DNA of 64,000 nucleotides. Origin: Ereboglobus sp. GTDB taxonomy: Bacteria; Verrucomicrobiota; Verrucomicrobiia; Opitutales; Opitutaceae. The stretch spans positions 1-64,000 of the forward strand of contig JARKRC010000058.1 of NCBI GenBank assembly GCA_029974595.1. Reading direction: 5' to 3'. The translations under genes were made by a program, and so were the position numbers. Under the pieces are notes generated by a model. That model saw only the letters and a list, made by a program, of their open reading frames with translations. It had not been told where the DNA came from and ran no database searches. This document shows positions 1 to 64,000 of the stretch, one piece after another; within the stretch, counting starts at the first letter, position 1, and each line of letters starts with the position of its first letter.

Positions 1-2
1 CG

Positions 3-59
3 CCACTGCTGCCCGCCAACTGGCAGCCTCCGGCCGGCCAAGTCGTGGTCAACGGGTAG
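3..59 (+). CDS. C-terminal fragment of a CDS entering from the left (…PLLPANWQPPAGQVVVNG*)
   Basis: Open frame from the window edge to TAG at 57-59, followed by an inverted repeat (76-84/95-103). Too short to assign. Confidence 0.3.
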   Translation, partial: PLLPANWQPPAGQVVVNG

Positions 60-75
60 ATTATCGATAGCAATC

Positions 76-103
76 GTCACCATTGATAATCAGAAATGGT
101 GAC
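76..103. repeat. Inverted repeat GTCACCATT-(10 nt)-AATGGTGAC, possible terminator or operator
   Basis: Perfect 9-bp arms read directly, just after the partial ORF. Confidence 0.4.
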
Positions 104-189
104 CATGTTTACCCATCATTGGTTACCTTCAACACTCCGCCTGTAGGCACTCGCCCGGTCACTTACGTCCTGTCCGCCGTCGCGCTTGT

Positions 190-606
190 TCAAACCACCC
201 GATCCAACCAACCTGCTGAGCAGCTTGTTCCGCTCGCCCGACCCGATGCTTCGACCTCGCTTTTTCGCCGCTCGAGATTCTCACCGACCGCGTTGACATG
301 ACCCTCGTCATTGATGTCGTCGGGCGCGTGTGCCCCGGCGCTGAGACGAATCCGGCGGTCATTGATTTCCGATTCGGCGAGTTTCACGTCGGCGGTGGCG
401 CGGAGCGCTTTTGTTCCGAAGGCGGTCTCGTCGGCGACGGTCAGCATGCCGTAGTGGACAAAGGCGAGTTTGATCGAGAGAGATTCGGGAAGGAGGACGT
501 GCGAGAGCACGCTGCGCGTGTCCCAGGTGTTCCATCCGTGCGTGCGGGTTGTCGTCAGGCGTATCCGGTTTCCGGTGGCTGGTTCATACTTTGGTGCACG
601 GTCTTG
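190..606 (-). pseudogene. Truncated N-terminal remnant of a six-hairpin/MGH1-like glycosidase
   Basis: Minus frame reads …THGWNTWDTRSVLSHVLLPESLSIKLAFVHYG…, typical of the N-terminus of such proteins. The frame then degrades and stops; no C-terminal part is present. Confidence 0.4.
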
Positions 607-626
607 GTGATTTATTAATTCATGTT

Positions 627-2690
627 TTATTCGGCAACCGCCGGCGGAAACGCCGAGATGCGCAGCCGCGCCGCGCCCATCGGGATGAGCGTGATGTCCT
701 CAAACTTTCCGTCGGTTCTCGCCGGATAAAGCGGCAGCACGGGGCAGAATCCCGTCGCTGTCGGCGTCCAGTCCGGGACGCGCGCTCCCTTTGCCCTGAT
801 CTCGATCGGCGCGCCTTCGTGCGTCCACGGATAATTGTTCTCCGGCCAGGACTTTTTGACGACCTGAAATGACGACTCCAGATTGTTCATGTCACACGCC
901 AATGCGTAATTCCACGCGCTGCCGGGCTTTAGTTCCCACGCGGGCCACCGGCTCCAGTCAACCTGTTTCTGGATTCTGTTTTTCTCACTTTTCGCAACTG
1001 ACATTGAATCGATTTTATTATAGTTTTCCGCAATCTTGAGCGAGAACGTGAGCGGCCCGTAATTTATGCTCAAGCTGTTCTGGTTTACTTCCCATTGCCG
1101 CGCGCGGAGGCGCATCGAGAGCTTCAACACCACCGTGTCGCCGTCGGCCCACTGACGCTGGATGCGGGCATAGCCGCCCGTCGCCAGCTCCGTCTTTGTC
1201 TCGATGCCATTCACCGCAATGCGCGCGTTATCACACCAGGTGGGAATTCTCACATACAAGGGGAAATCCGCCTTTCGCGGCACCTCGATCCCGAAGCTCA
1301 CCGTCTCCTCAAACGGATAGTTCGTGCGCTCGGTGATGAGCACCTCCACGCCGTCCGCTACCTTTGCCCGGACGGACGATGCGCCGAACAAGACCGCCGC
1401 GAGGCCGTTATCCGCCGTGGCCAGCCACAAATGCTCGGCATAATAAGGCCAGCCCTGCGTGTGGTTGTGCTGGCAGCACCGGTGCGCCGTGGGATTATAT
1501 AAAAAATATCCCGAGCGCTTCGCCTCCACCGAGTGAATCGCGGGATGATGCGTCGTATTGTCGCTAATGATCTGGTTCGGCGCGGAGAAATAGCGCAGCG
1601 CCTTGTAATCCGGCATGAACGCTACCGGATAGGTGTTGAATGCGACATCCTCGCAGTTCTCCGCCCACATCGGGTCGCCCGTGATGCGCAGCAGCAATTC
1701 GTCCGATGCCATCTGTTCGACCATCCCGCAGGTCTCGACCGCCTGGCGCGGGTCGATGTGACCGATGCGCGAATGCTCGTCGCCGCCGAACATCCCGCCC
1801 GGCACTTGCCCGAACGTGCGCCGGATCAGCCGGAAATTATTATATGCCGCGCGCAAATCCGAAGCCTTCCCGCTTTGCATCCACCAGATCGCCGGCTCGC
1901 GGAAGCCCTGCGCGATATCGACATTATGCCAGATGGGCAAGTCGCACTCCTGCCGCCAGTTGGCCGCGCTGCGGTGGATTTTTTCCGCGAGCTCCAGGAG
2001 CCATTTCTCGCCGGTGATATTATACAGCCAGTAAACGCTGTATAGATTGTCCCCGGCGCGGAGTTTTTCCCATGGCCTCGATGTTTTCAGAAACTTGCCC
2101 CCGGGCTGGTTGAGCTGCCATTGGAAATAGTTTTTCATCAGCTTCAGGACACGCCCGTCGCCGGAATGCTCATAATACGACTGGAGGCACCACAGCATGA
2201 TCATGTTGCACCACAAGTCGGGCAGCCCGGCCCGGTCGAACCACGGTCCGAAATAGCCGTCCTCGCGCTGGCTGGCGAGCGCGCCCTCGATCCAGATGCG
2301 TGCTTCCTTGATCACGGCGTCGTCGCCGAGGATGTAGCCCATGCTGGAGAATCCCTTCAGCCAGTAGGGGACCTCCTCGAATTTGTTCTCGCCCTCGCCG
2401 TCGGGGCTCAGCCAGGCGTTGTTCTCCTTGTTCAGATAATTGCTGACTTCGTGAAGGTGGCCGGCGAGGCCGTTGCGCTGCCGGACGAGCACCTCGCGAA
2501 TCCAGCCATCCGGCCGCACCGCGCCCACCGGCAGCTTTATAAAATACGACGGCTGGAGCGGAGCGCGATTTCCGATATAATGGCTATTCCCCGGAGCGGT
2601 TGGCGGGCGCGCCATCCACTCGATATTCGTCTGTGCCGCAAGGGACAGGCATCCGGCAAAGGCGAGGGTCGTTGAAAGCGTTCGGATCAT
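627..2690 (-). CDS. Glycoside hydrolase, beta-L-arabinofuranosidase (GH127/DUF1680-like)
   Basis: Signal peptide; PxGWIREVLVRQRNGLAGHLHEVSN; central HRCCQHNHTQGWP-type motif. Alternative start at 2717. Confidence 0.75.
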   Translation of the reverse strand: MIRTLSTTLAFAGCLSLAAQTNIEWMARPPTAPGNSHYIGNRAPLQPSYFIKLPVGAVRPDGWIREVLVRQRNGLAGHLHEVSNYLNKENNAWLSPDGEGENKFEEVPYWLKGFSSMGYILGDDAVIKEARIWIEGALASQREDGYFGPWFDRAGLPDLWCNMIMLWCLQSYYEHSGDGRVLKLMKNYFQWQLNQPGGKFLKTSRPWEKLRAGDNLYSVYWLYNITGEKWLLELAEKIHRSAANWRQECDLPIWHNVDIAQGFREPAIWWMQSGKASDLRAAYNNFRLIRRTFGQVPGGMFGGDEHSRIGHIDPRQAVETCGMVEQMASDELLLRITGDPMWAENCEDVAFNTYPVAFMPDYKALRYFSAPNQIISDNTTHHPAIHSVEAKRSGYFLYNPTAHRCCQHNHTQGWPYYAEHLWLATADNGLAAVLFGASSVRAKVADGVEVLITERTNYPFEETVSFGIEVPRKADFPLYVRIPTWCDNARIAVNGIETKTELATGGYARIQRQWADGDTVVLKLSMRLRARQWEVNQNSLSINYGPLTFSLKIAENYNKIDSMSVAKSEKNRIQKQVDWSRWPAWELKPGSAWNYALACDMNNLESSFQVVKKSWPENNYPWTHEGAPIEIRAKGARVPDWTPTATGFCPVLPLYPARTDGKFEDITLIPMGAARLRISAFPPAVAE

Positions 2691-2713
2691 ATTCAAGAAT
2701 GATATTATTATTA

Positions 2714-5038
2714 TCAATGGGATGCCGGTTCGATGACGACACTCCCGCCTTTCGCGAGGGAGATTTGCAGACTGCCGTCGGGTGACGCGGTGATTTTACG
2801 GGCGGTGCCATCGGCGCTGGCGGCAATGCGGGTATTGTCCGCCGTCCAGCCGGGGACGCGCAGGCGGCAGGATTCGCCGGCGAGACTTTTGATTTCAACG
2901 CGGACGGCGCGTCCGCCGCGCCACTCGCCGCTGACGAGAAACGCACCTTCCGCGCGCAGGTTTTCAAAACGCGCATCGCGCCACGCGGCGGGCATGGCGG
3001 GGAACACGCGCAGCACGCCACCCTGGCTTTGCAGGAGCAGGTCGTTGACGGAGGAGATGACGGCAAGGGGCGATTCTATTTCGGGGCCGCCGACACCGCG
3101 CTTGGGAAGGTCGGAGGAATAAAATGTGTTCGGATGGAGTTTTTGCCACGGGCGCAGGAACGGGCGGGGGCGGACGGGGAGCGCCATGAAACAGTCAAGT
3201 TGCGCGAGGGCGTCGTCGCCGCGCCCGAGCAGGGCGAGCATGGAGGCGGCGCCGGTGATGGTGAAGGTGGTGCGGTCGTTGCCGGGGACGGTGAGCCAGT
3301 GGTCGAGGGATCGGGTGGCGAGGGCGCGTTGCACGGGGTCGTCGAGGTCGAGCAGGCAGAGCGGATAGAAGGCGAAGAGGTGGGAGTAGTGGCGGTGGGC
3401 ACGGTCGAGCGGGCGGTCGCGGCCGATGAGGAAGCCGGTTTTTTCATCAACGGGAAACGGCGCGAGGCGCGCGAGCGTGTCGCGCCAGAGCGGGAGGCGC
3501 GGATCATCGAGTTTGAGGCGTTCACAGGCGGCGACGAGTGTTTGCAATTCCCAGCGGAAGAGGGCGAGATCGTAGTGCGCGTCGGGCGCGGTGGCGAACT
3601 CGGGCGAGTGGGTGGGCTTGAGATGTATAATGCCGGTGCCGGCGGTGTTTTCCGTTTCAATATGCGTCATATACGCCCCTGCGGAGAGGGCGAGGAGCGG
3701 GAAGAGGCGGTCGCGCAGAATGGCGTCGTCCATTTGCGCGCGATAATATTCCCAATATAAAAAGAGCACCCAGGGGAGGTTGCCGGTTTCCTGGGCGACC
3801 TGCGGGCGGTCGCCGGGGGCGGCGATGTCGAAGGGGGAGCGCAAGTCCTGCGCGGAGGTGCGGCCAATGACGGCGGCGTCGCGCTCCGGACGCGGCGGGC
3901 GGACGTTGTCAATCAGCTGTTCGCGGTGGCGGTCGAGGTTGCGGAAAAGCGACTCGGCGAGTTCGAGGCGGTTGGAGGCGGCGAGCGACTGGTAGGTGAG
4001 CTGGACGTTGAGGTTCCACCAGATGCGGGGGAAGGCGGTTTCACGATACCACGGCCCCATGAGATCGCAAATGGGACCGTCGGGACGCATGGCGGAACCG
4101 AGTTTGTAGATTTGGCGCCAGTAAAATGCCTCCAGCGCGGGGGAGTCGGGCAGTTCAACGCGGCTGAGCCGGTAGTAATCGTGCCACCATGCGCGGTGCG
4201 CGGCGATGAGTCCCCCGGTATCAACGCCGGCGGCATCAAGCGCCGTGCCGGCACGGTCGCGGGCGGTGGCGGCATCGGCGGCGTGCTCCATCGCGACGAG
4301 GAACACTCGCTTGTTACCGGCGGCGGGGAGGGTTTTCGAGGCGACGACAAGAGCGGTGGCGGCATGGACGCGGCGAGGCCCCGCGTCCGCGATGGCGGCG
4401 CGGTCAAGCTCGGTGGCGGCGGCGTCACCCTGTTCCCGGTAGATTTGCGTGCCGACGAAACCGGTGGCGGTCGTGACGATTTCGGCGGGCGGGTGAAGAA
4501 TCTCACCGGGAGCGGGTGTTTTTTTGGTGAACGCAAAATGCGGCGGGAGCGCGGGCGCGGGATGCCAGTCGAGCGCGGGCGGCGGCTCATCCCCGGCACC
4601 CTCGGCCTCAATGAGCAGAACATCCGGCCCGCGCAGGACGGCGGAGCGCCAGCGGACCTCGCCGCGCGTGGTGCGGAGGGTGCCGTGAGCCTCGGCATTC
4701 CAGAGGTCGAGGCGCGTGTCGCCGCCGACCAGTTCGCCAGCCGTTTTGAGCGCGATGCGTCCGACGGGCATGCGTGAGTTGCCCACATAAAAACCGGCGC
4801 GGTTGATTTCCCACGAAAACTGCTCCGAGCCATCGGCGGCGCCGGCTTCCTTTTGGAGGAAAATAGTCGCGCCAAGGTCGCCGTTGCCGATGAAGGCGGA
4901 ATTGCCCCACCCGTTCGGCAGAGTTTGCCAGACAAAGTCATGGCGCGCAAGAAACGCGGGCCAGTCGCCAGCGCCGGCGGTGACGATGGAGGAAAACAAA
5001 AGGAGAAACGCAACTGGCGCCGATTTTATAAAAGACAT
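2714..5038 (-). CDS. GH95-like glycosyl hydrolase (alpha-L-fucosidase-like)
   Basis: Signal peptide; LPNGWGNSAFIGNGDLGATIF and the (alpha/alpha)6 region with HYSHLFAFYPL. Confidence 0.7.
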   Translation of the reverse strand: MSFIKSAPVAFLLLFSSIVTAGAGDWPAFLARHDFVWQTLPNGWGNSAFIGNGDLGATIFLQKEAGAADGSEQFSWEINRAGFYVGNSRMPVGRIALKTAGELVGGDTRLDLWNAEAHGTLRTTRGEVRWRSAVLRGPDVLLIEAEGAGDEPPPALDWHPAPALPPHFAFTKKTPAPGEILHPPAEIVTTATGFVGTQIYREQGDAAATELDRAAIADAGPRRVHAATALVVASKTLPAAGNKRVFLVAMEHAADAATARDRAGTALDAAGVDTGGLIAAHRAWWHDYYRLSRVELPDSPALEAFYWRQIYKLGSAMRPDGPICDLMGPWYRETAFPRIWWNLNVQLTYQSLAASNRLELAESLFRNLDRHREQLIDNVRPPRPERDAAVIGRTSAQDLRSPFDIAAPGDRPQVAQETGNLPWVLFLYWEYYRAQMDDAILRDRLFPLLALSAGAYMTHIETENTAGTGIIHLKPTHSPEFATAPDAHYDLALFRWELQTLVAACERLKLDDPRLPLWRDTLARLAPFPVDEKTGFLIGRDRPLDRAHRHYSHLFAFYPLCLLDLDDPVQRALATRSLDHWLTVPGNDRTTFTITGAASMLALLGRGDDALAQLDCFMALPVRPRPFLRPWQKLHPNTFYSSDLPKRGVGGPEIESPLAVISSVNDLLLQSQGGVLRVFPAMPAAWRDARFENLRAEGAFLVSGEWRGGRAVRVEIKSLAGESCRLRVPGWTADNTRIAASADGTARKITASPDGSLQISLAKGGSVVIEPASH

Positions 5039-5056
5039 TGGTCTTAATGGTTCGCG

Positions 5057-5950
5057 TTATTTTGGTGGCACGGCATCTGCGAGCGGCCAGACGGCGAGCC
5101 AGTCTCGCAGGAGATCGCGCCAGCGCCAGCTTACGTCCGATGCATAGGCAAAAAGCCGTCCGTGCCCGCCGCGCGGGAAAATGTGCAGTTCGGCCGGCAC
5201 GCCGGCAGACCAGCAGGCGCGCGCAAAGAGGATGCTGTTTTCGGGCGAAATGAGATCGTCGTCCGCCGCGTGGAAGATGAATGCGGGCGGATTTTCCTTG
5301 GTGACGTGAAGTTCGGGCGAGAGGGCGGCCTTCAGGCTTTCAGGGGGCGAGTCGCCGAGGAGGCGGCTGAAGGTTTTCGATTTTCCGGTTTGCCCGAGCA
5401 CGGCGGAGATGACGGGATAGGCGAGAATAAGGCGGTCGGGGCGGGCGGAGACGCTGTCCGCGAGGTCGTCGGATGCATCGCGGTAAAGAGTCGGGCGCGT
5501 TGCGACGAGCGCGGCGAGATGCCCGCCCGCGCTGCCGCCCATGAGCGCGAGGTTTTGCGCGGGCACTTTCAGTTCCGCAGCGCGTGAGCGAAGGAGGCGT
5601 ATTGCGCGCGTGGCATCGGCGTATTGCGCGGGATGGCGGTTGGGCGCAACGCGGTAGTTTACGACGACGGCGGTGTAGCCGAGGGCGCGGAAGTACTCCG
5701 CGAAGAGGCGTTCGTAGGGGCTGAGACTTCCATAACCGCCGCCGGGACAGATGACGATAATCGCGGGAATCGAGTATTTTTCGGAGATCGGATAAAAGAT
5801 CTCCATGTTCGGGCGCGGGCCTTTGGCAGGATTGTTCGGACTGTCGTCCGGCCAGAGGTTGACGACACGGTGGTTAAGTTCGGCGGCGCCCAAAATTGGC
5901 GCAGCCAGAGCAAGGAGCAGCGTTGCGCAGAGGAGTGTGCTTTTTTTCAC
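5057..5950 (-). CDS. Alpha/beta hydrolase, esterase/acetylxylan-esterase-like, secreted
   Basis: CPGGGYGSLS oxyanion region, GGSAGGHLAAL nucleophile elbow, GGHG near the C-terminus. GTG start at 5948-5950 gives VKKSTLLCATLLLALAAPILGA. Confidence 0.75.
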   Translation of the reverse strand: MKKSTLLCATLLLALAAPILGAAELNHRVVNLWPDDSPNNPAKGPRPNMEIFYPISEKYSIPAIIVICPGGGYGSLSPYERLFAEYFRALGYTAVVVNYRVAPNRHPAQYADATRAIRLLRSRAAELKVPAQNLALMGGSAGGHLAALVATRPTLYRDASDDLADSVSARPDRLILAYPVISAVLGQTGKSKTFSRLLGDSPPESLKAALSPELHVTKENPPAFIFHAADDDLISPENSILFARACWSAGVPAELHIFPRGGHGRLFAYASDVSWRWRDLLRDWLAVWPLADAVPPK

Positions 5951-5960
5951 GGCAATGTTT

Positions 5961-8900
5961 TTACCAGAAGAATCCGCAGCCGAGGTCGAGGCTGAAGCCC
6001 TTGGTGCGCTCGCCGAAGCCGCAGGAGACTTTGGCATTCACGCCGAAGTTGCTGCCGATCTGCATGATTGCGCCGATGTCGACGATGCCTTTGCTGCCGC
6101 CGAGATCGTTGTTATAGACTCTGTCGCCGACGGCGATCCCGGTGGCGCCTTTGAATTCGTAGTGGTAGCTGGCGCGGAGGAAGGGGACGATTTTCCAGCC
6201 GGGTTTGAGTTCGCGTTCGAGCCAGATGCGCATGCCGAGACGGCCTTCAAGGGAGTCGGCGCTGTCGATGGCATAGGTGCGATCCAGATAATCGGTGGCG
6301 TTGTTGATGTCGTGGGTTTGCCAGGTGAACTGGAGTTGGGGTTCCCAGTGGATGGGGCTGTTGGTATTCTTCTTGAAGGAGCGTCCAATTTCAAGGGCGC
6401 CGGCGATGCTGTCTCCGTTGGTGCTGAAGGTTGGGTTGCCGGGGACTTTGATGTCGTAGTCCTCGGAGCCGGCGCGGACGAGGAGATCGACATACCAGTT
6501 GCCGATGACGCAGGTGCCGTAGATGCCGTAGCCGGTGGCCTTGGTCTTGGTGCTGGTATTGCCGGAAATTACGGCGCTTTGGCTCATGTCGGAGGAGATA
6601 TTGTCGTAGAACGCGCCGAGAGTGAGGCGGCCTTTGCCGATTGCTGTGCTCCAGTCAATGCCGACTTGAGCGCCATAGGTGGAGATGTCGGAGTCGCGGT
6701 AGGAGCTGAGTTTGATTTGTTCGTCAGTCATGATGCCGTTGACCCAGGCTTGGAATGTGTGCGGGGCGGTGGCGCGGTTGGTGACGAGGCGCTGGCTGAG
6801 GGATGCCATCGAGGCTTTGCCGGTCATGATGGAGGCGGCATCGACACCGAGGAGGAGGGGGAGGGTGGACGAGCCGCCCTGGCTGTAAGTCCAGGTGCCG
6901 TCGGGATTGCGGATCAGCGTGCGAAGCAGGCCGTTGGTGAGTTCGATGGGGGCGCAGTTGATCTCGGCGGTGACAGATGCGGGGTCGGTGGTGGTGAGCG
7001 GGGTGACGTTGCTCCAGTCGGCGTCCCCGGTGATGGCGGTTTGCTGGCTGAATATGATGTTCACGTTGCCGGTGACGCTGCCGGTGACGTTGAGTTCGTC
7101 GCAGAGCACGGCATTTCCATCGGGAGTGGCGCCGATGGCGAGAAGAATGCTGCCATTGTCAGAGGCATAGTTGCCGTTGATGGAGACTTTGGCGTAACTG
7201 CTGCCGCGGATGCCATCATTGCCGATTTGCAGGACGCCTTTGTTGGTCATGGTGAAGGCGGCACCCCCGGTTGTGAGGGCGGCTGTTGTTGGAATCGCCA
7301 AGACTCCTTGTTTGGCGATGGTGACTGCGTTGGAGGCTCTGACGTTGCCTGTAATTGCCAGCTTTCCGGAATTGACTTCCAGTGTGCCGATATCGGCCGA
7401 ACCGGCAAAGGTCAGCAAACGGGAGCCTGTCTTTGCGAGCGTGGCGTTGGGGCCCGTGACGGTTCCCGAGTAGGTGAAGTAAGCGACGGAATTGTGCAGT
7501 GTCGCGATTTTGCCATCCGCGATAACGATGTTGCTGTCCAGCGAGGCATAGTCCGCGGTTGTCATGAGCGTGCCGCTGCCAACGAAGGTAATGGGCGCGC
7601 CGGCGGTGTAAATCTGGTTGGAATTGGCGAAAGCGATGGCGCCGCCGTGGATGTCAATGCCGCCGGTGAACACATTCCCGGCGGTATTGGCAAAGGCGAG
7701 CGTGCCGGCACCGCGTTTCACGAGTTTTCCCTCGGGGTTGGTGACAGCAGAGACACCGCCGACTTCGATGATGTGGCTGGCATTGGCAGCGATGCCGCCT
7801 GAACCGGTAAAGGTGTAGCTGGCATCGCCCTCAACCCACATGTCGGATACGTTTACGCCGTTGGGGTTGATTTCGACGTTGAGGGCGCCGGCAGCGCTGC
7901 TGAAGATGACACGGTCACCGCCGCCGAAGCGGGTGACGCCGCCGAAATCGGTCCAGTTTTCGCTAGTCAGATTCCATGTCGTATTGCCGCTGGCGCCGGC
8001 CCAGGTCATGTCACGCGACATGTCCGCGCTGGTGATGACGAGGAGGTTGGCTCCGGATTGCATGAGCAAGCCGGACTGGCGTCCGACCTCGGCGGGGACT
8101 TCGCCGTTGATGGTCAGCGTGATGTTTCCGTAGAGATTGCCGATGCTGCCGAGGTTGAAGGTGCCGCTTTGCACGATGCCGATGTCGATGCGGTTGTTGC
8201 CTGCGAGTGCGATCGTGCCGCCACCGGCAAGGTTGATGCGGTCGCTGAGGCCGTAGCCGTCGAGGCCGGCGCCGATGTAAAGATCGATGTCGATTGTCCC
8301 GCCGTCGAGGAGAGTCACGTTGTCGGTGAACGCGAGTGTCTGCGGGGCTGATGTGCCGGAGCCGACGCTGATTTTGGCGGCGGTGAGCGGCGTGGAAAAT
8401 GTGCCGGAGCCGGCGAGCGTGAGGCCCGTGCCGAAGGAAATGGGGGAGGCAGAGTCGAGAGAGACGATTCCGTTTTCGATTGCTTCGAGCACGGTGCCAT
8501 TGGCGAAGGTGATGCTGCCGGCGCGGAGCCGGCCATTGATGGCGAGGGTGGCGCCGGATTTGACTTCAAACGAGCCGGCATTGTTTGACACGCCGTAGAT
8601 GGCCCCGCCGGAAAGCTGGAACGTGCCCTCCTCGACAGTGGTGTTGGCAACGACATTTGACGCATGTTCGCGGAAGATGACCGAGCCGGCGCCGGTTTTG
8701 TTTACGGTGAGCACAGTGGTGTCGCTTGCGGAGATGGCGTCGTGGAAGCGAATGGCCCTGCCGGCCCCGGCATTCAGCGAGAGCGTGCCCGTGGCTGCGT
8801 TAAAGTGGATGGCGTTGCTCGTGCCCGCGGTGGTGATGCTGAGTCCGCCGCCGGTGGCAAGCTGGGAAGAGTCGATCACGGCGCCACTGGTGTTGCCTTC

Positions 8901-10274
8901 GAAGAGGATGTCGCCGCCGGCGGCATTGAGGGCGAGTTCGGATTGTCCGCCGAGGTAGATCGCGCCGCCGTAGGTTCCGGATGTGTTGTTTGCGAATGTG
9001 AGTCCGGCCACGCTGGTGATGATCGCGTTGCCGGTCTGGATGGCGCCGCCGTTGGCACCGGCGATGTTGCTGGAGATGGTGCCTGAGGCGGCGATGTCGA
9101 GCGAGCCGACATTAAGAGCGCCGCCAGCGCTCCCGGCGTGGTTGCCGGCGATGTCGAGAACGCCGCTGCTGATGGTGAGTGCGTTGTTCACGCGAAAAGC
9201 GCCGCCATTGGACACCGCGCTGTTGCCTTCGAGGGAGAGGCGGGCCGCCGAGAAATCAATGGCTCCGCCCATGATTGCGCCGCCTGCGGCGGCGGCGAAG
9301 TTGTCCTTGAAAGTGACGGTGCCTGAGACGCCATTGAATGTGACCTTGCCAGCGCTGGTCGCGTAGATGGCGCCGCCGTCACCGGCCGCCTTGTTGCCTT
9401 CAAGCAGGGCGTCTCCGGAGAATGCCGCCGAGGCGCCACCGACGAGCATGATGGCTCCGCCCGTGCCGTTTCTGGCTGTGTTTCCGATGAGGGCGGCCTC
9501 TTTTTCGAAAACCACTTGACTGCTGGTGTTGGCAAAGATGGCCCCGCCTTGGTTGGCGGCGGTGTTGCTGAAGAAGAAAACGTCGTTTTCGAAAGTGAGC
9601 ACGCAGGTTGCGGCGGCTCCGGCTGAATAGATCGCGCCACCGTTGTGTGTCGTGCTGAACGTGCCGGTGGCGGCCGTGTAGCCTGCGCGACACTGATCGA
9701 AGATGACTGTGCCGGTGAATGTCAGCGAACCGTTTTGTATCGATATGGCGCCGCCTTGCATGGTGGCGCGGATGTTGGTGAATATGGCGTCGCCATTGAT
9801 GACGAGGTGTCCGGCCGCGGCGGAAGCCACGTAGAGAGCGCCGCCTTGGTTATTGTAGACTATGTCACCCAATATTACGCGGTCGAGGGTCAGCGAGGTG
9901 CGCGCGGCTTCGTAGCGCATGAGGCGAACGCCGATCGCGTTGTTTTGCATAAGCGCCCATGTGCCGGGGTCGGCATCCTCCTGTTTGAAGGTGATGTTCG
10001 AGCCGCTGCGGACATCGTAGGCGCCGACGGTTACCCATTCATTCACAGTGAGCGTCCTGCCGTCAGCGAGCGTGACGCTGCCGCTGCTGCCGGAGATTTT
10101 GAAAACGTCACCGTCGGCAAAAGCGGTTGTCGCGGGGATGGGGCTGTCAGAGGTCAATATGTATTCGGCCGCCATGAGCGCCGGGCCGAATGACGCGGAG
10201 AGTAGGAGCGAGCACGCGCAGCCAAGGGCGATCACGTGGTGTTTGACGAAGCGGAGCAGATGAGAGGTTTTCAT
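5961..10274 (-). CDS. Autotransporter with polymorphic-outer-membrane-protein (POMP) GGAI repeats and a C-terminal beta-barrel
   Basis: Repeated GGAI/FxxN units, autotransporter-associated beta-strand repeats, C-terminal barrel ending in …GCGFFW. Start at MKTSHLLRF. Confidence 0.85.
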   Translation of the reverse strand: MKTSHLLRFVKHHVIALGCACSLLLSASFGPALMAAEYILTSDSPIPATTAFADGDVFKISGSSGSVTLADGRTLTVNEWVTVGAYDVRSGSNITFKQEDADPGTWALMQNNAIGVRLMRYEAARTSLTLDRVILGDIVYNNQGGALYVASAAAGHLVINGDAIFTNIRATMQGGAISIQNGSLTFTGTVIFDQCRAGYTAATGTFSTTHNGGAIYSAGAAATCVLTFENDVFFFSNTAANQGGAIFANTSSQVVFEKEAALIGNTARNGTGGAIMLVGGASAAFSGDALLEGNKAAGDGGAIYATSAGKVTFNGVSGTVTFKDNFAAAAGGAIMGGAIDFSAARLSLEGNSAVSNGGAFRVNNALTISSGVLDIAGNHAGSAGGALNVGSLDIAASGTISSNIAGANGGAIQTGNAIITSVAGLTFANNTSGTYGGAIYLGGQSELALNAAGGDILFEGNTSGAVIDSSQLATGGGLSITTAGTSNAIHFNAATGTLSLNAGAGRAIRFHDAISASDTTVLTVNKTGAGSVIFREHASNVVANTTVEEGTFQLSGGAIYGVSNNAGSFEVKSGATLAINGRLRAGSITFANGTVLEAIENGIVSLDSASPISFGTGLTLAGSGTFSTPLTAAKISVGSGTSAPQTLAFTDNVTLLDGGTIDIDLYIGAGLDGYGLSDRINLAGGGTIALAGNNRIDIGIVQSGTFNLGSIGNLYGNITLTINGEVPAEVGRQSGLLMQSGANLLVITSADMSRDMTWAGASGNTTWNLTSENWTDFGGVTRFGGGDRVIFSSAAGALNVEINPNGVNVSDMWVEGDASYTFTGSGGIAANASHIIEVGGVSAVTNPEGKLVKRGAGTLAFANTAGNVFTGGIDIHGGAIAFANSNQIYTAGAPITFVGSGTLMTTADYASLDSNIVIADGKIATLHNSVAYFTYSGTVTGPNATLAKTGSRLLTFAGSADIGTLEVNSGKLAITGNVRASNAVTIAKQGVLAIPTTAALTTGGAAFTMTNKGVLQIGNDGIRGSSYAKVSINGNYASDNGSILLAIGATPDGNAVLCDELNVTGSVTGNVNIIFSQQTAITGDADWSNVTPLTTTDPASVTAEINCAPIELTNGLLRTLIRNPDGTWTYSQGGSSTLPLLLGVDAASIMTGKASMASLSQRLVTNRATAPHTFQAWVNGIMTDEQIKLSSYRDSDISTYGAQVGIDWSTAIGKGRLTLGAFYDNISSDMSQSAVISGNTSTKTKATGYGIYGTCVIGNWYVDLLVRAGSEDYDIKVPGNPTFSTNGDSIAGALEIGRSFKKNTNSPIHWEPQLQFTWQTHDINNATDYLDRTYAIDSADSLEGRLGMRIWLERELKPGWKIVPFLRASYHYEFKGATGIAVGDRVYNNDLGGSKGIVDIGAIMQIGSNFGVNAKVSCGFGERTKGFSLDLGCGFFW

Positions 10275-10360
10275 GGATTTGTCATTCGGGTGTGGGGATT
10301 TACGAAGATGACGCACGGAGAGGTGCAGCCAGAGGGTGATGAATGCAGCTGGAGCAGGAC

Positions 10361-13300
10361 CTATTTTTTTCGGAGCGCGCGAATGAGGAGCAGGCCCGGG
10401 AGCGCGATGATGAGCCATAGCGACGGCGCGCCGCCGCCGCCGCCTTTGTTGGGCGACTTGCCGTCATCGGGCGGCGGTTGGGGGTTGGGCGGAGGATTTT
10501 GCGTGCCGTAAACATACAGTGTGGAAACGGTGTTGTAGTCATCGTCGGCGATGCGGCGGATGGCATGGTTGCCTGTGTCGGCGATCAAGAGGCTGCCGTC
10601 CTCCGCGATTGCGATGGCCGTGGGGTTGTTGAATTGCGCGACGGAGCCGTGGCCGTCGGCAAAACCGGGCGCGCTGCCGGCGATCGTCGTTACCGTGTGG
10701 GAAAAATACGCGCGGATGAGAGAGTTGCCCGAGTCGGCGATATAGACAACGCCCCCGCTGTCCATTACGAGGCCTTTGGGCGCGTTGAAAGCGGCTTGGG
10801 TGAGGGCGTCGCCGTCCGTGGCACCCGGAACGCCGGATGCGCCGGCGAGCAGGCTTACCACGTTTCCGTTGGCGTCCTCATCAGTGAAGTGGGGGTCCGT
10901 GTCGACGAAGCGGATGGTGTGGTTGCCGGTGTCAGCCACATAGAGGTTGCCGGCGATGTCCACGGCGACGCCTGAGGGGCTGTTGAACTTGGCCAGCAAG
11001 GCGGCGCCGTTGGTATCGCCGGCGACACCCGCGCCGGCGACGATGGAGACCGCGCCGTCGGCGGAGATTTTTTTGATCAGGTGGTTTTGTGTGTCGGCGA
11101 TGTAGGTTTCGCCCGATGCGGCGTGGTGCGAGGCCACGCTTGCGGGGGCGGCGAGGGTGGCGTCGGGGCCGGAGCCGGTGGTGGTGACAATCCCGTCGGC
11201 TGTCAGGGAGCGCAGGGCGTTGTTGCCGCTGTCGGCAACGATGAGCATGCCGGCGTTGTTGATGGAAAGTCCCTTGGGCGTGTTGAATTGAGCGGCGGTG
11301 CCGGTGCCGTTTGCCGAGCCTGGCGTGCCCGACTGGCCGGCGAGTGTGGTGATGGCGCCGTTGGGCGCGATTTTCTGGATGATGTGCAGCGTGGCGTCGG
11401 ATACGTAGATGTTATATGAGGTCGTGCCCGAATCGGTGACGACTCCCGACGGGGAGGGCATGTAATTGGGAACAACTTTGATCATGGTGGCTTCGCTGCT
11501 TTGCTGGCCGAGTTCGTTTTGGGCGACGCAGCGATATTGCCAGCCGTCTTTGCCGTCGGGAATCAGTATGGTGAGTGCGTCGGTTGATGTGCCCGCGTAG
11601 TCCGCGCTGTCGGTAATGTCGGTCCACGAGCCGCTGATGCTCGTGCGAACCTGCCAGCGATAGGTGGCCGCGGGGCGCGCGACGGCGTTTGCAAAGATGA
11701 CGACCGTCTTGCCGGACACCACGGTTTGCTGGGCGCCGGTGTTGGGGAAAATGGGGGCGGTGTTGAACAAAATTTCGTTGGGCGCCTTCACCTGGCCCCA
11801 TTCGGTGCGCACGATAACATCGCCATTGCTGGTGCCTGCGGGAGCGTAAACGAGCAGCTGGGAGGCGGTGCTGTTTATGCGATCGATTTCCACGGCCACG
11901 CCGCCGATCAGGACTTCCTTGATTGTGCCGTAACGGACGCCGTTGATCGTGATCAGATCGCCGGGATAAACGCCCGCGCCTTCTTCTTTACCGGTGTAAG
12001 CGACGGAGGTGATCGTGGGTTTGTCCTCGGCGTTGGCCAGGCCGGCTTTCAGGCGAATTGCATAGGTATCGAGGGTACGGCTGAGCCGGTAGGTGTTTGC
12101 GTAGTCGTTGTATTTTCCAACGTAAATGAACATGTGGTGCATGCCGTTCTTCTCATCGACAACAGAACCGCCGGGGTGAAAGCCGTCCTGGTAGGCTTTG
12201 GTGACGCCGGCAGCGGCGACAGCGCTGCCGCCGAGGATGATGCCCTGCCGTTCTATGAGTGTGCCGTCGAAACGCCACTCGGCCGAGCCATTGAGCAGAT
12301 CGACAGGATCAATGCTCCAAATGTTGAGCGAGTTCATCGCCTGGGACGGATCTTCCGAGAGCGGGATTTCCACGCCCGAGCCGTTTGTGGGGCGGGTCTT
12401 GCCAAGGCCGCCGCCCCAGCGGTGGCTTTGTATGACTTCGAGGCGTCCGGTTTCGGGATTATGTATGACTTCGGGCGTGTCGTGGGCTTCCCAAGGCTGT
12501 CCGTTTTTCAGGACGAACGGATCGTAACCATTGCCAACGATGTTGGTTTTCTTGGTGACAAACTTTGTTACTATAGCATCGAAAACGGTGCCTTTTTCGT
12601 GTTTATAGACGTTTTGGGTATATACAAACCGGGGATCGGTCACGGTGAGCGTGCTGCTTACCACGGTGGTGCCGCTTACATAGGTGGACATGCTCATCGC
12701 GGTCGAACCTGTTCCGATAATCGTGGTCTTGAGCGGAATTTTTGCGGAGCCGGTGGTTATCGCGTATGTGGTACCGCTTTCCACCGTGGTGCCGGTGATT
12801 ATGGTCGAAGTGGACGTCCTGGTAGCTCCTAGGAACCCGTAGGTATCCGTTTGTTCGCGGGTGAGTATGAGCATGTGCCCGCTCCCCCAGGTGACCAGCG
12901 TCGGTTCGACACCGCGGTTTACCTGGGTGGCGGAATTTTTCCACCCGGTGCGTGACCATGTCACGCCATTGGTCGTGCGCGCCAATATATTATTATCGTT
13001 CACTCCGGATGTGGATTTGCCAAAAGGCATCAAGAGGCCGAAGTCGGGATGCCGGACCATGTTCGGACCAACGTGGACGGGATCATGGAGCGGGATGTTT
13101 ATTTTGGAGAGCGCCTGGTCCTGCTCGGTCCAGCGCACGCCGCCATCATCGGATGTATAAACACGATAATTAAAGCGCGCCTGCGTGCTGACCGGGGTGT
13201 ATTCCGTGGCATTTGCAGCGTTGTCAATGTCGTATTTTGCAGTCACGACAACAAGGCGCGGCTTCAACGTTGTGTCGCCGCCGGGATAAAGCCAATTCAT

Positions 13301-13840
13301 GGCATGCATGCCAAGATAATCGTAATTGCCGGGGAAGCGGATCGAGGGCGTGCTGGCGTTGTTGTCATGATCGACAACGGGATTTATGCCAAGAACGGGA
13401 GTCGCGGTCTTTACGTTTTCGGGGAGCCAGGCGCCCATGTTTCCGTCCGCGTAGATGACACGCCGGCTGTTGTTGGGCCTGGATTTGTAGCTGGATGGAG
13501 AGTGGTTGAAGAGGTTGCGAATCAGCACCACGGTGCGTTCGTTGCTTGCATTCCCTTCGATCGCCCAGGGGAACCGCGTGGCCACGGGCCAGCCCTGATG
13601 CTTGTACTCCACATTGTCCATGATGGAGGGGCCGCGAAGCACCGGGGCGATTTCCATCAATCCCGCGTTGCGCATCTCCTGCACTTGTGCGGAGCCGCTG
13701 CTGGTGAACTCGAAATCGGCCAGCGTGGTATCGTCAAGGGGATCGGCCTGTGCCTGCATGGAGGACTGGCACAGCATTGAGGCCGCCCAAACGGCGATGA
13801 AGACCCGGAGGGATTTTTTCGCGTTTATTACTGATTTCAT
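10361..13840 (-). CDS. Secreted BNR/sialidase-like protein with IPT/Ig-like and NHL repeats and a Gly-rich C-terminal TM-basic tail
   Basis: SDDGG-type Asp boxes, IPT-like ‘PGDLITINGVRYG’, repeated ‘PxGVAVDxxGNLYVADTGNHTIR’ NHL units, C-terminus GGGGGAPSLWLIIALPGLLLIRALRKK. Confidence 0.75.
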   Translation of the reverse strand: MKSVINAKKSLRVFIAVWAASMLCQSSMQAQADPLDDTTLADFEFTSSGSAQVQEMRNAGLMEIAPVLRGPSIMDNVEYKHQGWPVATRFPWAIEGNASNERTVVLIRNLFNHSPSSYKSRPNNSRRVIYADGNMGAWLPENVKTATPVLGINPVVDHDNNASTPSIRFPGNYDYLGMHAMNWLYPGGDTTLKPRLVVVTAKYDIDNAANATEYTPVSTQARFNYRVYTSDDGGVRWTEQDQALSKINIPLHDPVHVGPNMVRHPDFGLLMPFGKSTSGVNDNNILARTTNGVTWSRTGWKNSATQVNRGVEPTLVTWGSGHMLILTREQTDTYGFLGATRTSTSTIITGTTVESGTTYAITTGSAKIPLKTTIIGTGSTAMSMSTYVSGTTVVSSTLTVTDPRFVYTQNVYKHEKGTVFDAIVTKFVTKKTNIVGNGYDPFVLKNGQPWEAHDTPEVIHNPETGRLEVIQSHRWGGGLGKTRPTNGSGVEIPLSEDPSQAMNSLNIWSIDPVDLLNGSAEWRFDGTLIERQGIILGGSAVAAAGVTKAYQDGFHPGGSVVDEKNGMHHMFIYVGKYNDYANTYRLSRTLDTYAIRLKAGLANAEDKPTITSVAYTGKEEGAGVYPGDLITINGVRYGTIKEVLIGGVAVEIDRINSTASQLLVYAPAGTSNGDVIVRTEWGQVKAPNEILFNTAPIFPNTGAQQTVVSGKTVVIFANAVARPAATYRWQVRTSISGSWTDITDSADYAGTSTDALTILIPDGKDGWQYRCVAQNELGQQSSEATMIKVVPNYMPSPSGVVTDSGTTSYNIYVSDATLHIIQKIAPNGAITTLAGQSGTPGSANGTGTAAQFNTPKGLSINNAGMLIVADSGNNALRSLTADGIVTTTGSGPDATLAAPASVASHHAASGETYIADTQNHLIKKISADGAVSIVAGAGVAGDTNGAALLAKFNSPSGVAVDIAGNLYVADTGNHTIRFVDTDPHFTDEDANGNVVSLLAGASGVPGATDGDALTQAAFNAPKGLVMDSGGVVYIADSGNSLIRAYFSHTVTTIAGSAPGFADGHGSVAQFNNPTAIAIAEDGSLLIADTGNHAIRRIADDDYNTVSTLYVYGTQNPPPNPQPPPDDGKSPNKGGGGGAPSLWLIIALPGLLLIRALRKK

Positions 13841-13861
13841 GTTTTTCCTTTTCGTTAATTG

Positions 13862-16800
13862 TTACCAGCTCATGCGCACGATGCCGTTGAGGGTGTGGCG
13901 AACCGTGTCGTTGTCGTGAATGCCCATCGGTATGTAGTCGAAATCGTAGGCGAAACCGAAAAACACACGGTGGCTGAGGGCCATGCGCAGGCCGACACCG
14001 CACGTGATGCCGCTGCCGTCGTATTTGTCCCCGCGGATGGGCATGCGCGCGGCGGGATAATCGACCATCGTTGCCCAGATTTCGGATTGGTCGGTGTTGA
14101 GGTTTTCGCGCCAGCCGATGCGGACATCGACCATGCCGGGCTGGCCCCAGGGCATTTTGATCTCGCGGTTGATATCGACGGCGAAGACGGCTTCAAGGGC
14201 ATAGGCGCGCATACCGTCGAGGCGGACGGCGCCGACGCCGGTCTCGCTGTATTTGCGGAGATTCAGGTTCATGTAATGCAGGCCGATATTGGGGCGGAGG
14301 CCGCCGGTTGCGAAGGGATGCAGCATGTAGCCGATTTCGAAGCTGGCTCCGAAGCTGTCGATGTCGTAGCCGCCGGTGACAATATTGCCCTGGTCTTCGC
14401 GGCGCACGGTGTCTGCGGAACCAGAGCCTCCGAGAAGATCGAGCGATGCATAAAAGTCGCCCATGCGCTTCGCGCCATAGGCTCCGAAGTAGATGGTTTC
14501 TATATCGGTGGTGGCATTGTTGGTGGTTTCCAAGTTGGTGTTGTTGAAGCCGCCGTAGACGCCGAGCATGTAATTGTTTTTCGTGATCCAATCGTAGCCG
14601 ACCATGGCGGCATAGGTGCGGTCGGTGTAGCCGAGGTGGTTGATGTCGTCGCCGTATTCGGCGAATGACCCCATGAAACGCGCCCAGGGAGCGCCCGAGG
14701 TGATGCCGGGCTTGCGATCGACGACCGGCGTGAGGAACTCCTCGCTGATGTGCGAATAGATGGCGCGCATCGAAGCGAGCATCGAATCGAAACCGACGAC
14801 GATGTCCTTGCCGGGTTCGAGGGCCATGTTGTAGGCGGTGAGCTGGAGTTTTTTGCCGTCGATAATATCGACAACCATGAACATGCCTTCCTGATTCGGA
14901 TTATAATACGGCATGTTGGGAATGCCGCCTTCGGCGATGGCGGCGGTGTAGATGCCCGTGGGGAGAAGCGCGCCGAGGCGGATCTCGCCGTTGTTGATAA
15001 ACTCCATTGAACCGGCGAGCTTGAGCGCGGTCATTTCGTAATAGTTGGCGAGCACGAGGGCTCCGCCGTCGATGATCATGTTGCGCGCAGTGACTTCGGG
15101 CTTGATGATGCGCAACACACCGCCTTGGCGAACGACAACGTCGGAGCCACTGCCGCCGAGGGCGTTGACTCCTTCGATGCTCAGATGGGAACCGCTGCCG
15201 ACTTCGAAATCGCGCAGCACGTTTGCGCCGCGAAGGGTAAGGGTGCTGGAGGTGAAGAGCACGCGGTCGCCTTTGAGGATGCCATTGACGTCGCCGCCTT
15301 CCACGCCCCGGAATTCAAGCACCGAACCGACCTTTATGGTGACGAGGTCGGAAGCGGATGCAGCGCGGCGCATGATTAGATACGGCACGTCGACGTTGAG
15401 GTTGGCATAGGAATTCCTTCCGGAGAGTATGGCCGTGCCTGTGCCGGCGATGGTGAGTTCGTTATTGCCGGTGATGTCGCCTGAGAACTCAACCTGTTGT
15501 CCGTTGGTCTCGATGGTCGTGCTGTATTCGCCCATCGCAATGCCGTTGGGAATATTAAGACCAGCCGCCTCGATGCTCAAAACGGGATTGGCCGTGTTGA
15601 TGGTCAGCGCGCCGGCGCCGAGCGCGGCACTATTGGCAAGGCCGAGTGTGCCGCCTTCATATGCAATACCGCCGCTGTGGGTGCTGGCGCCCGAGAGCGT
15701 CCATTTGCTCGCGCCCGCCTTGGTGACTTTGCCTTCACCTGAAAAACTGCCGGCAAAGGCCGCATCGCCAGCGTCGATGTTGACCTTCAGATCGGCCGTG
15801 CGGAGCTCGATGGTTCCGACGCCGTCGAGCGTGGCAATCGACTGGTTGTGACCGTTGAGATCGAGTGTGGCGCCCGCGTTTACCACGACGGCTGCCGTGT
15901 TGCCGAGGACGTTTTGGGCGGCAAGTTGCAGAATGCCGCCATTGACGGCGAGCGCGCCGGCGTGCGCGGAAATATCGGCTTCGAGCACAAGCGTGCCCGC
16001 GCCTGTTTTTGCAAGGGTGGAATCGGCCGCGCCGTCCACGGCGCCGCCGAGGGTCATGGTGTTTCCATTGCTGTCGAAGGAGCCGGTTTTTCCGGATGCG
16101 ATGCTTACGGTGTCATTGATGGCAACGGCGCTGCCCGTGGCGCGTATGATGGCATCGCCGGTGAAGGTGATGCCGGCGGTTTCCCCCGTGGCGAGTTGAT
16201 TGCCGTCGCTGATGGCGATGACGCCGCCGCCGATATCGGCGCCGCCCGAGAAGGTGTTCGCACCGTTGGCGAAGGTGAGCGTGCCGGTGCCGGTCTTGAC
16301 GAGCTTGCCGTTGGCGGAGGTGAGCTCGATTTCGCCTGCGGAGTTGGCGAGGACATTGGTTGCGTCGGTGTTGATGCCGCCGCCGGTGAAGGTGTAATCA
16401 GCGCCCCCGCTCACGATCATGTCGGAGATGCGCACTTCGGTGGCGTTGATGAAGATGTTGCGATTGGCCGCGTGGGCGCTGTCGGCGGCGCCGTCAAACA
16501 CAACGTGATCGCCGTAGCTGTAGGCGGTCATGCTGTCGGAGCCGGTCCAGCTGTTTTGCGTGAGATTCCAGACGGTGCCGCTGTTGCCCGTCCAGGTCAT
16601 GAGGCGGGATTTGTCGGACACGGCGGCGAGTTGCAAGATGCCGCTGTTGTTGGACAATGTTGCGGTGAGGCGTCCGCTGGTCGGGAGCGTCATGCCGCTG
16701 ATGGTAACGCTGGTGTTGTTGGCGAGGCCGGTGATATTGCCGAGATTGAACGTGCCCGAGGCGAAGGATTCGAGATCGATGATATTGGAGCCGCTGATTG

Positions 16801-19501
16801 CGGATGTGCCGGTGCCGATCAGGCGGTCGCTCTTTTTGTAACCGACCTCGGCGTCGTCGGAGAAGAGGCCGACGCGGACAATACCGCCGCCGGTCATTTC
16901 GAGGTTGTTTACCGTGAGCGTGCCCGACTGCGCGGCGGAAACACCGGCATCGAGCATCGCGCCGGATGCGATTTTGACGCCGCCGTTTGTGCCCGCTGTC
17001 CCGATGCCGCCGAGTATGACGCCGGAAGCGACAGTGACTTTGCCTCCGAGCGTGGCATTGGCGGTCGCGAGCGTGATGACGCCTGCTTCGAGGCTGGCAT
17101 TGCCGGTGTTTGCAGAGCTGTCCCCAGTGAGGCGGAGGGCGCCGGCGCCGGTTTTGCGGAAGGTGGAATCGGCGCCGCCCGAGGTGAGCGCGCCATTGTA
17201 AACGAGCGTGCCGCCCTGGTCCACGATCAGGTCGGCGGTTTTTCCGGCTGCGATGCCCATGGCGCCGGTGATGGTGCCGCTGGTGTTGACGGATTTCATG
17301 GCGTGGAGTGTGGCGGATTCAATAAACGTGATGCCGCTTGTTCCGGTGCCGAGCTGGCCTGCGTTGCCAAAAGTGATCTGGCCGCCGGAAATATCGATGC
17401 CGCCGGCAAAGGTGTTGGCCGCGTTGTTGGCAAAAACAAGCTCTGCGTTGCCGCTTTTCACCAGTTTCCCGGTGGGGGCGAATTGCGCGCTGCCGACCGC
17501 GCCCGCGCTCGCGGTGATGCCGCCGTCGCCGCGGAACTCGTAGCGCGCGGTGCCGCTCACTTCCATGCCGGAGGTGGAGACGCCGCCGGTTTCGATGGTG
17601 ATGGTGCGGTTGGCGGCGTGGCCTGCATCGGCGGTGCCGTCGAAGATCACGCTGTCGCCGTTGTAGAAACGGTTTTCGCCGCTTGCGGACATGTCGGCCC
17701 AGTTTCTTTCCGTGGCGGTGGGGCGGCGAAACCATGTGGAGCCGTCGGCCCCGGTCCATTTCATCTGGAGGTTGTTCACCGTGTTGCTGACGATGAGCTG
17801 TTTGTTGACACCATCGACGGTGAGAGCGCCGCTGCTGCGCGGATTGGATGCGACGCCGTCGATGGTGAGCGTGAGCTGGCTGAGGTTTACGGCGCCGGTA
17901 TTCCATTTTGCGAGGACGAAGGTACCGGTGGCCAGGAGGCCCAGGTTTATGGTGCCGCTCCCGACGAGGGAGATATCGTTCACTTGGAGAAAGCTGGCCG
18001 AGCCGCTTGCGAACAAATCGTGACTGATCATGAAGCCGTCCAGCATGAGGAGGCTGCCGCTGATGATGAGTTTTTCCGCGTCAACGGCGGTTTCCGTGCC
18101 GACTTGCAGGAATGCATTTGTCGTGGCCGAGACAAAGGTCTGGTTCGGGCTTGCGGAGATCGTGTTGTTTGTCCTGAGCGTGGTCAGCGTGCCCGATCCG
18201 CCGAAAGTGGCGCCTGAATAGATGTTGATCACGCCGCCGAGCGATGCGTTTTGGTTGCCAAGAATCAGCGAGCCAGCCTGCACATTGGTGGTGCCTTGGA
18301 AATGCGAGTTGTCGGCGTTGAATATCAGGCGTCCGGCGCCGACTTTGTCCATGATTGCTTTGTAACCATTGGCTGAGTCGGCCGTGGCGATCGAATCGAG
18401 CGCGGTGTCGTTTCCTGCGCGGCCAATGGAGAGCGTGACGTCCCTGGCGATATTAAAGCGAAGCATGCCGAAGTTATTTGTGAAATAAAAACCGCCGTTT
18501 GCGGCTTTCGGCGTGCGCGTGGCCAGGTATGTGCCGCTGGTCACTTCCGCGGCGGTTATTGTCGATGCGGCGGTTGCCGATGCGGCGGTTCCGAGGGCGG
18601 CATTGTTTTCATATACAATGTGCTGCCCCGCCAGGGCGCTTGATAGCGATATGACGATGGGCTTGGCTGCATTGCCGATGCCCGAGTGGTCGTCGATGAA
18701 GCCGCCGCTCACGCCCACCCAGTTCCCGCTGATGTTTGTGACATCCTGAAGCATCACATCGGAGGTGTTTATCCTGAACAGGATTGCGGCGCCGCTGTGG
18801 GCGGTGCGGTTGTTGATGAAGGCGGAACCGATGACGGTCAGATCCACCGAGCCTGTGGCGAAGTCGAACACGCCGCCGCCGCCGGTGGCGTTTGCGGTAT
18901 GGGTCGAATAGTTTCCAATGAAGGTGCTGGAAGTTATCGTAGAGGGCGGCCTGCCGGCAATGTTGGAGCGGAAGCTGATCACCCCGGCGCTCCCCCCGGC
19001 GCTGTTGCCTTGGAACAGAACATTGGTAATGCGCAAAAGGCCATTGGAGCCAAGCGTAAAGACACCCCCGATGGTCGCTGCATAATTGTTCATTATGATC
19101 CCATTGTTCAGCACGAGCGTTCCCCGGCTGATATGGCCCACGCCCGAATATGCATTGGAACGATTGTTGCTGAATATGAAACGGCCGCTTTGATCCACGG
19201 CGTTTGGCGCCGGGCGGATGAAAAACATGTCCGCGGATGACGATAAACTTAAATCGAAGATGGTGCCATTACCGGCAGCCAGCAACGTGTCCTTGATTTC
19301 AAAGGTGACGCCGTCGGCTATGTCGTAGGCCTGCGAGGTGCCGAAGAGCACGCGTTTTGCCTTGATGATGCTGATGTCGCTGGTGATCAAGCCGGGCGAG
19401 GGCAGGGCGTTGTCCTGCGCCGGCAGGGTCGCATGAAATCCGGCCGCGGCCAATGCAAGAACGAGCAGCCGGGAAAGCCTTGGGAATATTCTATTTTTCA
19501 T
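13862..19501 (-). CDS. Giant autotransporter with POMP/PATR beta-helix passenger and C-terminal beta-barrel
   Basis: Multiple PATR units (GKLVKTGTGTLTFANGANTFSGGADIGGG), autotransporter barrel ending …GIVRMSW. Start at MKNRIFPRLSRLL. Confidence 0.85.
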   Translation of the reverse strand: MKNRIFPRLSRLLVLALAAAGFHATLPAQDNALPSPGLITSDISIIKAKRVLFGTSQAYDIADGVTFEIKDTLLAAGNGTIFDLSLSSSADMFFIRPAPNAVDQSGRFIFSNNRSNAYSGVGHISRGTLVLNNGIIMNNYAATIGGVFTLGSNGLLRITNVLFQGNSAGGSAGVISFRSNIAGRPPSTITSSTFIGNYSTHTANATGGGGVFDFATGSVDLTVIGSAFINNRTAHSGAAILFRINTSDVMLQDVTNISGNWVGVSGGFIDDHSGIGNAAKPIVISLSSALAGQHIVYENNAALGTAASATAASTITAAEVTSGTYLATRTPKAANGGFYFTNNFGMLRFNIARDVTLSIGRAGNDTALDSIATADSANGYKAIMDKVGAGRLIFNADNSHFQGTTNVQAGSLILGNQNASLGGVINIYSGATFGGSGTLTTLRTNNTISASPNQTFVSATTNAFLQVGTETAVDAEKLIISGSLLMLDGFMISHDLFASGSASFLQVNDISLVGSGTINLGLLATGTFVLAKWNTGAVNLSQLTLTIDGVASNPRSSGALTVDGVNKQLIVSNTVNNLQMKWTGADGSTWFRRPTATERNWADMSASGENRFYNGDSVIFDGTADAGHAANRTITIETGGVSTSGMEVSGTARYEFRGDGGITASAGAVGSAQFAPTGKLVKSGNAELVFANNAANTFAGGIDISGGQITFGNAGQLGTGTSGITFIESATLHAMKSVNTSGTITGAMGIAAGKTADLIVDQGGTLVYNGALTSGGADSTFRKTGAGALRLTGDSSANTGNASLEAGVITLATANATLGGKVTVASGVILGGIGTAGTNGGVKIASGAMLDAGVSAAQSGTLTVNNLEMTGGGIVRVGLFSDDAEVGYKKSDRLIGTGTSAISGSNIIDLESFASGTFNLGNITGLANNTSVTISGMTLPTSGRLTATLSNNSGILQLAAVSDKSRLMTWTGNSGTVWNLTQNSWTGSDSMTAYSYGDHVVFDGAADSAHAANRNIFINATEVRISDMIVSGGADYTFTGGGINTDATNVLANSAGEIELTSANGKLVKTGTGTLTFANGANTFSGGADIGGGVIAISDGNQLATGETAGITFTGDAIIRATGSAVAINDTVSIASGKTGSFDSNGNTMTLGGAVDGAADSTLAKTGAGTLVLEADISAHAGALAVNGGILQLAAQNVLGNTAAVVVNAGATLDLNGHNQSIATLDGVGTIELRTADLKVNIDAGDAAFAGSFSGEGKVTKAGASKWTLSGASTHSGGIAYEGGTLGLANSAALGAGALTINTANPVLSIEAAGLNIPNGIAMGEYSTTIETNGQQVEFSGDITGNNELTIAGTGTAILSGRNSYANLNVDVPYLIMRRAASASDLVTIKVGSVLEFRGVEGGDVNGILKGDRVLFTSSTLTLRGANVLRDFEVGSGSHLSIEGVNALGGSGSDVVVRQGGVLRIIKPEVTARNMIIDGGALVLANYYEMTALKLAGSMEFINNGEIRLGALLPTGIYTAAIAEGGIPNMPYYNPNQEGMFMVVDIIDGKKLQLTAYNMALEPGKDIVVGFDSMLASMRAIYSHISEEFLTPVVDRKPGITSGAPWARFMGSFAEYGDDINHLGYTDRTYAAMVGYDWITKNNYMLGVYGGFNNTNLETTNNATTDIETIYFGAYGAKRMGDFYASLDLLGGSGSADTVRREDQGNIVTGGYDIDSFGASFEIGYMLHPFATGGLRPNIGLHYMNLNLRKYSETGVGAVRLDGMRAYALEAVFAVDINREIKMPWGQPGMVDVRIGWRENLNTDQSEIWATMVDYPAARMPIRGDKYDGSGITCGVGLRMALSHRVFFGFAYDFDYIPMGIHDNDTVRHTLNGIVRMSW

Positions 19502-19557
19502 AAAGAGGTTCCTTCTTTTATTTAAGATTGGGGATGCGTCTGTTCCTGTGCTCCGTG

Positions 19558-22500
19558 TCAGAATGTTCCCTTGATGCCTATCATGATGTAGGAGGGGATT
19601 ACAAAGCGCTGATACTTCTCGGCATAACCCGGCGTGTCCGCGGCGCGCCTGTAAATGATTTTGTCTTTTGCGAATATGTTTCTCCACGTTATATATGCCG
19701 AGAACGATTTGGAGAAGCTGTATTCCGCGCCGAGGTCGTAGGTGGTGTAGGCCGCCTGGTAATCATAGGTGCCCGCCGGTATGTAGGTTTCATATTCTTC
19801 AACCTTGGTTTTCTTCGTTTCCGCCTGGTAGGCGCAACTGAGCGTGATCGAGTATCGGGGACGAATGAAGTTTACGCCGTACGAAAAAGCGTCCGGGGTG
19901 AATCCTGTGAAATCCTCGGCGTTCGGGCCGGTGACTTTCAGGTGGGTATAGTTCACCCAAAGCTGCATGGTTTTCAGCCACGAAGGCAGGAAGAACAAGT
20001 CCTGGCGATAGCTCAGCTCCAGTCCCGTCAGGCTGGCGTCGCCCACGTTTTCCCAGCGCCGCATTATATATCGGTTTTCCCCGTTTATATAATATTCAAT
20101 GGTTTCATCGGACAACCCGTATAATTTAAGACTATCATAGGTCATCGGCACCAAAGTCCTGGCGAAGAAATTCGTGACGTTCTTTTTATATACGCCTACG
20201 GTGCCAAAGCCCCCCTTCAAATGGTACGAATCCAGCGAAAGATGAAAACTGTCCGCTGTCCAGGGTTCCAGGCCGGGATTGCCAACACTGATGATTCGGA
20301 CATTGACCAGCCCTTCCATTTCTTCCTCCGCGTCCGGCGCCGGTATGGTCATCCCGCCCGCCACGTATCTGACATCGGGGCGCCCGATTGTACGTGCATA
20401 GGCGGCGCGCAATATCAAATTCTCCGTGATGGAGAAATTGGCATTGAGGCTGGGGTACAGGTCCTTGTAGGACTGGCCGGCGTGGCTTGCGCGCTCCTGG
20501 TAAACGAGATTGGCGGCCCGCACCGGGTCGTCGTCGATGCCGGGCAGTTTCAGGAAGCGCCCATTCTCATCCTTTATGGGTATGCCCTTGGCATCTTTTT
20601 GATAAATTGCCGACTTGTCCTCGAGCATGCTCCAGCCGTTGAGCTTGGTCCTCTCGAAACGCGCGCCGCCCGTCATGTTGAGGCGGTTTTGGAAAAGCTT
20701 GAGGTCGAAGCGCAGGTAGGCCGAGGAGATGATTTCCTCGAGGCGTACCGAGCCGAGCGCGCGGTCTCTTGGCAGGTCCTGCGCGCCGACGGGAAACCAG
20801 TCCGGATGCTCCTGGTAAAGTTTATACACCTTCGAGGGGTTGATCCAACGGACGGGGTTTCCGTTTATCGTGATATTTACATCCTCATCTATGACATCGT
20901 AATTGCTTGCCCGCAGCGGAAGCGCGCCGCCGGCGGGCGTAAAGGTGCGCCTGAGCATAAAACGGCGATCGTCCTTTTCCTCCCTGCTGTAAGCCCCGCC
21001 GAGCTTGAATGAAAAATTATGCCGCACGTGCCGCTCGATATCGATGCGCCCGGTGTAGAGGGTCGTTTTGTAGGTGCCATCCTCCTCGGCGACTCCCGTG
21101 ATGTCGTAATTGCCGCCATCATACACGTTGAAAGCCTCGCCATAGTCGTTTGTCACGGAATAGAGCACGGGCAGGATGCTATCCGTGGAGTTGATGCCGT
21201 CGCCGCGTATGCTCAGGCTGCTGACCGCGGCGTTCACGCCTGTAAAATAACCCTTGTTCAGGCTGGTGCGGATTCTTGTGGCGGACGAATAGATTGCCTG
21301 TCCGTCAATGTTCCATGCGCCGCGGTGCCTGTAGCGCAGCGTCATGTGGGTCCTGTCCGTGGAGTCTTCATAATTGAGCGCCGCATTACCGCCCATGATC
21401 ATGCCTCCGCGGGTCGAGTTGGTATGATAGGAGGTCTCAGGTTTCTTTTCCGCGTAAGTGGCGTCGCCCCTGGGGTCGTTGCGCACCCTTTCGCTGAAGT
21501 TTGTCGTGATGCGGCTGTTTGCGCGCTCGGTCACATTTTCCCTGTACTGGATTGTATAGGCAAGGGAATCATTCCTGGACATTTTCCATTCGACAGTGGC
21601 CTGCATGTTTTCCGTCGTCGTGAGCTCGGCAAGTTGCGTCCATTGCGCGGAAGTCATGGCGATGTCCTTGGTGCCGTAAAATTCGGGCGGGAAGCTCCAC
21701 TCCGGGCCGCCCAAGTTTATATATTTGTCCTCGGTTCTTAAATTCCATGTCGCGGTTTCCTGCGGTGTGTTGTTGGTGCCGCGTTGCCTCCATGTCCTTG
21801 TGAACCCGAGACTGAAGGCCAGGCGGCTGCTGAGCGGATAGGTAAGGTTCGCGGTAAACGAAGGTTGCTTGAATTTCGGCGATACTTGGGAGATCGGCTG
21901 TTTTGAACCCCCGTCGAAGCCAAGTCCGTTGGCACTGTCGAAATTCATAAAAAGCCGGTAGCTGAAGCTCGGTTTTTTGGTGCCCAGGAGGCTTTTGGTT
22001 ACGAGATTCAATGAGCCGCCCAGGCCTGTCGCCGGCATGTCGGGCGTGGGCACCTTGGTAACCTCGATGCGCTCGATGTTCACCATGGGAACTTCCAGCA
22101 GGGACAGCGTGCGGCTGCTCTCTTCGCCGACGCCGGTGCTGGCGACATTGCCGCCGTCGAGCTGCACGGCGGACATCTCGGGCGGGAATCCGCCGAGCGC
22201 GAGACTGCCGGCGTTTTCTCCGTCGTCAACGATGGCAACACCGGGCATGAAACGTATGTAGTCGCCGATGTTTTCCTGGCCCTGGTCGGAGAGTTCCTCG
22301 AAGGCGATGACGTTTTTGATGTTCGGCGCGTGACGCTGCTCGTTCATCGCCAGCGCCTGGGCGGTCATCAGTCTGTCTGCGACAACGCTGAATTTTTCCA
22401 ATACGATGAGATCGTCTTTTGGCGTCGTCTGTTCGCGCACCAGAACGAAATCGCGTTTTAACGAAGCATTTGGCGGCACCGTAATGGTGGCGGTTTGCTT

Positions 22501-22788
22501 GTCGAACCCGAGATAGGTGACTTCCAATTGTGCTTCGCCGGCGGGAACGCCAGTCAGGCGATAGTAGCCCTCATCATCAGTGAGTGTTGTTTGAAATGCC
22601 GGGCGTATTGTCACCTTGACCTTGCCGATGGGCAGATTCGTGGCTGAGTTGGTGACATTGCCTTCGATTGTGCCGGTGGCCTCTTCTGCGGCACCGGCCA
22701 ATGGCGCGACAATAAACGCGAACAGGCAAAACAGGCCTTGTGCAAAGGCGCGGCATGTGCGGGCGTGACGGGGAGAATTCCTATTCAT
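19558..22788 (-). CDS. TonB-dependent receptor with N-terminal carboxypeptidase-regulatory-like domain
   Basis: GTIEGNVTNSATNLPIGKVKVTI…YYRLTGVPAGEAQLEVTYLGF, plug region, barrel ending in F. Confidence 0.88.
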   Translation of the reverse strand: MNRNSPRHARTCRAFAQGLFCLFAFIVAPLAGAAEEATGTIEGNVTNSATNLPIGKVKVTIRPAFQTTLTDDEGYYRLTGVPAGEAQLEVTYLGFDKQTATITVPPNASLKRDFVLVREQTTPKDDLIVLEKFSVVADRLMTAQALAMNEQRHAPNIKNVIAFEELSDQGQENIGDYIRFMPGVAIVDDGENAGSLALGGFPPEMSAVQLDGGNVASTGVGEESSRTLSLLEVPMVNIERIEVTKVPTPDMPATGLGGSLNLVTKSLLGTKKPSFSYRLFMNFDSANGLGFDGGSKQPISQVSPKFKQPSFTANLTYPLSSRLAFSLGFTRTWRQRGTNNTPQETATWNLRTEDKYINLGGPEWSFPPEFYGTKDIAMTSAQWTQLAELTTTENMQATVEWKMSRNDSLAYTIQYRENVTERANSRITTNFSERVRNDPRGDATYAEKKPETSYHTNSTRGGMIMGGNAALNYEDSTDRTHMTLRYRHRGAWNIDGQAIYSSATRIRTSLNKGYFTGVNAAVSSLSIRGDGINSTDSILPVLYSVTNDYGEAFNVYDGGNYDITGVAEEDGTYKTTLYTGRIDIERHVRHNFSFKLGGAYSREEKDDRRFMLRRTFTPAGGALPLRASNYDVIDEDVNITINGNPVRWINPSKVYKLYQEHPDWFPVGAQDLPRDRALGSVRLEEIISSAYLRFDLKLFQNRLNMTGGARFERTKLNGWSMLEDKSAIYQKDAKGIPIKDENGRFLKLPGIDDDPVRAANLVYQERASHAGQSYKDLYPSLNANFSITENLILRAAYARTIGRPDVRYVAGGMTIPAPDAEEEMEGLVNVRIISVGNPGLEPWTADSFHLSLDSYHLKGGFGTVGVYKKNVTNFFARTLVPMTYDSLKLYGLSDETIEYYINGENRYIMRRWENVGDASLTGLELSYRQDLFFLPSWLKTMQLWVNYTHLKVTGPNAEDFTGFTPDAFSYGVNFIRPRYSITLSCAYQAETKKTKVEEYETYIPAGTYDYQAAYTTYDLGAEYSFSKSFSAYITWRNIFAKDKIIYRRAADTPGYAEKYQRFVIPSYIMIGIKGTF

Positions 22789-22884
22789 AATGCAAGAATT
22801 TTTGATGATGCAGTTTTTGAGGCGGATGGGCTGGGCGCTTGGGAGGGCAAAAAAGCGGAGGGCGTATCTTTGTATGACTTAGTC

Positions 22885-22938
22885 TGGCATCCTAGTTGCC
22901 GGATGCCATATCTCTCTTCTGGTTCCCAAAGGGAACCA
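22885..22938. promoter_or_regulatory. Two palindromes upstream of the TonB receptor: TGGCATCC-8-GGATGCCA and TGGTTCCCAAAGGGAACCA
   Basis: Both read directly; perfect arms at 22885-22908 and 22920-22938, in the gap before the receptor start (22788). Confidence 0.5.
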
Positions 22939-23083
22939 TATCGACGGATGCACCTTTACAGATGCTTTACAGGCAACATGTGCGGTTTGATTTGTTAAGG
23001 GAGGGGATTGCGCCTTGGGAGGCGGATGCGGTTTCCGGCAAAGGGGTACAACCGGATGGTGTCAAATCGACCTTTCGCGGGGC

Positions 23084-24769
23084 TTATTTGAGGGGGAAAT
23101 GATCCAGATCCACTCTCAATGACTCCAGGGTTTTCCCGGTGGCGGCCAGTTGGCCATTAATGTAAACATGAAGGCCTGCGCCGCGATTATACTTTTGTCC
23201 GGTCTTGTCATAAATGATTGTCAAATCGCGTTCGTGGTAGCGCACGTTTTCCAAGCAGAACCACTCCCAGCTCTCGGGGATGATCGGGTTGACAAAAAAC
23301 ACGTTGCCCTCCGCCGGACGCAGGCCGGCGAGCATGGAAATGACAATATCGCAAAAGGAGGAATGATTGTAATCTTTGCTGTGCTGCTCGGGCTGGCGCC
23401 ATTGTCCCTTGTTGAAAACCTTGAACCGGGCGCGGGAGAGCCAATCACCATTGAGCGGGTTCAAATTCTCATCGATCCACGGAACCAGGGTGCCGTCGTC
23501 GTGGCGGAGTTTATGCGAGCGGGCGTAGGTAAGGAAATTGTCGAGCCAGATTTGTCTTAATTGCCCGGCGTCGGCACCGGCACTGGCGCGGCGCGGCGCG
23601 TTTATCACATTGGCGAGGGCGGTGAGGGTTTGCGCGGTGGCAAAGGGCCACGAGGGGCCGTTCCATTGGCAGAAACGCCGGCCCGAATAGGCGATCAAGA
23701 ACCACTTCCCGCGACGTTCGCACGTGGTCGGACCGTAGGGCGCGCGGAATCCGTCCCAATCGGCGAGCTGGAGCCAGGCGTCGTCGCGTGCCGGCACGGG
23801 CATGGTGTTATCGAAATACCAAGGTGTGTAGCCGTGGAGTTCGCGGTCGGTGTTGAGGCGGAGAGCGTCGCCGGTGGGCGGCGGGGTTTTCCCGCGAAAG
23901 GCGACTTTGTAGAAGCGGGCGTTTTCATCCCACAGTTTTTCGTCGCGCAGGGTGAGGATTTCGGCGGCAATTTTTTCAAATTCGGCGGCGGTGGCGCCGT
24001 CGCCGGAGCGTTTCGCGAAAGAGGCGATGGCCAGGGCATCGGCGGCCATGTAGGAGTTGATGGTGGCGCGGTAGTGATTGTCGTCGCAGTGGTCTTTGCC
24101 GCCAAATTCGGCAAAGGCGGACGACTCCTCCATGCCGTCGAAGAGGTCCCGCTGCCAGAAGAGGCCGTTGGGGTCGCGGCGGATTTTTTCCCATTCGCGG
24201 AAATTGTGGATGAGTTTGGGCAGGAGTTCGCGCGCGAGCGAGTCGGAGCCGGTGGCACGCGCCTGCTGGAGGAGCGAGTCGGCAAGCCAGACAGAGTAGC
24301 GGCGGAGAAATCTTTTCTCGGCAATGCCTTCGAGCCAGAAGCGCGCGTAGTCGTCGAGGTAGCGCGAGTCGCGCAGCCAGCGGCCTTCGCGGAACTGGTG
24401 GCCAACGGGGCAACTGATGATGTTTTCTGGACCCGCATGCGGCACGGGCGCGAGGAACTCGGTGATGACGTGGCCGCCTGCGGCAGTCTTGCGGATGTGT
24501 TTTCTGAACGTCCACCAGCGGAAGTAATACGTACGCTCGACATCGGCGTCGGGGCACTCAAAGCGCGGGATGTTTTTTATCAGAAAATCGGCAGCGCGAT
24601 CATTGGTGATCGCTTGCGGGTAAAGCTCGTTGTCGTGCGCGTTGAAGGCGGCAACATAGTCGGCGACAATGGATGCGGGGACGAGCGCCGGCGCCGAGGC
24701 GGAGGCAATGTGCAATGAAAAGTGGGCGAGAAGAACTGCGGGCAATGCGAGGAACGGGCTGATTTTCAT
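23084..24769 (-). CDS. MGH1-like / six-hairpin glycosidase, secreted
   Basis: Signal peptide; CxxCHN-less (alpha/alpha)6-type segments: ‘DGMEESSAFAEFGGKDHCDDNHYRATINSYMAADALAIA’ and ‘QWNGPSWPFATAQTLTALAN’. Confidence 0.65.
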   Translation of the reverse strand: MKISPFLALPAVLLAHFSLHIASASAPALVPASIVADYVAAFNAHDNELYPQAITNDRAADFLIKNIPRFECPDADVERTYYFRWWTFRKHIRKTAAGGHVITEFLAPVPHAGPENIISCPVGHQFREGRWLRDSRYLDDYARFWLEGIAEKRFLRRYSVWLADSLLQQARATGSDSLARELLPKLIHNFREWEKIRRDPNGLFWQRDLFDGMEESSAFAEFGGKDHCDDNHYRATINSYMAADALAIASFAKRSGDGATAAEFEKIAAEILTLRDEKLWDENARFYKVAFRGKTPPPTGDALRLNTDRELHGYTPWYFDNTMPVPARDDAWLQLADWDGFRAPYGPTTCERRGKWFLIAYSGRRFCQWNGPSWPFATAQTLTALANVINAPRRASAGADAGQLRQIWLDNFLTYARSHKLRHDDGTLVPWIDENLNPLNGDWLSRARFKVFNKGQWRQPEQHSKDYNHSSFCDIVISMLAGLRPAEGNVFFVNPIIPESWEWFCLENVRYHERDLTIIYDKTGQKYNRGAGLHVYINGQLAATGKTLESLRVDLDHFPLK

Positions 24770-24789
24770 GGGAGGGGGAGGAGGCGGTG

Positions 24790-26322
24790 TTATTTATTGG
24801 TGGAATTGGCCGGCTTTGTTGCCGGGCGGTTTTTGGAACGTGTTTTTTCCGGCACGGGAGGAGGCTCCTTGCCGAGCTCGGGGCCGTTGTCGGGAGGGAG
24901 GGAGTAGTGCCAGTCCAGCACGGCGCGCGTGAGACGGGCGGTGACTTCGGGCTGGCTGGCGGCGAGGTTGTTGGTTTCGCCGGGGTCGGTTGCTAGCGCG
25001 TAGAGTTCGGCGCGGCTGCCATCGTAGTCGCACAGCAGTTTCCAGCCACCGTCGCGAACAGAAAGGTCGGGCAGCGGACCGGCGTGGTAGGCGTATTTGC
25101 GGTCGGGCGGGCGGCGCCAGAAAATCGGCGCGCGACGAGACGCGCTTGTTTTGCCGAGGAGAACGGATGCGAGGTTTTCGCCGTCGAACGCTGCGTCCTT
25201 GGGCGTTTCGACACCGGCGATGTCAAGGAGCGTGGGCACGAGGTCCATCGCGGCGAACACGGACGCAGTGTTGACCGTTCCGGCCTTGTCGCGCGCGAGC
25301 AGGCCCGGCCCCCATGCGATGAGCGGCGAGCGCACGCCGCCCTCGAAAAGCGTGGCTTTGGTGCCGCGGAACGGACCGGCGCTGCCGGCGCCGACGTCGG
25401 GGCCGTTGTCGGAGCAGATGAGGATAAGGGTGTTGTCGCGCAAGTCGGGCGAGGAACGGATGGCCTCGAAGAGGCGGCCCAGCTGACGGTCCATTTCCTC
25501 CAGTACGGAGAGGTAGAGACGCCGGCGGGAGCCGTCACCCCAGTTTGTGACGGAGGGCCAGAAGGGGGCGTGGACATCATCGGGCCAGACGTTCACATAA
25601 AACGGCTTGCCGGCTCCGGCGGCGCGGCCGATGAAGGCGAGGGCGGCGTCGGCGAAGGCGCCGGTGATGGCGGAGCGCGGGAGCCAGACGACGGGGCCGC
25701 CGAGACGCTCGGCGTCAGCCCAGATGCGTTTGTGTTGTTCGTCGCCGGGCTTGATGGTGAGGGGAAGCAATTTCGGACCCATGCCCTCGAAGTTGGTGAG
25801 CGTTTCGGCAAAGCCGTAGGCGGTGATGGGAGGGGCGTCGTCAACGTCGCGCTGTCCCCCGAGATGCCACTTGCCGAAATGACCGGTGGCATAACCGGCG
25901 CGCGCGAGCTGGCGCGGGAGTGTGGGGGCGGCGGGGTCGAGCCACTGCGCGAGACCGCGGTTTTCGTTGAGCACTCGTTGGGCAAGGTAGGAGGTAATGC
26001 GCCAGTGCTGCGGGTAACGCCCGGTGGTGAACGCACAGCGCGAAGGCGAGCAGATGGGGGCGTTCACATAGAACTGCTCGAAGCGGATGCCTTCGGCGGC
26101 GAGCCGGTCAATGTTGGGCGTGCGCGCGGCGGTGTTTCCAAAGCAGGAGAAGTCGCCCCAACCCATGTCATCAACCAGGACAAATATGATATTGGGTTGC
26201 GGCCGGGCGCCGGTGATGTCGGCGCTGGCTGCGGATGAAATACCGGCGCCGGCAGAGAACGCAGCGGCTGTGGCGAGCAGGCGCGCCGCATGGGAGGGGC
26301 GGAGGTTGTGGTTGTGTTTCAT
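24790..26322 (-). CDS. Type I sulfatase (arylsulfatase family)
   Basis: PNIIFVLVDDMGWGDFSCFG and the formylglycine motif CSPSR (APICSPSRCAFTTGRYP). Confidence 0.92.
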   Translation of the reverse strand: MKHNHNLRPSHAARLLATAAAFSAGAGISSAASADITGARPQPNIIFVLVDDMGWGDFSCFGNTAARTPNIDRLAAEGIRFEQFYVNAPICSPSRCAFTTGRYPQHWRITSYLAQRVLNENRGLAQWLDPAAPTLPRQLARAGYATGHFGKWHLGGQRDVDDAPPITAYGFAETLTNFEGMGPKLLPLTIKPGDEQHKRIWADAERLGGPVVWLPRSAITGAFADAALAFIGRAAGAGKPFYVNVWPDDVHAPFWPSVTNWGDGSRRRLYLSVLEEMDRQLGRLFEAIRSSPDLRDNTLILICSDNGPDVGAGSAGPFRGTKATLFEGGVRSPLIAWGPGLLARDKAGTVNTASVFAAMDLVPTLLDIAGVETPKDAAFDGENLASVLLGKTSASRRAPIFWRRPPDRKYAYHAGPLPDLSVRDGGWKLLCDYDGSRAELYALATDPGETNNLAASQPEVTARLTRAVLDWHYSLPPDNGPELGKEPPPVPEKTRSKNRPATKPANSTNK

Positions 26323-26361
26323 GACGAGCAGACGACCGCGCTGAAAACACCAGCCGGTGAA

Positions 26362-27600
26362 TTATTTTGCGGCTTTGGTCGCGTGTTTTTGAGGCAGGAA
26401 TTCCCGCAGCGCGGCGTCGGTTTCGGAGAGCTTAAAGCGGACAGCGACGACATAGTTGCCCTCGTCGCCTTCCGTGTATTTGGCGTAGGTGGTGGCCACG
26501 AGGGTGGCGTCTGGGAGGACTTCGAGACCGGGATAGCCGCAGTCGTCCATGAGGCGTCCGGGGAAATTTTTTCCGCGGCGGTGGTTGTGGATGAGTTTGA
26601 CGCGGTAGAGGCCGGGTTTGCCGTTGACGATGTCGTCGTAGCGCCCGACCCATGCGACGAAGTGGTTGTTTGTGGGGCTGGTTTTGCGGCCGACGTCGCG
26701 GAAGACGATGACGAGACGCCCGTCGGGCGTGTATTTGGCCTTGTGGCGGTCGCCCCAGAGGGTCCGGGGGAGTTTTTTCTCCTTCGACCACGTGCGGCCC
26801 TCGTCGTCGCTGGTCATGTAGAGCGACTCGTGTTTGGCGTCCTCGCGGATAAGGCAGAGGAGTTGTTTGCCGTCGGGCGAGCGGACGATCTCGGGCTCGC
26901 AAAGGCGGAGGCCGGGGATGTCGCGGACGATTTCAAACGCCGACCACGTGAGGCCGCCGTCGGTGGAGAAACTTTGCACGAGGATATTGGAGCGTTTTTC
27001 CTTGGTTTCGCCGGGACGGCGGATGTTGGTCATGGCGAGAAGCCGTTTGCCGTCGTCAACGGGTTTCACGTCGGTGAAAGGCATGACGGAGGGGCCGAAT
27101 TCGGCGCCGGCGCTTTGCATGGGCGACCACGTTTTGCCGTCATCCTCGGAGTAGGCGCGCCGCATGACGCCTCCCTTGGCCTGGGCAAAGACGACGAGGC
27201 GCGCTTTTTCCGCCGGATCGACAAGACGGTAGATGGCGGGGCAGTTGTGCGTGGTTTTCCAGTTTTCCGGCACAGGCAGCAGATCGCTCCACGTTTTGCC
27301 GCCGTCGTCGCTGCGCTTCATGGGACCGCAAGGCCCGCCGTGGCCGATGGTCCAGACGCAATAGATGGTCTTGCCGTCGGGCAGCAGCACGGTGGTGGGA
27401 TGGCCTTGGTAAATCTCCGTCGTGCCCTGCGCGACAACGACATGACGCGACTTGTCCGCCGACAAATCCAGCGTGGCGAGTGGAAAATCGGACGTGGGCT
27501 GAATCAATCCGATCTGCGCCATTGCGGTGGCGCTGGCGACAGGCAGAGCCAGCGCGGCACATTGCGCGAAGAAGCATAATTTTATGAGAACGTTTTTCAT
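26362..27600 (-). CDS. BNR-repeat sialidase-family protein
   Basis: Asp boxes (SDDGGKTWS, SEDDGKTWS, STDGGLTWS); signal peptide from MKNVLIKLCFF; paralogous to 29293-30528. Confidence 0.78.
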   Translation of the reverse strand: MKNVLIKLCFFAQCAALALPVASATAMAQIGLIQPTSDFPLATLDLSADKSRHVVVAQGTTEIYQGHPTTVLLPDGKTIYCVWTIGHGGPCGPMKRSDDGGKTWSDLLPVPENWKTTHNCPAIYRLVDPAEKARLVVFAQAKGGVMRRAYSEDDGKTWSPMQSAGAEFGPSVMPFTDVKPVDDGKRLLAMTNIRRPGETKEKRSNILVQSFSTDGGLTWSAFEIVRDIPGLRLCEPEIVRSPDGKQLLCLIREDAKHESLYMTSDDEGRTWSKEKKLPRTLWGDRHKAKYTPDGRLVIVFRDVGRKTSPTNNHFVAWVGRYDDIVNGKPGLYRVKLIHNHRRGKNFPGRLMDDCGYPGLEVLPDATLVATTYAKYTEGDEGNYVVAVRFKLSETDAALREFLPQKHATKAAK

Positions 27601-27658
27601 GGGGGAGAGATATGAGAGCCTTGTATGCATATGAAAGACGGAGGCACCGCCGCCCGGT

Positions 27659-28948
27659 TTACACTACCGGGGACGGGACATGAGGACTTTTCTGTTTGCG
27701 AAACAACACGAGGGCGATTGCCGCGAGCGCCGTCAGGTGCACCACGCTCATGCCGGTGAAGACGGGCATGTAGCCGTAGTGCTGGACGGCCCGTCCGATC
27801 AGGAACATGGCGACAATGCCGCCGATGGAGCCGCCCATGGCTGAAATGGAGACCACCGTGGCGACCGCGCTCCTTGGAAAAGACTCGGAGAGAAGCGAGA
27901 GCTGGTTTGCCATCCAGCAAGTCTGGCCGGCAAACATCACGGCGATAAGGGCGATGGCGAGCCATGTGATCTCCGTTCGGACGGCGAGATTGCCCAGGGG
28001 CATCAGCATGGCGGCGGCGGACAGGAGCATGAAACGGGCGCGAAGCGGCGTGATGCCGCGGCGCACCAGCCAGTCGGAAATCGCGCCGCCGCCCGGCCCG
28101 CCGATCTCGGCGCCGAGGTTGGGCATCCAAGCCACGAGTCCGATGAGGGCGAGGGAGAAACCCCGTTCGCTCACAAAATAGTCCGGCAGCCAAAAATTGA
28201 AAAAATACGCGAACGGATCGGTGAGGAATCGCGCGAAAAAGAACACGATGCAAACGGGATGGGTGAGCAGCTTGATGAAGGGGATTTTTTCCGCGGAGGC
28301 GGTGCCGCGCGTGGCGAGAATGTGCTGCCGCTCCTCCGGAGAGATGCCCTTGTGGCGTTCGGGGCTTTCGTAGAATTTCAACCAAAGGGCAAGGAGCATG
28401 AAACCAAAAAAGCTGGGAATGAGAAAACCGAAGTGCCAGGAGGAGCGGAGGGTGACAAAGGCGACGAGGGGCGCGGCGATGATGGCGCCCCAGACATAGC
28501 CGTTGTTGAAGATGGCGACGCAAAGACCTCGCTCGCGGGTGGGCGTCCACTCGCTCAGGGCCTTGATCCCGCCGGGGGAGTTAAAGCTTTCGAAAAGGCC
28601 GAGTATGCAACGAAAGACGAACAGGCTGACCCAGCCGGCGACTACGGCGTGCAGCATCGAGGCAATGGTCCATGCCGCGAGGGCGACAGCCATGCATCGC
28701 TTGACGCCGAAGCGGTCGAGGAGGCGTCCGCAGAAGAGGTAGCCGACGGTGTAGGCAACGAGAAATCCCATGAGGATGTAGGAGTACTCGACTGAGGTGA
28801 AGCCGAGCTTGTCCTTCAGGACGGGCGCGAGGACGGAAAGGGTCTGGCGGTCGAGATTATTGGTGACGGAAAAACAAAACAGGATTCCGACAATCAGCCA
28901 GCGCTGGTGACTTGCAAAAAAACGGCGTACAGGGTTTTGGGTTTTCAC
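27659..28948 (-). CDS. MFS transporter (ACS/hexuronate-like family)
   Basis: 12-TM pattern, FGVKRCMAVALAAWTIASMLHAVVAGWVSLFVFRCILGLFES. Confidence 0.8.
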   Translation of the reverse strand: MKTQNPVRRFFASHQRWLIVGILFCFSVTNNLDRQTLSVLAPVLKDKLGFTSVEYSYILMGFLVAYTVGYLFCGRLLDRFGVKRCMAVALAAWTIASMLHAVVAGWVSLFVFRCILGLFESFNSPGGIKALSEWTPTRERGLCVAIFNNGYVWGAIIAAPLVAFVTLRSSWHFGFLIPSFFGFMLLALWLKFYESPERHKGISPEERQHILATRGTASAEKIPFIKLLTHPVCIVFFFARFLTDPFAYFFNFWLPDYFVSERGFSLALIGLVAWMPNLGAEIGGPGGGAISDWLVRRGITPLRARFMLLSAAAMLMPLGNLAVRTEITWLAIALIAVMFAGQTCWMANQLSLLSESFPRSAVATVVSISAMGGSIGGIVAMFLIGRAVQHYGYMPVFTGMSVVHLTALAAIALVLFRKQKSPHVPSPVV

Positions 28949-29292
28949 GAAATATTATGCTGGCAGGATTTGATGGGAACGGAAGCAGCACAGGAAATTA
29001 AAAGCGTGCTGCTTTCCGTCATGGGATGTTTGCGAGGGATTTTTTTCCGGCATGGCCGAAGGGTGGTCAAGGGCATGGTGTGTAATAATACCGACAATGA
29101 TATAAATTCTCAGCGATTGTCATTTGTCTGCCGGCGTGCTGGCGCTCCAGGCTCCTTGTCATGCAAAGGTCGCGAGGACGCGGGGCGATCCGCCTTCCGG
29201 GTCGCCCGCCTCTCCCTTGAAGACCATTACACGCGCAATGGCATCATTACAGGGGGGCTTCGTTTCATTGCCGCATGGCATCGGGGTCACGG

Positions 29293-30528
29293 TTATTTTT
29301 TGTTTTTGCGGGAGAGCGAGGCGAACAGCGCATCGGTCTCGGCGAGCTTGAAGCGGACGCTGACTACGGAATTCAATTCGGGGCCGTCGGTGTATTTGGT
29401 GTAGGTCGTGGCGACAACCGTGCCGTCGGGCAGGACCTCGACGCCGGGATAGCCGCAATCCCAAGTGCGGGAGCGGCCGTTCGGCATGTCCCAGCGATGA
29501 TTGTTGATGAGCTTGATGCGGTAGAGACCTTCCCTGCCTTTGATAATGTCACCATAGGTGCCGACCCAGGCCACGAAATGATCCTTTGTCGGGCTTGGGC
29601 GGCCTGTGTCGCGGAAGCAGACGACGAGGCGTCCGTCGGGTGTGTATTTGGCCTTGTGGCGGTCGCCCCAAAGGCCTTTCGGAAGGGTCCTGGGTTTCGA
29701 CCAGGTGCGGCCTTCGTCATCACTGGTCATGTAGAGGGATTCGTGCTTGATGTTCTCGCGCATGAGGCAGAGCAGTTGCCTGCCGTCGGGCGAGCGGATG
29801 AGTTCGGGTTCGCAAGGCTTGAGTTTGCCGAGGTCGAGCACGATGCGCCAGGGCGCGCTCCAAGTGAAACCGCCGTCTTCGGAAATGCTCTGCGCGATGA
29901 CATTGGAGGTTTTGTCCTTTGTTTCGCCGGGGCGGCGGATGTTCGTGATGCCGAGGAGACGTTTGCCGCCGTCGATGGGTTTGATGTCGCAGAAGGGCAT
30001 TGCGGTGCCTCCGAGACCGGAAGGTTTCATGTCGGACCAGGTTTTGCCGTCATCCTCGGAATACGAATAGTGCATTGTCTTGCCTTTGTCGGGCCCGTGG
30101 CCGGCGAAGACAAACAGGCGGGCGGCGCCTTTGGGATCGACGAGGCGATAAATGGTCGGGCAGTTGCTGGCTTGCGTCCAGTTTTTCGGGGTGGGGAGCA
30201 AATCGCTCCAGGTTTTGCCACCGTCGTCACTGCGCTTCATCGGTCCGCACGGCCCGCCGTGGTTGATCGTCCACACGCAGTAGATGGTCTTGCCGTCGGG
30301 CAGGAGCACGGTGGTCGGATGGCCCTGGTAAGTTTCCGTTGTGCCGGCAGCCACGACGACCTGGCGCGCTTTGTCGCCGGAGATATCAAGGGTGACGAGT
30401 GGGAAGTTTTGCGTCGGGGCAATGATGGCGGCATTTGCCACGGTCTTTTTTTGCGCGCATGTTTGTGTCGGAAGGCAAGTTGCGGCGAAAATGGCGGCAA
30501 TAACGGAGAGCGTTTTTGTCGGGAACAT
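29293..30528 (-). CDS. BNR-repeat sialidase-family protein (paralogue)
   Basis: Shares [46 protein letters not shown] with 26362-27600. Confidence 0.78.
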   Translation of the reverse strand: [411 protein letters not shown]

Positions 30529-30617
30529 GGGTTTCTATTAGGTCGGGTTGTGCAAAAAGGGAACTGTGACGGCGGAGATTAACATGCCGCGAATCGACCG
30601 TCGCAAATATTTGCTCA

Positions 30618-30636
30618 TGGTTTCCCGCGGGAACCA
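30618..30636. promoter_or_regulatory. 19-bp palindromic operator-like site TGGTTTCCCGCGGGAACCA
   Basis: Read directly in the divergent gap between 30528(-) and 30989(+); same framework as 22920-22938. Confidence 0.45.
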
Positions 30637-30756
30637 CGTGTCCATGCTGATATTGCGTGGCGGGACATTCGGGGAACAGCGGCTTTGCGCGAAACAAAGG
30701 AGCCGCATCAGGGGAGGCAGTTCCCAATCACCGTTTCACAGCCAAACACAGGCAAA

Positions 30757-30775
30757 TGGTCCCCTCAGGATACCA
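30757..30775. promoter_or_regulatory. 19-bp degenerate operator-like site TGGTCCCCTCAGGATACCA
   Basis: Same TGGTNCCC-N3-GGNNACCA framework in the same divergent gap. Confidence 0.35.
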
Positions 30776-30988
30776 ATTGGCTTTGGTTGAGCATTTTATG
30801 TTTGGCGGGTTCAACATGTGGACATCCCGATTTCCGGACATAAAAAACACCCATGAGTCACCCGATTGCCGATTTTACCCACGTGCTAATGCCCGAGGCG
30901 CCTGTGCTCAGTCTGTCGCTCCGCCATCACGGCCTGCGCCGCCTTTTTCTTCCGCTGCCGGACACGGAAAGCAACCGTTTATAAAATC

Positions 30989-32371
30989 ATGAAAAACCCG
31001 GAATCACCCGCGCACGCGCCGGATCCTTCACATGGCAACATCATTGCGGATCCGCTTGGCCGCGGCGCGCATCCGAGTCCGTGGCGTTTTGAGCCCTGCA
31101 TCGGGGCGTGGCAGGGGCTCATCAATCCCGTGCTGGTATCCGTGCCGGTGATCATGCTCAAGTCGATGGGAGTTTCGAACTCGGTGATCGGCTGGGCGTC
31201 GTTTGTCACGCTGCCGATGGCCGTCAAATTCCTGTTCGGGCCGGTTGTCGATGCCAACAAAACCAAACGCTGGTGGATTTTGCGTTCCGGCGAATGGCTC
31301 ATGGTGGCGCTGGCGCTGCTGGGTCTGTCTTTGATGCAGGAGACGTTTTCCATCTGGCTGTATTTGAGCGCGCTCACGGTTTTGGCGGTGGTGAAATCAT
31401 TCCAGCAGATCGCGCTGCAGGGTTTTTTCACGATCTCGCTGACGAAGGGCGAGCAGGCATTGTTTTCGGGGCTCGATCCGGTGTTCGGGCGCGTGGCGAC
31501 CGTGTTTTCCGGCTCCGTGCTCATCGCGATGGCGGGCATCGTGGGCGAGCGGTATGGCGACCCGCGCATTACGTGGGGCAGTTATTACGGGATACTGATT
31601 CTGATCTTCGGCCTGCTATACATATATACGCGCAGGGTGTTTCCGTTTCCCGTCGCGGATCATCCGCAGCGCGACAAATCGGGCGCGGCGGGCGCGATTC
31701 CGTTTTGGGATGTGCTGAAAAGTTATTTCAAGCTGCCGCATTTGTGGGCCGGAATCATATATATATTTTTTCTGCGCTCGGGGGAGACATTCATCGCAAA
31801 AATGGGGCCGGCATTCCTGATGGATAATGCCGGCGCCGGTGGCCTCGGCATGACGATTGCCGAGGTGGGCGTGGCAACCGGGGTCATATCGGTTTGCGCG
31901 ATGGCGGGCGGCACGATTTCGGGCGTGCTGCTGAAGCGTTACGGCCTGCGCAAAGTCACATGGCCGTTCACCCTCGCGGCGATCATACCGAGTTTCATTT
32001 ATGTATACCTGGCTGTTCACCGGGGGGATTACCACGTGGTGAACTGGAGTTTCGCATGGGTCGGGATCGATTATGTGTGGCGTTTTGACTGGCTGCTCAT
32101 GCTGCTGCTCGGCCTGGAGAATTTCGGCTTCGGCCTTGGGTTCACCGTCATGAATTTTTATATGTTCCGCATGGCGGCGGGATCGAAATATCCCGCGTCG
32201 TTTGTGGCGCTCAATGCCTCCGTGATCTACGTTAGTTATTTGATTTTTGGCGCGATCAGCGGCGTTGTACAGGAAGCAGTCGGCTATGCATGGCTGTTTG
32301 GCTTGAGCATTATTGTTTCGATTCCGGCGTTTTTCGCGATTCCATTCCTGAACTATAAACTCGATGAATGA
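30989..32371 (+). CDS. MFS transporter (AmpG/PAT-like)
   Basis: 12-TM pattern; GWASFVTLPMAVKFLFGPVVDANKTKRWWILRS. Confidence 0.75.
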   Translation: MKNPESPAHAPDPSHGNIIADPLGRGAHPSPWRFEPCIGAWQGLINPVLVSVPVIMLKSMGVSNSVIGWASFVTLPMAVKFLFGPVVDANKTKRWWILRSGEWLMVALALLGLSLMQETFSIWLYLSALTVLAVVKSFQQIALQGFFTISLTKGEQALFSGLDPVFGRVATVFSGSVLIAMAGIVGERYGDPRITWGSYYGILILIFGLLYIYTRRVFPFPVADHPQRDKSGAAGAIPFWDVLKSYFKLPHLWAGIIYIFFLRSGETFIAKMGPAFLMDNAGAGGLGMTIAEVGVATGVISVCAMAGGTISGVLLKRYGLRKVTWPFTLAAIIPSFIYVYLAVHRGDYHVVNWSFAWVGIDYVWRFDWLLMLLLGLENFGFGLGFTVMNFYMFRMAAGSKYPASFVALNASVIYVSYLIFGAISGVVQEAVGYAWLFGLSIIVSIPAFFAIPFLNYKLDE

Positions 32372-33567
32372 TGCAAACAATGAAACACAATAACACGACA
32401 ATCATGGGAAAGATAATCGGCCTCGCAATCGCCCTCGCGACGTGCGTGGCGCTGGTCTCATGCAAGGACGAGGCGCCGGCGACTGCCGGACAAACGGTTG
32501 TTTTTGGGGCCGGCGAGGGCGGATATCACACGTATCGAATCCCTTCGATCCTGAAGGCGGCGAATGGCGATCTGCTCGCACTCTGCGAGGGTCGCAAAAC
32601 AAGCGCCAGCGACCGCGGCGACATCGATATTCTGCTGAAACGCTCGACTGACGGCGGACGCACTTGGGGCCCGGTCCAGATTGTTTGGGACGATGCCGGA
32701 AATACCTGCGGAAATCCCTGCCCCGTGCTCGATGAGACGACGGGCACGCTGTGGCTTTTGCTGACGCACAATATCGGAACCGACCGCGAAAAGGATATCA
32801 TCGCAAAGACAAGCAAAGGCACGCGCACCGTCTGGGTTTCGCAATCCGCGGACCACGGCAAAACATGGAGCGCGCCGGAAGACATTACCGCTGACACGAA
32901 GAGCGCCGACTGGGGCTGGTATGCCACCGGGCCGGGTGTCGGCATCCAAATCAAACAAGGGCCGCACGCGGGACGCCTCGTGATTCCGTGCGATCACAGC
33001 TTTACCGTGACGGACGGTGATGCTTCGGCGGGCGCGGGTTACGGGTCTCACGCGATTTATTCCGACGATCATGGGAAAACGTGGAAATTCGGCGCGCCGA
33101 TTCAGCCGCGGGTGAACGAGTGCCAGGTTGTCGAACTGTTCGACGGCAAGGGGACACTGCTCATGGACATGCGTTCGTATGCGAAGCGCGGATGCCGGGC
33201 GCAGGCCGAGAGCACCGACGGCGGCGCGACTTGGGGACCGATGCGCGATGCGCCCGCGCTTGTCGAGCCGGTATGCCAGGCCAGCATTTTGCGCTGGGAG
33301 CGCAAAGGTCTGAAGCCGTCGCAAGTGCTGCTGTTTTCAAATCCCGCCGATGCAAAAAAGCGCGTGAACATGACCGTGCGCGCGAGCCTCGACAACGGAC
33401 GGACTTGGCCGCTTTCGCACGTGCTCGCCGCGGGGCCGGCTGCGTATTCGTGTCTTGTCGCAATCGACGCGAAGACGGCCGGGTGCCTGTATGAGACGGG
33501 CGAGGCGAAGCCATACGAACGCATTGTCTTTGCGTGGTTTTCAGCCGGGGCCCTGGGCGGAAAATAG
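32368..33567 (+). CDS. Exo-alpha-sialidase (GH33-like), lipoprotein-like N-terminus
   Basis: YRIPSILKAANGDLLALCEGRK, several Asp boxes (STDGGRTWG, SADHGKTWS, SDDHGKTWK); N-terminal ‘VALVSCKDE’ lipobox. ATGA overlap with the upstream MFS gene. Confidence 0.9.
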   Translation: MMQTMKHNNTTIMGKIIGLAIALATCVALVSCKDEAPATAGQTVVFGAGEGGYHTYRIPSILKAANGDLLALCEGRKTSASDRGDIDILLKRSTDGGRTWGPVQIVWDDAGNTCGNPCPVLDETTGTLWLLLTHNIGTDREKDIIAKTSKGTRTVWVSQSADHGKTWSAPEDITADTKSADWGWYATGPGVGIQIKQGPHAGRLVIPCDHSFTVTDGDASAGAGYGSHAIYSDDHGKTWKFGAPIQPRVNECQVVELFDGKGTLLMDMRSYAKRGCRAQAESTDGGATWGPMRDAPALVEPVCQASILRWERKGLKPSQVLLFSNPADAKKRVNMTVRASLDNGRTWPLSHVLAAGPAAYSCLVAIDAKTAGCLYETGEAKPYERIVFAWFSAGALGGK

Positions 33568-33642
33568 ACGCGTCCGGCGGACTGTCCGCCGCCGTGTTTA
33601 TGTGATTGCACAACGGCGGGGCGGGGGCGTTTATTGAGGCTC

Positions 33643-34227
33643 ATGAGCCGAGGTGGCAAAGATTTTTCCGACAAAAAAAAGCGTCCGCTCGCAGGGTCGC
33701 TTTTGCTCGCGCATCCGTCGATGGGCGAGGGGATTTTCCGTCGCTCCGTCATCCTGTTGCCGGCCCACGATGAAAACGGCTCGATGGGCATCGTGCTCAA
33801 CCATCCGCTGCACAAACGCGTCGGCGATATCAGCGGCGAATTTGCGGTCGGGCCGCTGTCGGACGTGCCGGTTTACCAAGGCGGGCCGGTCGCGATGGAC
33901 AAACTGCTTTTTTGCGCGTGGCGCATGCATCCGCAGGGGCTTGGGTTTCAACTGATGTTCGGCATTGATCCGGAGAAGGCGATAGAGCTTCGCGACGAGC
34001 AGGGCATGGAATTGCGCGCGTTTTACGGTTATGCGGGCTGGTCGTCGGGACAGCTGGAGGGCGAATTGAAACGCAACACCTGGGTCGTCGCGCCGCTCCT
34101 GCCGCATTTGCTGGCGAAGGGGGACGCCGCCGAATACGATGAGCGGATGTGGAAAAAAATCCTCGGCGGCCTGAGTTACGAGTGGTTTCTGTCCGCCGGC
34201 GAGCCGGATGATCCGTCTGCAAATTGA
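33643..34227 (+). CDS. YqgE/AlgH family protein (UPF0301)
   Basis: GSLLLAHPSMGEGIFRRSVILL…GSMGIVLNHPL…VYQGGPV. Confidence 0.88.
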   Translation: MSRGGKDFSDKKKRPLAGSLLLAHPSMGEGIFRRSVILLPAHDENGSMGIVLNHPLHKRVGDISGEFAVGPLSDVPVYQGGPVAMDKLLFCAWRMHPQGLGFQLMFGIDPEKAIELRDEQGMELRAFYGYAGWSSGQLEGELKRNTWVVAPLLPHLLAKGDAAEYDERMWKKILGGLSYEWFLSAGEPDDPSAN

Positions 34228-34248
34228 ACCGGGAAAACAATGCCGGCG

Positions 34249-34662
34249 TTACAACGGTTTCTCGTCGGCAACGACTCCGGTGACTTCGATTTCGATGCGG
34301 CCTTCGTTGGGGATGCCGAGATCGTTGCGGTAAATGGAGGCGATTTCCTGCGCGAGGTAGCTTTGGATGGCGTCGAGTTTGGCGCCGGGATGGACTTTCA
34401 GGCGGATGCGCGTCGCAAGATTTCCGGAGCGTCCCTTGACGCGGGCGCGCGCGGCGGCGACGCCTTTGACTTGCTCGCAGCAGGTTTCGATCAGCTTGTG
34501 CAGGGCGTGGCGGGAGATGCGCAGGCTGCCGTTGTCGTCCTTGGACAGAAGGAGGCGCCGGGGGCGCAGGATGACGAGGAGCATCGCGGGCACCGCGAGC
34601 ACGAGCCAGAGGATGGCAAGCTGGACGGGCGATTCGAGAAGGTGCTGGAGCATTTGTTTCAA
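34249..34662 (-). CDS. amaP: AmaP-like alkaline shock response membrane-anchor protein
   Basis: N-terminal TM followed by an Asp23-like domain; adjacent to the Asp23/Gls24 gene. Confidence 0.65.
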   Translation of the reverse strand: MKQMLQHLLESPVQLAILWLVLAVPAMLLVILRPRRLLLSKDDNGSLRISRHALHKLIETCCEQVKGVAAARARVKGRSGNLATRIRLKVHPGAKLDAIQSYLAQEIASIYRNDLGIPNEGRIEIEVTGVVADEKPL

Positions 34663-34681
34663 TGCGGGAGCGGAGGCGCGG

Positions 34682-35128
34682 TTAATCGGTCGCGATTCCG
34701 GGCCAGAGGCTGTCGGGGCGCGCCGGCGCGCCGGGAGCGGCGGGGAGGCGCACGCCTTCGACGATCACGTCCACGCGGTGGACGTTCTTGCCGGTCATGC
34801 CGGTGATTTGTTTGCGCACGGAGACCTGCACGTCGTAGGCGGTGCGCGCGATCTCGTGGCCGTAGGTGATGATGATGCGCACTTCGATGGCGTAGGCGTC
34901 GTCCGTGTCCTCGACGATTTTGACGCCGCGTTTGCTAGCTTCGCTTTTGGAAAGGAGATCCGTGATCTCGTCGGCAATGCCTCCGCCGACGGCTGCGACT
35001 CCGGGGACTTGCTGGGCGGCGAGGCGGACGATGGCGGCGACCACGTCGTGGTTGATCTTGATGTCGCCGAGCTCGGGTTGGTTGTCGGGATAAACAACGG
35101 GAGGCGTGTTGTAGTCGTTGCCGGGCAT
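34682..35128 (-). CDS. Asp23/Gls24 family envelope stress response protein
   Basis: GDIKINHDVVAAIVRLAAQQVPGVAAVGG. Confidence 0.82.
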   Translation of the reverse strand: MPGNDYNTPPVVYPDNQPELGDIKINHDVVAAIVRLAAQQVPGVAAVGGGIADEITDLLSKSEASKRGVKIVEDTDDAYAIEVRIIITYGHEIARTAYDVQVSVRKQITGMTGKNVHRVDVIVEGVRLPAAPGAPARPDSLWPGIATD

Positions 35129-35238
35129 ATGCGGAGGAGGCGGAGTTTTCAGTTTGCTGTTTGCAGTCTGGCCTCGCCGGGCCGCGGGGTGGGAGGATTT
35201 TCTTTGATTTGCGGGGCGGGGAAGGCGAGTTTTACGCG

Positions 35239-36570
35239 ATGCTCACAAATGAACAGCCCACAACGCCCTGGTCGCTCGCAGTGATGTTGCTCACGCGCTG
35301 GCTCGAAAACTTCGAGCGCGTGGACACGCTGCTGGATTCGCTGCCGCGCACGGTGGCGGGAGTGGAGCGGGCGCGGTGCCAGCATTTGCTGTTTGGCGCG
35401 GTGCGGCACAAGGGGCGCATCGAGGCGAGGCTGTGGCATTTGGTGGAGCGCGCGCCGAGGCCGCGCTTGAAGGCGATTTTGCTCGTGGCGGGATTTGAGC
35501 TGATCGAGGGCGGCGGCGACGGCCACGCGGCGCGCGTGGTGCATCACGCGGTCGAACAGGCAAAGACGCTCGCGAGCATGCCGGAGTCGCGGATGGTGAA
35601 CGCCGTCGTGCGCAAGCTCGCCGCGGCGCTTGTCGAGGAAAAGGCGCCGGTGAAACTGGCGGGCGCGGAGCAACTGGCGTCTTGGTTTTCGCATCCGGTC
35701 TGGCTCGTGCAGCGGTGGCTCGCGCAATTTGGCGCGGCGGGAACGCGCGCGTTGCTTGAGTGGAACCAGCAGCCGGCTCCCGTGCATGCGCGCTGGCGGG
35801 CGGCCGGGCGTTCGCCGGGCGAGGCGGAGCTGGCGTGGCTCGCGCCGACGCGCTGGGAAAATTTTTATGAGGTGAAGCCGGGCAACTGGAGCGCGGTGGA
35901 GGCGGCGATCGCGCGCGCCGATTTGTATTTGCAGGATCCGTCCACCCGCCTGGCGGTCGGGCTGCTTGCGCCGCGGGCGGGCGAGTCGATTCTCGATGCG
36001 TGCGCGGCGCCGGGCGGCAAGAGCGTGGCGATGGCGGATGCGATGCGCGCGGGCGGCGCGGCTGATGGAAAATCGCTCATCGTGGCGATGGATCTGCCGG
36101 GCGCGCGCGTGGACCGGCTCAAGGAAAACCTGTCGCGCGCGCCGGCGGGCGTCGAGGTGGCGCTGGTGCAGGGCGATTTGCTGAAGGCGGGCGCGGTGTT
36201 GTTCGGCGAGCATGACCTGCCCGCGGAGTATGACGCGGTGCTGCTCGACGCGCCGTGCTCAAACACGGGCGTGATGCGGCATCGCGTGGACGTGAAATGG
36301 CGGTTGCAGTTGAACGATTTTGCGAAGCACGCGCGGCAGCAACTCGGCTTGCTCGAAGCGGCGGCGCGGCGCGTGAGGCCGGGCGGGCGGCTGGTTTACA
36401 GCACGTGCAGCATCGACGCCGAGGAAAACGAACAGGTGGTCGCGGAGTTTTTGAGGCGCCCGCACGGGCCGGGTGGCGGTGGGCGGTTTGCGCTGGAGAA
36501 ATCGGCGCAGGCGCAGCCTTGGGTGGACGGGCACGACGGCGCGGCGGCGTTTTTGCTGCGGCGGAAGTGA
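35239..36570 (+). CDS. rsmB: 16S rRNA (cytosine-C5)-methyltransferase RsmB
   Basis: NusB-like N-terminus, DACAAPGGKS, LLDAPCSNTGVMRHRVDVKW, LVYSTCSIDAEEN. Confidence 0.88.
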   Translation: MLTNEQPTTPWSLAVMLLTRWLENFERVDTLLDSLPRTVAGVERARCQHLLFGAVRHKGRIEARLWHLVERAPRPRLKAILLVAGFELIEGGGDGHAARVVHHAVEQAKTLASMPESRMVNAVVRKLAAALVEEKAPVKLAGAEQLASWFSHPVWLVQRWLAQFGAAGTRALLEWNQQPAPVHARWRAAGRSPGEAELAWLAPTRWENFYEVKPGNWSAVEAAIARADLYLQDPSTRLAVGLLAPRAGESILDACAAPGGKSVAMADAMRAGGAADGKSLIVAMDLPGARVDRLKENLSRAPAGVEVALVQGDLLKAGAVLFGEHDLPAEYDAVLLDAPCSNTGVMRHRVDVKWRLQLNDFAKHARQQLGLLEAAARRVRPGGRLVYSTCSIDAEENEQVVAEFLRRPHGPGGGGRFALEKSAQAQPWVDGHDGAAAFLLRRK

Positions 36571-36654
36571 AGCGGCGCGATGGCGCGCCGAAGTGAGAAT
36601 TGCAGGGCAATATGGAAAGCCGCGGCACGCCAAGGGCGTGTGCGGGCATCACCC

Positions 36655-36874
36655 GAAGATTACCCGCAAGCCAGCGTGGACATATTCGGGATGCGAGGGA
36701 TTGGTGGTCCGGGGGAGCGCACGCGTCTCGCGTGCCGGCTTAGGCGTCCCGCCGAAGCCCGACACGGGCGGAGCGTCCGTCCGTCTGCCCCGAAAGCGTT
36801 GGGCGGGACGCCCAACGCGGCACGCGGGCGCTCCCCGGAGCATTCGATTCCCGACTGACTTGCGGGCAATCTTC
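36655..36874. repeat. MITE-like nested inverted-repeat element
   Basis: Outer arms GAAGATTACCCGCAAGCCAG / GAAGATTGCCCGCAAGTCAG (18/20) and inner long arms (36708-36753 vs 36802-36839). Confidence 0.6.
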
Positions 36875-36939
36875 AGGGCATTACAATGCGATCTTCTGCT
36901 TTTATATTCCGGAGGGTTTTGCGTCCGTCGCCTTGAAAT

Positions 36940-36972
36940 AAAAAACGCAGACTGGTTGTCCGCGTTTTTTTT
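36940..36972. terminator. Bidirectional rho-independent terminator between rsmB and ftsH
   Basis: AAAAAACGCaGAC-tggtt-GTCcGCGTTTTTTTT at the convergent 3' ends. Confidence 0.75.
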
Positions 36973-36977
36973 GGCCG

Positions 36978-39000
<2,023 letters not shown>

Positions 39001-39011
<11 letters not shown>

Positions 39012-40524
39012 TTCTTTGTTTCGGTGATTGTAATAAAGACTGGGCGTGCACGGTGCAGGTTCCGCAGTGATATGTCAAATGCAGGGCCTGTGGAGTTTGC
39101 GCGTCAATTTTCCACGCGTCGGCGGGAGGAAAACCGGGAATCCAGACGAGTTCGCCGGCGCCATCGCGGACGATGCAGACAACCGGCAGGGCGAACCTGC
39201 GCCCGTGGGGGATTTTGCGGTTGATGAAGAGATCGGAAACTTTTGCCGAGCCGGGCGCGCCGAGCGGCTGATAGCGGTCGCCAGGCTCCCACGAGCGAAT
39301 GATGAGCGGAGTTTTGGGGGGAGGCGGCGCGATAAAAAGAGTGTGAATAGGATCGCAGTGACCGGCGAGGATGCCGGCGCGGAGTTCATCGGTGAGCGTG
39401 ACGATCTCGGCCTTGAGTGTCGCGCCATCGGGCAGGGCGAGATCAAAAGGCGGGACGTGCGAATAGTTGAATGCCTTTTGTAGCGCCAGAGACGCCGCGG
39501 CCTCGATGCGGAGAATGCCGTTTTCAAAAAGGGCAACGGCGTTGCCAATGCTGGTCCGGCCTTCTCCCTCGACGCACATTTCGAGAAGCGCCTCGAAGCC
39601 GGCCCGCGCGAGTTCCGCAGCGGGCGGCCAGCGGCGCAGCGCGCGTCGGAGAAGCGCGCGTGGTTTTCCCGCGAGAGCGCGCAGGTCGAGCGAATCGGGA
39701 GTGATCGCCGGGGCGGGCAGGATTTCATCGAGCCAGCAGTCGAGCGCGGCGGCGTCTTCTTCGAGGAGATCGCGGGTGAGAGCGGCTCCGGCGAGCGCGT
39801 CGTTGTTCTGGGATGCGGCAATGAAGGCGGGCAGAACATCGCGGCGAATGCGGTTGCGAAAAAAATCACCGGAGGGATCGCCCACCGGTGCGGTGTTGGT
39901 GGCGTCCTCGCGCCACGCCAAGCCGCGTGCAGCGAGCGCATCGGTGATTTGCTTTTTCGAAAGTGTGAGAAGCGGGCGCAAAAACACGCGCCCGTCGGCG
40001 TGGAGATGGACGGGACGTGGCGCAGCCAGCCCGGCGGCGCTGCTGCCGCGCGCGAGACGCATGAGCATCGTCTCGGCAACATCGTCGCGCTGGTGGCCGA
40101 GAAAAAGCGCCTTCGCGCCAAGCGCGGACATTTCGCGAGCGAAGAATGCATGGCGTGTCTCGCGCGCATCGGCCTCGCTGATGTCAGCGACAGGCGATGC
40201 GCTGCCGCCTTCGCGCTGCCAATGACCGACGCGCAGCTCGACGTCGAGCGCCGCGCACATTTCGCGACAGAACAATTCGTCACCGTCGCTCGCCGCACCG
40301 CGCAGGTGATGATTGAAGTGGAGCGCGACAAATTTCCCGTTTGCGCGGCGTTCAGGGAAGTGCGCGCAGAGCGCGAGAAGGAGCGCGAGCGAGTCAGCGC
40401 CGCCAGAAAAGGCGATGCACCACGGCGCGCCGTCATTCGCGTGCCCGTCCGCCCACGCGAGCGCGGCGGGATGCAGCGCGGTACGCGGAAAAAGCGGTGA
40501 GGTGGCAGGTCGGACGTATGACAT
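39001..40524 (-). CDS. tilS: tRNA(Ile)-lysidine synthase TilS
   Basis: P-loop FSGGADSLALLLAL, HFNHHLRG; tilS-ftsH overlapping order. Start at MSYVRPATS. Confidence 0.9.
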
Positions 40525-40661
40525 TCGCCCGCAAATATCGCGAAGATCGCGCCATCTGCCAAGCCTCGGAAAAAGCGGGCGGTGGAGTTTGGCGGCAGGA
40601 AGGCTTTGTGGCACAGAGTGATTGCGGCGCTTGTTATCTCCGCTCAAACATTACGGGCACC

Positions 40662-41903
40662 ATGGCCTGGCGAATTGAAGAGAATATTCTGCGCGGTGAA
40701 ATCGACAACCGCGTTCGTGGGCGCGTCACGGCGCGCCTCTGGTTTTGCGGCCATGAAGACCGCCCGATGGATATTTTGCTGCAAGGCGACGCCGAGCCTG
40801 ACTTGCACGGGCATCTCATCACGTTCACCAATCCCGACCCGAAGCCGGGTTTGCCGCAGGGTCTGTGCCTGGAGCAGCGCGGTCACGCCGGGCACATCAC
40901 CGCGTCGCGCAAAGTGAAGATTCCCGACGTGCCGCCCGACCGGATTCACGAGTATTACAAGACGGGCAAACGACCGCCGTATCACTGGGGCAATGTGCTT
41001 TACTTTGAGTGGTTCAGCAAAACGAACGGGTGCGTCGTGATCGAAGCCTCATACAATTTATCCATCTCGGCCGATGCCCCGACATGGGAACTTACGCCCG
41101 AGGAAAAAGCCGCGCGCGATGCCGAGCTCGCCGCCGCCGCCGAAAGCGATCCGATCACAATCGTGCGCAATCCGGACATTGATGACGGTGGTGATTTCGA
41201 CGATTGGATTCCACCCACCGAGGAAGAAGCCGACCGCGACCAAGAGCGCTCGGAGATTTTGATGGACCGTGTCGAGGCGCGCATGGAGCGCGAAGGGCCG
41301 GATGCCGATTACGAAAAAATCCTCGATGAGGAAATCACACGTCTTCGCAAGGAGCGCGGCGAACCCGAGCCGACGCCGGAACAGCTTGAGGAAAATCAAC
41401 GCAGGCTCGACGAAATGAACGGCGGCGCCGAGGGGGTGCTGGAGGGCATGGAAGCCGGGTCGTCGCAAGCTGACGAATGGGCGGATGGGGAATGGGAGGA
41501 GCGCGAATGGCATCCGCTGGTGAGACGCGCGCGAGATTTTTCGCTGCGCGTGCATCGCGATATAGAGGCGCGCGGCTGGATGCCGCCGGACGTGCATCGC
41601 GAGCATCCCGTCGCCCAATTATGCGGCAGCCTGATGTGTGTCGGGCCCAAACTTGCGGGCGCATTGGGTCACGAAGGCGACTGGCCGCGGGCGTTGTTTT
41701 TCACGGCGCATGCAATCGTGCGCCTGAAAAAGGCGCTCGATTTTGTGGAGGACGCGCTGCTTGCCGCCGAATGCTGCGCCGAGCAAAACCTGACCGATGC
41801 GGCGTGGCTCGACGAAGTCATGCGCGAAACAAAATCCCTCGCCTGTGAAATCGAAAACATCATCGCCGAGCAGAGGAGGCGATTAAAAGAACATGACGAG
41901 TAA
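40662..41903 (+). CDS. Uncharacterised protein with acidic central segment
   Basis: Long ORF, start MAWRIEENILRGEIDNRVRGRV; no family recognised. Confidence 0.7.
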   Translation: MAWRIEENILRGEIDNRVRGRVTARLWFCGHEDRPMDILLQGDAEPDLHGHLITFTNPDPKPGLPQGLCLEQRGHAGHITASRKVKIPDVPPDRIHEYYKTGKRPPYHWGNVLYFEWFSKTNGCVVIEASYNLSISADAPTWELTPEEKAARDAELAAAAESDPITIVRNPDIDDGGDFDDWIPPTEEEADRDQERSEILMDRVEARMEREGPDADYEKILDEEITRLRKERGEPEPTPEQLEENQRRLDEMNGGAEGVLEGMEAGSSQADEWADGEWEEREWHPLVRRARDFSLRVHRDIEARGWMPPDVHREHPVAQLCGSLMCVGPKLAGALGHEGDWPRALFFTAHAIVRLKKALDFVEDALLAAECCAEQNLTDAAWLDEVMRETKSLACEIENIIAEQRRRLKEHDE

Positions 41904-41926
41904 AACGCTGGCGTATCAGCCAGCGC

Positions 41927-42970
41927 TTATGAGCGGATTGCGCGCAAAAGCTGGGTGTGAATTGCTTGCCATGATTGCGTGAGGTCCAATGTCAGAGCAC
42001 GCATGCGGTGGCCGTGGGTTGTGAATGCAGCATCAAATTCGTATTCGTTTTTAGGGTATAACAAAATGCCATCGGCGTGTTCCCAGCGGGGTTCTCCGGA
42101 GCGTTGGCGCAGATAGGTGAAGAGTTGGTAGAGGTTTCCAGACGAGAGCCTCGCGGCGCCGTGCCTGCCGGCTGCGAGCGCATTGGCATAAAATTTTGTG
42201 TCGAGAATAATAGCTCGATTCTCGCCGGGATTGCGCAGGCAGATATCGGTTTGCATGTCCGGCAAATATCGGCGGGCGTCTTCATTTTCGTCGAGGCGAT
42301 CCCATTTGATTTTGAATGATTCGACTTTCCAGTCCGGCAGTTCGCGGCGATAGAAATTGAGCACGAATTTTTCGAAGAGCCTTGGCAGGGCGTCCCTCTC
42401 GAAATCGCGAAAGCGGCGTCCGCCGTTTTGCTCGTCGGGAAGCCACTCTTCGTGAACGAGCTCGCATATGTGCAAGAGCAGCGCGTAGGCGCGGTTGTTG
42501 CCGTGAAGTTGAATCCGGCGGAAGTCGCGCGCGTTAAGGCGTGTGTCTTGGACGGGAGAAAACCAGAGGAGAAGGTCGCGGAGGTCGTCGCATAATGCGC
42601 GATTGAGTCCGCAATGGTCATGCAGTTTGCGCATGGTCGCCTTGAGGATTCGGTTGGGCTGGGTGTCGAATACGAGTTCATCCCATTCGCAGGCCGCGCG
42701 TCCGTGCGCAGGCAAGTTGCGGCGGTAGGTTTGCCCGAGGAGGAGCTTGCCGCGTATGCCGGCAATCTCGTCGCGGCGTGGTTGATAAGCACGGTCAAGC
42801 CCGCGCCGGATTGCCGCCCGCGTGCCGCTGATGAGCACCCGAGCCAGGAGTTCCTGCTGGCTGGTGGCGCTGTCGATCACATCGGCGGGAACGGTGTCGC
42901 GTGTTTCGCCCAACACATCCCATGCGTAACAGAGCAAGTAGTAGATGTTGGCTATGGGGATTGGCTTCAT
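41927..42970 (-). CDS. mcrC: McrC-type 5-methylcytosine restriction subunit
   Basis: IPIANIYYLLCYAWD N-terminus; PD-(D/E)XK-like ‘RAIILDTKFYANAL’; adjacent to McrB. Confidence 0.85.
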   Translation of the reverse strand: MKPIPIANIYYLLCYAWDVLGETRDTVPADVIDSATSQQELLARVLISGTRAAIRRGLDRAYQPRRDEIAGIRGKLLLGQTYRRNLPAHGRAACEWDELVFDTQPNRILKATMRKLHDHCGLNRALCDDLRDLLLWFSPVQDTRLNARDFRRIQLHGNNRAYALLLHICELVHEEWLPDEQNGGRRFRDFERDALPRLFEKFVLNFYRRELPDWKVESFKIKWDRLDENEDARRYLPDMQTDICLRNPGENRAIILDTKFYANALAAGRHGAARLSSGNLYQLFTYLRQRSGEPRWEHADGILLYPKNEYEFDAAFTTHGHRMRALTLDLTQSWQAIHTQLLRAIRS

Positions 42971-43000
42971 GCGCTGGGTTGTGCGGCGCGGTCGCGGGAT

Positions 43001-45361
43001 TTAGAGCGGTCGCTTGAGCGCTGTGATGTGTTCGTCGACTGTCGCGGGGTCATCGAAATACTCCGCGAGGAGGGGGCGGATTTCGCCGTCAATAATTTCG
43101 TTATACCACGCCGTGTCGCGCAGGCAGGCCTTCTCCTCGGCGTCGCTCGCATCCGAGTCATCGTCATCGGTGACTGGCGTCTCAAGCTGGCAGAAAAAGC
43201 TGTGGCCGATCTGACATCCGCGACCGAGGCTTTTTTCCTGCGTGATGGTGTCGTTTAGCGCACCGATGCGCTTGCGGATTTTTTCGACAAGCTCGCCGAG
43301 GGCTCCGTGTTTTACGAGCCATGTTTTGAATGCGGGCGTTTCAAAGGCGGGTGCGAGTGTTTCAAACGCGAAGCGGCGGCGCAGCGCGTAATCCATCATG
43401 GCGAGTGAGCGGTCGGCTGTGTTCATCGTGCCGATGATGTGGAGATTGGGTGGAATATAAAAGCGGGCGCTGTCTTTTTCCGGGTCGTGATAGGCGAGTT
43501 GAACCGCGTATTCGGGCGAGCGTTTGTCCGCCTCGATGAGCATGAGCAATTCGCCGAATATTTTGGCGAGATTTCCGCGATTGATTTCATCAATGATAAA
43601 CACGTAGGCGTTGTCGGGGTCGTTGCGCGCCTTGGTGACGAATTCGAGAAAGATGCCATTTTTGCGGGCGAAGCCGCCTTTGCCGTCGGGGCGGTAGCCT
43701 TGGACAAAATCCTCGTAGCTGTAATTGGGATGAAACTGCACCATTTCGATGCGATTGCTGCTTTTCTCTCCCATGTGCACGTAGGCGATGCGGCGGGCCA
43801 CAAAGGTTTTTCCGACACCGGGCGGCCCTTGAAGGACGAGACATTTTTTGCGGTCAAGGCGGTCAATAATAGTCTCCAGCGCGGATTGTTCCATGAACAG
43901 GTCTTCCATCGCGTGAGCGATCGGATAAGGGTCCGGTCGCGGCGGCGGCGGCGTGATTTTATCGTCTTCAAGCAACTTGCGGAACAGGTCGATCCGTTGC
44001 GGATTTTTGATGCGAGTGAGCGTTTTCAGGGGGAGTATTTTCGCGTCATCGGGTAGTTGCTTCTCAATGATAGTTGTCCATTTGACATCGCGAACATGGC
44101 GATGGGTTTTGCGTGACGGGTCGTAGCGATAGTCGCCTGTCACGGTGCCAACGCCCAACAACGTGCTCCTGCCTTGTTTCACGAAAATGACGTCACCGGT
44201 TTTTATTCCATTCAAAAAGCCCCAGCAGGTTTTGGCGTTAAATATAGGTTCTCTTTCGCCCTTCCAAATCGTTTTCATTTTTTCGAGCATGGTGTCAACG
44301 TCCGCATAGGCGTTGAAATCACCGAGCTCGTCCCAGCCGAGGGACATGATGCCAAGTTTGCGACACTCGGCCCAGTAGCGTGCATTTTCGCCCGGTGCAT
44401 AGAGCCAGTATTGAGGGCCATCAGCATCGAGCGGCAACGTGACGGCGCCAATTTTTTCCTCTTGTTTCATTTCGTAGAGCCAACTGAAAAACTGATCCAG
44501 TTCCAGATTGAGCGGCAGGTTCGTTTGCTGCCTGACAATTTGCTTATAAGCCTCGGCAAGCGGGCGTGTGGCTTCATGAAAAGCACGCATGCGTCCCACA
44601 CGATCGCCGGTGTCGGCGGAGGGGATGGAAATATCAAGATAATCCGCGCCGAATTTATCGCGTGCGTTATAAAACATGAACTGATCTGGAAAGAGATAAC
44701 CGACGATTTCACTGACGGCGGATTCCCCGAAGCCTAGCAGCCTGTATTGCTTGTCGCTGCTGAACCGACGAATGCGTTCCGTCGTTTCATCGGAGCCGTG
44801 TGCCAGATAGGTGAAACTGTCGCGGTAATGCTCGATGCTGTGATTCGGATGACCGGTAGCGCGTTTTTTGGCCAGCGCGTGTGAGCCGAAGCAGTGCAAA
44901 TGCTCGCCAAACTCCTGGACTTTCGGCCAGTCCAGTTTGGCGAGGTTATCTGGTGCGAAAAATTTTTTGAAGAACTCATAGTTCCTGCGAAGGAATGTGG
45001 ACTTCTGGAACCAATCGGCTGAGACTTCGGCAAAGGCTTCGAGCTCGGCTTGGGTTTTTTCGTTCGTGGTCAAGCCCGAGTGCGATGATGCGTCTGCGTC
45101 GGCCCCGGCCGTAATGCGTCTGCCGATGCCGTTGAATCGTCTCCAGTATGAATGCTGGGTTGAAAGCGTGTTCCCTCTCATGGTGTCGCCGAAATGGGCG
45201 ACGATCTCGGCGCGGGAAACAGGCGAGCCTTTTTGAGCGGTGAGTTGCTCGCAGGCGTCCCAGATTTTTCGAGTGAGTGTGCCTTCCCTGGGTTTGCGCA
45301 CGCCATTTTGTTCGATGCGAGCGGAGTTGTGGGGAGTGGGTTGAGCTTCGGGATTTGTCAT
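43001..45361 (-). CDS. mcrB: McrB-type AAA+ restriction NTPase with N-terminal EVE/PUA-like specificity region
   Basis: Walker A GPPGVGKTFVARR, Walker B VFIIDEINRGNLAKIFGELLMLIE, NTADRSLAMMDYALRRRF; EVE-like YWLYAPGENARYWAECRKLGIMSLGWDELGD…GDVIFVKQGRSTLLGVGTVTGDY. Confidence 0.88.
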   Translation of the reverse strand: MTNPEAQPTPHNSARIEQNGVRKPREGTLTRKIWDACEQLTAQKGSPVSRAEIVAHFGDTMRGNTLSTQHSYWRRFNGIGRRITAGADADASSHSGLTTNEKTQAELEAFAEVSADWFQKSTFLRRNYEFFKKFFAPDNLAKLDWPKVQEFGEHLHCFGSHALAKKRATGHPNHSIEHYRDSFTYLAHGSDETTERIRRFSSDKQYRLLGFGESAVSEIVGYLFPDQFMFYNARDKFGADYLDISIPSADTGDRVGRMRAFHEATRPLAEAYKQIVRQQTNLPLNLELDQFFSWLYEMKQEEKIGAVTLPLDADGPQYWLYAPGENARYWAECRKLGIMSLGWDELGDFNAYADVDTMLEKMKTIWKGEREPIFNAKTCWGFLNGIKTGDVIFVKQGRSTLLGVGTVTGDYRYDPSRKTHRHVRDVKWTTIIEKQLPDDAKILPLKTLTRIKNPQRIDLFRKLLEDDKITPPPPRPDPYPIAHAMEDLFMEQSALETIIDRLDRKKCLVLQGPPGVGKTFVARRIAYVHMGEKSSNRIEMVQFHPNYSYEDFVQGYRPDGKGGFARKNGIFLEFVTKARNDPDNAYVFIIDEINRGNLAKIFGELLMLIEADKRSPEYAVQLAYHDPEKDSARFYIPPNLHIIGTMNTADRSLAMMDYALRRRFAFETLAPAFETPAFKTWLVKHGALGELVEKIRKRIGALNDTITQEKSLGRGCQIGHSFFCQLETPVTDDDDSDASDAEEKACLRDTAWYNEIIDGEIRPLLAEYFDDPATVDEHITALKRPL

Positions 45362-46010
45362 GGCGAGGATGAGTGTTCAGTGGGTGTAGAGGAGGTAAAA
45401 TCAGGATTTTCGCGTATCATGTCGAGTCTAGTTAATAGTGAGCAGACGTTCATTTGCAAAACCTGGAGAGATTCTTTCCTGCTCCGGAATTGTCTCTTCG
45501 GTTTGGAGCTGTTCATAAGTTTTTCGTTCATCTGCGGGCAAGTTTTGGGTCGCTTCATACGTCGCTTCGCCTGCCTTTTGGCTGCAGTGTTTAAAGGTAT
45601 TCAATGTCTCCTTATCCATGAGAATGCTTTTCGTTTTCGGGTATGCGCATTGCAAGCGCGCGAGAATATGAAAGCCGTGAGAATGAGCGTGAGCGCTTCA
45701 TCGGCGGCTAGTGGCAAGCGAGAGATTCAATGGACGGGTATAGTAATAGGTTTTACGCGAGGCATCCCATTCAATGGGTGTGCCGAAGTGATCGCGCATG
45801 AGGTCGATAGCGCGTTTGGGCTGGGCGTGTGGGAGGACGTTTCCAGTTCGTGAACGAGCGACTCGGCGTTGACCGGACGATTTGAGGAAAGAGGTGAATG
45901 AAGACGATTAGAGCAGTTCCGTTTTATTTGATCGCATAACAAGGTAGGGCGAAGCTTCCGGCTGAGTCGCGAATACGGAACGGCTCACTCAGAGTGTTTT
46001 GTTACGGCAG

Positions 46011-46043
46011 ATGGGTAACAGGTGTAACGGCACATGGGTAACA
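46011..46043 (+). repeat. IS left inverted repeat ATGGGTAACAGGTGTAACGGCACATGGGTAACA
   Basis: Exact reverse complement of 47272-47304; contains two direct copies of ATGGGTAACA. Confidence 0.95.
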
Positions 46044-46045
46044 CC

Positions 46046-46095
46046 TTCCCAAGGCATGAGGAAAGGGCCATGGCCCTTTCCTCATGCCTTGGGAA
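46046..46095. repeat. 50-bp perfect palindrome in transposase leader
   Basis: TTCCCAAGGCATGAGGAAAGGGCCA|TGGCCCTTTCCTCATGCCTTGGGAA read directly. Confidence 0.95.
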
Positions 46096-46107
46096 AATCG
46101 CTCTTCT

Positions 46108-47268
46108 ATGAAACAACGTTTGGATTTTGTAACTTTGGCCCGTTCGCATCGCGGTGGGTTTTTCGCCGAGCTTTGCCGGCGTTTTGGCATCAGCCGAAAG
46201 ACCGGCTACAAGTGGCTCTCGCGCTTTGGAAATGAAGGTCAAAGCGGCCTGATGGATCGTTCCCGAAGACCCCATCGCCAACACCGTCGCACCGCCGAAG
46301 CGACCGAACGGCTGGTGCTTGATGAGCGTTCCTTGCACCCGGGCAACGGCCCTTGCAAGCTCCAGCGCAGGCTTCAAAACAAGGGGCATCTTGTTTTGCC
46401 CAGCGCGACCACCTTCGCGCGCATCCTCAAACGCCATGGCTTCATCAACCCGCTTGAGTCGCAAAAACATGTTGCTTTCCGGCGTTTCGAACGCCTCGGG
46501 CCAAACGAGTTGTGGCAAATGGACTTCAAGGGCCATTTTGCCCTCGCCTCGGGCCAGCGCTGCCATCCGCTCACCTTGCTCGACGATCACTCCCGTTTTC
46601 TTCTGTGCCTGCAAGCCTGCGCCGATGAAACTGGCCCGACGGTGCGCGAGCACTTGCTCGCGCTTTTCCATCTCTACGGCCTTCCCATGCAGATACTCTG
46701 TGACAATGGCTCGCCTTGGGGCTGCCCGACTAGCGAATACACCTCCCTGGCCTTCTGGCTCCTGCGCCAAGGCGTGCATGTTATCCACGGCCGCCCTTTG
46801 CATCCCCAGACCCAGGGCAAGGACGAACGCTTCCATCGCACCCTCAAAGACGAACTGCTTTGCCGCCATGACTGGCCCTCCATGGATGTCACCCAAAAAC
46901 GCTTCGACGCGTTTCGCGAAGATTACAATCATCACCGCCCCCATCAGGCTCTCGACATGCTTGCTCCCATCTCCCGTTACCGCGTGAGCGCAAGGCGCTT
47001 TGTCGGCGAAAACCCACCCCTTGAATACGACTGCTCCGAGATAACCCGCACTGTCAAATCCAAGGGCGAAATCACCTTTCGAAATCGCTTTTATTACATC
47101 GGCCGTGCCTTCCACTCCCACACCCTGGCCCTGCGTCCTTACAAGCGTGACGGCCTCTACTCGGTATGCCTCGGTTCCATCGCCCTTGGCCTCATTGATC
47201 TGTGCGAACCGACTTCAAAACCAAAGGGCCATTACTTGCCCTTGCTCGCTCATCCTCACTCCCTTTGA
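46108..47268 (+). CDS. IS481-family transposase (integrase core)
   Basis: HTH ‘RRFGISRKTGYKWLSRFGNEGQSGLMDRSRRP’, DDE core ‘WQMDFKGHFAL…LLDDHSR…HPQTQGKDERFHRTLKDELL’. Alternative start at 46084 lies in the palindrome. Confidence 0.93.
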   Translation: MKQRLDFVTLARSHRGGFFAELCRRFGISRKTGYKWLSRFGNEGQSGLMDRSRRPHRQHRRTAEATERLVLDERSLHPGNGPCKLQRRLQNKGHLVLPSATTFARILKRHGFINPLESQKHVAFRRFERLGPNELWQMDFKGHFALASGQRCHPLTLLDDHSRFLLCLQACADETGPTVREHLLALFHLYGLPMQILCDNGSPWGCPTSEYTSLAFWLLRQGVHVIHGRPLHPQTQGKDERFHRTLKDELLCRHDWPSMDVTQKRFDAFREDYNHHRPHQALDMLAPISRYRVSARRFVGENPPLEYDCSEITRTVKSKGEITFRNRFYYIGRAFHSHTLALRPYKRDGLYSVCLGSIALGLIDLCEPTSKPKGHYLPLLAHPHSL

Positions 47269-47271
47269 ACC

Positions 47272-47304
47272 TGTTACCCATGTGCCGTTACACCTGTTAC
47301 CCAT
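47272..47304 (-). repeat. IS right inverted repeat
   Basis: Perfect reverse complement of 46011-46043. Confidence 0.95.
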
Positions 47305-47460
47305 GTCTTGACTCCATACACAGAGGGTTCGCCCTACCCAAAGTCGCCATTCTGTGCTCAGGATGCGACAGATTTCCTCGAAAATGCTTTAATGCTAACA
47401 AAATATGCAGGACTGCGCGTGCTTAATATATTGAGGAAGCAGGTTTTTGTTGGCATGGAA

Positions 47461-47488
47461 AAAGCGCACCGGAATTCCGGTGCGCTTT
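47461..47488 (-). terminator. Rho-independent terminator of the sdhCAB operon
   Basis: Perfect palindrome AAAGCGCACCGGAATTCCGGTGCGCTTT followed by T-tract on the minus strand; downstream of sdhB. Confidence 0.8.
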
Positions 47489-47564
47489 GTTGGGTGTAAG
47501 AAGTGAGTTGATTGGGCCGTTTTTGGCGGAGGAGAAGGAAAAGCGGCGGGATGCCGCTTCTACC

Positions 47565-48380
47565 TTACGCGCCACCGGCGACGGCGGCGCTCTTCGGCTT
47601 GAAGGTCTGGCGGAAGGTCGCCGCGATGTAGTCGCGGTTCATGCGGGCGATGAAATCGTGGCTGATGAGCTTCGGGCACGCGGCGCTGCATTCGTATTGG
47701 TTGGTGCAACTGCCGAAGCCGAGTTCGTCCATCTTCGCCACCATCGCGAGGACGCGCTGGTCACGCTCGGGCTGGCCTTGCGGGAGGAGGCTGAACTGGC
47801 TGACTTTCGCAGCGACGAAGAGCATGGCGCTGGCGTTTTTGCAGGCCGCGACACACGCGCCGCAGCCGATGCATTGGGCGGCGTCCATCGCGAGGTCGGC
47901 GGCATCCTTTGCCACGGGAATTGCATTGGCGTCCTGCGGGGCGCCGGTGCGGACGCTGATGAAGCCGCCGGCTTGCTGGATCTTGTCGAACGCGCTGCGA
48001 TCGGTGATGAGATCCTTGATGACGGGGAAGGGTTTTGCGCGGAAGGGTTCCACGGTGATGACCGCGCCGTCGGCAAAGCTGCGCATGTAGGTCTGACAGG
48101 TGGCGACGCCTTTGTGCGGGCCGTGAGGCTTGCCGTCGATGACGAGATTGCAGGTGCCGCAGATGCCTTCGCGGCAGTCGTGCGCGAATGCGATCGGCTC
48201 CTCGCCGGCGTGGGTGAGTTCCTCGTTCACCACGTCGAGCATCTCGAAGAACGACATGTTCGGGTTGCAGTTGCTGGCTTTGTATTCAACGAACTTGCCG
48301 GGTTGGCTGGGGCCGGCCTGGCGCCAGACGCGCAAGGTGACGTTGATGTTTTTTTCGGTGGTGTGGTTTTCGGCGACCAT
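47565..48380 (-). CDS. sdhB: Succinate dehydrogenase/fumarate reductase iron-sulfur subunit
   Basis: [49 protein letters not shown]. Confidence 0.95.
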
Positions 48381-48389
48381 GGGATGTGA

Positions 48390-48871
48390 GATTTACGATT
48401 TACAAATTACGATTTACGATTGAAGGAGCTTCGGCGGGGAGCGCCGGTGTTTTTTTAGGAATAGTTTTGCTGGCGGGTGCGGGTGGTGCGGAGGGCGGAG
48501 ACGATGATGGAGAGGATTTCAGTGGCTTCTTGCATGAGGGATTCGAGACGTTTTTGCGGAAACGTCCCGGATTCGGCGAGGAGTTCCATCCAGTAGCGGG
48601 TTTCGTCGCATTCTTCCTCCACGATCTTGAGTTTGTTCACGAAATCCGAAGTCGATTTGGCGCGGCAGGCGGCGCGATAATTCGCGCCGACCGATGTGCC
48701 GGAGCGGAGCATCTGGCGTCCAAGAATGTCGGGAACGCCGCCCTTGGGCGGCGCGTTCACGGCCTTGATGACACGCAGGGCGAAGGCCTTGGTGCGCTTG
48801 AGCATTTCTTCCTTGGTCATCGTGTCACTCCTTTCCGGCATTCGTAAATCGTAATTCGTAAATCGTAAATC
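48390..48871 (-). mobile_element. Putative heptad-TIR element carrying a four-helix-bundle gene, between sdhA and sdhB
   Basis: 32-nt inverted termini (48390-48421 vs 48840-48871, 30/32 match), each (GATTTAC)-type heptads; fills the sdhA-sdhB gap. Confidence 0.7.
48455..48820 (-). CDS. Four-helix-bundle protein (23S rRNA intervening-sequence protein / S23 family)
   Basis: ILGRQMLRSGTSVGANYRAACRAKSTSDFVNKLKIVEEECDETRYWMELL; SD-like AAAGGAGTG before ATG at 48820. Confidence 0.88.
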   Translation of the reverse strand: MTKEEMLKRTKAFALRVIKAVNAPPKGGVPDILGRQMLRSGTSVGANYRAACRAKSTSDFVNKLKIVEEECDETRYWMELLAESGTFPQKRLESLMQEATEILSIIVSALRTTRTRQQNYS

Positions 48872-48880
48872 CGCGTGTTC

Positions 48881-50806
<1,926 letters not shown>

Positions 50807-50871
50807 GACGAAAAAAGTTTAAGTTTAGAGTTTAAGTTTAAGTGATGAGGTTTTGCGCGGTGAGGGGCGGG

Positions 50872-51675
50872 TCATTTGTGGGCGGCGCAACCGGCGCATT
50901 TGGCGGCGGCGACCTGGGCGGCGATCGTGCCGGCGGCGGGTTTGGCGATGCCGCTGACGATCAGGCCGGGCATGGCGACGTTGGCGATCAGGTAAGCGAG
51001 GGCGAAGACGCCGGCGACCGTGCGCAGGGCGCAGGACCATTTGTGATTGCGCCAGCCGATGGTCTGGAAGAGCGAGTCAACGCCGTGCCAGAGGTGCATG
51101 GCGAGCAGGGCGACGGAGATGATGTAGAAGCCGGCGACATACGGGTTCATGAAGCCGAGGAAAACCATGCTGTAAACGTCGTGGACGGATTCGCCCTTGG
51201 TCGCGAGCGGGATGCCGAACTCCTTGACGCTTTCAGTCATTTGCCAGTGCGGGAGCGCGTCCTTGAAGGTGCCGGCCTGCGCGACGCCGACGGTGAAATG
51301 GAGGATGTGGTAAATGATGAAGGCGAGCACCACGAGGCCGGTCAGGCGCATGTAACGCGAGGCTGTGGAGGCGGCGAGCCACTTGTGCTTGCCGTATTTC
51401 TCGGGGCCGCGGGCTATTTTGTTTTCACGCCAGAGTGTGATGGCGGCCCAAACGTGAACGACCACGCAAAGGAGCATGACGAGGCGGAAGGCCCAGAGGC
51501 CGGGCCCGAGCCCTTGGAGGAAATGGGCGTAGCCGTTGATGTGGTCGGGCGGCAGAAAGATCTGCAGGTTACCCACCGTGTGACCGGCGACGAAGCCGGT
51601 GAGCACGAGGCCTGTGATGGCCATGAGGAATTTTCGACCTATGGAGGATTTTACGAGGTTGGCGATGGGTGTCAT
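50872..51675 (-). CDS. sdhC: Succinate dehydrogenase cytochrome b subunit
   Basis: SSIGRKFLMAITGLVLTGFVAGHTVGNLQ; five-TM pattern; upstream of sdhA. Start at MTPIANLV. Confidence 0.88.
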   Translation of the reverse strand: MTPIANLVKSSIGRKFLMAITGLVLTGFVAGHTVGNLQIFLPPDHINGYAHFLQGLGPGLWAFRLVMLLCVVVHVWAAITLWRENKIARGPEKYGKHKWLAASTASRYMRLTGLVVLAFIIYHILHFTVGVAQAGTFKDALPHWQMTESVKEFGIPLATKGESVHDVYSMVFLGFMNPYVAGFYIISVALLAMHLWHGVDSLFQTIGWRNHKWSCALRTVAGVFALAYLIANVAMPGLIVSGIAKPAAGTIAAQVAAAKCAGCAAHK

Positions 51676-52152
51676 CGTGTTGTAGGTGGTGGCTGGTTCT
51701 GAGAAAAAGTTTATGGCACGCCAGACAGCGCGAGCCGGAAAGGACTTTGGTAATGCGTGGGCGCCGTCCAAGTAAAGGGGATGCGTTAAATGAGATTTGT
51801 CCAGACTTCATTATTAGAAAACCTGAACTTTTGCAGTAGAATTTATTGTCGATTACAGAGACATTGTCTCATTAGAGCCGCTGAATTTTACATATAGGCC
51901 TGCTATCATGTATCGTGACGCAGTCTCATTTAGGCGGGAGGGCGTTTCATGTAATTTTCGCTCCAATAATGAACGGAGGTTTTTCGCGTGATTGTGCGCA
52001 TCCTGCGATCATACGAATGCCTGAAAATATGTGCTCTCCTGCCTTCAAAAATGGAGGCCATGGAGACGCCAGCCATCGCCGGCAATGAAGCGAGAGGGAA
52101 GGCGTTTTTGAAGGTGCGGAATCAGGCGCACGACAGGATGCCGGCGCACGAT

Positions 52153-53463
52153 TTATGGCACGATTGCGCCGTGGGTTTTGAGCAGGGCGCGGATTTCCTC
52201 GAATGGCACATCGAGCGGACTGCACCGTTTTTTGGCGGCGAGGGTTGCCGTCGCGCCCGCGGCCTGCCCCATGGCCATGCAGGGCGCCTGGACGCGAAGG
52301 CCGGAGTTCGCGAGGCGGTCGCTGCCGACCGAGCGGCCGGCGACCATGATGTTTTTACCGCCTTTGGGAACGAGCGCGCGGAGGGGAATCGTCGGAACGG
52401 TGTCGGGGCTCAACTGCTGCGGGCGAACACCGGTTTTGGTGTGCAGATCGACCGGATAAAACGCATTGCAAACGGCGTCCGGGAATTTGCGGCCCGAGCG
52501 GTAGTCCTCGACCGTGATCATGTATTCGGCGTCGATCCGCCAGCTTTCGCGGATGGAGACCTCGGGTTGCAGGTGGAAAAGCCGGGGGTTGTCGCCGGGC
52601 TTTTCCTTTGCCTTGCGCAGTCGAGCCAAGAGGGCGCGGCGGCCCGTGCAGTTGTCGCGTGTCCGCGTGAGGGCCGACGAGGAATCGGCGCCGTGCACGT
52701 AAATGGCCTGGAGTTGCTCGCGTCCGGGTTGGTAGTTCGAGCGGGTTTTGAAGAGGATCGAGCCCGGCTGGGTTTCGTCTTCGCGAAGCCTTGGGAGGCC
52801 GGCCATGCCGACGATGTCCGCGCCTCCGGTGGCGTCGATCAACTGGCGCGCGCGGATGGTGCGGCAGACGCCGGGGCCCGCGGTGGCAACGCTCCATCCG
52901 TCCGGCTCGCGCTGAAGGCCCAGCGGAAATTCGTAATAACAAATGGAGACTCCCGCATCGAGCGCCTCTTCCTCGGCGAGCAGGGCGTACAAAAACGGGT
53001 TGATCGTGAGCTGGTGCTGCCAGTGTTTGCGTCCCTCGTAGGGCGTCATGAAATCGGGCATGCGCCCGCCGTCGAATTCGACGGCTTTTTCCACGAGTTT
53101 CCAGCCGATGCCGTCGATGATTTGCACGCCCCAGGCATGAAAAATCCCCGGGTAGGCCACGCCGCCCACGGTCATGTTTCCGCCGAGCATCGAGGTGCGT
53201 TCGATCAGGAGCGTCTTCGCTCCGGCCCGCGCCGCCTGGATGGCCGCGACGTGCCCGGCCGTTCCGCCGCCGACGACGAGGACATCGACTTCGTTTTCCA
53301 AAAATTGCGTATTCGCCGAGCGGCGTCCCAAGGCCTGCGCCAGCGTGTCCTTGTCCGCCGTGTTTTGGGCGCCGAATGCGATGCCCGTCCAGGCGGCCAC
53401 TCCCGCTCCCAATCCCGTTCCGATAAACGTGCGCCGCGACAAATGCCTTGGTGTGGATTTCAT
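52153..53463 (-). CDS. Tat-exported FAD-dependent oxidoreductase
   Basis: Twin-Arg SRRTFIGTGLGAGVAAW, VDVLVVGGGTAGHVAAIQAARAGAKTLLIERT. Confidence 0.85.
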   Translation of the reverse strand: MKSTPRHLSRRTFIGTGLGAGVAAWTGIAFGAQNTADKDTLAQALGRRSANTQFLENEVDVLVVGGGTAGHVAAIQAARAGAKTLLIERTSMLGGNMTVGGVAYPGIFHAWGVQIIDGIGWKLVEKAVEFDGGRMPDFMTPYEGRKHWQHQLTINPFLYALLAEEEALDAGVSICYYEFPLGLQREPDGWSVATAGPGVCRTIRARQLIDATGGADIVGMAGLPRLREDETQPGSILFKTRSNYQPGREQLQAIYVHGADSSSALTRTRDNCTGRRALLARLRKAKEKPGDNPRLFHLQPEVSIRESWRIDAEYMITVEDYRSGRKFPDAVCNAFYPVDLHTKTGVRPQQLSPDTVPTIPLRALVPKGGKNIMVAGRSVGSDRLANSGLRVQAPCMAMGQAAGATATLAAKKRCSPLDVPFEEIRALLKTHGAIVP

Positions 53464-53613
53464 GATGGCGAATGAGGTTTTATTCCGCACGGGGCGTCAA
53501 GCTGCCGGTGCGCCGGTTCGCGCGCAAAACGCAACCGGCCAAAAAATCCCTTGTCTCCAAGGCGCTTCTGCTCCCATTTAGCAGGCTTTCGCTCATCCAT
53601 TCACGACTTCATC

Positions 53614-53988
53614 ATGTCTTCGGCGGCCTATTTACCGGTTCTCATCCAAATCCTCCTTGCGGCGGGAGTCGCGACGGGGGTTGTTTTTGTCTCGCAATTT
53701 CTCGGGCAGCGCGCGCGGAAAAACGCCATCAAGGACACGCCTTACGAGTGCGGGGTCAAGCCGGACGGATTCGTGCACACGCGCTTCTCGGTAAAATTCT
53801 ACGTCACGGTGATGCTGTTCATCCTGTTCGACATCGAGGTGGTGTTTCTTGTCCCGTGGGCGTTTGTCTACCGCGAATTTCTTGCCAGCCATATTGAAAT
53901 CGTCGTGCCGATCCTGGTGTTCATCGGGGTCATCGTGCTCGGCCTGTTCTATGAGGTGAAGAAGGGCGCTCTCGAATGGGAAAAATAA
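53614..53988 (+). CDS. nuoA: NADH-quinone oxidoreductase subunit A
   Basis: DTPYECGVKPDG…RFSVKFYVTVMLFILFDIEVVFLVPWA. Confidence 0.92.
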   Translation: MSSAAYLPVLIQILLAAGVATGVVFVSQFLGQRARKNAIKDTPYECGVKPDGFVHTRFSVKFYVTVMLFILFDIEVVFLVPWAFVYREFLASHIEIVVPILVFIGVIVLGLFYEVKKGALEWEK

Positions 53989-54024
53989 TCCGGCGTTTCC
54001 GCCGCCCGCATTGACCAGTGCCCC

Positions 54025-55389
54025 ATGCGCCTCGAAAAAATCATCGCCCGCCGCCGCATCGTTGAACTCGGCAGCCCCGACATAACAAGCGCGCTCGAAG
54101 AGCTCCTCGAAGTTTCCGTCAGCCGCTTTCCCAACCTAAAGCAGGACGTGCTCCTCAAGGGCCTGCTCCAACGCGAGAGCACGATGACTACGTACCTCGG
54201 CCACGGCGTCGCGCTCCCGCATGTGCGCGTAAGGCTCGGCGGCGACCGCCGCTACATCCTCGCCGTGGGGCGCAGCGTGGCGGGCATTCGTCACGACGGC
54301 ACGAGGGCCGACGAGGCGATCCACCTCATTTTCATGCTCCTGGCCGATGAGCGCGCGCGCGATTACCTGCAAGTGCTCGCGGCCATCGCGCGCCTGATCG
54401 ACGACGAGCAATTCGTCAAGACGCTGCTCGTCGCGCCCAAGCTGGACGACGTTTACGAGTGCCTCTACGCGGCATTCGGCGGCGTCACGGCGCGCCCGCC
54501 GCAGGTTCCGCAAAGCAGCATGAACCGCATGATGATCGCCGAATCGGAACGCGTGGCGAAAGGCACCGCGTGCGGCATGATCATGGTGTTTGGCGACACG
54601 TTCAACGGCGCAGCCGAGCTCGGGCACTGGTCGCTGAAGACAAAATCGATCCTCGTCACGCGCAACCTGATCGACCCCGTGCAAACGCACGGGAAATTCG
54701 CGGAGATCATCCAGGTACGCTCGTTTTCGAGCCAGCGGCTCGCGCAGCTGCGCAGCGCGATCATCGTCGGCCTCACGCGCGGCATCATCTCCTTCAAGGA
54801 CCGCATCTGCTGCCTTGCGGGCCTCGCCGGCAGCAACCAGTTCGACACGATCGTCGTCGTCGATGTGGGCCGCGAATTCCAGACGCTCCTCACGCACAAC
54901 ACCGACCTGCTCCCCGACGACGTGAAGCCCGAGGTGCTCGAGCGCGTCATCGCCGTCGCGAGCGAGCTCGCCGTCGAGGGGCGCGAAGGCAAGCCCGTGG
55001 GCTGTCTCTTCGTGCTCGGCGACACCGCGCGCGTGGACAAGCTCACCAAGCCCCTCGTGCTGAATCCATTTTTTGGATACAAGGAGGAGGACCGCAACAT
55101 CCTCAATCCGTTCATGGACGAGACCATCAAGGAGTTCTCGTCGATCGACGGCGCCTTTGTGATTCGCGGCGACGGCGTCGTCATGAGCGCCGGCAGCCTG
55201 ATCCAGGCGGCGGACAACAGTCACGCGCTTCCCGGCGGGCTTGGCAGCCGCCACGCGGCGGCGGCGGCGATTTCCGTGGCGACGGGTTGCATCGCCATAG
55301 CTGTTTCATCGAGCACCGGCCAGGTGACGCTTTTCCGCCGCGGCGTGATGCTCACGCTGATGGAAAAAGGCAAACTGGCCAAGGTTTGA
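54025..55389 (+). CDS. PTS EIIA-type domain fused to a DisA_N-like diadenylate cyclase domain
   Basis: EIIA motif LGHGVALPHVRV; C-terminal ELAVEGREGKPVGCLFVLGD…NPFMDETIKEFSSIDGAFVIRGDGVVMSAGS…GSRHAAAAAIS. Confidence 0.8.
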   Translation: MRLEKIIARRRIVELGSPDITSALEELLEVSVSRFPNLKQDVLLKGLLQRESTMTTYLGHGVALPHVRVRLGGDRRYILAVGRSVAGIRHDGTRADEAIHLIFMLLADERARDYLQVLAAIARLIDDEQFVKTLLVAPKLDDVYECLYAAFGGVTARPPQVPQSSMNRMMIAESERVAKGTACGMIMVFGDTFNGAAELGHWSLKTKSILVTRNLIDPVQTHGKFAEIIQVRSFSSQRLAQLRSAIIVGLTRGIISFKDRICCLAGLAGSNQFDTIVVVDVGREFQTLLTHNTDLLPDDVKPEVLERVIAVASELAVEGREGKPVGCLFVLGDTARVDKLTKPLVLNPFFGYKEEDRNILNPFMDETIKEFSSIDGAFVIRGDGVVMSAGSLIQAADNSHALPGGLGSRHAAAAAISVATGCIAIAVSSSTGQVTLFRRGVMLTLMEKGKLAKV

Positions 55390-55514
55390 GGCGGGCAAAG
55401 GGAAGGGTGAAAAAGGAAGGGAGAAACCGGAATCCGCCTTTGGCGTGCTTCTCCTTTCATCTTCATGTTTCGGCTCAGCCCTGAGCCCCGCGCTGCTTGT
55501 CTTGCATCTGCGAT

Positions 55515-56270
55515 TCACATCCGGCCCAGATGCGCGAGCACTTGGGCGAGCGCGGCGGTGACCGCCGTCTCGGTGCGCAAGACCCGGGGGCCGAGATGCG
55601 CGAAATCGAACTGCGCGGCGCGCAATTGCCCGCGCTCGGCGGCCGTCCAGCCGCGCTCGGAGCCGAGCGCCAGCACGAACGCGGAATGACGGCCCGTCGC
55701 GAGCGTTTCGCCGAGCGAGGCGGGCGATTCGTAGTTGTCGAGCGCGATGCGGCGCGCGCCGGGCCGTTCCGCCGCGAGCGCGGCGATGGTTGCCGCGAGC
55801 GTATTCGAAAACGTGATGCGCGGGATGCGCGTGCAGAAGGCTTGCGCCGCGCCGGCGACGAGGTGGCGCCGGTATTCGCCGGTCGTCCAGAGCGTGCTTT
55901 GCGCGTAAGAGGGCTCGCCGCGTTCGGTCGCGACGAAGTGCATTTCCGAAACACCGAGCGCGGCGGCTTCGTTGAGAATCTTGCGCGCGGTTTGCGGGCG
56001 CGGGAGGCCGATGATGAGCGCGACGGGCGGAAGGGGCGGGGGTGGCGAGGCCCAGCGAAAAGTGAGCGCGAGGGCGGCGGAGCCCGAAGTGATGGCGGAG
56101 AGGGTCGCCTTGCCCCGCGGGCCGTCGATGAGGCCGGCATCGAAGGTGTCGCCCGGTTTGCGGCGGAGGACGTCGATGATGTGCGCGGCGCGCGGATCGG
56201 CTTGCGGCAGCGAGAGCGAATCACATGCGGGGGACGAAAACTCGCCGGAGTCGAAGAGGATGATGTTCAT
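55515..56270 (-). CDS. rsmE: 16S rRNA (uracil1498-N3)-methyltransferase RsmE
   Basis: HIIDVLRRKPGDTF, LGSERGWTAAE, LGPRVLRTETAV. Confidence 0.9.
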   Translation of the reverse strand: MNIILFDSGEFSSPACDSLSLPQADPRAAHIIDVLRRKPGDTFDAGLIDGPRGKATLSAITSGSAALALTFRWASPPPPLPPVALIIGLPRPQTARKILNEAAALGVSEMHFVATERGEPSYAQSTLWTTGEYRRHLVAGAAQAFCTRIPRITFSNTLAATIAALAAERPGARRIALDNYESPASLGETLATGRHSAFVLALGSERGWTAAERGQLRAAQFDFAHLGPRVLRTETAVTAALAQVLAHLGRM

Positions 56271-56317
56271 GGGCGCGCGTTGCCAAATACTGCGGGTGCC
56301 GGCGATGCGCGTCCCCG

Positions 56318-57544
56318 TTACTTTGTTTTTTTGCCGCCCTGGCTTTTGGAATTTTTGCCGCTTTTTGTGGCGGGGCGGGCTGTGATTTTCCCGGTGGGGG
56401 AGGCGTTGAGGACGTTGCCGTTGGCAAGGCTGTTGAGCCAGGTCATGTTTTTTTCGAGGTAGGCGCTGCCGACTTCGTCGCCGAGACTGGCGCGCACGTC
56501 GTTGCGGATTTGGTTGGAGAGGCTTCTGAGGGCTTGCTGCCTGTCCCCTAGCGAGAGGCTTTTGTCGGATGCGATTTGTTGCGAGAGGCTGACGGCCTGG
56601 TCGCGCAGGCCGTAGACCTTGTCAACGGTGGACGCGGGGATGTCGAAGCGGGTGGCGGCGCCTTGGAGCGCGGCGTAGTCGCTGTCGTTGGCGCGGAGGA
56701 ATGCGGTGTAGCGCTCGGGGCCGAGGAGGTCGCGGAGCTGCTGCGCGGCGAGGGCTTGGGCGGCGGAATTGTTTTTGGAGTTGTTCAGGCTTTGCGCGAT
56801 GTCGAAGGCGGCTTTGTATTCGGCTTCGGTGGAATCGGGGAGGCCGGAGAAGTGTTTGCGGAGTTCGTGGGACGTGGGGGAGTAGCGCAGGTCATATTCG
56901 GCGAGTTCGGCGGGGGAGAGGATGGCTTCGAGGTCGCGGCGTTGTTCCTGCCGGAGGAGCCTGCGGCTGGCGTCGTCGGAGGGGACGCGGAAGGCCGAGG
57001 TTTCGTCGGCGATGTTGTCTTGCATGCTGCCGTAGTCGCGGCGGAGTTGCTGGATGGCGGCGGCTTTTTCGGGAGGGAGGAAGGCATAGCGGGTCGCGGC
57101 GGCGCCGGCGTATTCGTCGCCGAGGACGTTGGCGGCGCGGGCTTCGATTTGCTCGGAGAGGGAGCGGAGTTCGGAGCGTTCGGCGGCGGTGAGCTGGTTT
57201 TTGCTGGTGGCGGTTTGCTGCCAGTAGGGTTTGCCTGCGTTTTTGGCGTCGAGCATGGCGCGCTGGCGGTCGCGAAGGGGTTTCCAGAGCATGGCGCGCA
57301 CGACTTCGCGGGCGATCTCGTCGGAAAAGCCCGCGGCGGTGAGTTTGTTCTGGAGGGTGGCGAGTTCGGCGTCGTCGGGGAGGCTGGCGACGGCCGCCGC
57401 GGCGCGTTCGGCGGCGGTCTTTGGGGTTTTGGTGGCGCGCGCGCTGGCGGATGGGGCGGGGGATTTCCCGCCGGGACGCGTGATGATGAGCGCGGCGTTT
57501 GCGACGAGGGAGAGGGCGAGGAGGAAGGGGATGAGTTTCTTCAT
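56318..57544 (-). CDS. Hypothetical secreted/membrane-anchored protein
   Basis: N-terminal TM/signal MKKLIPFLLALSLVANAALI then a helical, Ala-rich body; no family recognised. Confidence 0.65.
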   Translation of the reverse strand: MKKLIPFLLALSLVANAALIITRPGGKSPAPSASARATKTPKTAAERAAAAVASLPDDAELATLQNKLTAAGFSDEIAREVVRAMLWKPLRDRQRAMLDAKNAGKPYWQQTATSKNQLTAAERSELRSLSEQIEARAANVLGDEYAGAAATRYAFLPPEKAAAIQQLRRDYGSMQDNIADETSAFRVPSDDASRRLLRQEQRRDLEAILSPAELAEYDLRYSPTSHELRKHFSGLPDSTEAEYKAAFDIAQSLNNSKNNSAAQALAAQQLRDLLGPERYTAFLRANDSDYAALQGAATRFDIPASTVDKVYGLRDQAVSLSQQIASDKSLSLGDRQQALRSLSNQIRNDVRASLGDEVGSAYLEKNMTWLNSLANGNVLNASPTGKITARPATKSGKNSKSQGGKKTK

Positions 57545-57633
57545 GGAGGCGGATGGGCGCAGGTTTTCGAGACGGCGCTGGCAGGGAGATGGTTACGGAG
57601 ACGGCGGGGGCACAACACAATTCTTGCGTCCCG

Positions 57634-58293
57634 ATGCGGGGCGGGCAACGTAGCGCGCTCGTGGAAAATCCCGTTCGCACCGCCAACTATCTCGCCGAGC
57701 GCGATTCGCGCATCGCCGCGCTTCGCGGTTTGCTCGCGTCGCTTTTGCGCGATCATGAGCGCATCGTGTTGGAAATCGGCTGCGGGCACGGGCATTTCCT
57801 GACGGCGTATGCGAGCGCGCATGCGGGCGCGCCGTTTTGCGCGGGGCTGGATATCATCAGCGAGCGGGTGCGCCGGGCGAATCGCAAGTGCGCGCGGGCG
57901 GGGCTGGATGCCAGGCTGGCGTTCATTCATGCGGAGGCGGCGGAATTTTTGTCGGTGTTGCCGGGGCATGTGAGGCTGGCGGATGTTTTTGTTTTGTTTC
58001 CCGATCCGTGGCCGAAGCGGCGGCACCACAAGCACCGTTTGATTCGCGGGGAGATTCTCGACGGGCTTGCGGAGCGCGCGGCACCCGGAGCGCGCCTGTG
58101 TTTCCGCACGGATGACCGCGAGTATTTCACCGCGGCGCGCGCGACGATCGGCGGGCACGCACGCTGGCGCATCGCGGGGGGCGACCCGGCGGCGTCATGG
58201 CCGTTTGAATACGCGACCGTCTTTCAGGAGAAGGCGGCGGGATATCAGTCGCTCGTGGCGGTGTGTGAATCAAGTCGCGGGGCGTGTGGATGA
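57634..58293 (+). CDS. trmB: tRNA (guanine-N7-)-methyltransferase TrmB
   Basis: LEIGCGHGHFL, VFVLFPDPWPKRRHHKHRLI. Confidence 0.92.
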   Translation: MRGGQRSALVENPVRTANYLAERDSRIAALRGLLASLLRDHERIVLEIGCGHGHFLTAYASAHAGAPFCAGLDIISERVRRANRKCARAGLDARLAFIHAEAAEFLSVLPGHVRLADVFVLFPDPWPKRRHHKHRLIRGEILDGLAERAAPGARLCFRTDDREYFTAARATIGGHARWRIAGGDPAASWPFEYATVFQEKAAGYQSLVAVCESSRGACG

Positions 58294-58518
58294 TGCGTCG
58301 CGGACAATGGGCGGGCAGCGTGTCCGCCGGCCGGGTTTGGCAGCCGTTGATTCCCGAAAAATTACCGTCCGAACGTTTTTTTCCTAGCGTCTTGGGCTCA
58401 ACTGGTAAACATTCGATCAAATTTTTTTCTTCCGTTGACGCGATGCAAGCCCTTCGCCTACGTCGCGCCCCTTTTAATCAACAACTTCAGCCAATACCAG
58501 TTCGCTTGCATCAAAAAT

Positions 58519-59397
58519 ATGTCCCGCCGGAAAAAATCAGCCCTCGCTTTTTTAAGTAGTTTCCCGTTTGCGACAGCGGCGTTTGCGGCAGGAGAAGGCG
58601 GACATGGTGTTTCGTCGGCCCCCGCGCCTCTCATTGATTTCGGCGGGGGATGGCATATCACGAACAGCATGGCGACGGGGTGGCTCGTATCGCTCGCGAT
58701 CATTTGTGTGGTCATTTTTGCGTTGCGCCGGCCAAAGCTGTTTCCGACGAAAACGCAGGCGGTCTTTGAATCGCTTATCGAGGCCTTGCGCGATTTGTTC
58801 GAGCCGATTGTGGGCAAAAAGGCTTTTCCGGCGGTGTTTCCGCTCCTCATTACATTCTTTCTCTTCATCCTCATGCAGAATTGGATGGGGCTGCTCCCGG
58901 GCGTGGGCACGCTGGGTTTTGGGCATGAGGAGAATGGCCATTTTCATCTGACGACACCGCTTATCCGGCCTTTCACGGCGGATTTTAACGGCACGATCGC
59001 GCTTGCGCTGATTTCCTTCGGTGCGTTTTTGATTATCATCTTCAAATACGCCGGACCGAAGGCCGTTTTTTATGACTGGTTTGGCAACAAGGCCGACAAA
59101 AAAGAGACACCGGCGGTGCTGTATTTCGTGCTTACGATTGTGTTTTTGCTCGTCGGTGTGATTGAGATTTTCTCGGTCGCGATCCGTCCCTTCACGCTTT
59201 CGGTGCGTCTTTTCGGCAATGTTTTCGGCGGCGAAAACCTCCTGCACGGCACGGGCTACTTCTTTATCTTCTATTTCATGGAATTGCTCGTCGGGCTCAT
59301 CCAGGCGCTCGTTTTCACGCTCCTTAGCGCCACTTACATCGGCCTTATTTGCAATCATGACAGTGGCGAGCATGCCGAAGGGCACGCGTCACATTGA
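58519..59397 (+). CDS. atpB: ATP synthase subunit a
   Basis: RPFTLSVRLFGNVFGGE, TM pattern, operon position. Confidence 0.95.
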   Translation: MSRRKKSALAFLSSFPFATAAFAAGEGGHGVSSAPAPLIDFGGGWHITNSMATGWLVSLAIICVVIFALRRPKLFPTKTQAVFESLIEALRDLFEPIVGKKAFPAVFPLLITFFLFILMQNWMGLLPGVGTLGFGHEENGHFHLTTPLIRPFTADFNGTIALALISFGAFLIIIFKYAGPKAVFYDWFGNKADKKETPAVLYFVLTIVFLLVGVIEIFSVAIRPFTLSVRLFGNVFGGENLLHGTGYFFIFYFMELLVGLIQALVFTLLSATYIGLICNHDSGEHAEGHASH

Positions 59398-59484
59398 CAC
59401 TTTACCGTCGGGAGCGTGCCAAAGAGCGCGCACGGCGGCACCTCCAACCAACCAGATACAATAGCATAGCTAACAATAACTAAC

Positions 59485-59706
59485 ATGAACATCATCGCCC
59501 AAGTCGTTTCTTCCGGAATCACCGGCAATATCGCCAGCGCCCTCGGCCTCCTCGGAGCCGCCATCGGCGTCGGCATGATCGGCACCAAGGCCGCCGAGGC
59601 CGTGGGTCGCAATCCCGGCGCGTCCGGCAAAGTCCTCGTCCAAGCCATCATCGGCATGGCGCTCGCAGAAGGTCTCGGCATTCTCGCCCTCTTCCTCGCC
59701 CGATAA
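59485..59706 (+). CDS. atpE: ATP synthase subunit c
   Basis: GAAIGVGMIGTKAAEAVGRNPGASGKV…GMALAEGLGILALFLA. Confidence 0.96.
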   Translation: MNIIAQVVSSGITGNIASALGLLGAAIGVGMIGTKAAEAVGRNPGASGKVLVQAIIGMALAEGLGILALFLAR

Positions 59707-59724
59707 GACAATGCGAATGTGGCT

Positions 59725-59746
59725 GGCGCATGGCTTCTCATGCGCC
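59725..59746 (+). promoter_or_regulatory. Intercistronic hairpin after atpE
   Basis: GGCGCATG-gcttct-CATGCGCC, perfect 8-bp stem. Confidence 0.6.
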
Positions 59747-59804
59747 CGCCGCAAGCGCTTCCCCTCCGTTTTAGTCAGTAAGCAACCGCTCCTCGCCAAA
59801 CAAT

Positions 59805-60374
59805 ATGCTGCATACGCTCACACTCGCAGTCGTCGCCACACACGAAACCGCACAAGCCTCCGGGATATTGGACCAGCTCGGACTGGGTAAATTTGGCATC
59901 GAATGGCAGGCCGTCGTTTTCCAGATGATCAGCTTTCTGATCCTCTTTGGCGTGCTTTACTGGTTCGGCATCAAGCCCATCATCGCCACAATGGGCGAGC
60001 GCCAGAAAAAAATCGAGTCCGGCGTCGCCTATGCCGAACAGATGAAAAAAGAGCTCGAAGCCTCGCAGCAAAAACAGGAAGCCATCCTGCGCGAAGCCCA
60101 GGCCAAGGCGCAGCAAATCGTCGCCGACACCCAAAAAGCCTCCAAGGAATACGCCGACAAACAGCAGCAGGAATCCATCGCCAAGGCCGCCGACATCGTC
60201 GCCAAGGCCCGGCAGGCTGTCGAACTCGAGCACAAGAAAATGCTCGCCGACGCCCGCGGCGAAATCGCCCGCCTCGTCGTCGCCACCACCGAGCGCGTCC
60301 TTGCCAAACGGCTGACCGATGCCGACCGCGCCGCGTATAACGAAACCGCCGCAAAAGAACTCACCAACGTCTGA
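59805..60374 (+). CDS. atpF: ATP synthase subunit b
   Basis: N-terminal TM plus long charged coiled coil; operon position. Confidence 0.93.
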   Translation: MLHTLTLAVVATHETAQASGILDQLGLGKFGIEWQAVVFQMISFLILFGVLYWFGIKPIIATMGERQKKIESGVAYAEQMKKELEASQQKQEAILREAQAKAQQIVADTQKASKEYADKQQQESIAKAADIVAKARQAVELEHKKMLADARGEIARLVVATTERVLAKRLTDADRAAYNETAAKELTNV

Positions 60375-60376
60375 AA

Positions 60377-60562
60377 AAAGTAGGAAGTAGGAATTAGGAA
60401 TTAAGAAGTGCCAAGTCCGCGCGTTTCACGCGCAGAATCAAAAAAACGCCACGACCAACTCACAACTTCACATCAAGCCGTCACACCCATCTGCGCGCGA
60501 AGCGCGCGCTGTTGGGGCTGCAAGCCCCCACTTCTTAATTCATAATTCTTACTTCTTAATTT
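60377..60562 (+). repeat. ORF-less heptad-TIR element between atpF and atpH
   Basis: Inverted termini 60377-60410 and 60529-60562 (30/34), heptad AAGTAGG/AATTAGG/AATTAAG units; interior holds two hairpins. Confidence 0.7.
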
Positions 60563-60569
60563 CCCTCTG

Positions 60570-60971
60570 ATGAAAGCCGACAAACGCACGACACAACTCG
60601 CCCGCCAGCTCCTTAAATTGAGTCTCGACGCTGATGGACGCCCATCCGCTGAACGCGTTGCCGGAGTCCTCGCCTATATCGAAAAAACAAAACCCGCGCG
60701 CGCCCTTGCCCTCCTCCACGCGTATCACCGCCTGCTCGCCGTCGAAGTCGCGCGCACGCAGGCCGTCATCGAGCACGCCGGTCCCGTCAGCGACGCCATT
60801 GTCGAGCAAATCGCCGCCGTGATGACCCAAAAATACAACCGCCCCATCGTCGCTGCGCCCAAACCCGCCCCCGCGCTCATCGCGGGCCTCCGCATTCGTG
60901 TCGGCGATGACGTTTACGACAATTCCGCCCTCGGCGCCCTCAAGGAACTCGCCGACGCAACCGCCATTTGA
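60570..60971 (+). CDS. atpH: ATP synthase delta subunit (short form)
   Basis: Operon position; [26 protein letters not shown]-terminus. 133 aa. Confidence 0.85.
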
Positions 60972-60994
60972 AAGCCCCCCTCCGCCGCCATCCG

Positions 60995-61038
60995 TTTTTC
61001 CAAATCCTGATTTTCCACATTCCATTTTTCCAATTCCA
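60995..61038 (+). repeat. Degenerate ~7-nt TTTTCCA/CATTCCA run in atpH-atpA gap
   Basis: TTTTTCCAAATCCTGATTTTCCACATTCCATTTTTCCAATTCCA read directly. Confidence 0.5.
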
Positions 61039-61041
61039 GCC

Positions 61042-62565
61042 ATGACCGTCCTCGAACAAGTTGAAGCCCAAATCGCCCAACTCAGCAACCGCACCACAAA
61101 ACGCAACACCGGCACCATCCGCGCACTCGCCGACGGCGTCGCCCAAATCGACGGGCTTTCCGGCGTCATGTATAACGAAATGGTGCAGTTCCCCGGCAAC
61201 GCCATCGGCATCGCCCTCAACCTCGGCCAGGACGAAGTTGGCTGCGTCATCCTCGGCGACATCGCCAAGCTCAAGGAAGGCGACGAGGTCCAGACCACCG
61301 GCAAACTCCTCTCCGTCCCCGTCGGCAAGGCGCTCCTTGGCCGCGTCGTTGACGCTCTCGGACAGCCGGTTGACGGCAAAGGCCCCATCGACGCCAGAGA
61401 AACCTATCCCGTCGAACGCATCGCCCCCGGCATCATCGCCCGCAAATCCGTTTCCCAGCCCGTCTTCACCGGCATCACCGCCATCGACTCGATGATCCCC
61501 ATCGGACGCGGACAGCGCGAACTCATCATCGGCGACCGCGGCACTGGCAAGACCACCATCGCCATCGACACCATTCTCAATCAGGCCAAGATCAACAAAG
61601 TCGGCCTCGCCAGCGGCGACCCCAAGTTCCGCCCGATCTACTCGATCTACGTCGCCGTCGGACAAAAGAATTCCAATATCGTCCGCACCATCGCCACCCT
61701 CGAAGCGGCCGGCGCCCTCGAATACACCGTCATCGTTGCCGCCCCCGCCGCCGACAACGTCGCCAACCAATACATCGCCCCCTTCGCCGGCGCTGCCATG
61801 GGCGAGTGGTTCATGGAAAACGACATGGACGCGCTGATCATTTACGACGATCTCTCCAAGCACGCCGTCGCCTACCGCCAGATTTCGCTCATCCTCAAGC
61901 GTCCCTCCGGACGCGAAGCCTATCCCGGCGACGTTTTCTATCTCCACTCCCGCCTCCTTGAGCGCGCCGCGCGTCTCGACGGCAAAGGCTCCCTCACCGC
62001 GCTGCCCATCGTCGAAACCCTCGCGGGCGACATCTCCGCCTACATTCCGACGAACATCATCTCGATCACCGACGGGCAAATCTTCCTCGAAACCGACCTC
62101 TTCAACCAAGGCACCCGCCCCGCCGTCTCCGTCGGTCTCTCGGTTTCCCGCGTCGGCTCCGCCGCGCAAATCAAGGCCACCAAGCAAGTCGGCGGCAAAC
62201 TCAAGGGCGAACTTGCCCAGTTCCGCGAACTCGCCGCCTTTGCCCAATTCGGCTCCGACCTCGACGAACGCACCAAGAAGCAACTCGACCGCGGCTCCCG
62301 CATCGTCGAACTCTTCAAGCAACCCGCCAGCGCCCCCATTCCCATCGAGCAGCAATGCGTGACCCTCTGGGCCATGCAAAAAGGCTATTACGACGCCCTC
62401 GAAATCAAGGACATCATCCCGGCGGCGCGCAGCCTCCGCGAGTTCTTCGCCACCCGCAAGGACGCCCTCCTCGCCGAAATTCGCACCAAGGCCGCTCTCG
62501 ACAAGGACCTCGAATCCAAGATCAAAGCCGCCGCCGACGAGTGGAAACTCACGCAAAAAGCCTGA
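61042..62565 (+). CDS. atpA: ATP synthase subunit alpha
   Basis: [18 protein letters not shown], operon position. Confidence 0.98.
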
Positions 62566-62577
62566 TCACATACATTC

Positions 62578-62609
62578 CGACTTAAATCGACTTAAGTCGA
62601 TCTAAGTCG
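62578..62609. repeat. 10-bp-period near-palindrome in atpA-atpG gap
   Basis: CGACTTAAATCGACTTAAGTCGATCTAAGTCG; self-complementary apart from one mismatched pair. Confidence 0.8.
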
Positions 62610-62621
62610 ACTCCCGCACCG

Positions 62622-63515
62622 ATGCCATCAACCAGAGACATTCGCCGCCGAATAAAATCGGTTAAAAACACCCGCCAAATCACGAAAGCCATGGAGCTTG
62701 TCGCCTCTTCGAAGATGAAGAAGGCGCAGCAAGCCGCGCTCGCGGGCCGGCCCTACGCGATACTCCTCGCCTCGATGCTCGCCAATCTCGCGCCCCGCCT
62801 CGAAGAAGCGGACGACGTGCATCCCTTCCTCGCCAAGCGCGAAGTCAAAACCCGCGGTATCCTCCTCATCACGACCGACAAAGGCCTCTGCGGCCCCCTC
62901 AACACCAATCTCTTCAAACTCGTTTCCGACAACGTCCCGCGCTCCACTCCGGCCAAGTTCGTCTCCGTCGGACGCAAAGGCACCCAATACCTTGCGCGCA
63001 TGGGCCGCGACATGATCGCCGATTTCACCGTCAGCGACCGCATCACCTTCGCAGAGACCCGCGCCATCGCCCAATACATGGTGAAGCAATACCTCGAAGG
63101 CGCGATCGACACCATCGAAGTCATCTTTGCCGGATTCAAAAACACCCTCGTGCAAGTCCCCCGTCTCATGCCCGTGCTTCCCCTTGCGGATCTCGCCGGC
63201 ATGGTTCAAACGCTTCGCACGCAGGACGCCGCGGCCGGCCACGCTCCCGACACGCGCGACCTCATTTACGAGCCCAGCCCCAAAGCCGTGCTCGACGCCC
63301 TGCTTCCCTTCTACGTGAACCGCGTCGTCCACCAATACTTCCTCGGCGCGCGCGCTTCCGAGCACAGCGCCCGCATGGTCGCGATGAAAACCGCCAAGGA
63401 CAACGCCACCAAGCTCCTCGACAACCTCACGCTCAAATACAACAAGGCCCGCCAGACCGCGATCACCAACGAAATCCTCGAAATCGCCGCCGCCAGCTTT
63501 GCTGCGCAAAGCTGA
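62622..63515 (+). CDS. atpG: ATP synthase subunit gamma
   Basis: RDIRRRIKSVKNTRQITKAMELVASSKMKKAQ; C-terminal RQTAITNEILEIAAAS. Confidence 0.97.
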   Translation: MPSTRDIRRRIKSVKNTRQITKAMELVASSKMKKAQQAALAGRPYAILLASMLANLAPRLEEADDVHPFLAKREVKTRGILLITTDKGLCGPLNTNLFKLVSDNVPRSTPAKFVSVGRKGTQYLARMGRDMIADFTVSDRITFAETRAIAQYMVKQYLEGAIDTIEVIFAGFKNTLVQVPRLMPVLPLADLAGMVQTLRTQDAAAGHAPDTRDLIYEPSPKAVLDALLPFYVNRVVHQYFLGARASEHSARMVAMKTAKDNATKLLDNLTLKYNKARQTAITNEILEIAAASFAAQS

Positions 63516-63518
63516 CCG

Positions 63519-63957
63519 AAAGTAGGAAGTAGAAATTAGGAATTAGAAAGTCATGAGCACTGAAAAAACAGACCTGAAAGATCGCACCTTCCTTTATGCA
63601 AGGCGCATCATTCGTCTGTTCTCGGCGCTCTCGAAAACCGACGTTGCGCGGATATTGGGAAAACAATTTCTCCGCTCGGGCACCTCGGTCGGCGCCAATT
63701 ATCGTGAGGCCTTTCGTTCCCGCTCGCGTGCCGAGTTCCTTGCAAAAACAGGCGACAGCCTGAAAGAAATCGAAGAGACCGCCTACTGGCTCGAACTCCT
63801 TGAAGCCGAAAACATCGTCAAGCCAGCGCGCCTCGCCCCTCTCATTGATGAAACCCGCCAACTCATCGCCATTTTCGCCACCATTACCAAGACAACCAAA
63901 ACGCGCAGTCTGTCAGTCTTACCCACTTCCTAATTCCTAATTTCTACTTCCTACTTT
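63519..63957 (+). mobile_element. Putative heptad-TIR element carrying a four-helix-bundle gene, between atpG and atpD
   Basis: 33-nt inverted termini (63519-63551 vs 63925-63957, 32/33 match), heptads AAGTAGG/AAGTAGA/AATTAGG/AATTAGA; starts 4 nt after the atpG stop and ends 3 nt before atpD ATG. Confidence 0.75.
63553..63933 (+). CDS. Four-helix-bundle protein (23S rRNA intervening-sequence protein / S23 family)
   Basis: ILGKQFLRSGTSVGANYREAFRSRSRAEFLAKTGDSLKEIEETAYWLELL, same core as 48455-48820. Confidence 0.88.
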   Translation: MSTEKTDLKDRTFLYARRIIRLFSALSKTDVARILGKQFLRSGTSVGANYREAFRSRSRAEFLAKTGDSLKEIEETAYWLELLEAENIVKPARLAPLIDETRQLIAIFATITKTTKTRSLSVLPTS

Positions 63958-63960
63958 ATT

Positions 63961-64000
63961 ATGACCGGCAAAATCACCCAAGTCCTCGGCGCCGTCGTTG
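63961..64000 (+). CDS. atpD: ATP synthase subunit beta, N-terminal fragment (window end)
   Basis: ATG ACC GGC AAA ATC ACC CAA GTC CTC GGC GCC GTC GTT = MTGKITQVLGAVV. Confidence 0.9.
   Translation, partial: MTGKITQVLGAVV

Follow-up and report, generated by a model that had tools for sequence, protein, structure and literature searches.

Among the described systems, the 23S rRNA IVS of Coxiella and Leptospira resemble the elements reported here in carrying an ORF of the S23 family, in their length of 400-500 nt and in their terminal inverted repeats; the S23-bearing IVS of Coxiella has a 28-bp terminal stem, with GACAGAT heptads preceding the ORF (PMC4990558). However, those inserts reside within 23S rRNA and are excised by RNase III, whereas the elements described here occupy operon junctions (e.g., sdhA/sdhB), also occur as copies devoid of an ORF and carry family-specific heptads. 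We surmise that the S23-bearing 23S rRNA IVS is likely a special case of S23 heptad elements. The system that these elements work most like is REPIN-RAYT (PMC3116915), with its repeat-flanked gene, dispersed intergenic inverted doublets, co-evolution of gene and repeat, and singlets that look like remnants; they are not members of it, as they have no tyrosine transposase. The RAYT is such a transposase and REPs are palindromic, vs. a pentamer-type four-helix bundle and a 31-nt heptad array in the S23 elements. Intergenic heptads with frequent convergent inverted pairs are also known as the GGGAATC repeats of Xanthomonas and the GGGGA(C/T)T repeats of Nostoc, those of Xanthomonas comprising mostly four units, with 89% in intergenic positions and with 70 convergent inverted pairs in X. 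campestris (PMC4692102). Unlike the S23 elements, they were published as G-quadruplex repeats with no protein partner, and the S23 link given below comes from one gammaproteobacterium.

Avd, a protein of DGRs (4dwl, 8ub7), is similar to S23 in fold, as recognized by structure search, and joins a reverse transcriptase in a complex of protein and nucleic acid; the sdh element, in contrast, harbors the S23 ORF only, with no reverse transcriptase and no TR/VR repeats. IS elements and MITEs likewise combine inverted ends with gene-bearing and ORF-less forms, but the S23 elements have no known transposase between their ends and no detectable target-site duplication, and the ends themselves are tandem arrays. 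In the open-access literature covered by our search, a link between S23 ORFs and heptad arms was not found beyond the Coxiella IVS. To our knowledge, structures have been solved for products of S23 or 'four helix bundle' genes, with their function not known.

The insert between sdhA and sdhB

In the window, i.e., the whole 64,000-nt stretch of DNA analyzed, an element of 482 nt (48390-48871) is located on the minus strand between sdhA upstream (48881-50806; FAD_binding_2 / Succ_DH_flav_C) and sdhB downstream (47565-48380; Fer2_3 / Fer4), at a distance of 9 nt from either gene, in agreement with the ~9 nt estimated in a sequence-only reading of this DNA. With the ORF as reference, the 5' arm (48840-48871, minus strand; GATTTACGATTTACGAATTACGATTTACGAAT) is a heptad array of ~4.5 units, comprising five GAWT cores at 7-nt spacing, and the 3' arm (48390-48421, minus strand; GATTTACGATTTACAAATTACGATTTACGATT on the plus strand) is its inverted counterpart, the arm unit being GATTTAC/GAATTAC. 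The 30/32 match of the arms that had been claimed around the S23/IVP ORF was re-found at these positions, as identity of GATTTACGATTTACAAATTACGATTTACGATT to GATTTACGATTTACGAATTACGATTTACGAAT, the reverse complement of 48840-48871, and it is above chance as judged by the inverted-arm score of the locus (z=15.8 vs. dinucleotide shuffles). A comparison of the element with Rfam yielded no credible match, the only hits being animal miRNA models far under their gathering scores. Between sdhB and the gene of an AAA (AAA_5) protein (43001-45361) lies an IS481 family transposase gene (46084-47268).

The ORF between the arms (48455-48820, minus strand) matches, in profile searches, PF05635 of the S23 / 23S_rRNA_IVP family (E=2.8e-18; 66.5 bits vs. 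a cut-off of 33.8) and TIGR02436 'four helix bundle protein' (87.4 bits vs. a cut-off of 24). PF05635 is the only domain detected in it, leaving it without a tyrosine transposase of the RAYT kind. The longest open form extends from 48455 to 48841 on the minus strand with its start at 48841, but inspection revealed an AAGGAG preceding the ATG at 48820, so the protein probably has 121 residues, and with this start the 5' arm falls outside of the ORF. The ORF is oriented as sdhC-sdhA-sdhB are, all on the minus strand.

A single-sequence AF2 model of the protein (pLDDT 71) had its best structure matches in 2rld (E=2.4e-6) and 2gsc (E=7e-4), the latter an S23 structure from X. campestris; five chains are present in both of these relatives of known structure, and the Xcc0516 structure has been described as a homopentamer (PMC4990558). 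Where computable, dN/dS between related S23 ORFs was 0.03-0.13, and zero in two nearly identical pairs; the S23 protein is kept under purifying selection. Among 200 sequences, residues Q43, R46, S50, N54 and E80 (numbering of the window ORF) are 95-100% conserved and E57 is 95% conserved; the sdh protein, like some others of its clade, has Ala in place of E57. As judged by conservation, the set Q43/R46/S50/N54/E80 could form an active site or else a network of buried polar residues. A recognized nuclease motif is absent from S23, which counts against the mechanism proposed below. A reverse transcriptase acting in trans, a candidate suggested by the Avd fold, was rejected, with RVT_1 finding no match in the S23-rich complete genomes G001 and G005; a reverse transcriptase is therefore not required for maintenance.

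Heptad arms and their cognate proteins across genomes

The window harbors another S23 element at the atpG-atpD junction (63519-63957, plus strand) with AAGTAGG/AATTAGG arms, as had been noted before, and profile searches of this genome yielded nine PF05635 loci. Seven of these nine sit between inverted arrays of ~7-nt period, all with different units: GGAGTCA (nuo), GATTAAG, GATTTAC (sdh), GAAGGGT (before cdsA), AAGTAGG (atp), ATTTTCG (ABC transporter) and AAATCCC (arn), the neighboring genes being named by inspection of flanking translations. In each of the seven elements, the arm matches its own partner and not the arms of the others. At locus L008 (G000:C25:386263-389481), the S23-like ORF is longer and divergent and lacks a heptad pair beside it; upstream of it is a stem-loop with a repeat period near 10 (CCACTAAGACCTATAAGACC). 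Palindromic AATCGACTTAAGTCGATCTAAGTCGA repeats were seen in the window at 62575-62612 (junction before atpG) and around a weak S23-like match (L009), and this motif is also present at a site of G001 where G003 carries a heptad pair.

PF05635 was found in 297 of 387 Verrucomicrobiota genomes sampled (77%). The sequence-only reading had left the two copies of the window open to coincidence should other S23 genes of Verrucomicrobiota show no such ends against shuffled controls; in 140 loci of this phylum, arms were the rule. Within 110 nt of the ORF, the best period was 7 in 98/140 loci upstream and likewise in 98/140 downstream, vs. a flat spread of best periods inside the S23 ORFs as control. 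The inverted-repeat score exceeded all 60 shuffles at 108 of 143 loci and the maximum of 140 control windows shifted 350 nt outward at 56 of 143. In 80 loci from other phyla (Bacillota, Pseudomonadota, Bacteroidota, Planctomycetota, Acidobacteriota, Spirochaetota, Chloroflexota, candidate phyla and others), the best period was 7 upstream in 61 and downstream in 69. Heptad arms are a hallmark of S23 genes, not a feature of two coincidental copies. Of 134 loci with a score for both sides, 118 had both neighbors co-oriented with the S23 ORF, the coding strand being judged by GC at third codon positions.

The arms also have a fixed length: a method with no preset length gave a mode of 31 nt for S23 arms, and 46 of 78 arrays found in the 1.26 Mb of this genome that were scanned measure 30-33 nt, with the peak at 31 nt. 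This length corresponds to four heptads plus three bases, or five short cores (3-4 nt) at 7-nt spacing, as exemplified by GATT-tac-GATT-tac-GAAT-tac-GATT-tac-GAAT.

The heptad unit varies between S23 subfamilies but follows S23 protein identity. Units matched at 6/7 bases or better in 100% of locus pairs with protein identity >90%, in 79% at 75-90%, 55% at 65-75%, 18% at 55-65% and 1-3% below 55%. The earlier claim that architecture, rather than primary sequence, is conserved is supported, with a refinement: heptad arms are general around S23 genes, and the unit sequence is also kept within a subfamily. The link between protein and unit owes part of its strength to orthology at a single site, the nuo junction having GGAGTCA in several genera. 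The AGTAGCG subfamily, however, is found at three unrelated junctions, namely gyrB-gyrA (L023, L081, L098), gatA-gatB (L026, L109) and before pheT (L076, L105), with proteins ~61-81% identical between the three sites; the arms and their ORF have thus moved jointly. A further locus at the nuo junction (L097) has up to 79% protein identity and yet AGAATCC arms (unit match 4/7). As both of its arms are AGAATCC, paired arms change jointly, and as some loci have switched units within a clade in this manner, the unit code is not rigid.

An independent case comes from the gammaproteobacteria, where arrays of three GGGAATC units were present in 1 of 369 genomes sampled (G791). The single S23 gene of this genome is located between accB and accC, has GGGAATC arms on both sides and is apparently frameshifted. 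The Xanthomonas GGGAATC repeats fit the S23 heptad-element family.

Copies without an ORF and polymorphic junctions

The earlier reading can be extended in that heptad arms also stand without an ORF, in many dispersed copies. In 1.26 Mb of this genome (31% of 4.07 Mb), 78 period-7 arrays were found, most of them outside of S23 elements, vs. zero in a shuffled contig; at a score of at least 13, lag 7 gave 65 arrays and any other lag at most 16. About a dozen of the 78 belong to S23 elements, and nearly all of the remainder are of resident S23 types (GATTTAC, ATTTTCG, GAAGGGT, AAGTAGG/AATTAAG, AAATCCC) or of types belonging to S23 genes of relatives (GGAATGC in G001, AGTAGCG, and AATTACT in G002). 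The arrays form 25 inverted pairs, the ORF-less ones spanning 81-253 nt. One of these is located in the window at the atpF-atpH junction (60377-60562, no strand assigned), with inverted AAGTAGG/AATTAAG arms of the type of the atp S23 element, and has 117 nt of interior in common with C37:65357 (85%). Another ORF-less element (C25:244025) has 47 nt of interior at 87% identity in common with the S23 element of its type. Variant units also keep their order between a dispersed copy and S23 arms, AAATCCCAAATCCCAATTTCCAAATCCCAAA being present in the arn element as well as at C22:20517. Target-site duplication gave no signal in 25 elements (permutation test not significant), and none of the empty sites was clean to the base, as congeners at 95% identity diverge too strongly beside several junctions, e.g., where atpF and atpH end. 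A parS-like palindrome (TGTTCCACGTGGAACA) adjoins a GGAATGC heptad array (L263:15900-16000, C25:95.9 kb). In genome G005, most arrays share the type of the resident S23 gene (L117). Genome G006, with no detectable S23, has arrays of the L117 type and others, apparently relics, and such arrays therefore last, or move, even where no S23 gene resides.

Empty sdhA-sdhB junctions, which the sequence-only reading had suggested looking for in relatives, do exist: the junction is a plain 52 nt in two members of the same genus (G001, G003) and empty in most other relatives compared. In G004 and G018 it holds same-clade S23 elements whose arms are GAWTTAC-like, in G019 and G026 apparent arm remnants, and in G024 (L048) an ORF-less inverted GTAGCGA heptad pair of ~100 nt. 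A different ORF occupies the junction in G006, G029 and G036 (L043, L057, L062), with the ORF6N domain (PF10543) found in L057, the one tested. At these three loci, GAGGATATCCCAAATTGTGACATCCTC-like palindromes are repeated near and inside the gene; this insert is possibly a parallel repeat-bearing element.

The atp junctions differ likewise. At atpG-atpD, where this genome has its S23 element, G003 has an ORF-less pair of GGCTGAA type and G001 a degenerate one; at atpF-atpH, vs. the AAGTAGG pair here, G003 has none and G001 an AATAATG pair. G001 and G003 are 95.4% identical over 151 kb and still differ in heptad elements at several junctions. Only G001 of the two has, in its atpH-atpA junction, a complete S23 element flanked by AATAATG arms (PF05635 E=6.6e-13), and cognate AATAATG ORF-less pairs sit at both neighboring atp junctions. 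Read from these sequence comparisons, the differences in presence and absence point to recent element activity. Right beside the polymorphic insertions, the final codons of both atpF and atpH diverge strongly between the two genomes, in surroundings that are ~95% identical (L379, L374). Adjoining sequence, here the ends of these two genes, may be replaced upon insertion. As a point against the mobile-element reading, repeated occupation of the same junctions might in part be local conversion rather than fresh insertion. Small inverted inserts free of heptads, with GTAGGGGCGCACCTTGCGTGCGCCC pairs and AACCACGGATTACACGGATTA pairs, are also polymorphic between G001 and G003 (G003 contig C1; L374, L384, L385).

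A proposed mechanism and its rivals

We consider it likely that these loci represent a family of mobile elements, similar in manner to REPIN-RAYT, in which S23 recognizes its cognate heptad arrays. As judged by sequence comparison, mobility and cognate pairing are well supported; trans-mobilization, DNA binding and strand-transfer chemistry are steps that we infer. An element would consist of two inverted arrays of ~31 nt with five cores of 3-4 nt each, with S23 between them in the gene-bearing copy. The S23 protein, a relative of known homopentamers, would recognize the heptad array of its own subfamily, perhaps with one pentamer on each five-core arm and one core per protomer, a tentative step, suggested by length and chain numbers, that we deem somewhat doubtful. 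By bringing both arms together, S23 would promote copying of arm-bounded units into operon junctions, including ORF-less derivatives in trans, with strand-transfer chemistry that may be its own or borrowed from the host, while the gene-bearing copy would mostly stay at one site, passed on vertically and kept by purifying selection. A bolder proposal, which we regard as rather unlikely, is that S23 is a new mobility enzyme whose pentameric ring reads the five cores, with Q43, R46, S50, N54 and E80 (plus E57 in most) as active site, and that it drives pan-bacterial elements behind much of the excess in 7-base repeats long noted in bacterial genomes.

The co-orientation of the ORF with both neighbors (118/134 loci) and the RNase III excision of the Coxiella IVS, with its terminal stem and heptads before the ORF, would both be expected if the element acted at the RNA level, with the arms forming an mRNA stem that is cut by RNase III to isolate the S23 message and with complementarity selected on the RNA. 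The mismatches between arms nevertheless make this a decidedly improbable account: in the sense transcript, 57 of those in the cores are of G.U type vs. 99 of A.C type (p=0.001), a bias that remains after thinning by protein identity (34 vs. 54, p=0.04) and is the opposite of stem selection, which should favor G.U-compatible mismatches. To us, this bias suggests that selection acts on the DNA repeat and, to some degree, against mRNA structure close to start codons; it is a modest effect, with other causes such as base-composition preferences possible. Selection on an RNA stem also leaves the 7-nt period, the link between protein and unit and the dispersed ORF-less pairs unexplained, although RNA processing at the arms may occur as a by-product.

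There are two further explanations. In one, S23 is passenger cargo, and the arms around it are those of an ordinary transposon or MITE family that some unrelated transposase mobilizes, e.g., an IS481 or Y1 enzyme. We find this very unlikely, given that the unit follows the S23 protein, that arms accompany S23 in other phyla too, that a genome has several array types, most with their own S23, and that target-site duplication was not detected among the 25 elements, although inverted terminal arms with ORF-less derivatives are typical of a MITE family and the IS481 transposase gene at 46084-47268 is nearby. In the other, to which we give almost no credence, arrays arise by replication slippage and their inverted partners by template switching, with immobile repeats merely tolerated by S23. 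The sharp peak of array length at 31 nt, where a broad spread would be expected, the unit order conserved between dispersed copies and S23 arms and the interiors common to copies all argue against it; heptads are, however, over-represented in bacterial genomes, for which slippage has been proposed (PMC4692102), and congeners do have different units at one junction. The reading that we favor remains that of mobile elements with a cognate S23 protein.

This reading joins three unexplained facts, namely the S23 ORFs in 23S rRNA inserts, the excess of heptads in bacteria and the GGGAATC pairs of Xanthomonas. S23 heptad elements would represent a mobile-element architecture that lacks the defining features of known classes, pointing to overlooked mobile DNA. 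If the pentamer reads five cores, pairs of unit and protein would be natural training data for a code of nucleic-acid recognition. For the S23 genes, common in Verrucomicrobiota and present in many other phyla, the finding would provide a testable function, namely recognition of the cognate heptad array.

Follow-up and report, generated by a model that had tools for sequence, protein, structure and literature searches.

The window, a stretch of 64,000 nucleotides from an Ereboglobus contig, carries a gene whose product joins a PTS EIIA domain, a DacZ_P domain and a diadenylate cyclase (DAC) domain in a single chain (Table 1). The fusion is ordinary for its lineage, being the standard, and usually the only, DAC of the Opitutales. 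We hold with moderate confidence that the protein is an active c-di-AMP synthase of the DacZ branch, gated through its EIIA domain by phosphorylation from PEP via EI and HPr, and acting on K+ homeostasis.

Table 1. Positions of the cyclase gene, its domains and motifs, and the gene directly upstream, in window coordinates.
Feature	Coordinates	Strand	Remarks
nuoA (NADH-quinone oxidoreductase subunit A), directly upstream	53614..53988	+	PF00507, 5.2e-30
EIIA-DacZ_P-DAC gene (DacD-type diadenylate cyclase)	54025..55389	+	454 aa plus stop; start ATG at 54025, final base of the stop codon at 55389
PTS EIIA (fructose/Ntr type) domain	54079..54468	+	residues 19-148; PF00359
H66, predicted phospho-histidine within GHGVALPH	54220..54222	+	motif GHGVALPHVR read in the sequence
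DacZ_P probable sensor domain	54523..54885	+	residues 167-287; PF21755
Diadenylate cyclase (DAC) catalytic domain	54970..55347	+	residues 316-441; PF02457
DGA motif (D375 G376 A377), within SIDGAF	55147..55155	+	sequence, alignments
RHA motif (R409 H410 A411), within SRHAAAA	55249..55257	+	sequence, alignments
SSS (S428-S430), position equivalent to CdaA SEET / DacZ SES	55306..55314	+	alignment

Domains, predicted structure and neighborhood

In the window protein, PTS_EIIA_2 scores 1.9e-19 (70.5 bits, Pfam cut-off 27), DacZ_P 1.5e-17 (63.9 bits, cut-off 27.4), and DAC 1e-20 (73.9 bits, cut-off 27). The first-pass annotation of this DNA had read an EIIA-Fru/Ntr domain with an intact phospho-histidine motif, a middle alpha/beta segment, and a DisA_N-like domain with SIDGAF and SRHAAAA. 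The profile search and the structure prediction that it proposed place both end domains over their Pfam cut-offs and match them to known EIIA and DAC folds. The middle segment is also real, and it belongs to a recognized family, DacZ_P, found at the N-terminus of archaeal-type DacZ cyclases. The best NCBIfam match of the DAC half is DacZ, with 114.6 bits versus 28.6 for CdaA and 27.5 for DisA; these 114.6 bits lie far below the 430-bit cut-off of the DacZ equivalog, a model whose name marks its haloarchaeal scope. The window protein is also below the cut-off of the PtsN equivalog nitro_reg_IIA (39.9 bits, cut-off 138.7). A chance or frame artifact is excluded by the three domains over cut-off together with conservation over the full length.

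We made two AlphaFold models of the window protein, from 35 and 70 sequences; alignment A1 uses 34 and alignment A2 uses 69 of the 80 named-genome loci described below. Both models have a mean pLDDT of 78-79, and their pTM values are 0.51 and 0.44, so that the individual domains can be trusted and their relative placement cannot. The linker after the EIIA domain is poorly ordered, with pLDDT below 50 at residues 153-162 in both models. The first model matches EIIA-Ntr (1a6j; Z 21.0, rmsd 1.9, 148 residues) and several structures with the DAC fold: 2fb5 (Z 16.2, rmsd 2.7, 138 residues), M. tuberculosis DisA (9y4s; Z 15.8, rmsd 2.6, 130 residues), and CdaA with AMP (8c4n; Z 15.2, rmsd 2.8, 130 residues). 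A pyruvate-kinase-C-like fold is not among the structural matches, in a fold comparison that barely covered the DacZ_P region.

The gap between nuoA and the cyclase gene is 36 bases in the window. In 78 of 98 loci (the window, the 80 named-genome loci and 17 more, with some species present twice, e.g. L003 and L170), a gene of the nuoA family lies directly upstream in the same orientation, and the gap is 3 to 280 bases in the 80 loci that have an upstream gene on the same strand. Co-transcription of nuoA and the cyclase gene is possible. The nuoA next to the cyclase is a single complex I subunit gene. After the cyclase gene, on the other strand, there is an RNA methyltransferase gene (PF04452, rsmE-like). 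Elsewhere in the window, a 23S rRNA intervening-sequence protein (PF05635) is encoded at 48458-48841, between succinate dehydrogenase/fumarate reductase genes, and the ORF at 63553-63933 is, as judged by eye, a look-alike of it; the ORF at 46084-47268, which adjoins the sdh/frd genes, resembles by eye an IS481-type transposase.

Distribution in the Opitutales and conservation of the active sites

A scan of named genomes retained 80 of 139 relatives as loci, nearly all of them full length and 50-91% identical. These loci are titled Opitutia, Opitutales, Opitutaceae or its genera, Puniceicoccaceae, or unspecified Verrucomicrobia/bacterium MAGs. For a view of the whole phylum, we used an even sample of 387 genomes, from whose per-genome match column the single-DAC counts are taken. 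DAC occurs in 370 of the 387, and in 59 of the 63 genomes of the window's order. The Pfam scores of the Opitutales DACs are weak (1e-16 to 1e-24, with a best match of 1e-31 in two genomes); for other orders and classes, DAC scores among the matches listed are mostly 1e-31 to 1e-44, in CdaA-like frames of mostly about 280-310 aa.

We also ran a protein search against 78 selected genomes, comprising the 63 of the order and 15 others. The full-length fusion is present in 59 of the 63 Opitutales at 38-100% identity, and the four genomes without it, which are small (1.3-2.3 Mb), are also without any DAC. Besides the fusion, a second DAC is present in G223, G310 and G172; the other 56 of the 59 genomes have the fusion alone. 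In the window genome, the search for other DAC genes and for phosphodiesterases suggested by the first-pass annotation finds no DAC besides the fusion, and it does find the PgpH-type domain PF07697. The second DAC of G172 (L161:4738-5637) is DacZ-like and lacks EIIA; its motif is RHL, and it matches, weakly, both the Panoptes PanS synthase (37jy) and an NCBIfam anti-phage model. Outside the order, G004, which belongs to another class, has a full-length fusion, 33% identical, on a short contig that may be assembly contamination. A recent or isolated fusion is contradicted by the presence in 59 of 63 genomes. For plasmids, we find only separate DacZ or EIIA proteins and no other EIIA-DAC fusions (13 records, all of which cover less than 80% of the query).

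Residue conservation was assessed on two sets: an 80-row alignment of the window and 79 of the 80 named-genome loci (L022, which has an internal stop, is left out; L066 and L078 are partial), and a set of 60 genomes, the 59 Opitutales with the fusion plus G004. In the 80-row alignment, D375, G376, R409 and H410 are present in every row, H66 is found in each of the 79 rows that have a residue at that position, and the third RHx residue is A in 71 rows and S in nine. All 60 fusion-bearing genomes have D375, G376, R409, H410, S428 and S430. Position S429 is variable, and the Glu of SES/SEET is changed to Ser, Ala or Gly in 57 of the 60. H66 is found in 56 of the 60.

The canonical third R of RHR is absent from the window protein, which has Ala instead. 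The first-pass annotation had singled out this RHA; the motif is there as it was read, but its oddness does not survive, since members of the DacZ branch read RHH, RHL and RHS too. There is RHH in two haloarchaeal DacZ, RHL in the DacZ-like protein of G172, RHR in the outgroup fusion of G004, and RHA or RHS in the Opitutales. The haloarchaeal DacZ with RHH score above the NCBIfam cut-off, therefore the third residue does not define the DacZ branch, and its variation among DacZ, the DacZ-like protein and the fusions indicates that the residue is free in this branch. RHA as a sign of a dead enzyme is ruled out by the RHH and RHL of the DacZ relatives.

A more general form of doubt about activity is that RHA and the missing Glu leave the DAC inactive or altered, in which case the protein would be a receptor of nucleotides or of c-di-AMP. 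We regard this as quite improbable. Changing RHR to AAA abolished the activity of M. tuberculosis DisA and of Mycoplasma bovis CdaM according to the accessible text of PMC3328451 and PMC13022847, hence the RHR motif matters, and most members have S429 in place of the SES/SEET Glu. However, R409 and H410 are present in 60 of 60 genomes and the third residue alone differs, at a position where haloarchaeal DacZ has His. The catalytic residues also persist where the EIIA domain decays. Such decay is seen among the four homologs without H66: G304, G149 and G175 form one clade with a degenerate EIIA and small genomes, and G366 has His changed to Tyr. G366 falls apart from that clade on the tree, which makes two lineages, though the branches are long and the placement unsure. 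The DAC motifs and catalytic residues are retained in all four. These H66-less proteins are loci L155, L156, L157 and L159, and three of their genomes are small. The loss of H66 with the DAC kept in four of 60 genomes indicates that phospho-control is not needed everywhere.

The two losses of H66 would also suit an EIIA that is, clade-wide, a relic without regulatory use, the real regulator being DacZ_P, or else ATP, Mn2+ or protein partners. Also in its favor, the EIIA and DacZ_P domains are less conserved than the DAC: most members outside the Opitutaceae-like core are about 40-50% identical to the window protein in EIIA and DacZ_P and 67-74% in the DAC. But H66 remains in 56 of 60 genomes even though the EIIA around it is often only 40-50% identical, and since a relic would not keep its site, we find this explanation hard to credit.

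Phosphorelay and c-di-AMP output

The window genome has one EI, one HPr, and one further PtsN-type EIIA, each carrying at the expected place the histidine that we take to be the active one. It has no EIIC of the PF02378 family, and on that ground a cognate sugar permease of this family was discarded as the partner of the EIIA domain. Relay, riboswitch and phosphodiesterase counts were obtained for 64 genomes, the 63 of the order plus G004. EI is found in all 64 and HPr in 63, the exception being the DAC-less G146. Both are present in 60 of the 60 fusion-bearing genomes and in three of the four DAC-less Opitutales. Because EI and HPr are nearly universal, DAC-less genomes included, their presence is not specific, and phosphorylation of the fusion is possible rather than demonstrated. 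PF02378 EIIC occurs in seven of the 64 genomes, a near-absence that would fit a regulatory PTS.

A rival reading is an active synthase whose EIIA is not a switch of the DAC; the EIIA would be an arm that, in the manner of PtsN, attaches to K+ transporters, KdpD-like kinases or other proteins. The fusion might then have two separate outputs, or the EIIA might merely place the enzyme at its targets. We consider this possible, if rather unlikely. In the portion of PMC13104625 available, PtsN works through proteins that it binds, among them TrkA, KdpD and YcgO. An arm of this kind would also agree with the four of 60 homologs that lack the phospho-histidine yet have the DAC, and with the poorly ordered linker in both models. 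Against it, the window genome already has a separate PtsN-like EIIA, and EIIA and DacZ_P-DAC are fused in 59 of 59 matching Opitutales, which favors a functional tie between them.

The evidence for c-di-AMP itself comes from riboswitches and a phosphodiesterase. The c-di-AMP riboswitch (RF00379) is found in six of the 64 genomes, and the fusion is the only DAC in all six, which argues against an inactive cyclase; with strict filters, there is no match in the window genome nor in 57 others of the 64. In the four of the six loci that we examined, the gene after the riboswitch encodes Kup (K_trans, 1.7e-166) in one case, AA_permease_2 in two, and Band_7 in one. APC proteins like AA_permease_2 include the K+ importer KimA. 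The Band_7/SPFH protein, whose gene follows the riboswitch at L176:1501-1673, is not a known K+ transporter. The PgpH-type 7TMR-HDED extracellular domain (PF07697) is present in 50 of the 59 fusion-bearing Opitutales, including the window genome, and in one of the four DAC-less genomes; it is absent from G004, and 13 of the 64 genomes are without it. Taken together, these findings are good indirect evidence for production of c-di-AMP in the order, with the fusion as its source. Synthesis by the fusion is well supported, and the target of c-di-AMP is most likely K+ and osmotic balance.

Proposed mechanism and relation to known systems

In the mechanism that we favor, the protein would be a soluble c-di-AMP synthase of the DacZ branch with its N-terminal EIIA as a phosphorylation-controlled input. 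Phosphate would pass from PEP to EI, from EI to HPr, and from HPr to H66 of the EIIA domain. DAC enzymes require a head-to-head dimer, and blocking the dimer can inhibit them (PMC8573169, in its accessible part). The phosphorylation state, and possibly also a ligand of DacZ_P, may alter this head-to-head assembly, and the altered assembly would change the rate at which two ATP are converted to c-di-AMP. A phosphorylation-sensitive change of assembly is probably the simplest coupling. The c-di-AMP produced would act on K+ uptake, in some relatives via the riboswitches before K+ transporter genes, and would be broken down by the PgpH-type phosphodiesterase where one is present. In proteobacteria, PtsN acts more often in its unphosphorylated form, P. 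putida being a case of the reverse, as the available portion of PMC13104625 has it. For the fusion, we infer enzyme activity, phosphorylation of H66, and an effect of it on the DAC that has one sign or the other; which sign cannot be read from the sequence.

The 2013 classification by Corrigan and Gruendling reportedly described a class, DacD, with a PtsN/EIIA-like domain. In the accessible part of Braun et al. 2019 (PMC6741144), the legend of Figure A1 gives as DacD members Lacunisphaera limnophila, Coraliomargarita, Puniceicoccaceae, Opitutae, and a Verrucomicrobia bacterium, all of which fall in the same group where the fusion is usually the only DAC. We find the full-length fusion in Lacunisphaera MAGs and in a Puniceicoccaceae genome (L031, L041, L052, L073). 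Since the order usually has only this DAC, DacD is very likely the window fusion, which would thus belong to an already named class; the match rests on the taxonomic place of the listed members. It is very likely, too, that the EIIA-DAC architecture as such is already catalogued. What we add is the kinship to DacZ, the status as sole DAC, the relay, the riboswitch link, the explanation of RHA, and the natural losses of the phospho-histidine; in the portion of PMC6741144 available, the text on DacD is without DacZ_P, sole-DAC status, relay, riboswitch link and histidine losses. We found no account of the function of an EIIA-DAC fusion, or of a link between PTS and DAC, in a literature search that mostly stayed at the level of listings. 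The c-di-AMP reviews PMC5575661 and PMC10243994 have no mention of IIA and PtsN, and neither has PMC7288161.

A close known relative is archaeal DacZ (CdaZ), with which the fusion shares a DacZ_P followed by a DAC, the GxRHxAAAAI motif, and the best NCBIfam match. DacZ has no EIIA, whereas the window protein has one at its N-terminus, Ala as third RHx residue, and the downstream Glu changed to Ser. Haloferax volcanii has a DacZ with diadenylate cyclase activity (accessible part of PMC6741144). PtsN (EIIA-Ntr) shares with our protein the EIIA fold, the phospho-histidine motif, a genome with EI and HPr, and usually no PF02378 EIIC; the output of PtsN is a bound partner, whereas that of the window protein is its fused DAC. 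PtsN/EIIA-Ntr controls K+ transport in proteobacteria (PMC9239096, PMC13104625, in the portions available). The likeness to CdaA, DisA, CdaS and CdaM lies in the DAC fold with its DGA and RH motifs. CdaA has a transmembrane anchor, DisA has an HhH domain, and CdaS has N-terminal helices. In their place the window protein has EIIA and DacZ_P, and the first-pass annotation was right to remark that a PTS link is not shown by CdaA, DisA or CdaS.

For most bacteria it is not settled what governs c-di-AMP synthesis. K+ transport is regulated both by PtsN and by c-di-AMP, which have been studied in different bacteria; in the Opitutales the two meet in one protein. We give slightly better than even credence to the broader proposal that in the whole order the c-di-AMP synthase, usually the only one present, is wired directly into the PEP phosphorelay, with EIIA reading PEP/pyruvate and DacZ_P (pyruvate-kinase-C-like) probably reading a metabolite, so that the K+ controls of PtsN and of c-di-AMP are merged. 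The input is part of the polypeptide itself and its chemistry is defined, which makes the question tractable with three purified proteins and PEP. If the proposal is true, the lineages without the phospho-histidine are natural uncoupled variants, usable as controls. If confirmed, the fusion would connect central carbon flux directly to a second messenger, through which the energy state of the cell probably sets its potassium balance.

Follow-up and report, generated by a model that had tools for sequence, protein, structure and literature searches.

An ORF-less heptad-array element between atpF and atpH of Ereboglobus sp., probably a non-autonomous member of a mobile family with IVP-encoding partners

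The atpF-atpH gap of Ereboglobus sp., within the 64,000-nucleotide stretch of DNA analysed here (the window), is occupied by a 186-bp ORF-less inverted repeat (60377-60562, no strand assigned) whose interior is absent from the same gap of 20 relatives. This element probably belongs, as a non-autonomous member, to a family of small mobile elements that we call IVP heptad-array elements. In full members of the family, two tandem 7-mer arrays of about 30 nt, in inverted orientation, enclose a gene for an IVP/S23-type four-helix-bundle protein, and the whole lies co-directionally between operon genes; short members retain the arrays and have hairpins in place of the gene. The family is large, seems to propagate by way of intergenic gaps in bacterial operons, and is apparently undescribed in the literature searched, of which coverage was partial.

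The arms of the atpF-atpH element, located by an inverted-repeat search, are 34 nt long, lie 118 nt apart and are complementary at 30 of 34 positions (88%), in agreement with a preliminary description made from the sequence. The left arm (60377-60410, forward strand) reads A-AAGTAGG-AAGTAGG-AATTAGG-AATTAAG-AAGTG and the right arm (60529-60562, reverse strand), when inverted, A-AATTAAG-AAGTAAG-AATTATG-AATTAAG-AAGTG, and the 7-nt periodicity of the arms is 0.78. As the description had also held, there is no plausible ORF in the interior. Three GC-rich hairpins are found there on the forward strand: GCGCGTTTCACGCGC (60419-60433), which is kept in the atpD-atpC copy introduced below, GCGCGCGAAGCGCGCGC (60493-60509), and GGGGCTGCAAGCCCC (60514-60528), which abuts the right arm and has a likewise placed counterpart in two further copies on contigs C17 and C61. 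The first two take part in an inner inverted repeat (60418-60436 / 60490-60508). The two REP-like hairpins of the preliminary description are both real, and the one at 60419-60433 had been overlooked. Folded as RNA, the element reaches -77.7 kcal/mol against a shuffle mean of -41.0 (z = -9.9), and the region 59700-64000 has no Rfam match. Upstream, the stop codon of atpF (ATP synthase b, PF00430; 59805-60374, forward) lies 2 nt before the element, and downstream atpH (delta, PF00213; 60570-60971, forward) starts 7 nt past it. TCTGA stands on both sides of the element, a repeat of a length that is frequent by chance.

A second element carrying the same word was located by the inverted-repeat search in the atpG-atpD gap (63519-63957, forward), with arms at 63519-63551 and 63925-63957 that match at 97%; its left arm and that of the atpF-atpH element agree at 30 of 33 positions, which reproduces the earlier figure. 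It contains a 126-aa IVP, or four-helix-bundle, ORF (PF05635; 63553-63933, forward), whose stop codon falls within the right arm and whose product matches PDB 2RLD by sequence (E=1.5e-19), as well as 2GSC. The transcript of this element also folds strongly (z = -5.8), and TGACCG flanks it on both sides. The two had been proposed to be an autonomous element and its MITE-like derivative. What holds of this proposal is that the atpF-atpH element is ORF-less, bounded by terminal inverted repeats (TIRs), and has terminal words in common with an element in this operon that carries an ORF. The supposedly autonomous partner, however, encodes only the IVP four-helix-bundle protein and no transposase. 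Moreover, the interiors of the two elements are unrelated, thus an origin of the atpF-atpH element by internal deletion from the atpG-atpD copy is rejected; its sister is instead an element in the atpD-atpC gap just outside the window (C37:65402-65524, 85% over 121 nt). The left array of that sister (G000, contig C37, 65357-65400, past the window end) contains the atpD stop codon, so insertion of the sister altered the C-terminus of the beta subunit. The window has only two other inverted heptad arrays, each enclosing a PF05635 ORF: the atpG-atpD element and one in another operon (48390-48871), where inverted GATTTAC heptads bracket the ORF (48500-48808, reverse strand). Single unpaired arrays are seen in two more gaps of the atp operon, one of 10-mers (CGACTTAAGT) between atpA and atpG (62572-62612) and one of 7/8-mers (TTTTTCC) between atpH and atpA (60972-61042).

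The atpF-atpH element is one of many, judging by genome-wide counts from searches and samples. Its left-arm pattern, with up to three mismatches allowed, has 43 matches in the genome and none for a reversed-pattern control, and 18 paired elements could be aligned, nearly all of the same word class. In addition to the atpD-atpC sister, the interior has partial copies at C17:92522 and C61:87887. All four copies of the interior found in the genome lie within inverted heptad arms, which argues against the hairpins being an unrelated REP family. The interior-bearing elements that were tested all lie between co-directional genes. Shuffled DNA yields only 0-1 inverted heptad arrays in more than 1 Mb, and chance or simple slippage repeats are rejected on this ground as the source of the arrays. 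At one locus (L010 2041-2296; C8:6180-6435), an inverted pair of AGAATCT heptads is nested in a GAAGTAG-type inverted pair.

The association of such arrays with IVP genes is close. All seven PF05635 ORFs above the family cut-off in this genome are surrounded by inverted tandem arrays, with seven different words (GGAGTCA, GATTAA-like, GATTTAC, GAAGGGT, GAAGTAG, TTTTCGA and AAATCCC). Across the family, 32 of 35 IVP loci have an inverted-repeat score above 11, mostly with period 7. Control atpH flanks have a median score of about 9 and lack periodicity, except at L043, which has real elements; a further set of family loci agrees in most cases. Among IVP relatives from other phyla, inverted arrays are seen at roughly 17 of 28 loci, and about ten of the 28 have no significant array. 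Most relatives in Verrucomicrobiota, Chloroflexota, Delta-/Pseudomonadota, Bacteroidota and Cyanobacteria are bracketed, and so are most plasmid copies examined (Chloroflexota, Cyanobacteria, Bacteroidota). Word similarity tracks IVP protein identity (r = 0.49, Mantel 0/2000, n = 67), and the words of IVP genes within one genome are unrelated; together these indicate that arrays and IVP ORF evolve as one unit. The protein-word correlation would also be expected from mere co-inheritance of arms and ORF, and in this respect counts against the explanation we favour. Some IVP genes sit within defence loci, between cas2 and cas1, between csx2 and cas1 or beside the DISARM gene drmD (L284, on a Nostoc plasmid, L282 and L285). 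The Planktothrix IVP gene (L285) has AATCCCC heptads on its flanks. Heptanucleotide repeats are known in cyanobacteria, and these heptads resemble them.

ORF-less arrays follow the IVP genes and their words. In random 20-kb samples, ORF-less inverted arrays of period 7 number 23 per 1.18 Mb in genomes with IVP versus 1 per 0.40 Mb in genomes without it (binomial p = 0.008, approximate because of clustering). For 15 of these 23, the best-matching word is that of an IVP element in the same genome, versus 4.6 expected, and this own-genome assignment ranks first among all 120 label permutations. An ORF-less copy of the TTTTCGA class in G003 and the IVP copy at L036 have both sub-terminal regions in common (75 nt at 91%, 51 nt at 90%), and by its sequence the ORF-less copy reads as a true derivative with the classical signature. 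One word recurs in several atp gaps around an IVP copy in G000, G001 and G036, and in G001 and G003 an AGGAGTC cluster spanning about 7 kb combines a single IVP copy with several ORF-less ones. The word AGTAGCG of two sampled ORF-less elements of this genome matches no IVP element found in it. In G006, which lacks PF05635, inverted arrays of period 8 occur (L231-L240; words GACGCGAA and GGAAATCA), possibly a sister system with another helper.

One may argue that the atpF-atpH element is a MITE-type element moved by an ordinary transposase such as RAYT/Y1, with ends that resemble those of IVP elements by coincidence. The hairpins are indeed REP-like, and Y1_Tnp is found in 53 of 61 family genomes, with six matches in this one. 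Nevertheless, the own-genome word matches and common sub-terminal sequence are specific, every copy of the interior found lies within heptad ends, and G019, in which neither Y1_Tnp nor RVT_1 was found, has five IVP matches, one of them confirmed with inverted heptads; we therefore regard a transposase-driven MITE as unlikely. A retroelement, in which the operon transcript is copied in trans by a reverse transcriptase (RT) and IVP acts like the diversity-generating retroelement (DGR) accessory protein Avd, is very unlikely. IVP is structurally homologous to Avd (PMC10053308), strict co-direction inside operons would suit an RNA route, and this genome has two RVT_1 matches, but 37 of 61 family genomes gave no RVT_1 match, among them G004, G005, G032, G062, G080 and G081 with 8-13 IVP matches, and no RT lies beside the IVP ORFs examined. 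With RVT_1 undetected in these 37 genomes and Y1_Tnp in G019, neither enzyme is a general requirement, and both were rejected as obligatory helpers, each having gone undetected in some of the IVP-bearing genomes searched.

Comparison of the atpF-atpH gap in relatives, also suggested by the preliminary description, gives no sign of a conserved spacer. None of the 20 relatives has this interior. In 15 the gap is 11-56 nt long and array-free (G003, G024, G006, G023, G025, G004, G022, G028, G005, G032, G027, G009, G007, G008 and G015), four have an inverted array with another word (G001, AATAATG; G036, AGGCTGAA octads; G017, TTTTCGA; and G026), and one, G002, has a direct array of 9-mers. The atpF-atpH element is hence an insertion. 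Turnover is also evident between G001 and G003, which belong to one genus and are 92-96% identical over the atp operon: in G001 the F-H gap is occupied by an ORF-less element, H-A by one with an IVP gene, and A-G by a second ORF-less one of the same word; G003 has none of the three. In the syntenic DNA of the two genomes, five elements are present in one genome only and 5-6 are common to both. The gap differences are mostly wholesale replacements, not clean insertions, so a target duplication is unreadable there; in addition, direct repeats at the two flanks show no excess over 67 elements (810/5000 permutations). Immediately ahead of the inserted elements of G001, the final 25-40 nt of atpF and of atpH diverge sharply from G003, against 92-96% identity in the rest of these genes (L099 3194-3240 and 3699-3735 versus L101). 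If the elements were ancient, immobile relics that recombination and not transposition had carried from gap to gap, this would suit the same-word clustering in one operon, the wholesale replacement of gaps and the lack of target duplication. Against this, elements of one word occur on many contigs in unrelated gaps and array ends recur without flanking homology, and relics spread in this way are highly improbable.

Gene directions were assigned by a codon model that was correct for 19 of 19 validation genes (assignment by longest ORF is wrong in GC-rich DNA and was dropped). By this model, 42 of 44 confidently placed IVP ORFs point the same way as the genes on either side, and 35 of 36 ORF-less elements fall between tandem genes, versus 105 of 133 background gaps (Fisher p = 0.005). 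Furthermore, an element's two arms agree with one another more closely (0.77) than with arms of other elements of the same class (0.56; 0/5000). That the atpF-atpH element is an immobile host-made spacer, an mRNA-processing or insulator stem shaped by fast repeat slippage with IVP as a passenger, is scarcely credible: the strong RNA stem, pairing arms and operon-gap location would suit it, but the interior copies at four loci, the genome-wide arm matches, the empty or different gap of relatives, and the own-genome word matching and IVP-dependence all speak against it.

In the mobile-family explanation, the IVP protein, which in a relative of solved structure is a pentameric ring, would recognise the heptad periodicity at both ends of an element and, together with a host nuclease/polymerase or recombination function, would copy elements of the same word into near and distant operon gaps. 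Because the partner encodes IVP and no transposase, we can only infer that ORF-less elements are mobilised by IVP in trans. In the operon mRNA, the arms would pair into a stem of about 33 bp that may be cleaved by RNase III, as in 23S-rRNA intervening sequences (IVSs), which fits both the predicted fold and the arm pairing. Such cleavage would make insertion between cistrons tolerable, and this tolerance would in turn explain why both kinds of element survive almost only inside operons. Several points count against the explanation: no catalytic activity is known for IVP, movement has yet to be seen, and target duplications are not in excess. The AGTAGCG word, the period-8 arrays of G006, the wholesale replacement of gaps and the cross-phylum loci without a significant array also weigh against it.

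Among known systems, the closest kin are the IVSs of 23S rRNA genes (S23p/IVP) in Coxiella, Leptospira and others, with which heptad-array elements have PF05635 in common. The terminal inverted repeat of an IVS forms an RNA stem of about 28 bp that is cut by RNase III, and the Coxiella IVS has (GACAGAT)n heptameric repeats ahead of its ORF (PMC4990558). However, IVSs reside in 23S rRNA genes, whereas heptad-array elements occupy the gaps of mRNA operons, with many copies in a genome, have heptad arrays as both arms, use many words and include ORF-less versions. The atpF-atpH element itself is sited in the atp operon rather than in 23S rRNA and lacks the S23p/IVP ORF, which its partner at 63519-63957 has, and a terminal stem is predicted for it. 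Nearest in behaviour are Correia/NEMIS, ERIC and RUP MITEs. Correia/NEMIS elements of Neisseria are roughly 100-155 bp long, intergenic and without a transposase gene, and their TIRs pair in mRNA that is processed by RNase III (PMC10969869, PMC2229807); their TIRs are a sequence of about 24 bp with a target duplication, whereas heptad-array elements have tandem heptads of variable word, no detected duplication and an IVP-encoding partner. ERIC, RUP and other bacterial MITEs are likewise short interspersed intergenic repeats, and RUP has ends in common with its presumed mobiliser IS630-Spn1 (PMC2229807), but they differ from heptad-array elements in the latter's tandem-array ends and partner without transposase. 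As a MITE would be, the atpF-atpH element is short, ORF-less, bounded by TIRs, multi-copy and polymorphic for presence, but the partner sharing its ends encodes IVP (PF05635) and no transposase. In DGRs, Avd is a four-helix-bundle protein homologous to PF05635 (PMC10053308), but no RT adjoins the IVP ORFs examined and most host genomes gave no RVT_1 match. REP/RAYT systems also have small GC-rich intergenic hairpins, but here the hairpins lie inside heptad ends, and G019 has IVP heptad elements without a Y1_Tnp match. Tandem heptad inverted ends with variable words and an IVP partner are found together in none of IVS, Correia/NEMIS, ERIC and RUP as described, and the literature searched, with partial coverage, describes heptad-array ends for no IVP element other than the Coxiella IVS.

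A broader reading, which we put forward tentatively, is that these elements may represent a mobile class that itself encodes no transposase, recombinase or RT, in which a pentameric four-helix-bundle protein of about 120 aa reads 7-nt periodicity and mobilises ORF-less copies of matching word between operon gaps, with rRNA IVSs as a special case that landed in an rRNA gene. A Xanthomonas IVP relative has been described as a homopentamer (PMC4990558). If periodicity rather than a fixed sequence were recognised, each lineage could have its own, rewritable terminal word.

Genes for PF05635 "four helix bundle" proteins are common and unexplained. They often lie in operons, CRISPR and DISARM loci among them, and an analysis of co-occurrence could there wrongly take them for functional partners or defence genes. 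If they are mobile elements with heptad-array ends, this would account for the gene family as well as for how the 23S IVSs arose, and the heptanucleotide arrays of cyanobacteria may be another trace of such elements. Mobility of heptad arrays, if true, would also account for a share of the intergenic turnover in these genomes and offer a system in which movement independent of any known transposase can be tested.
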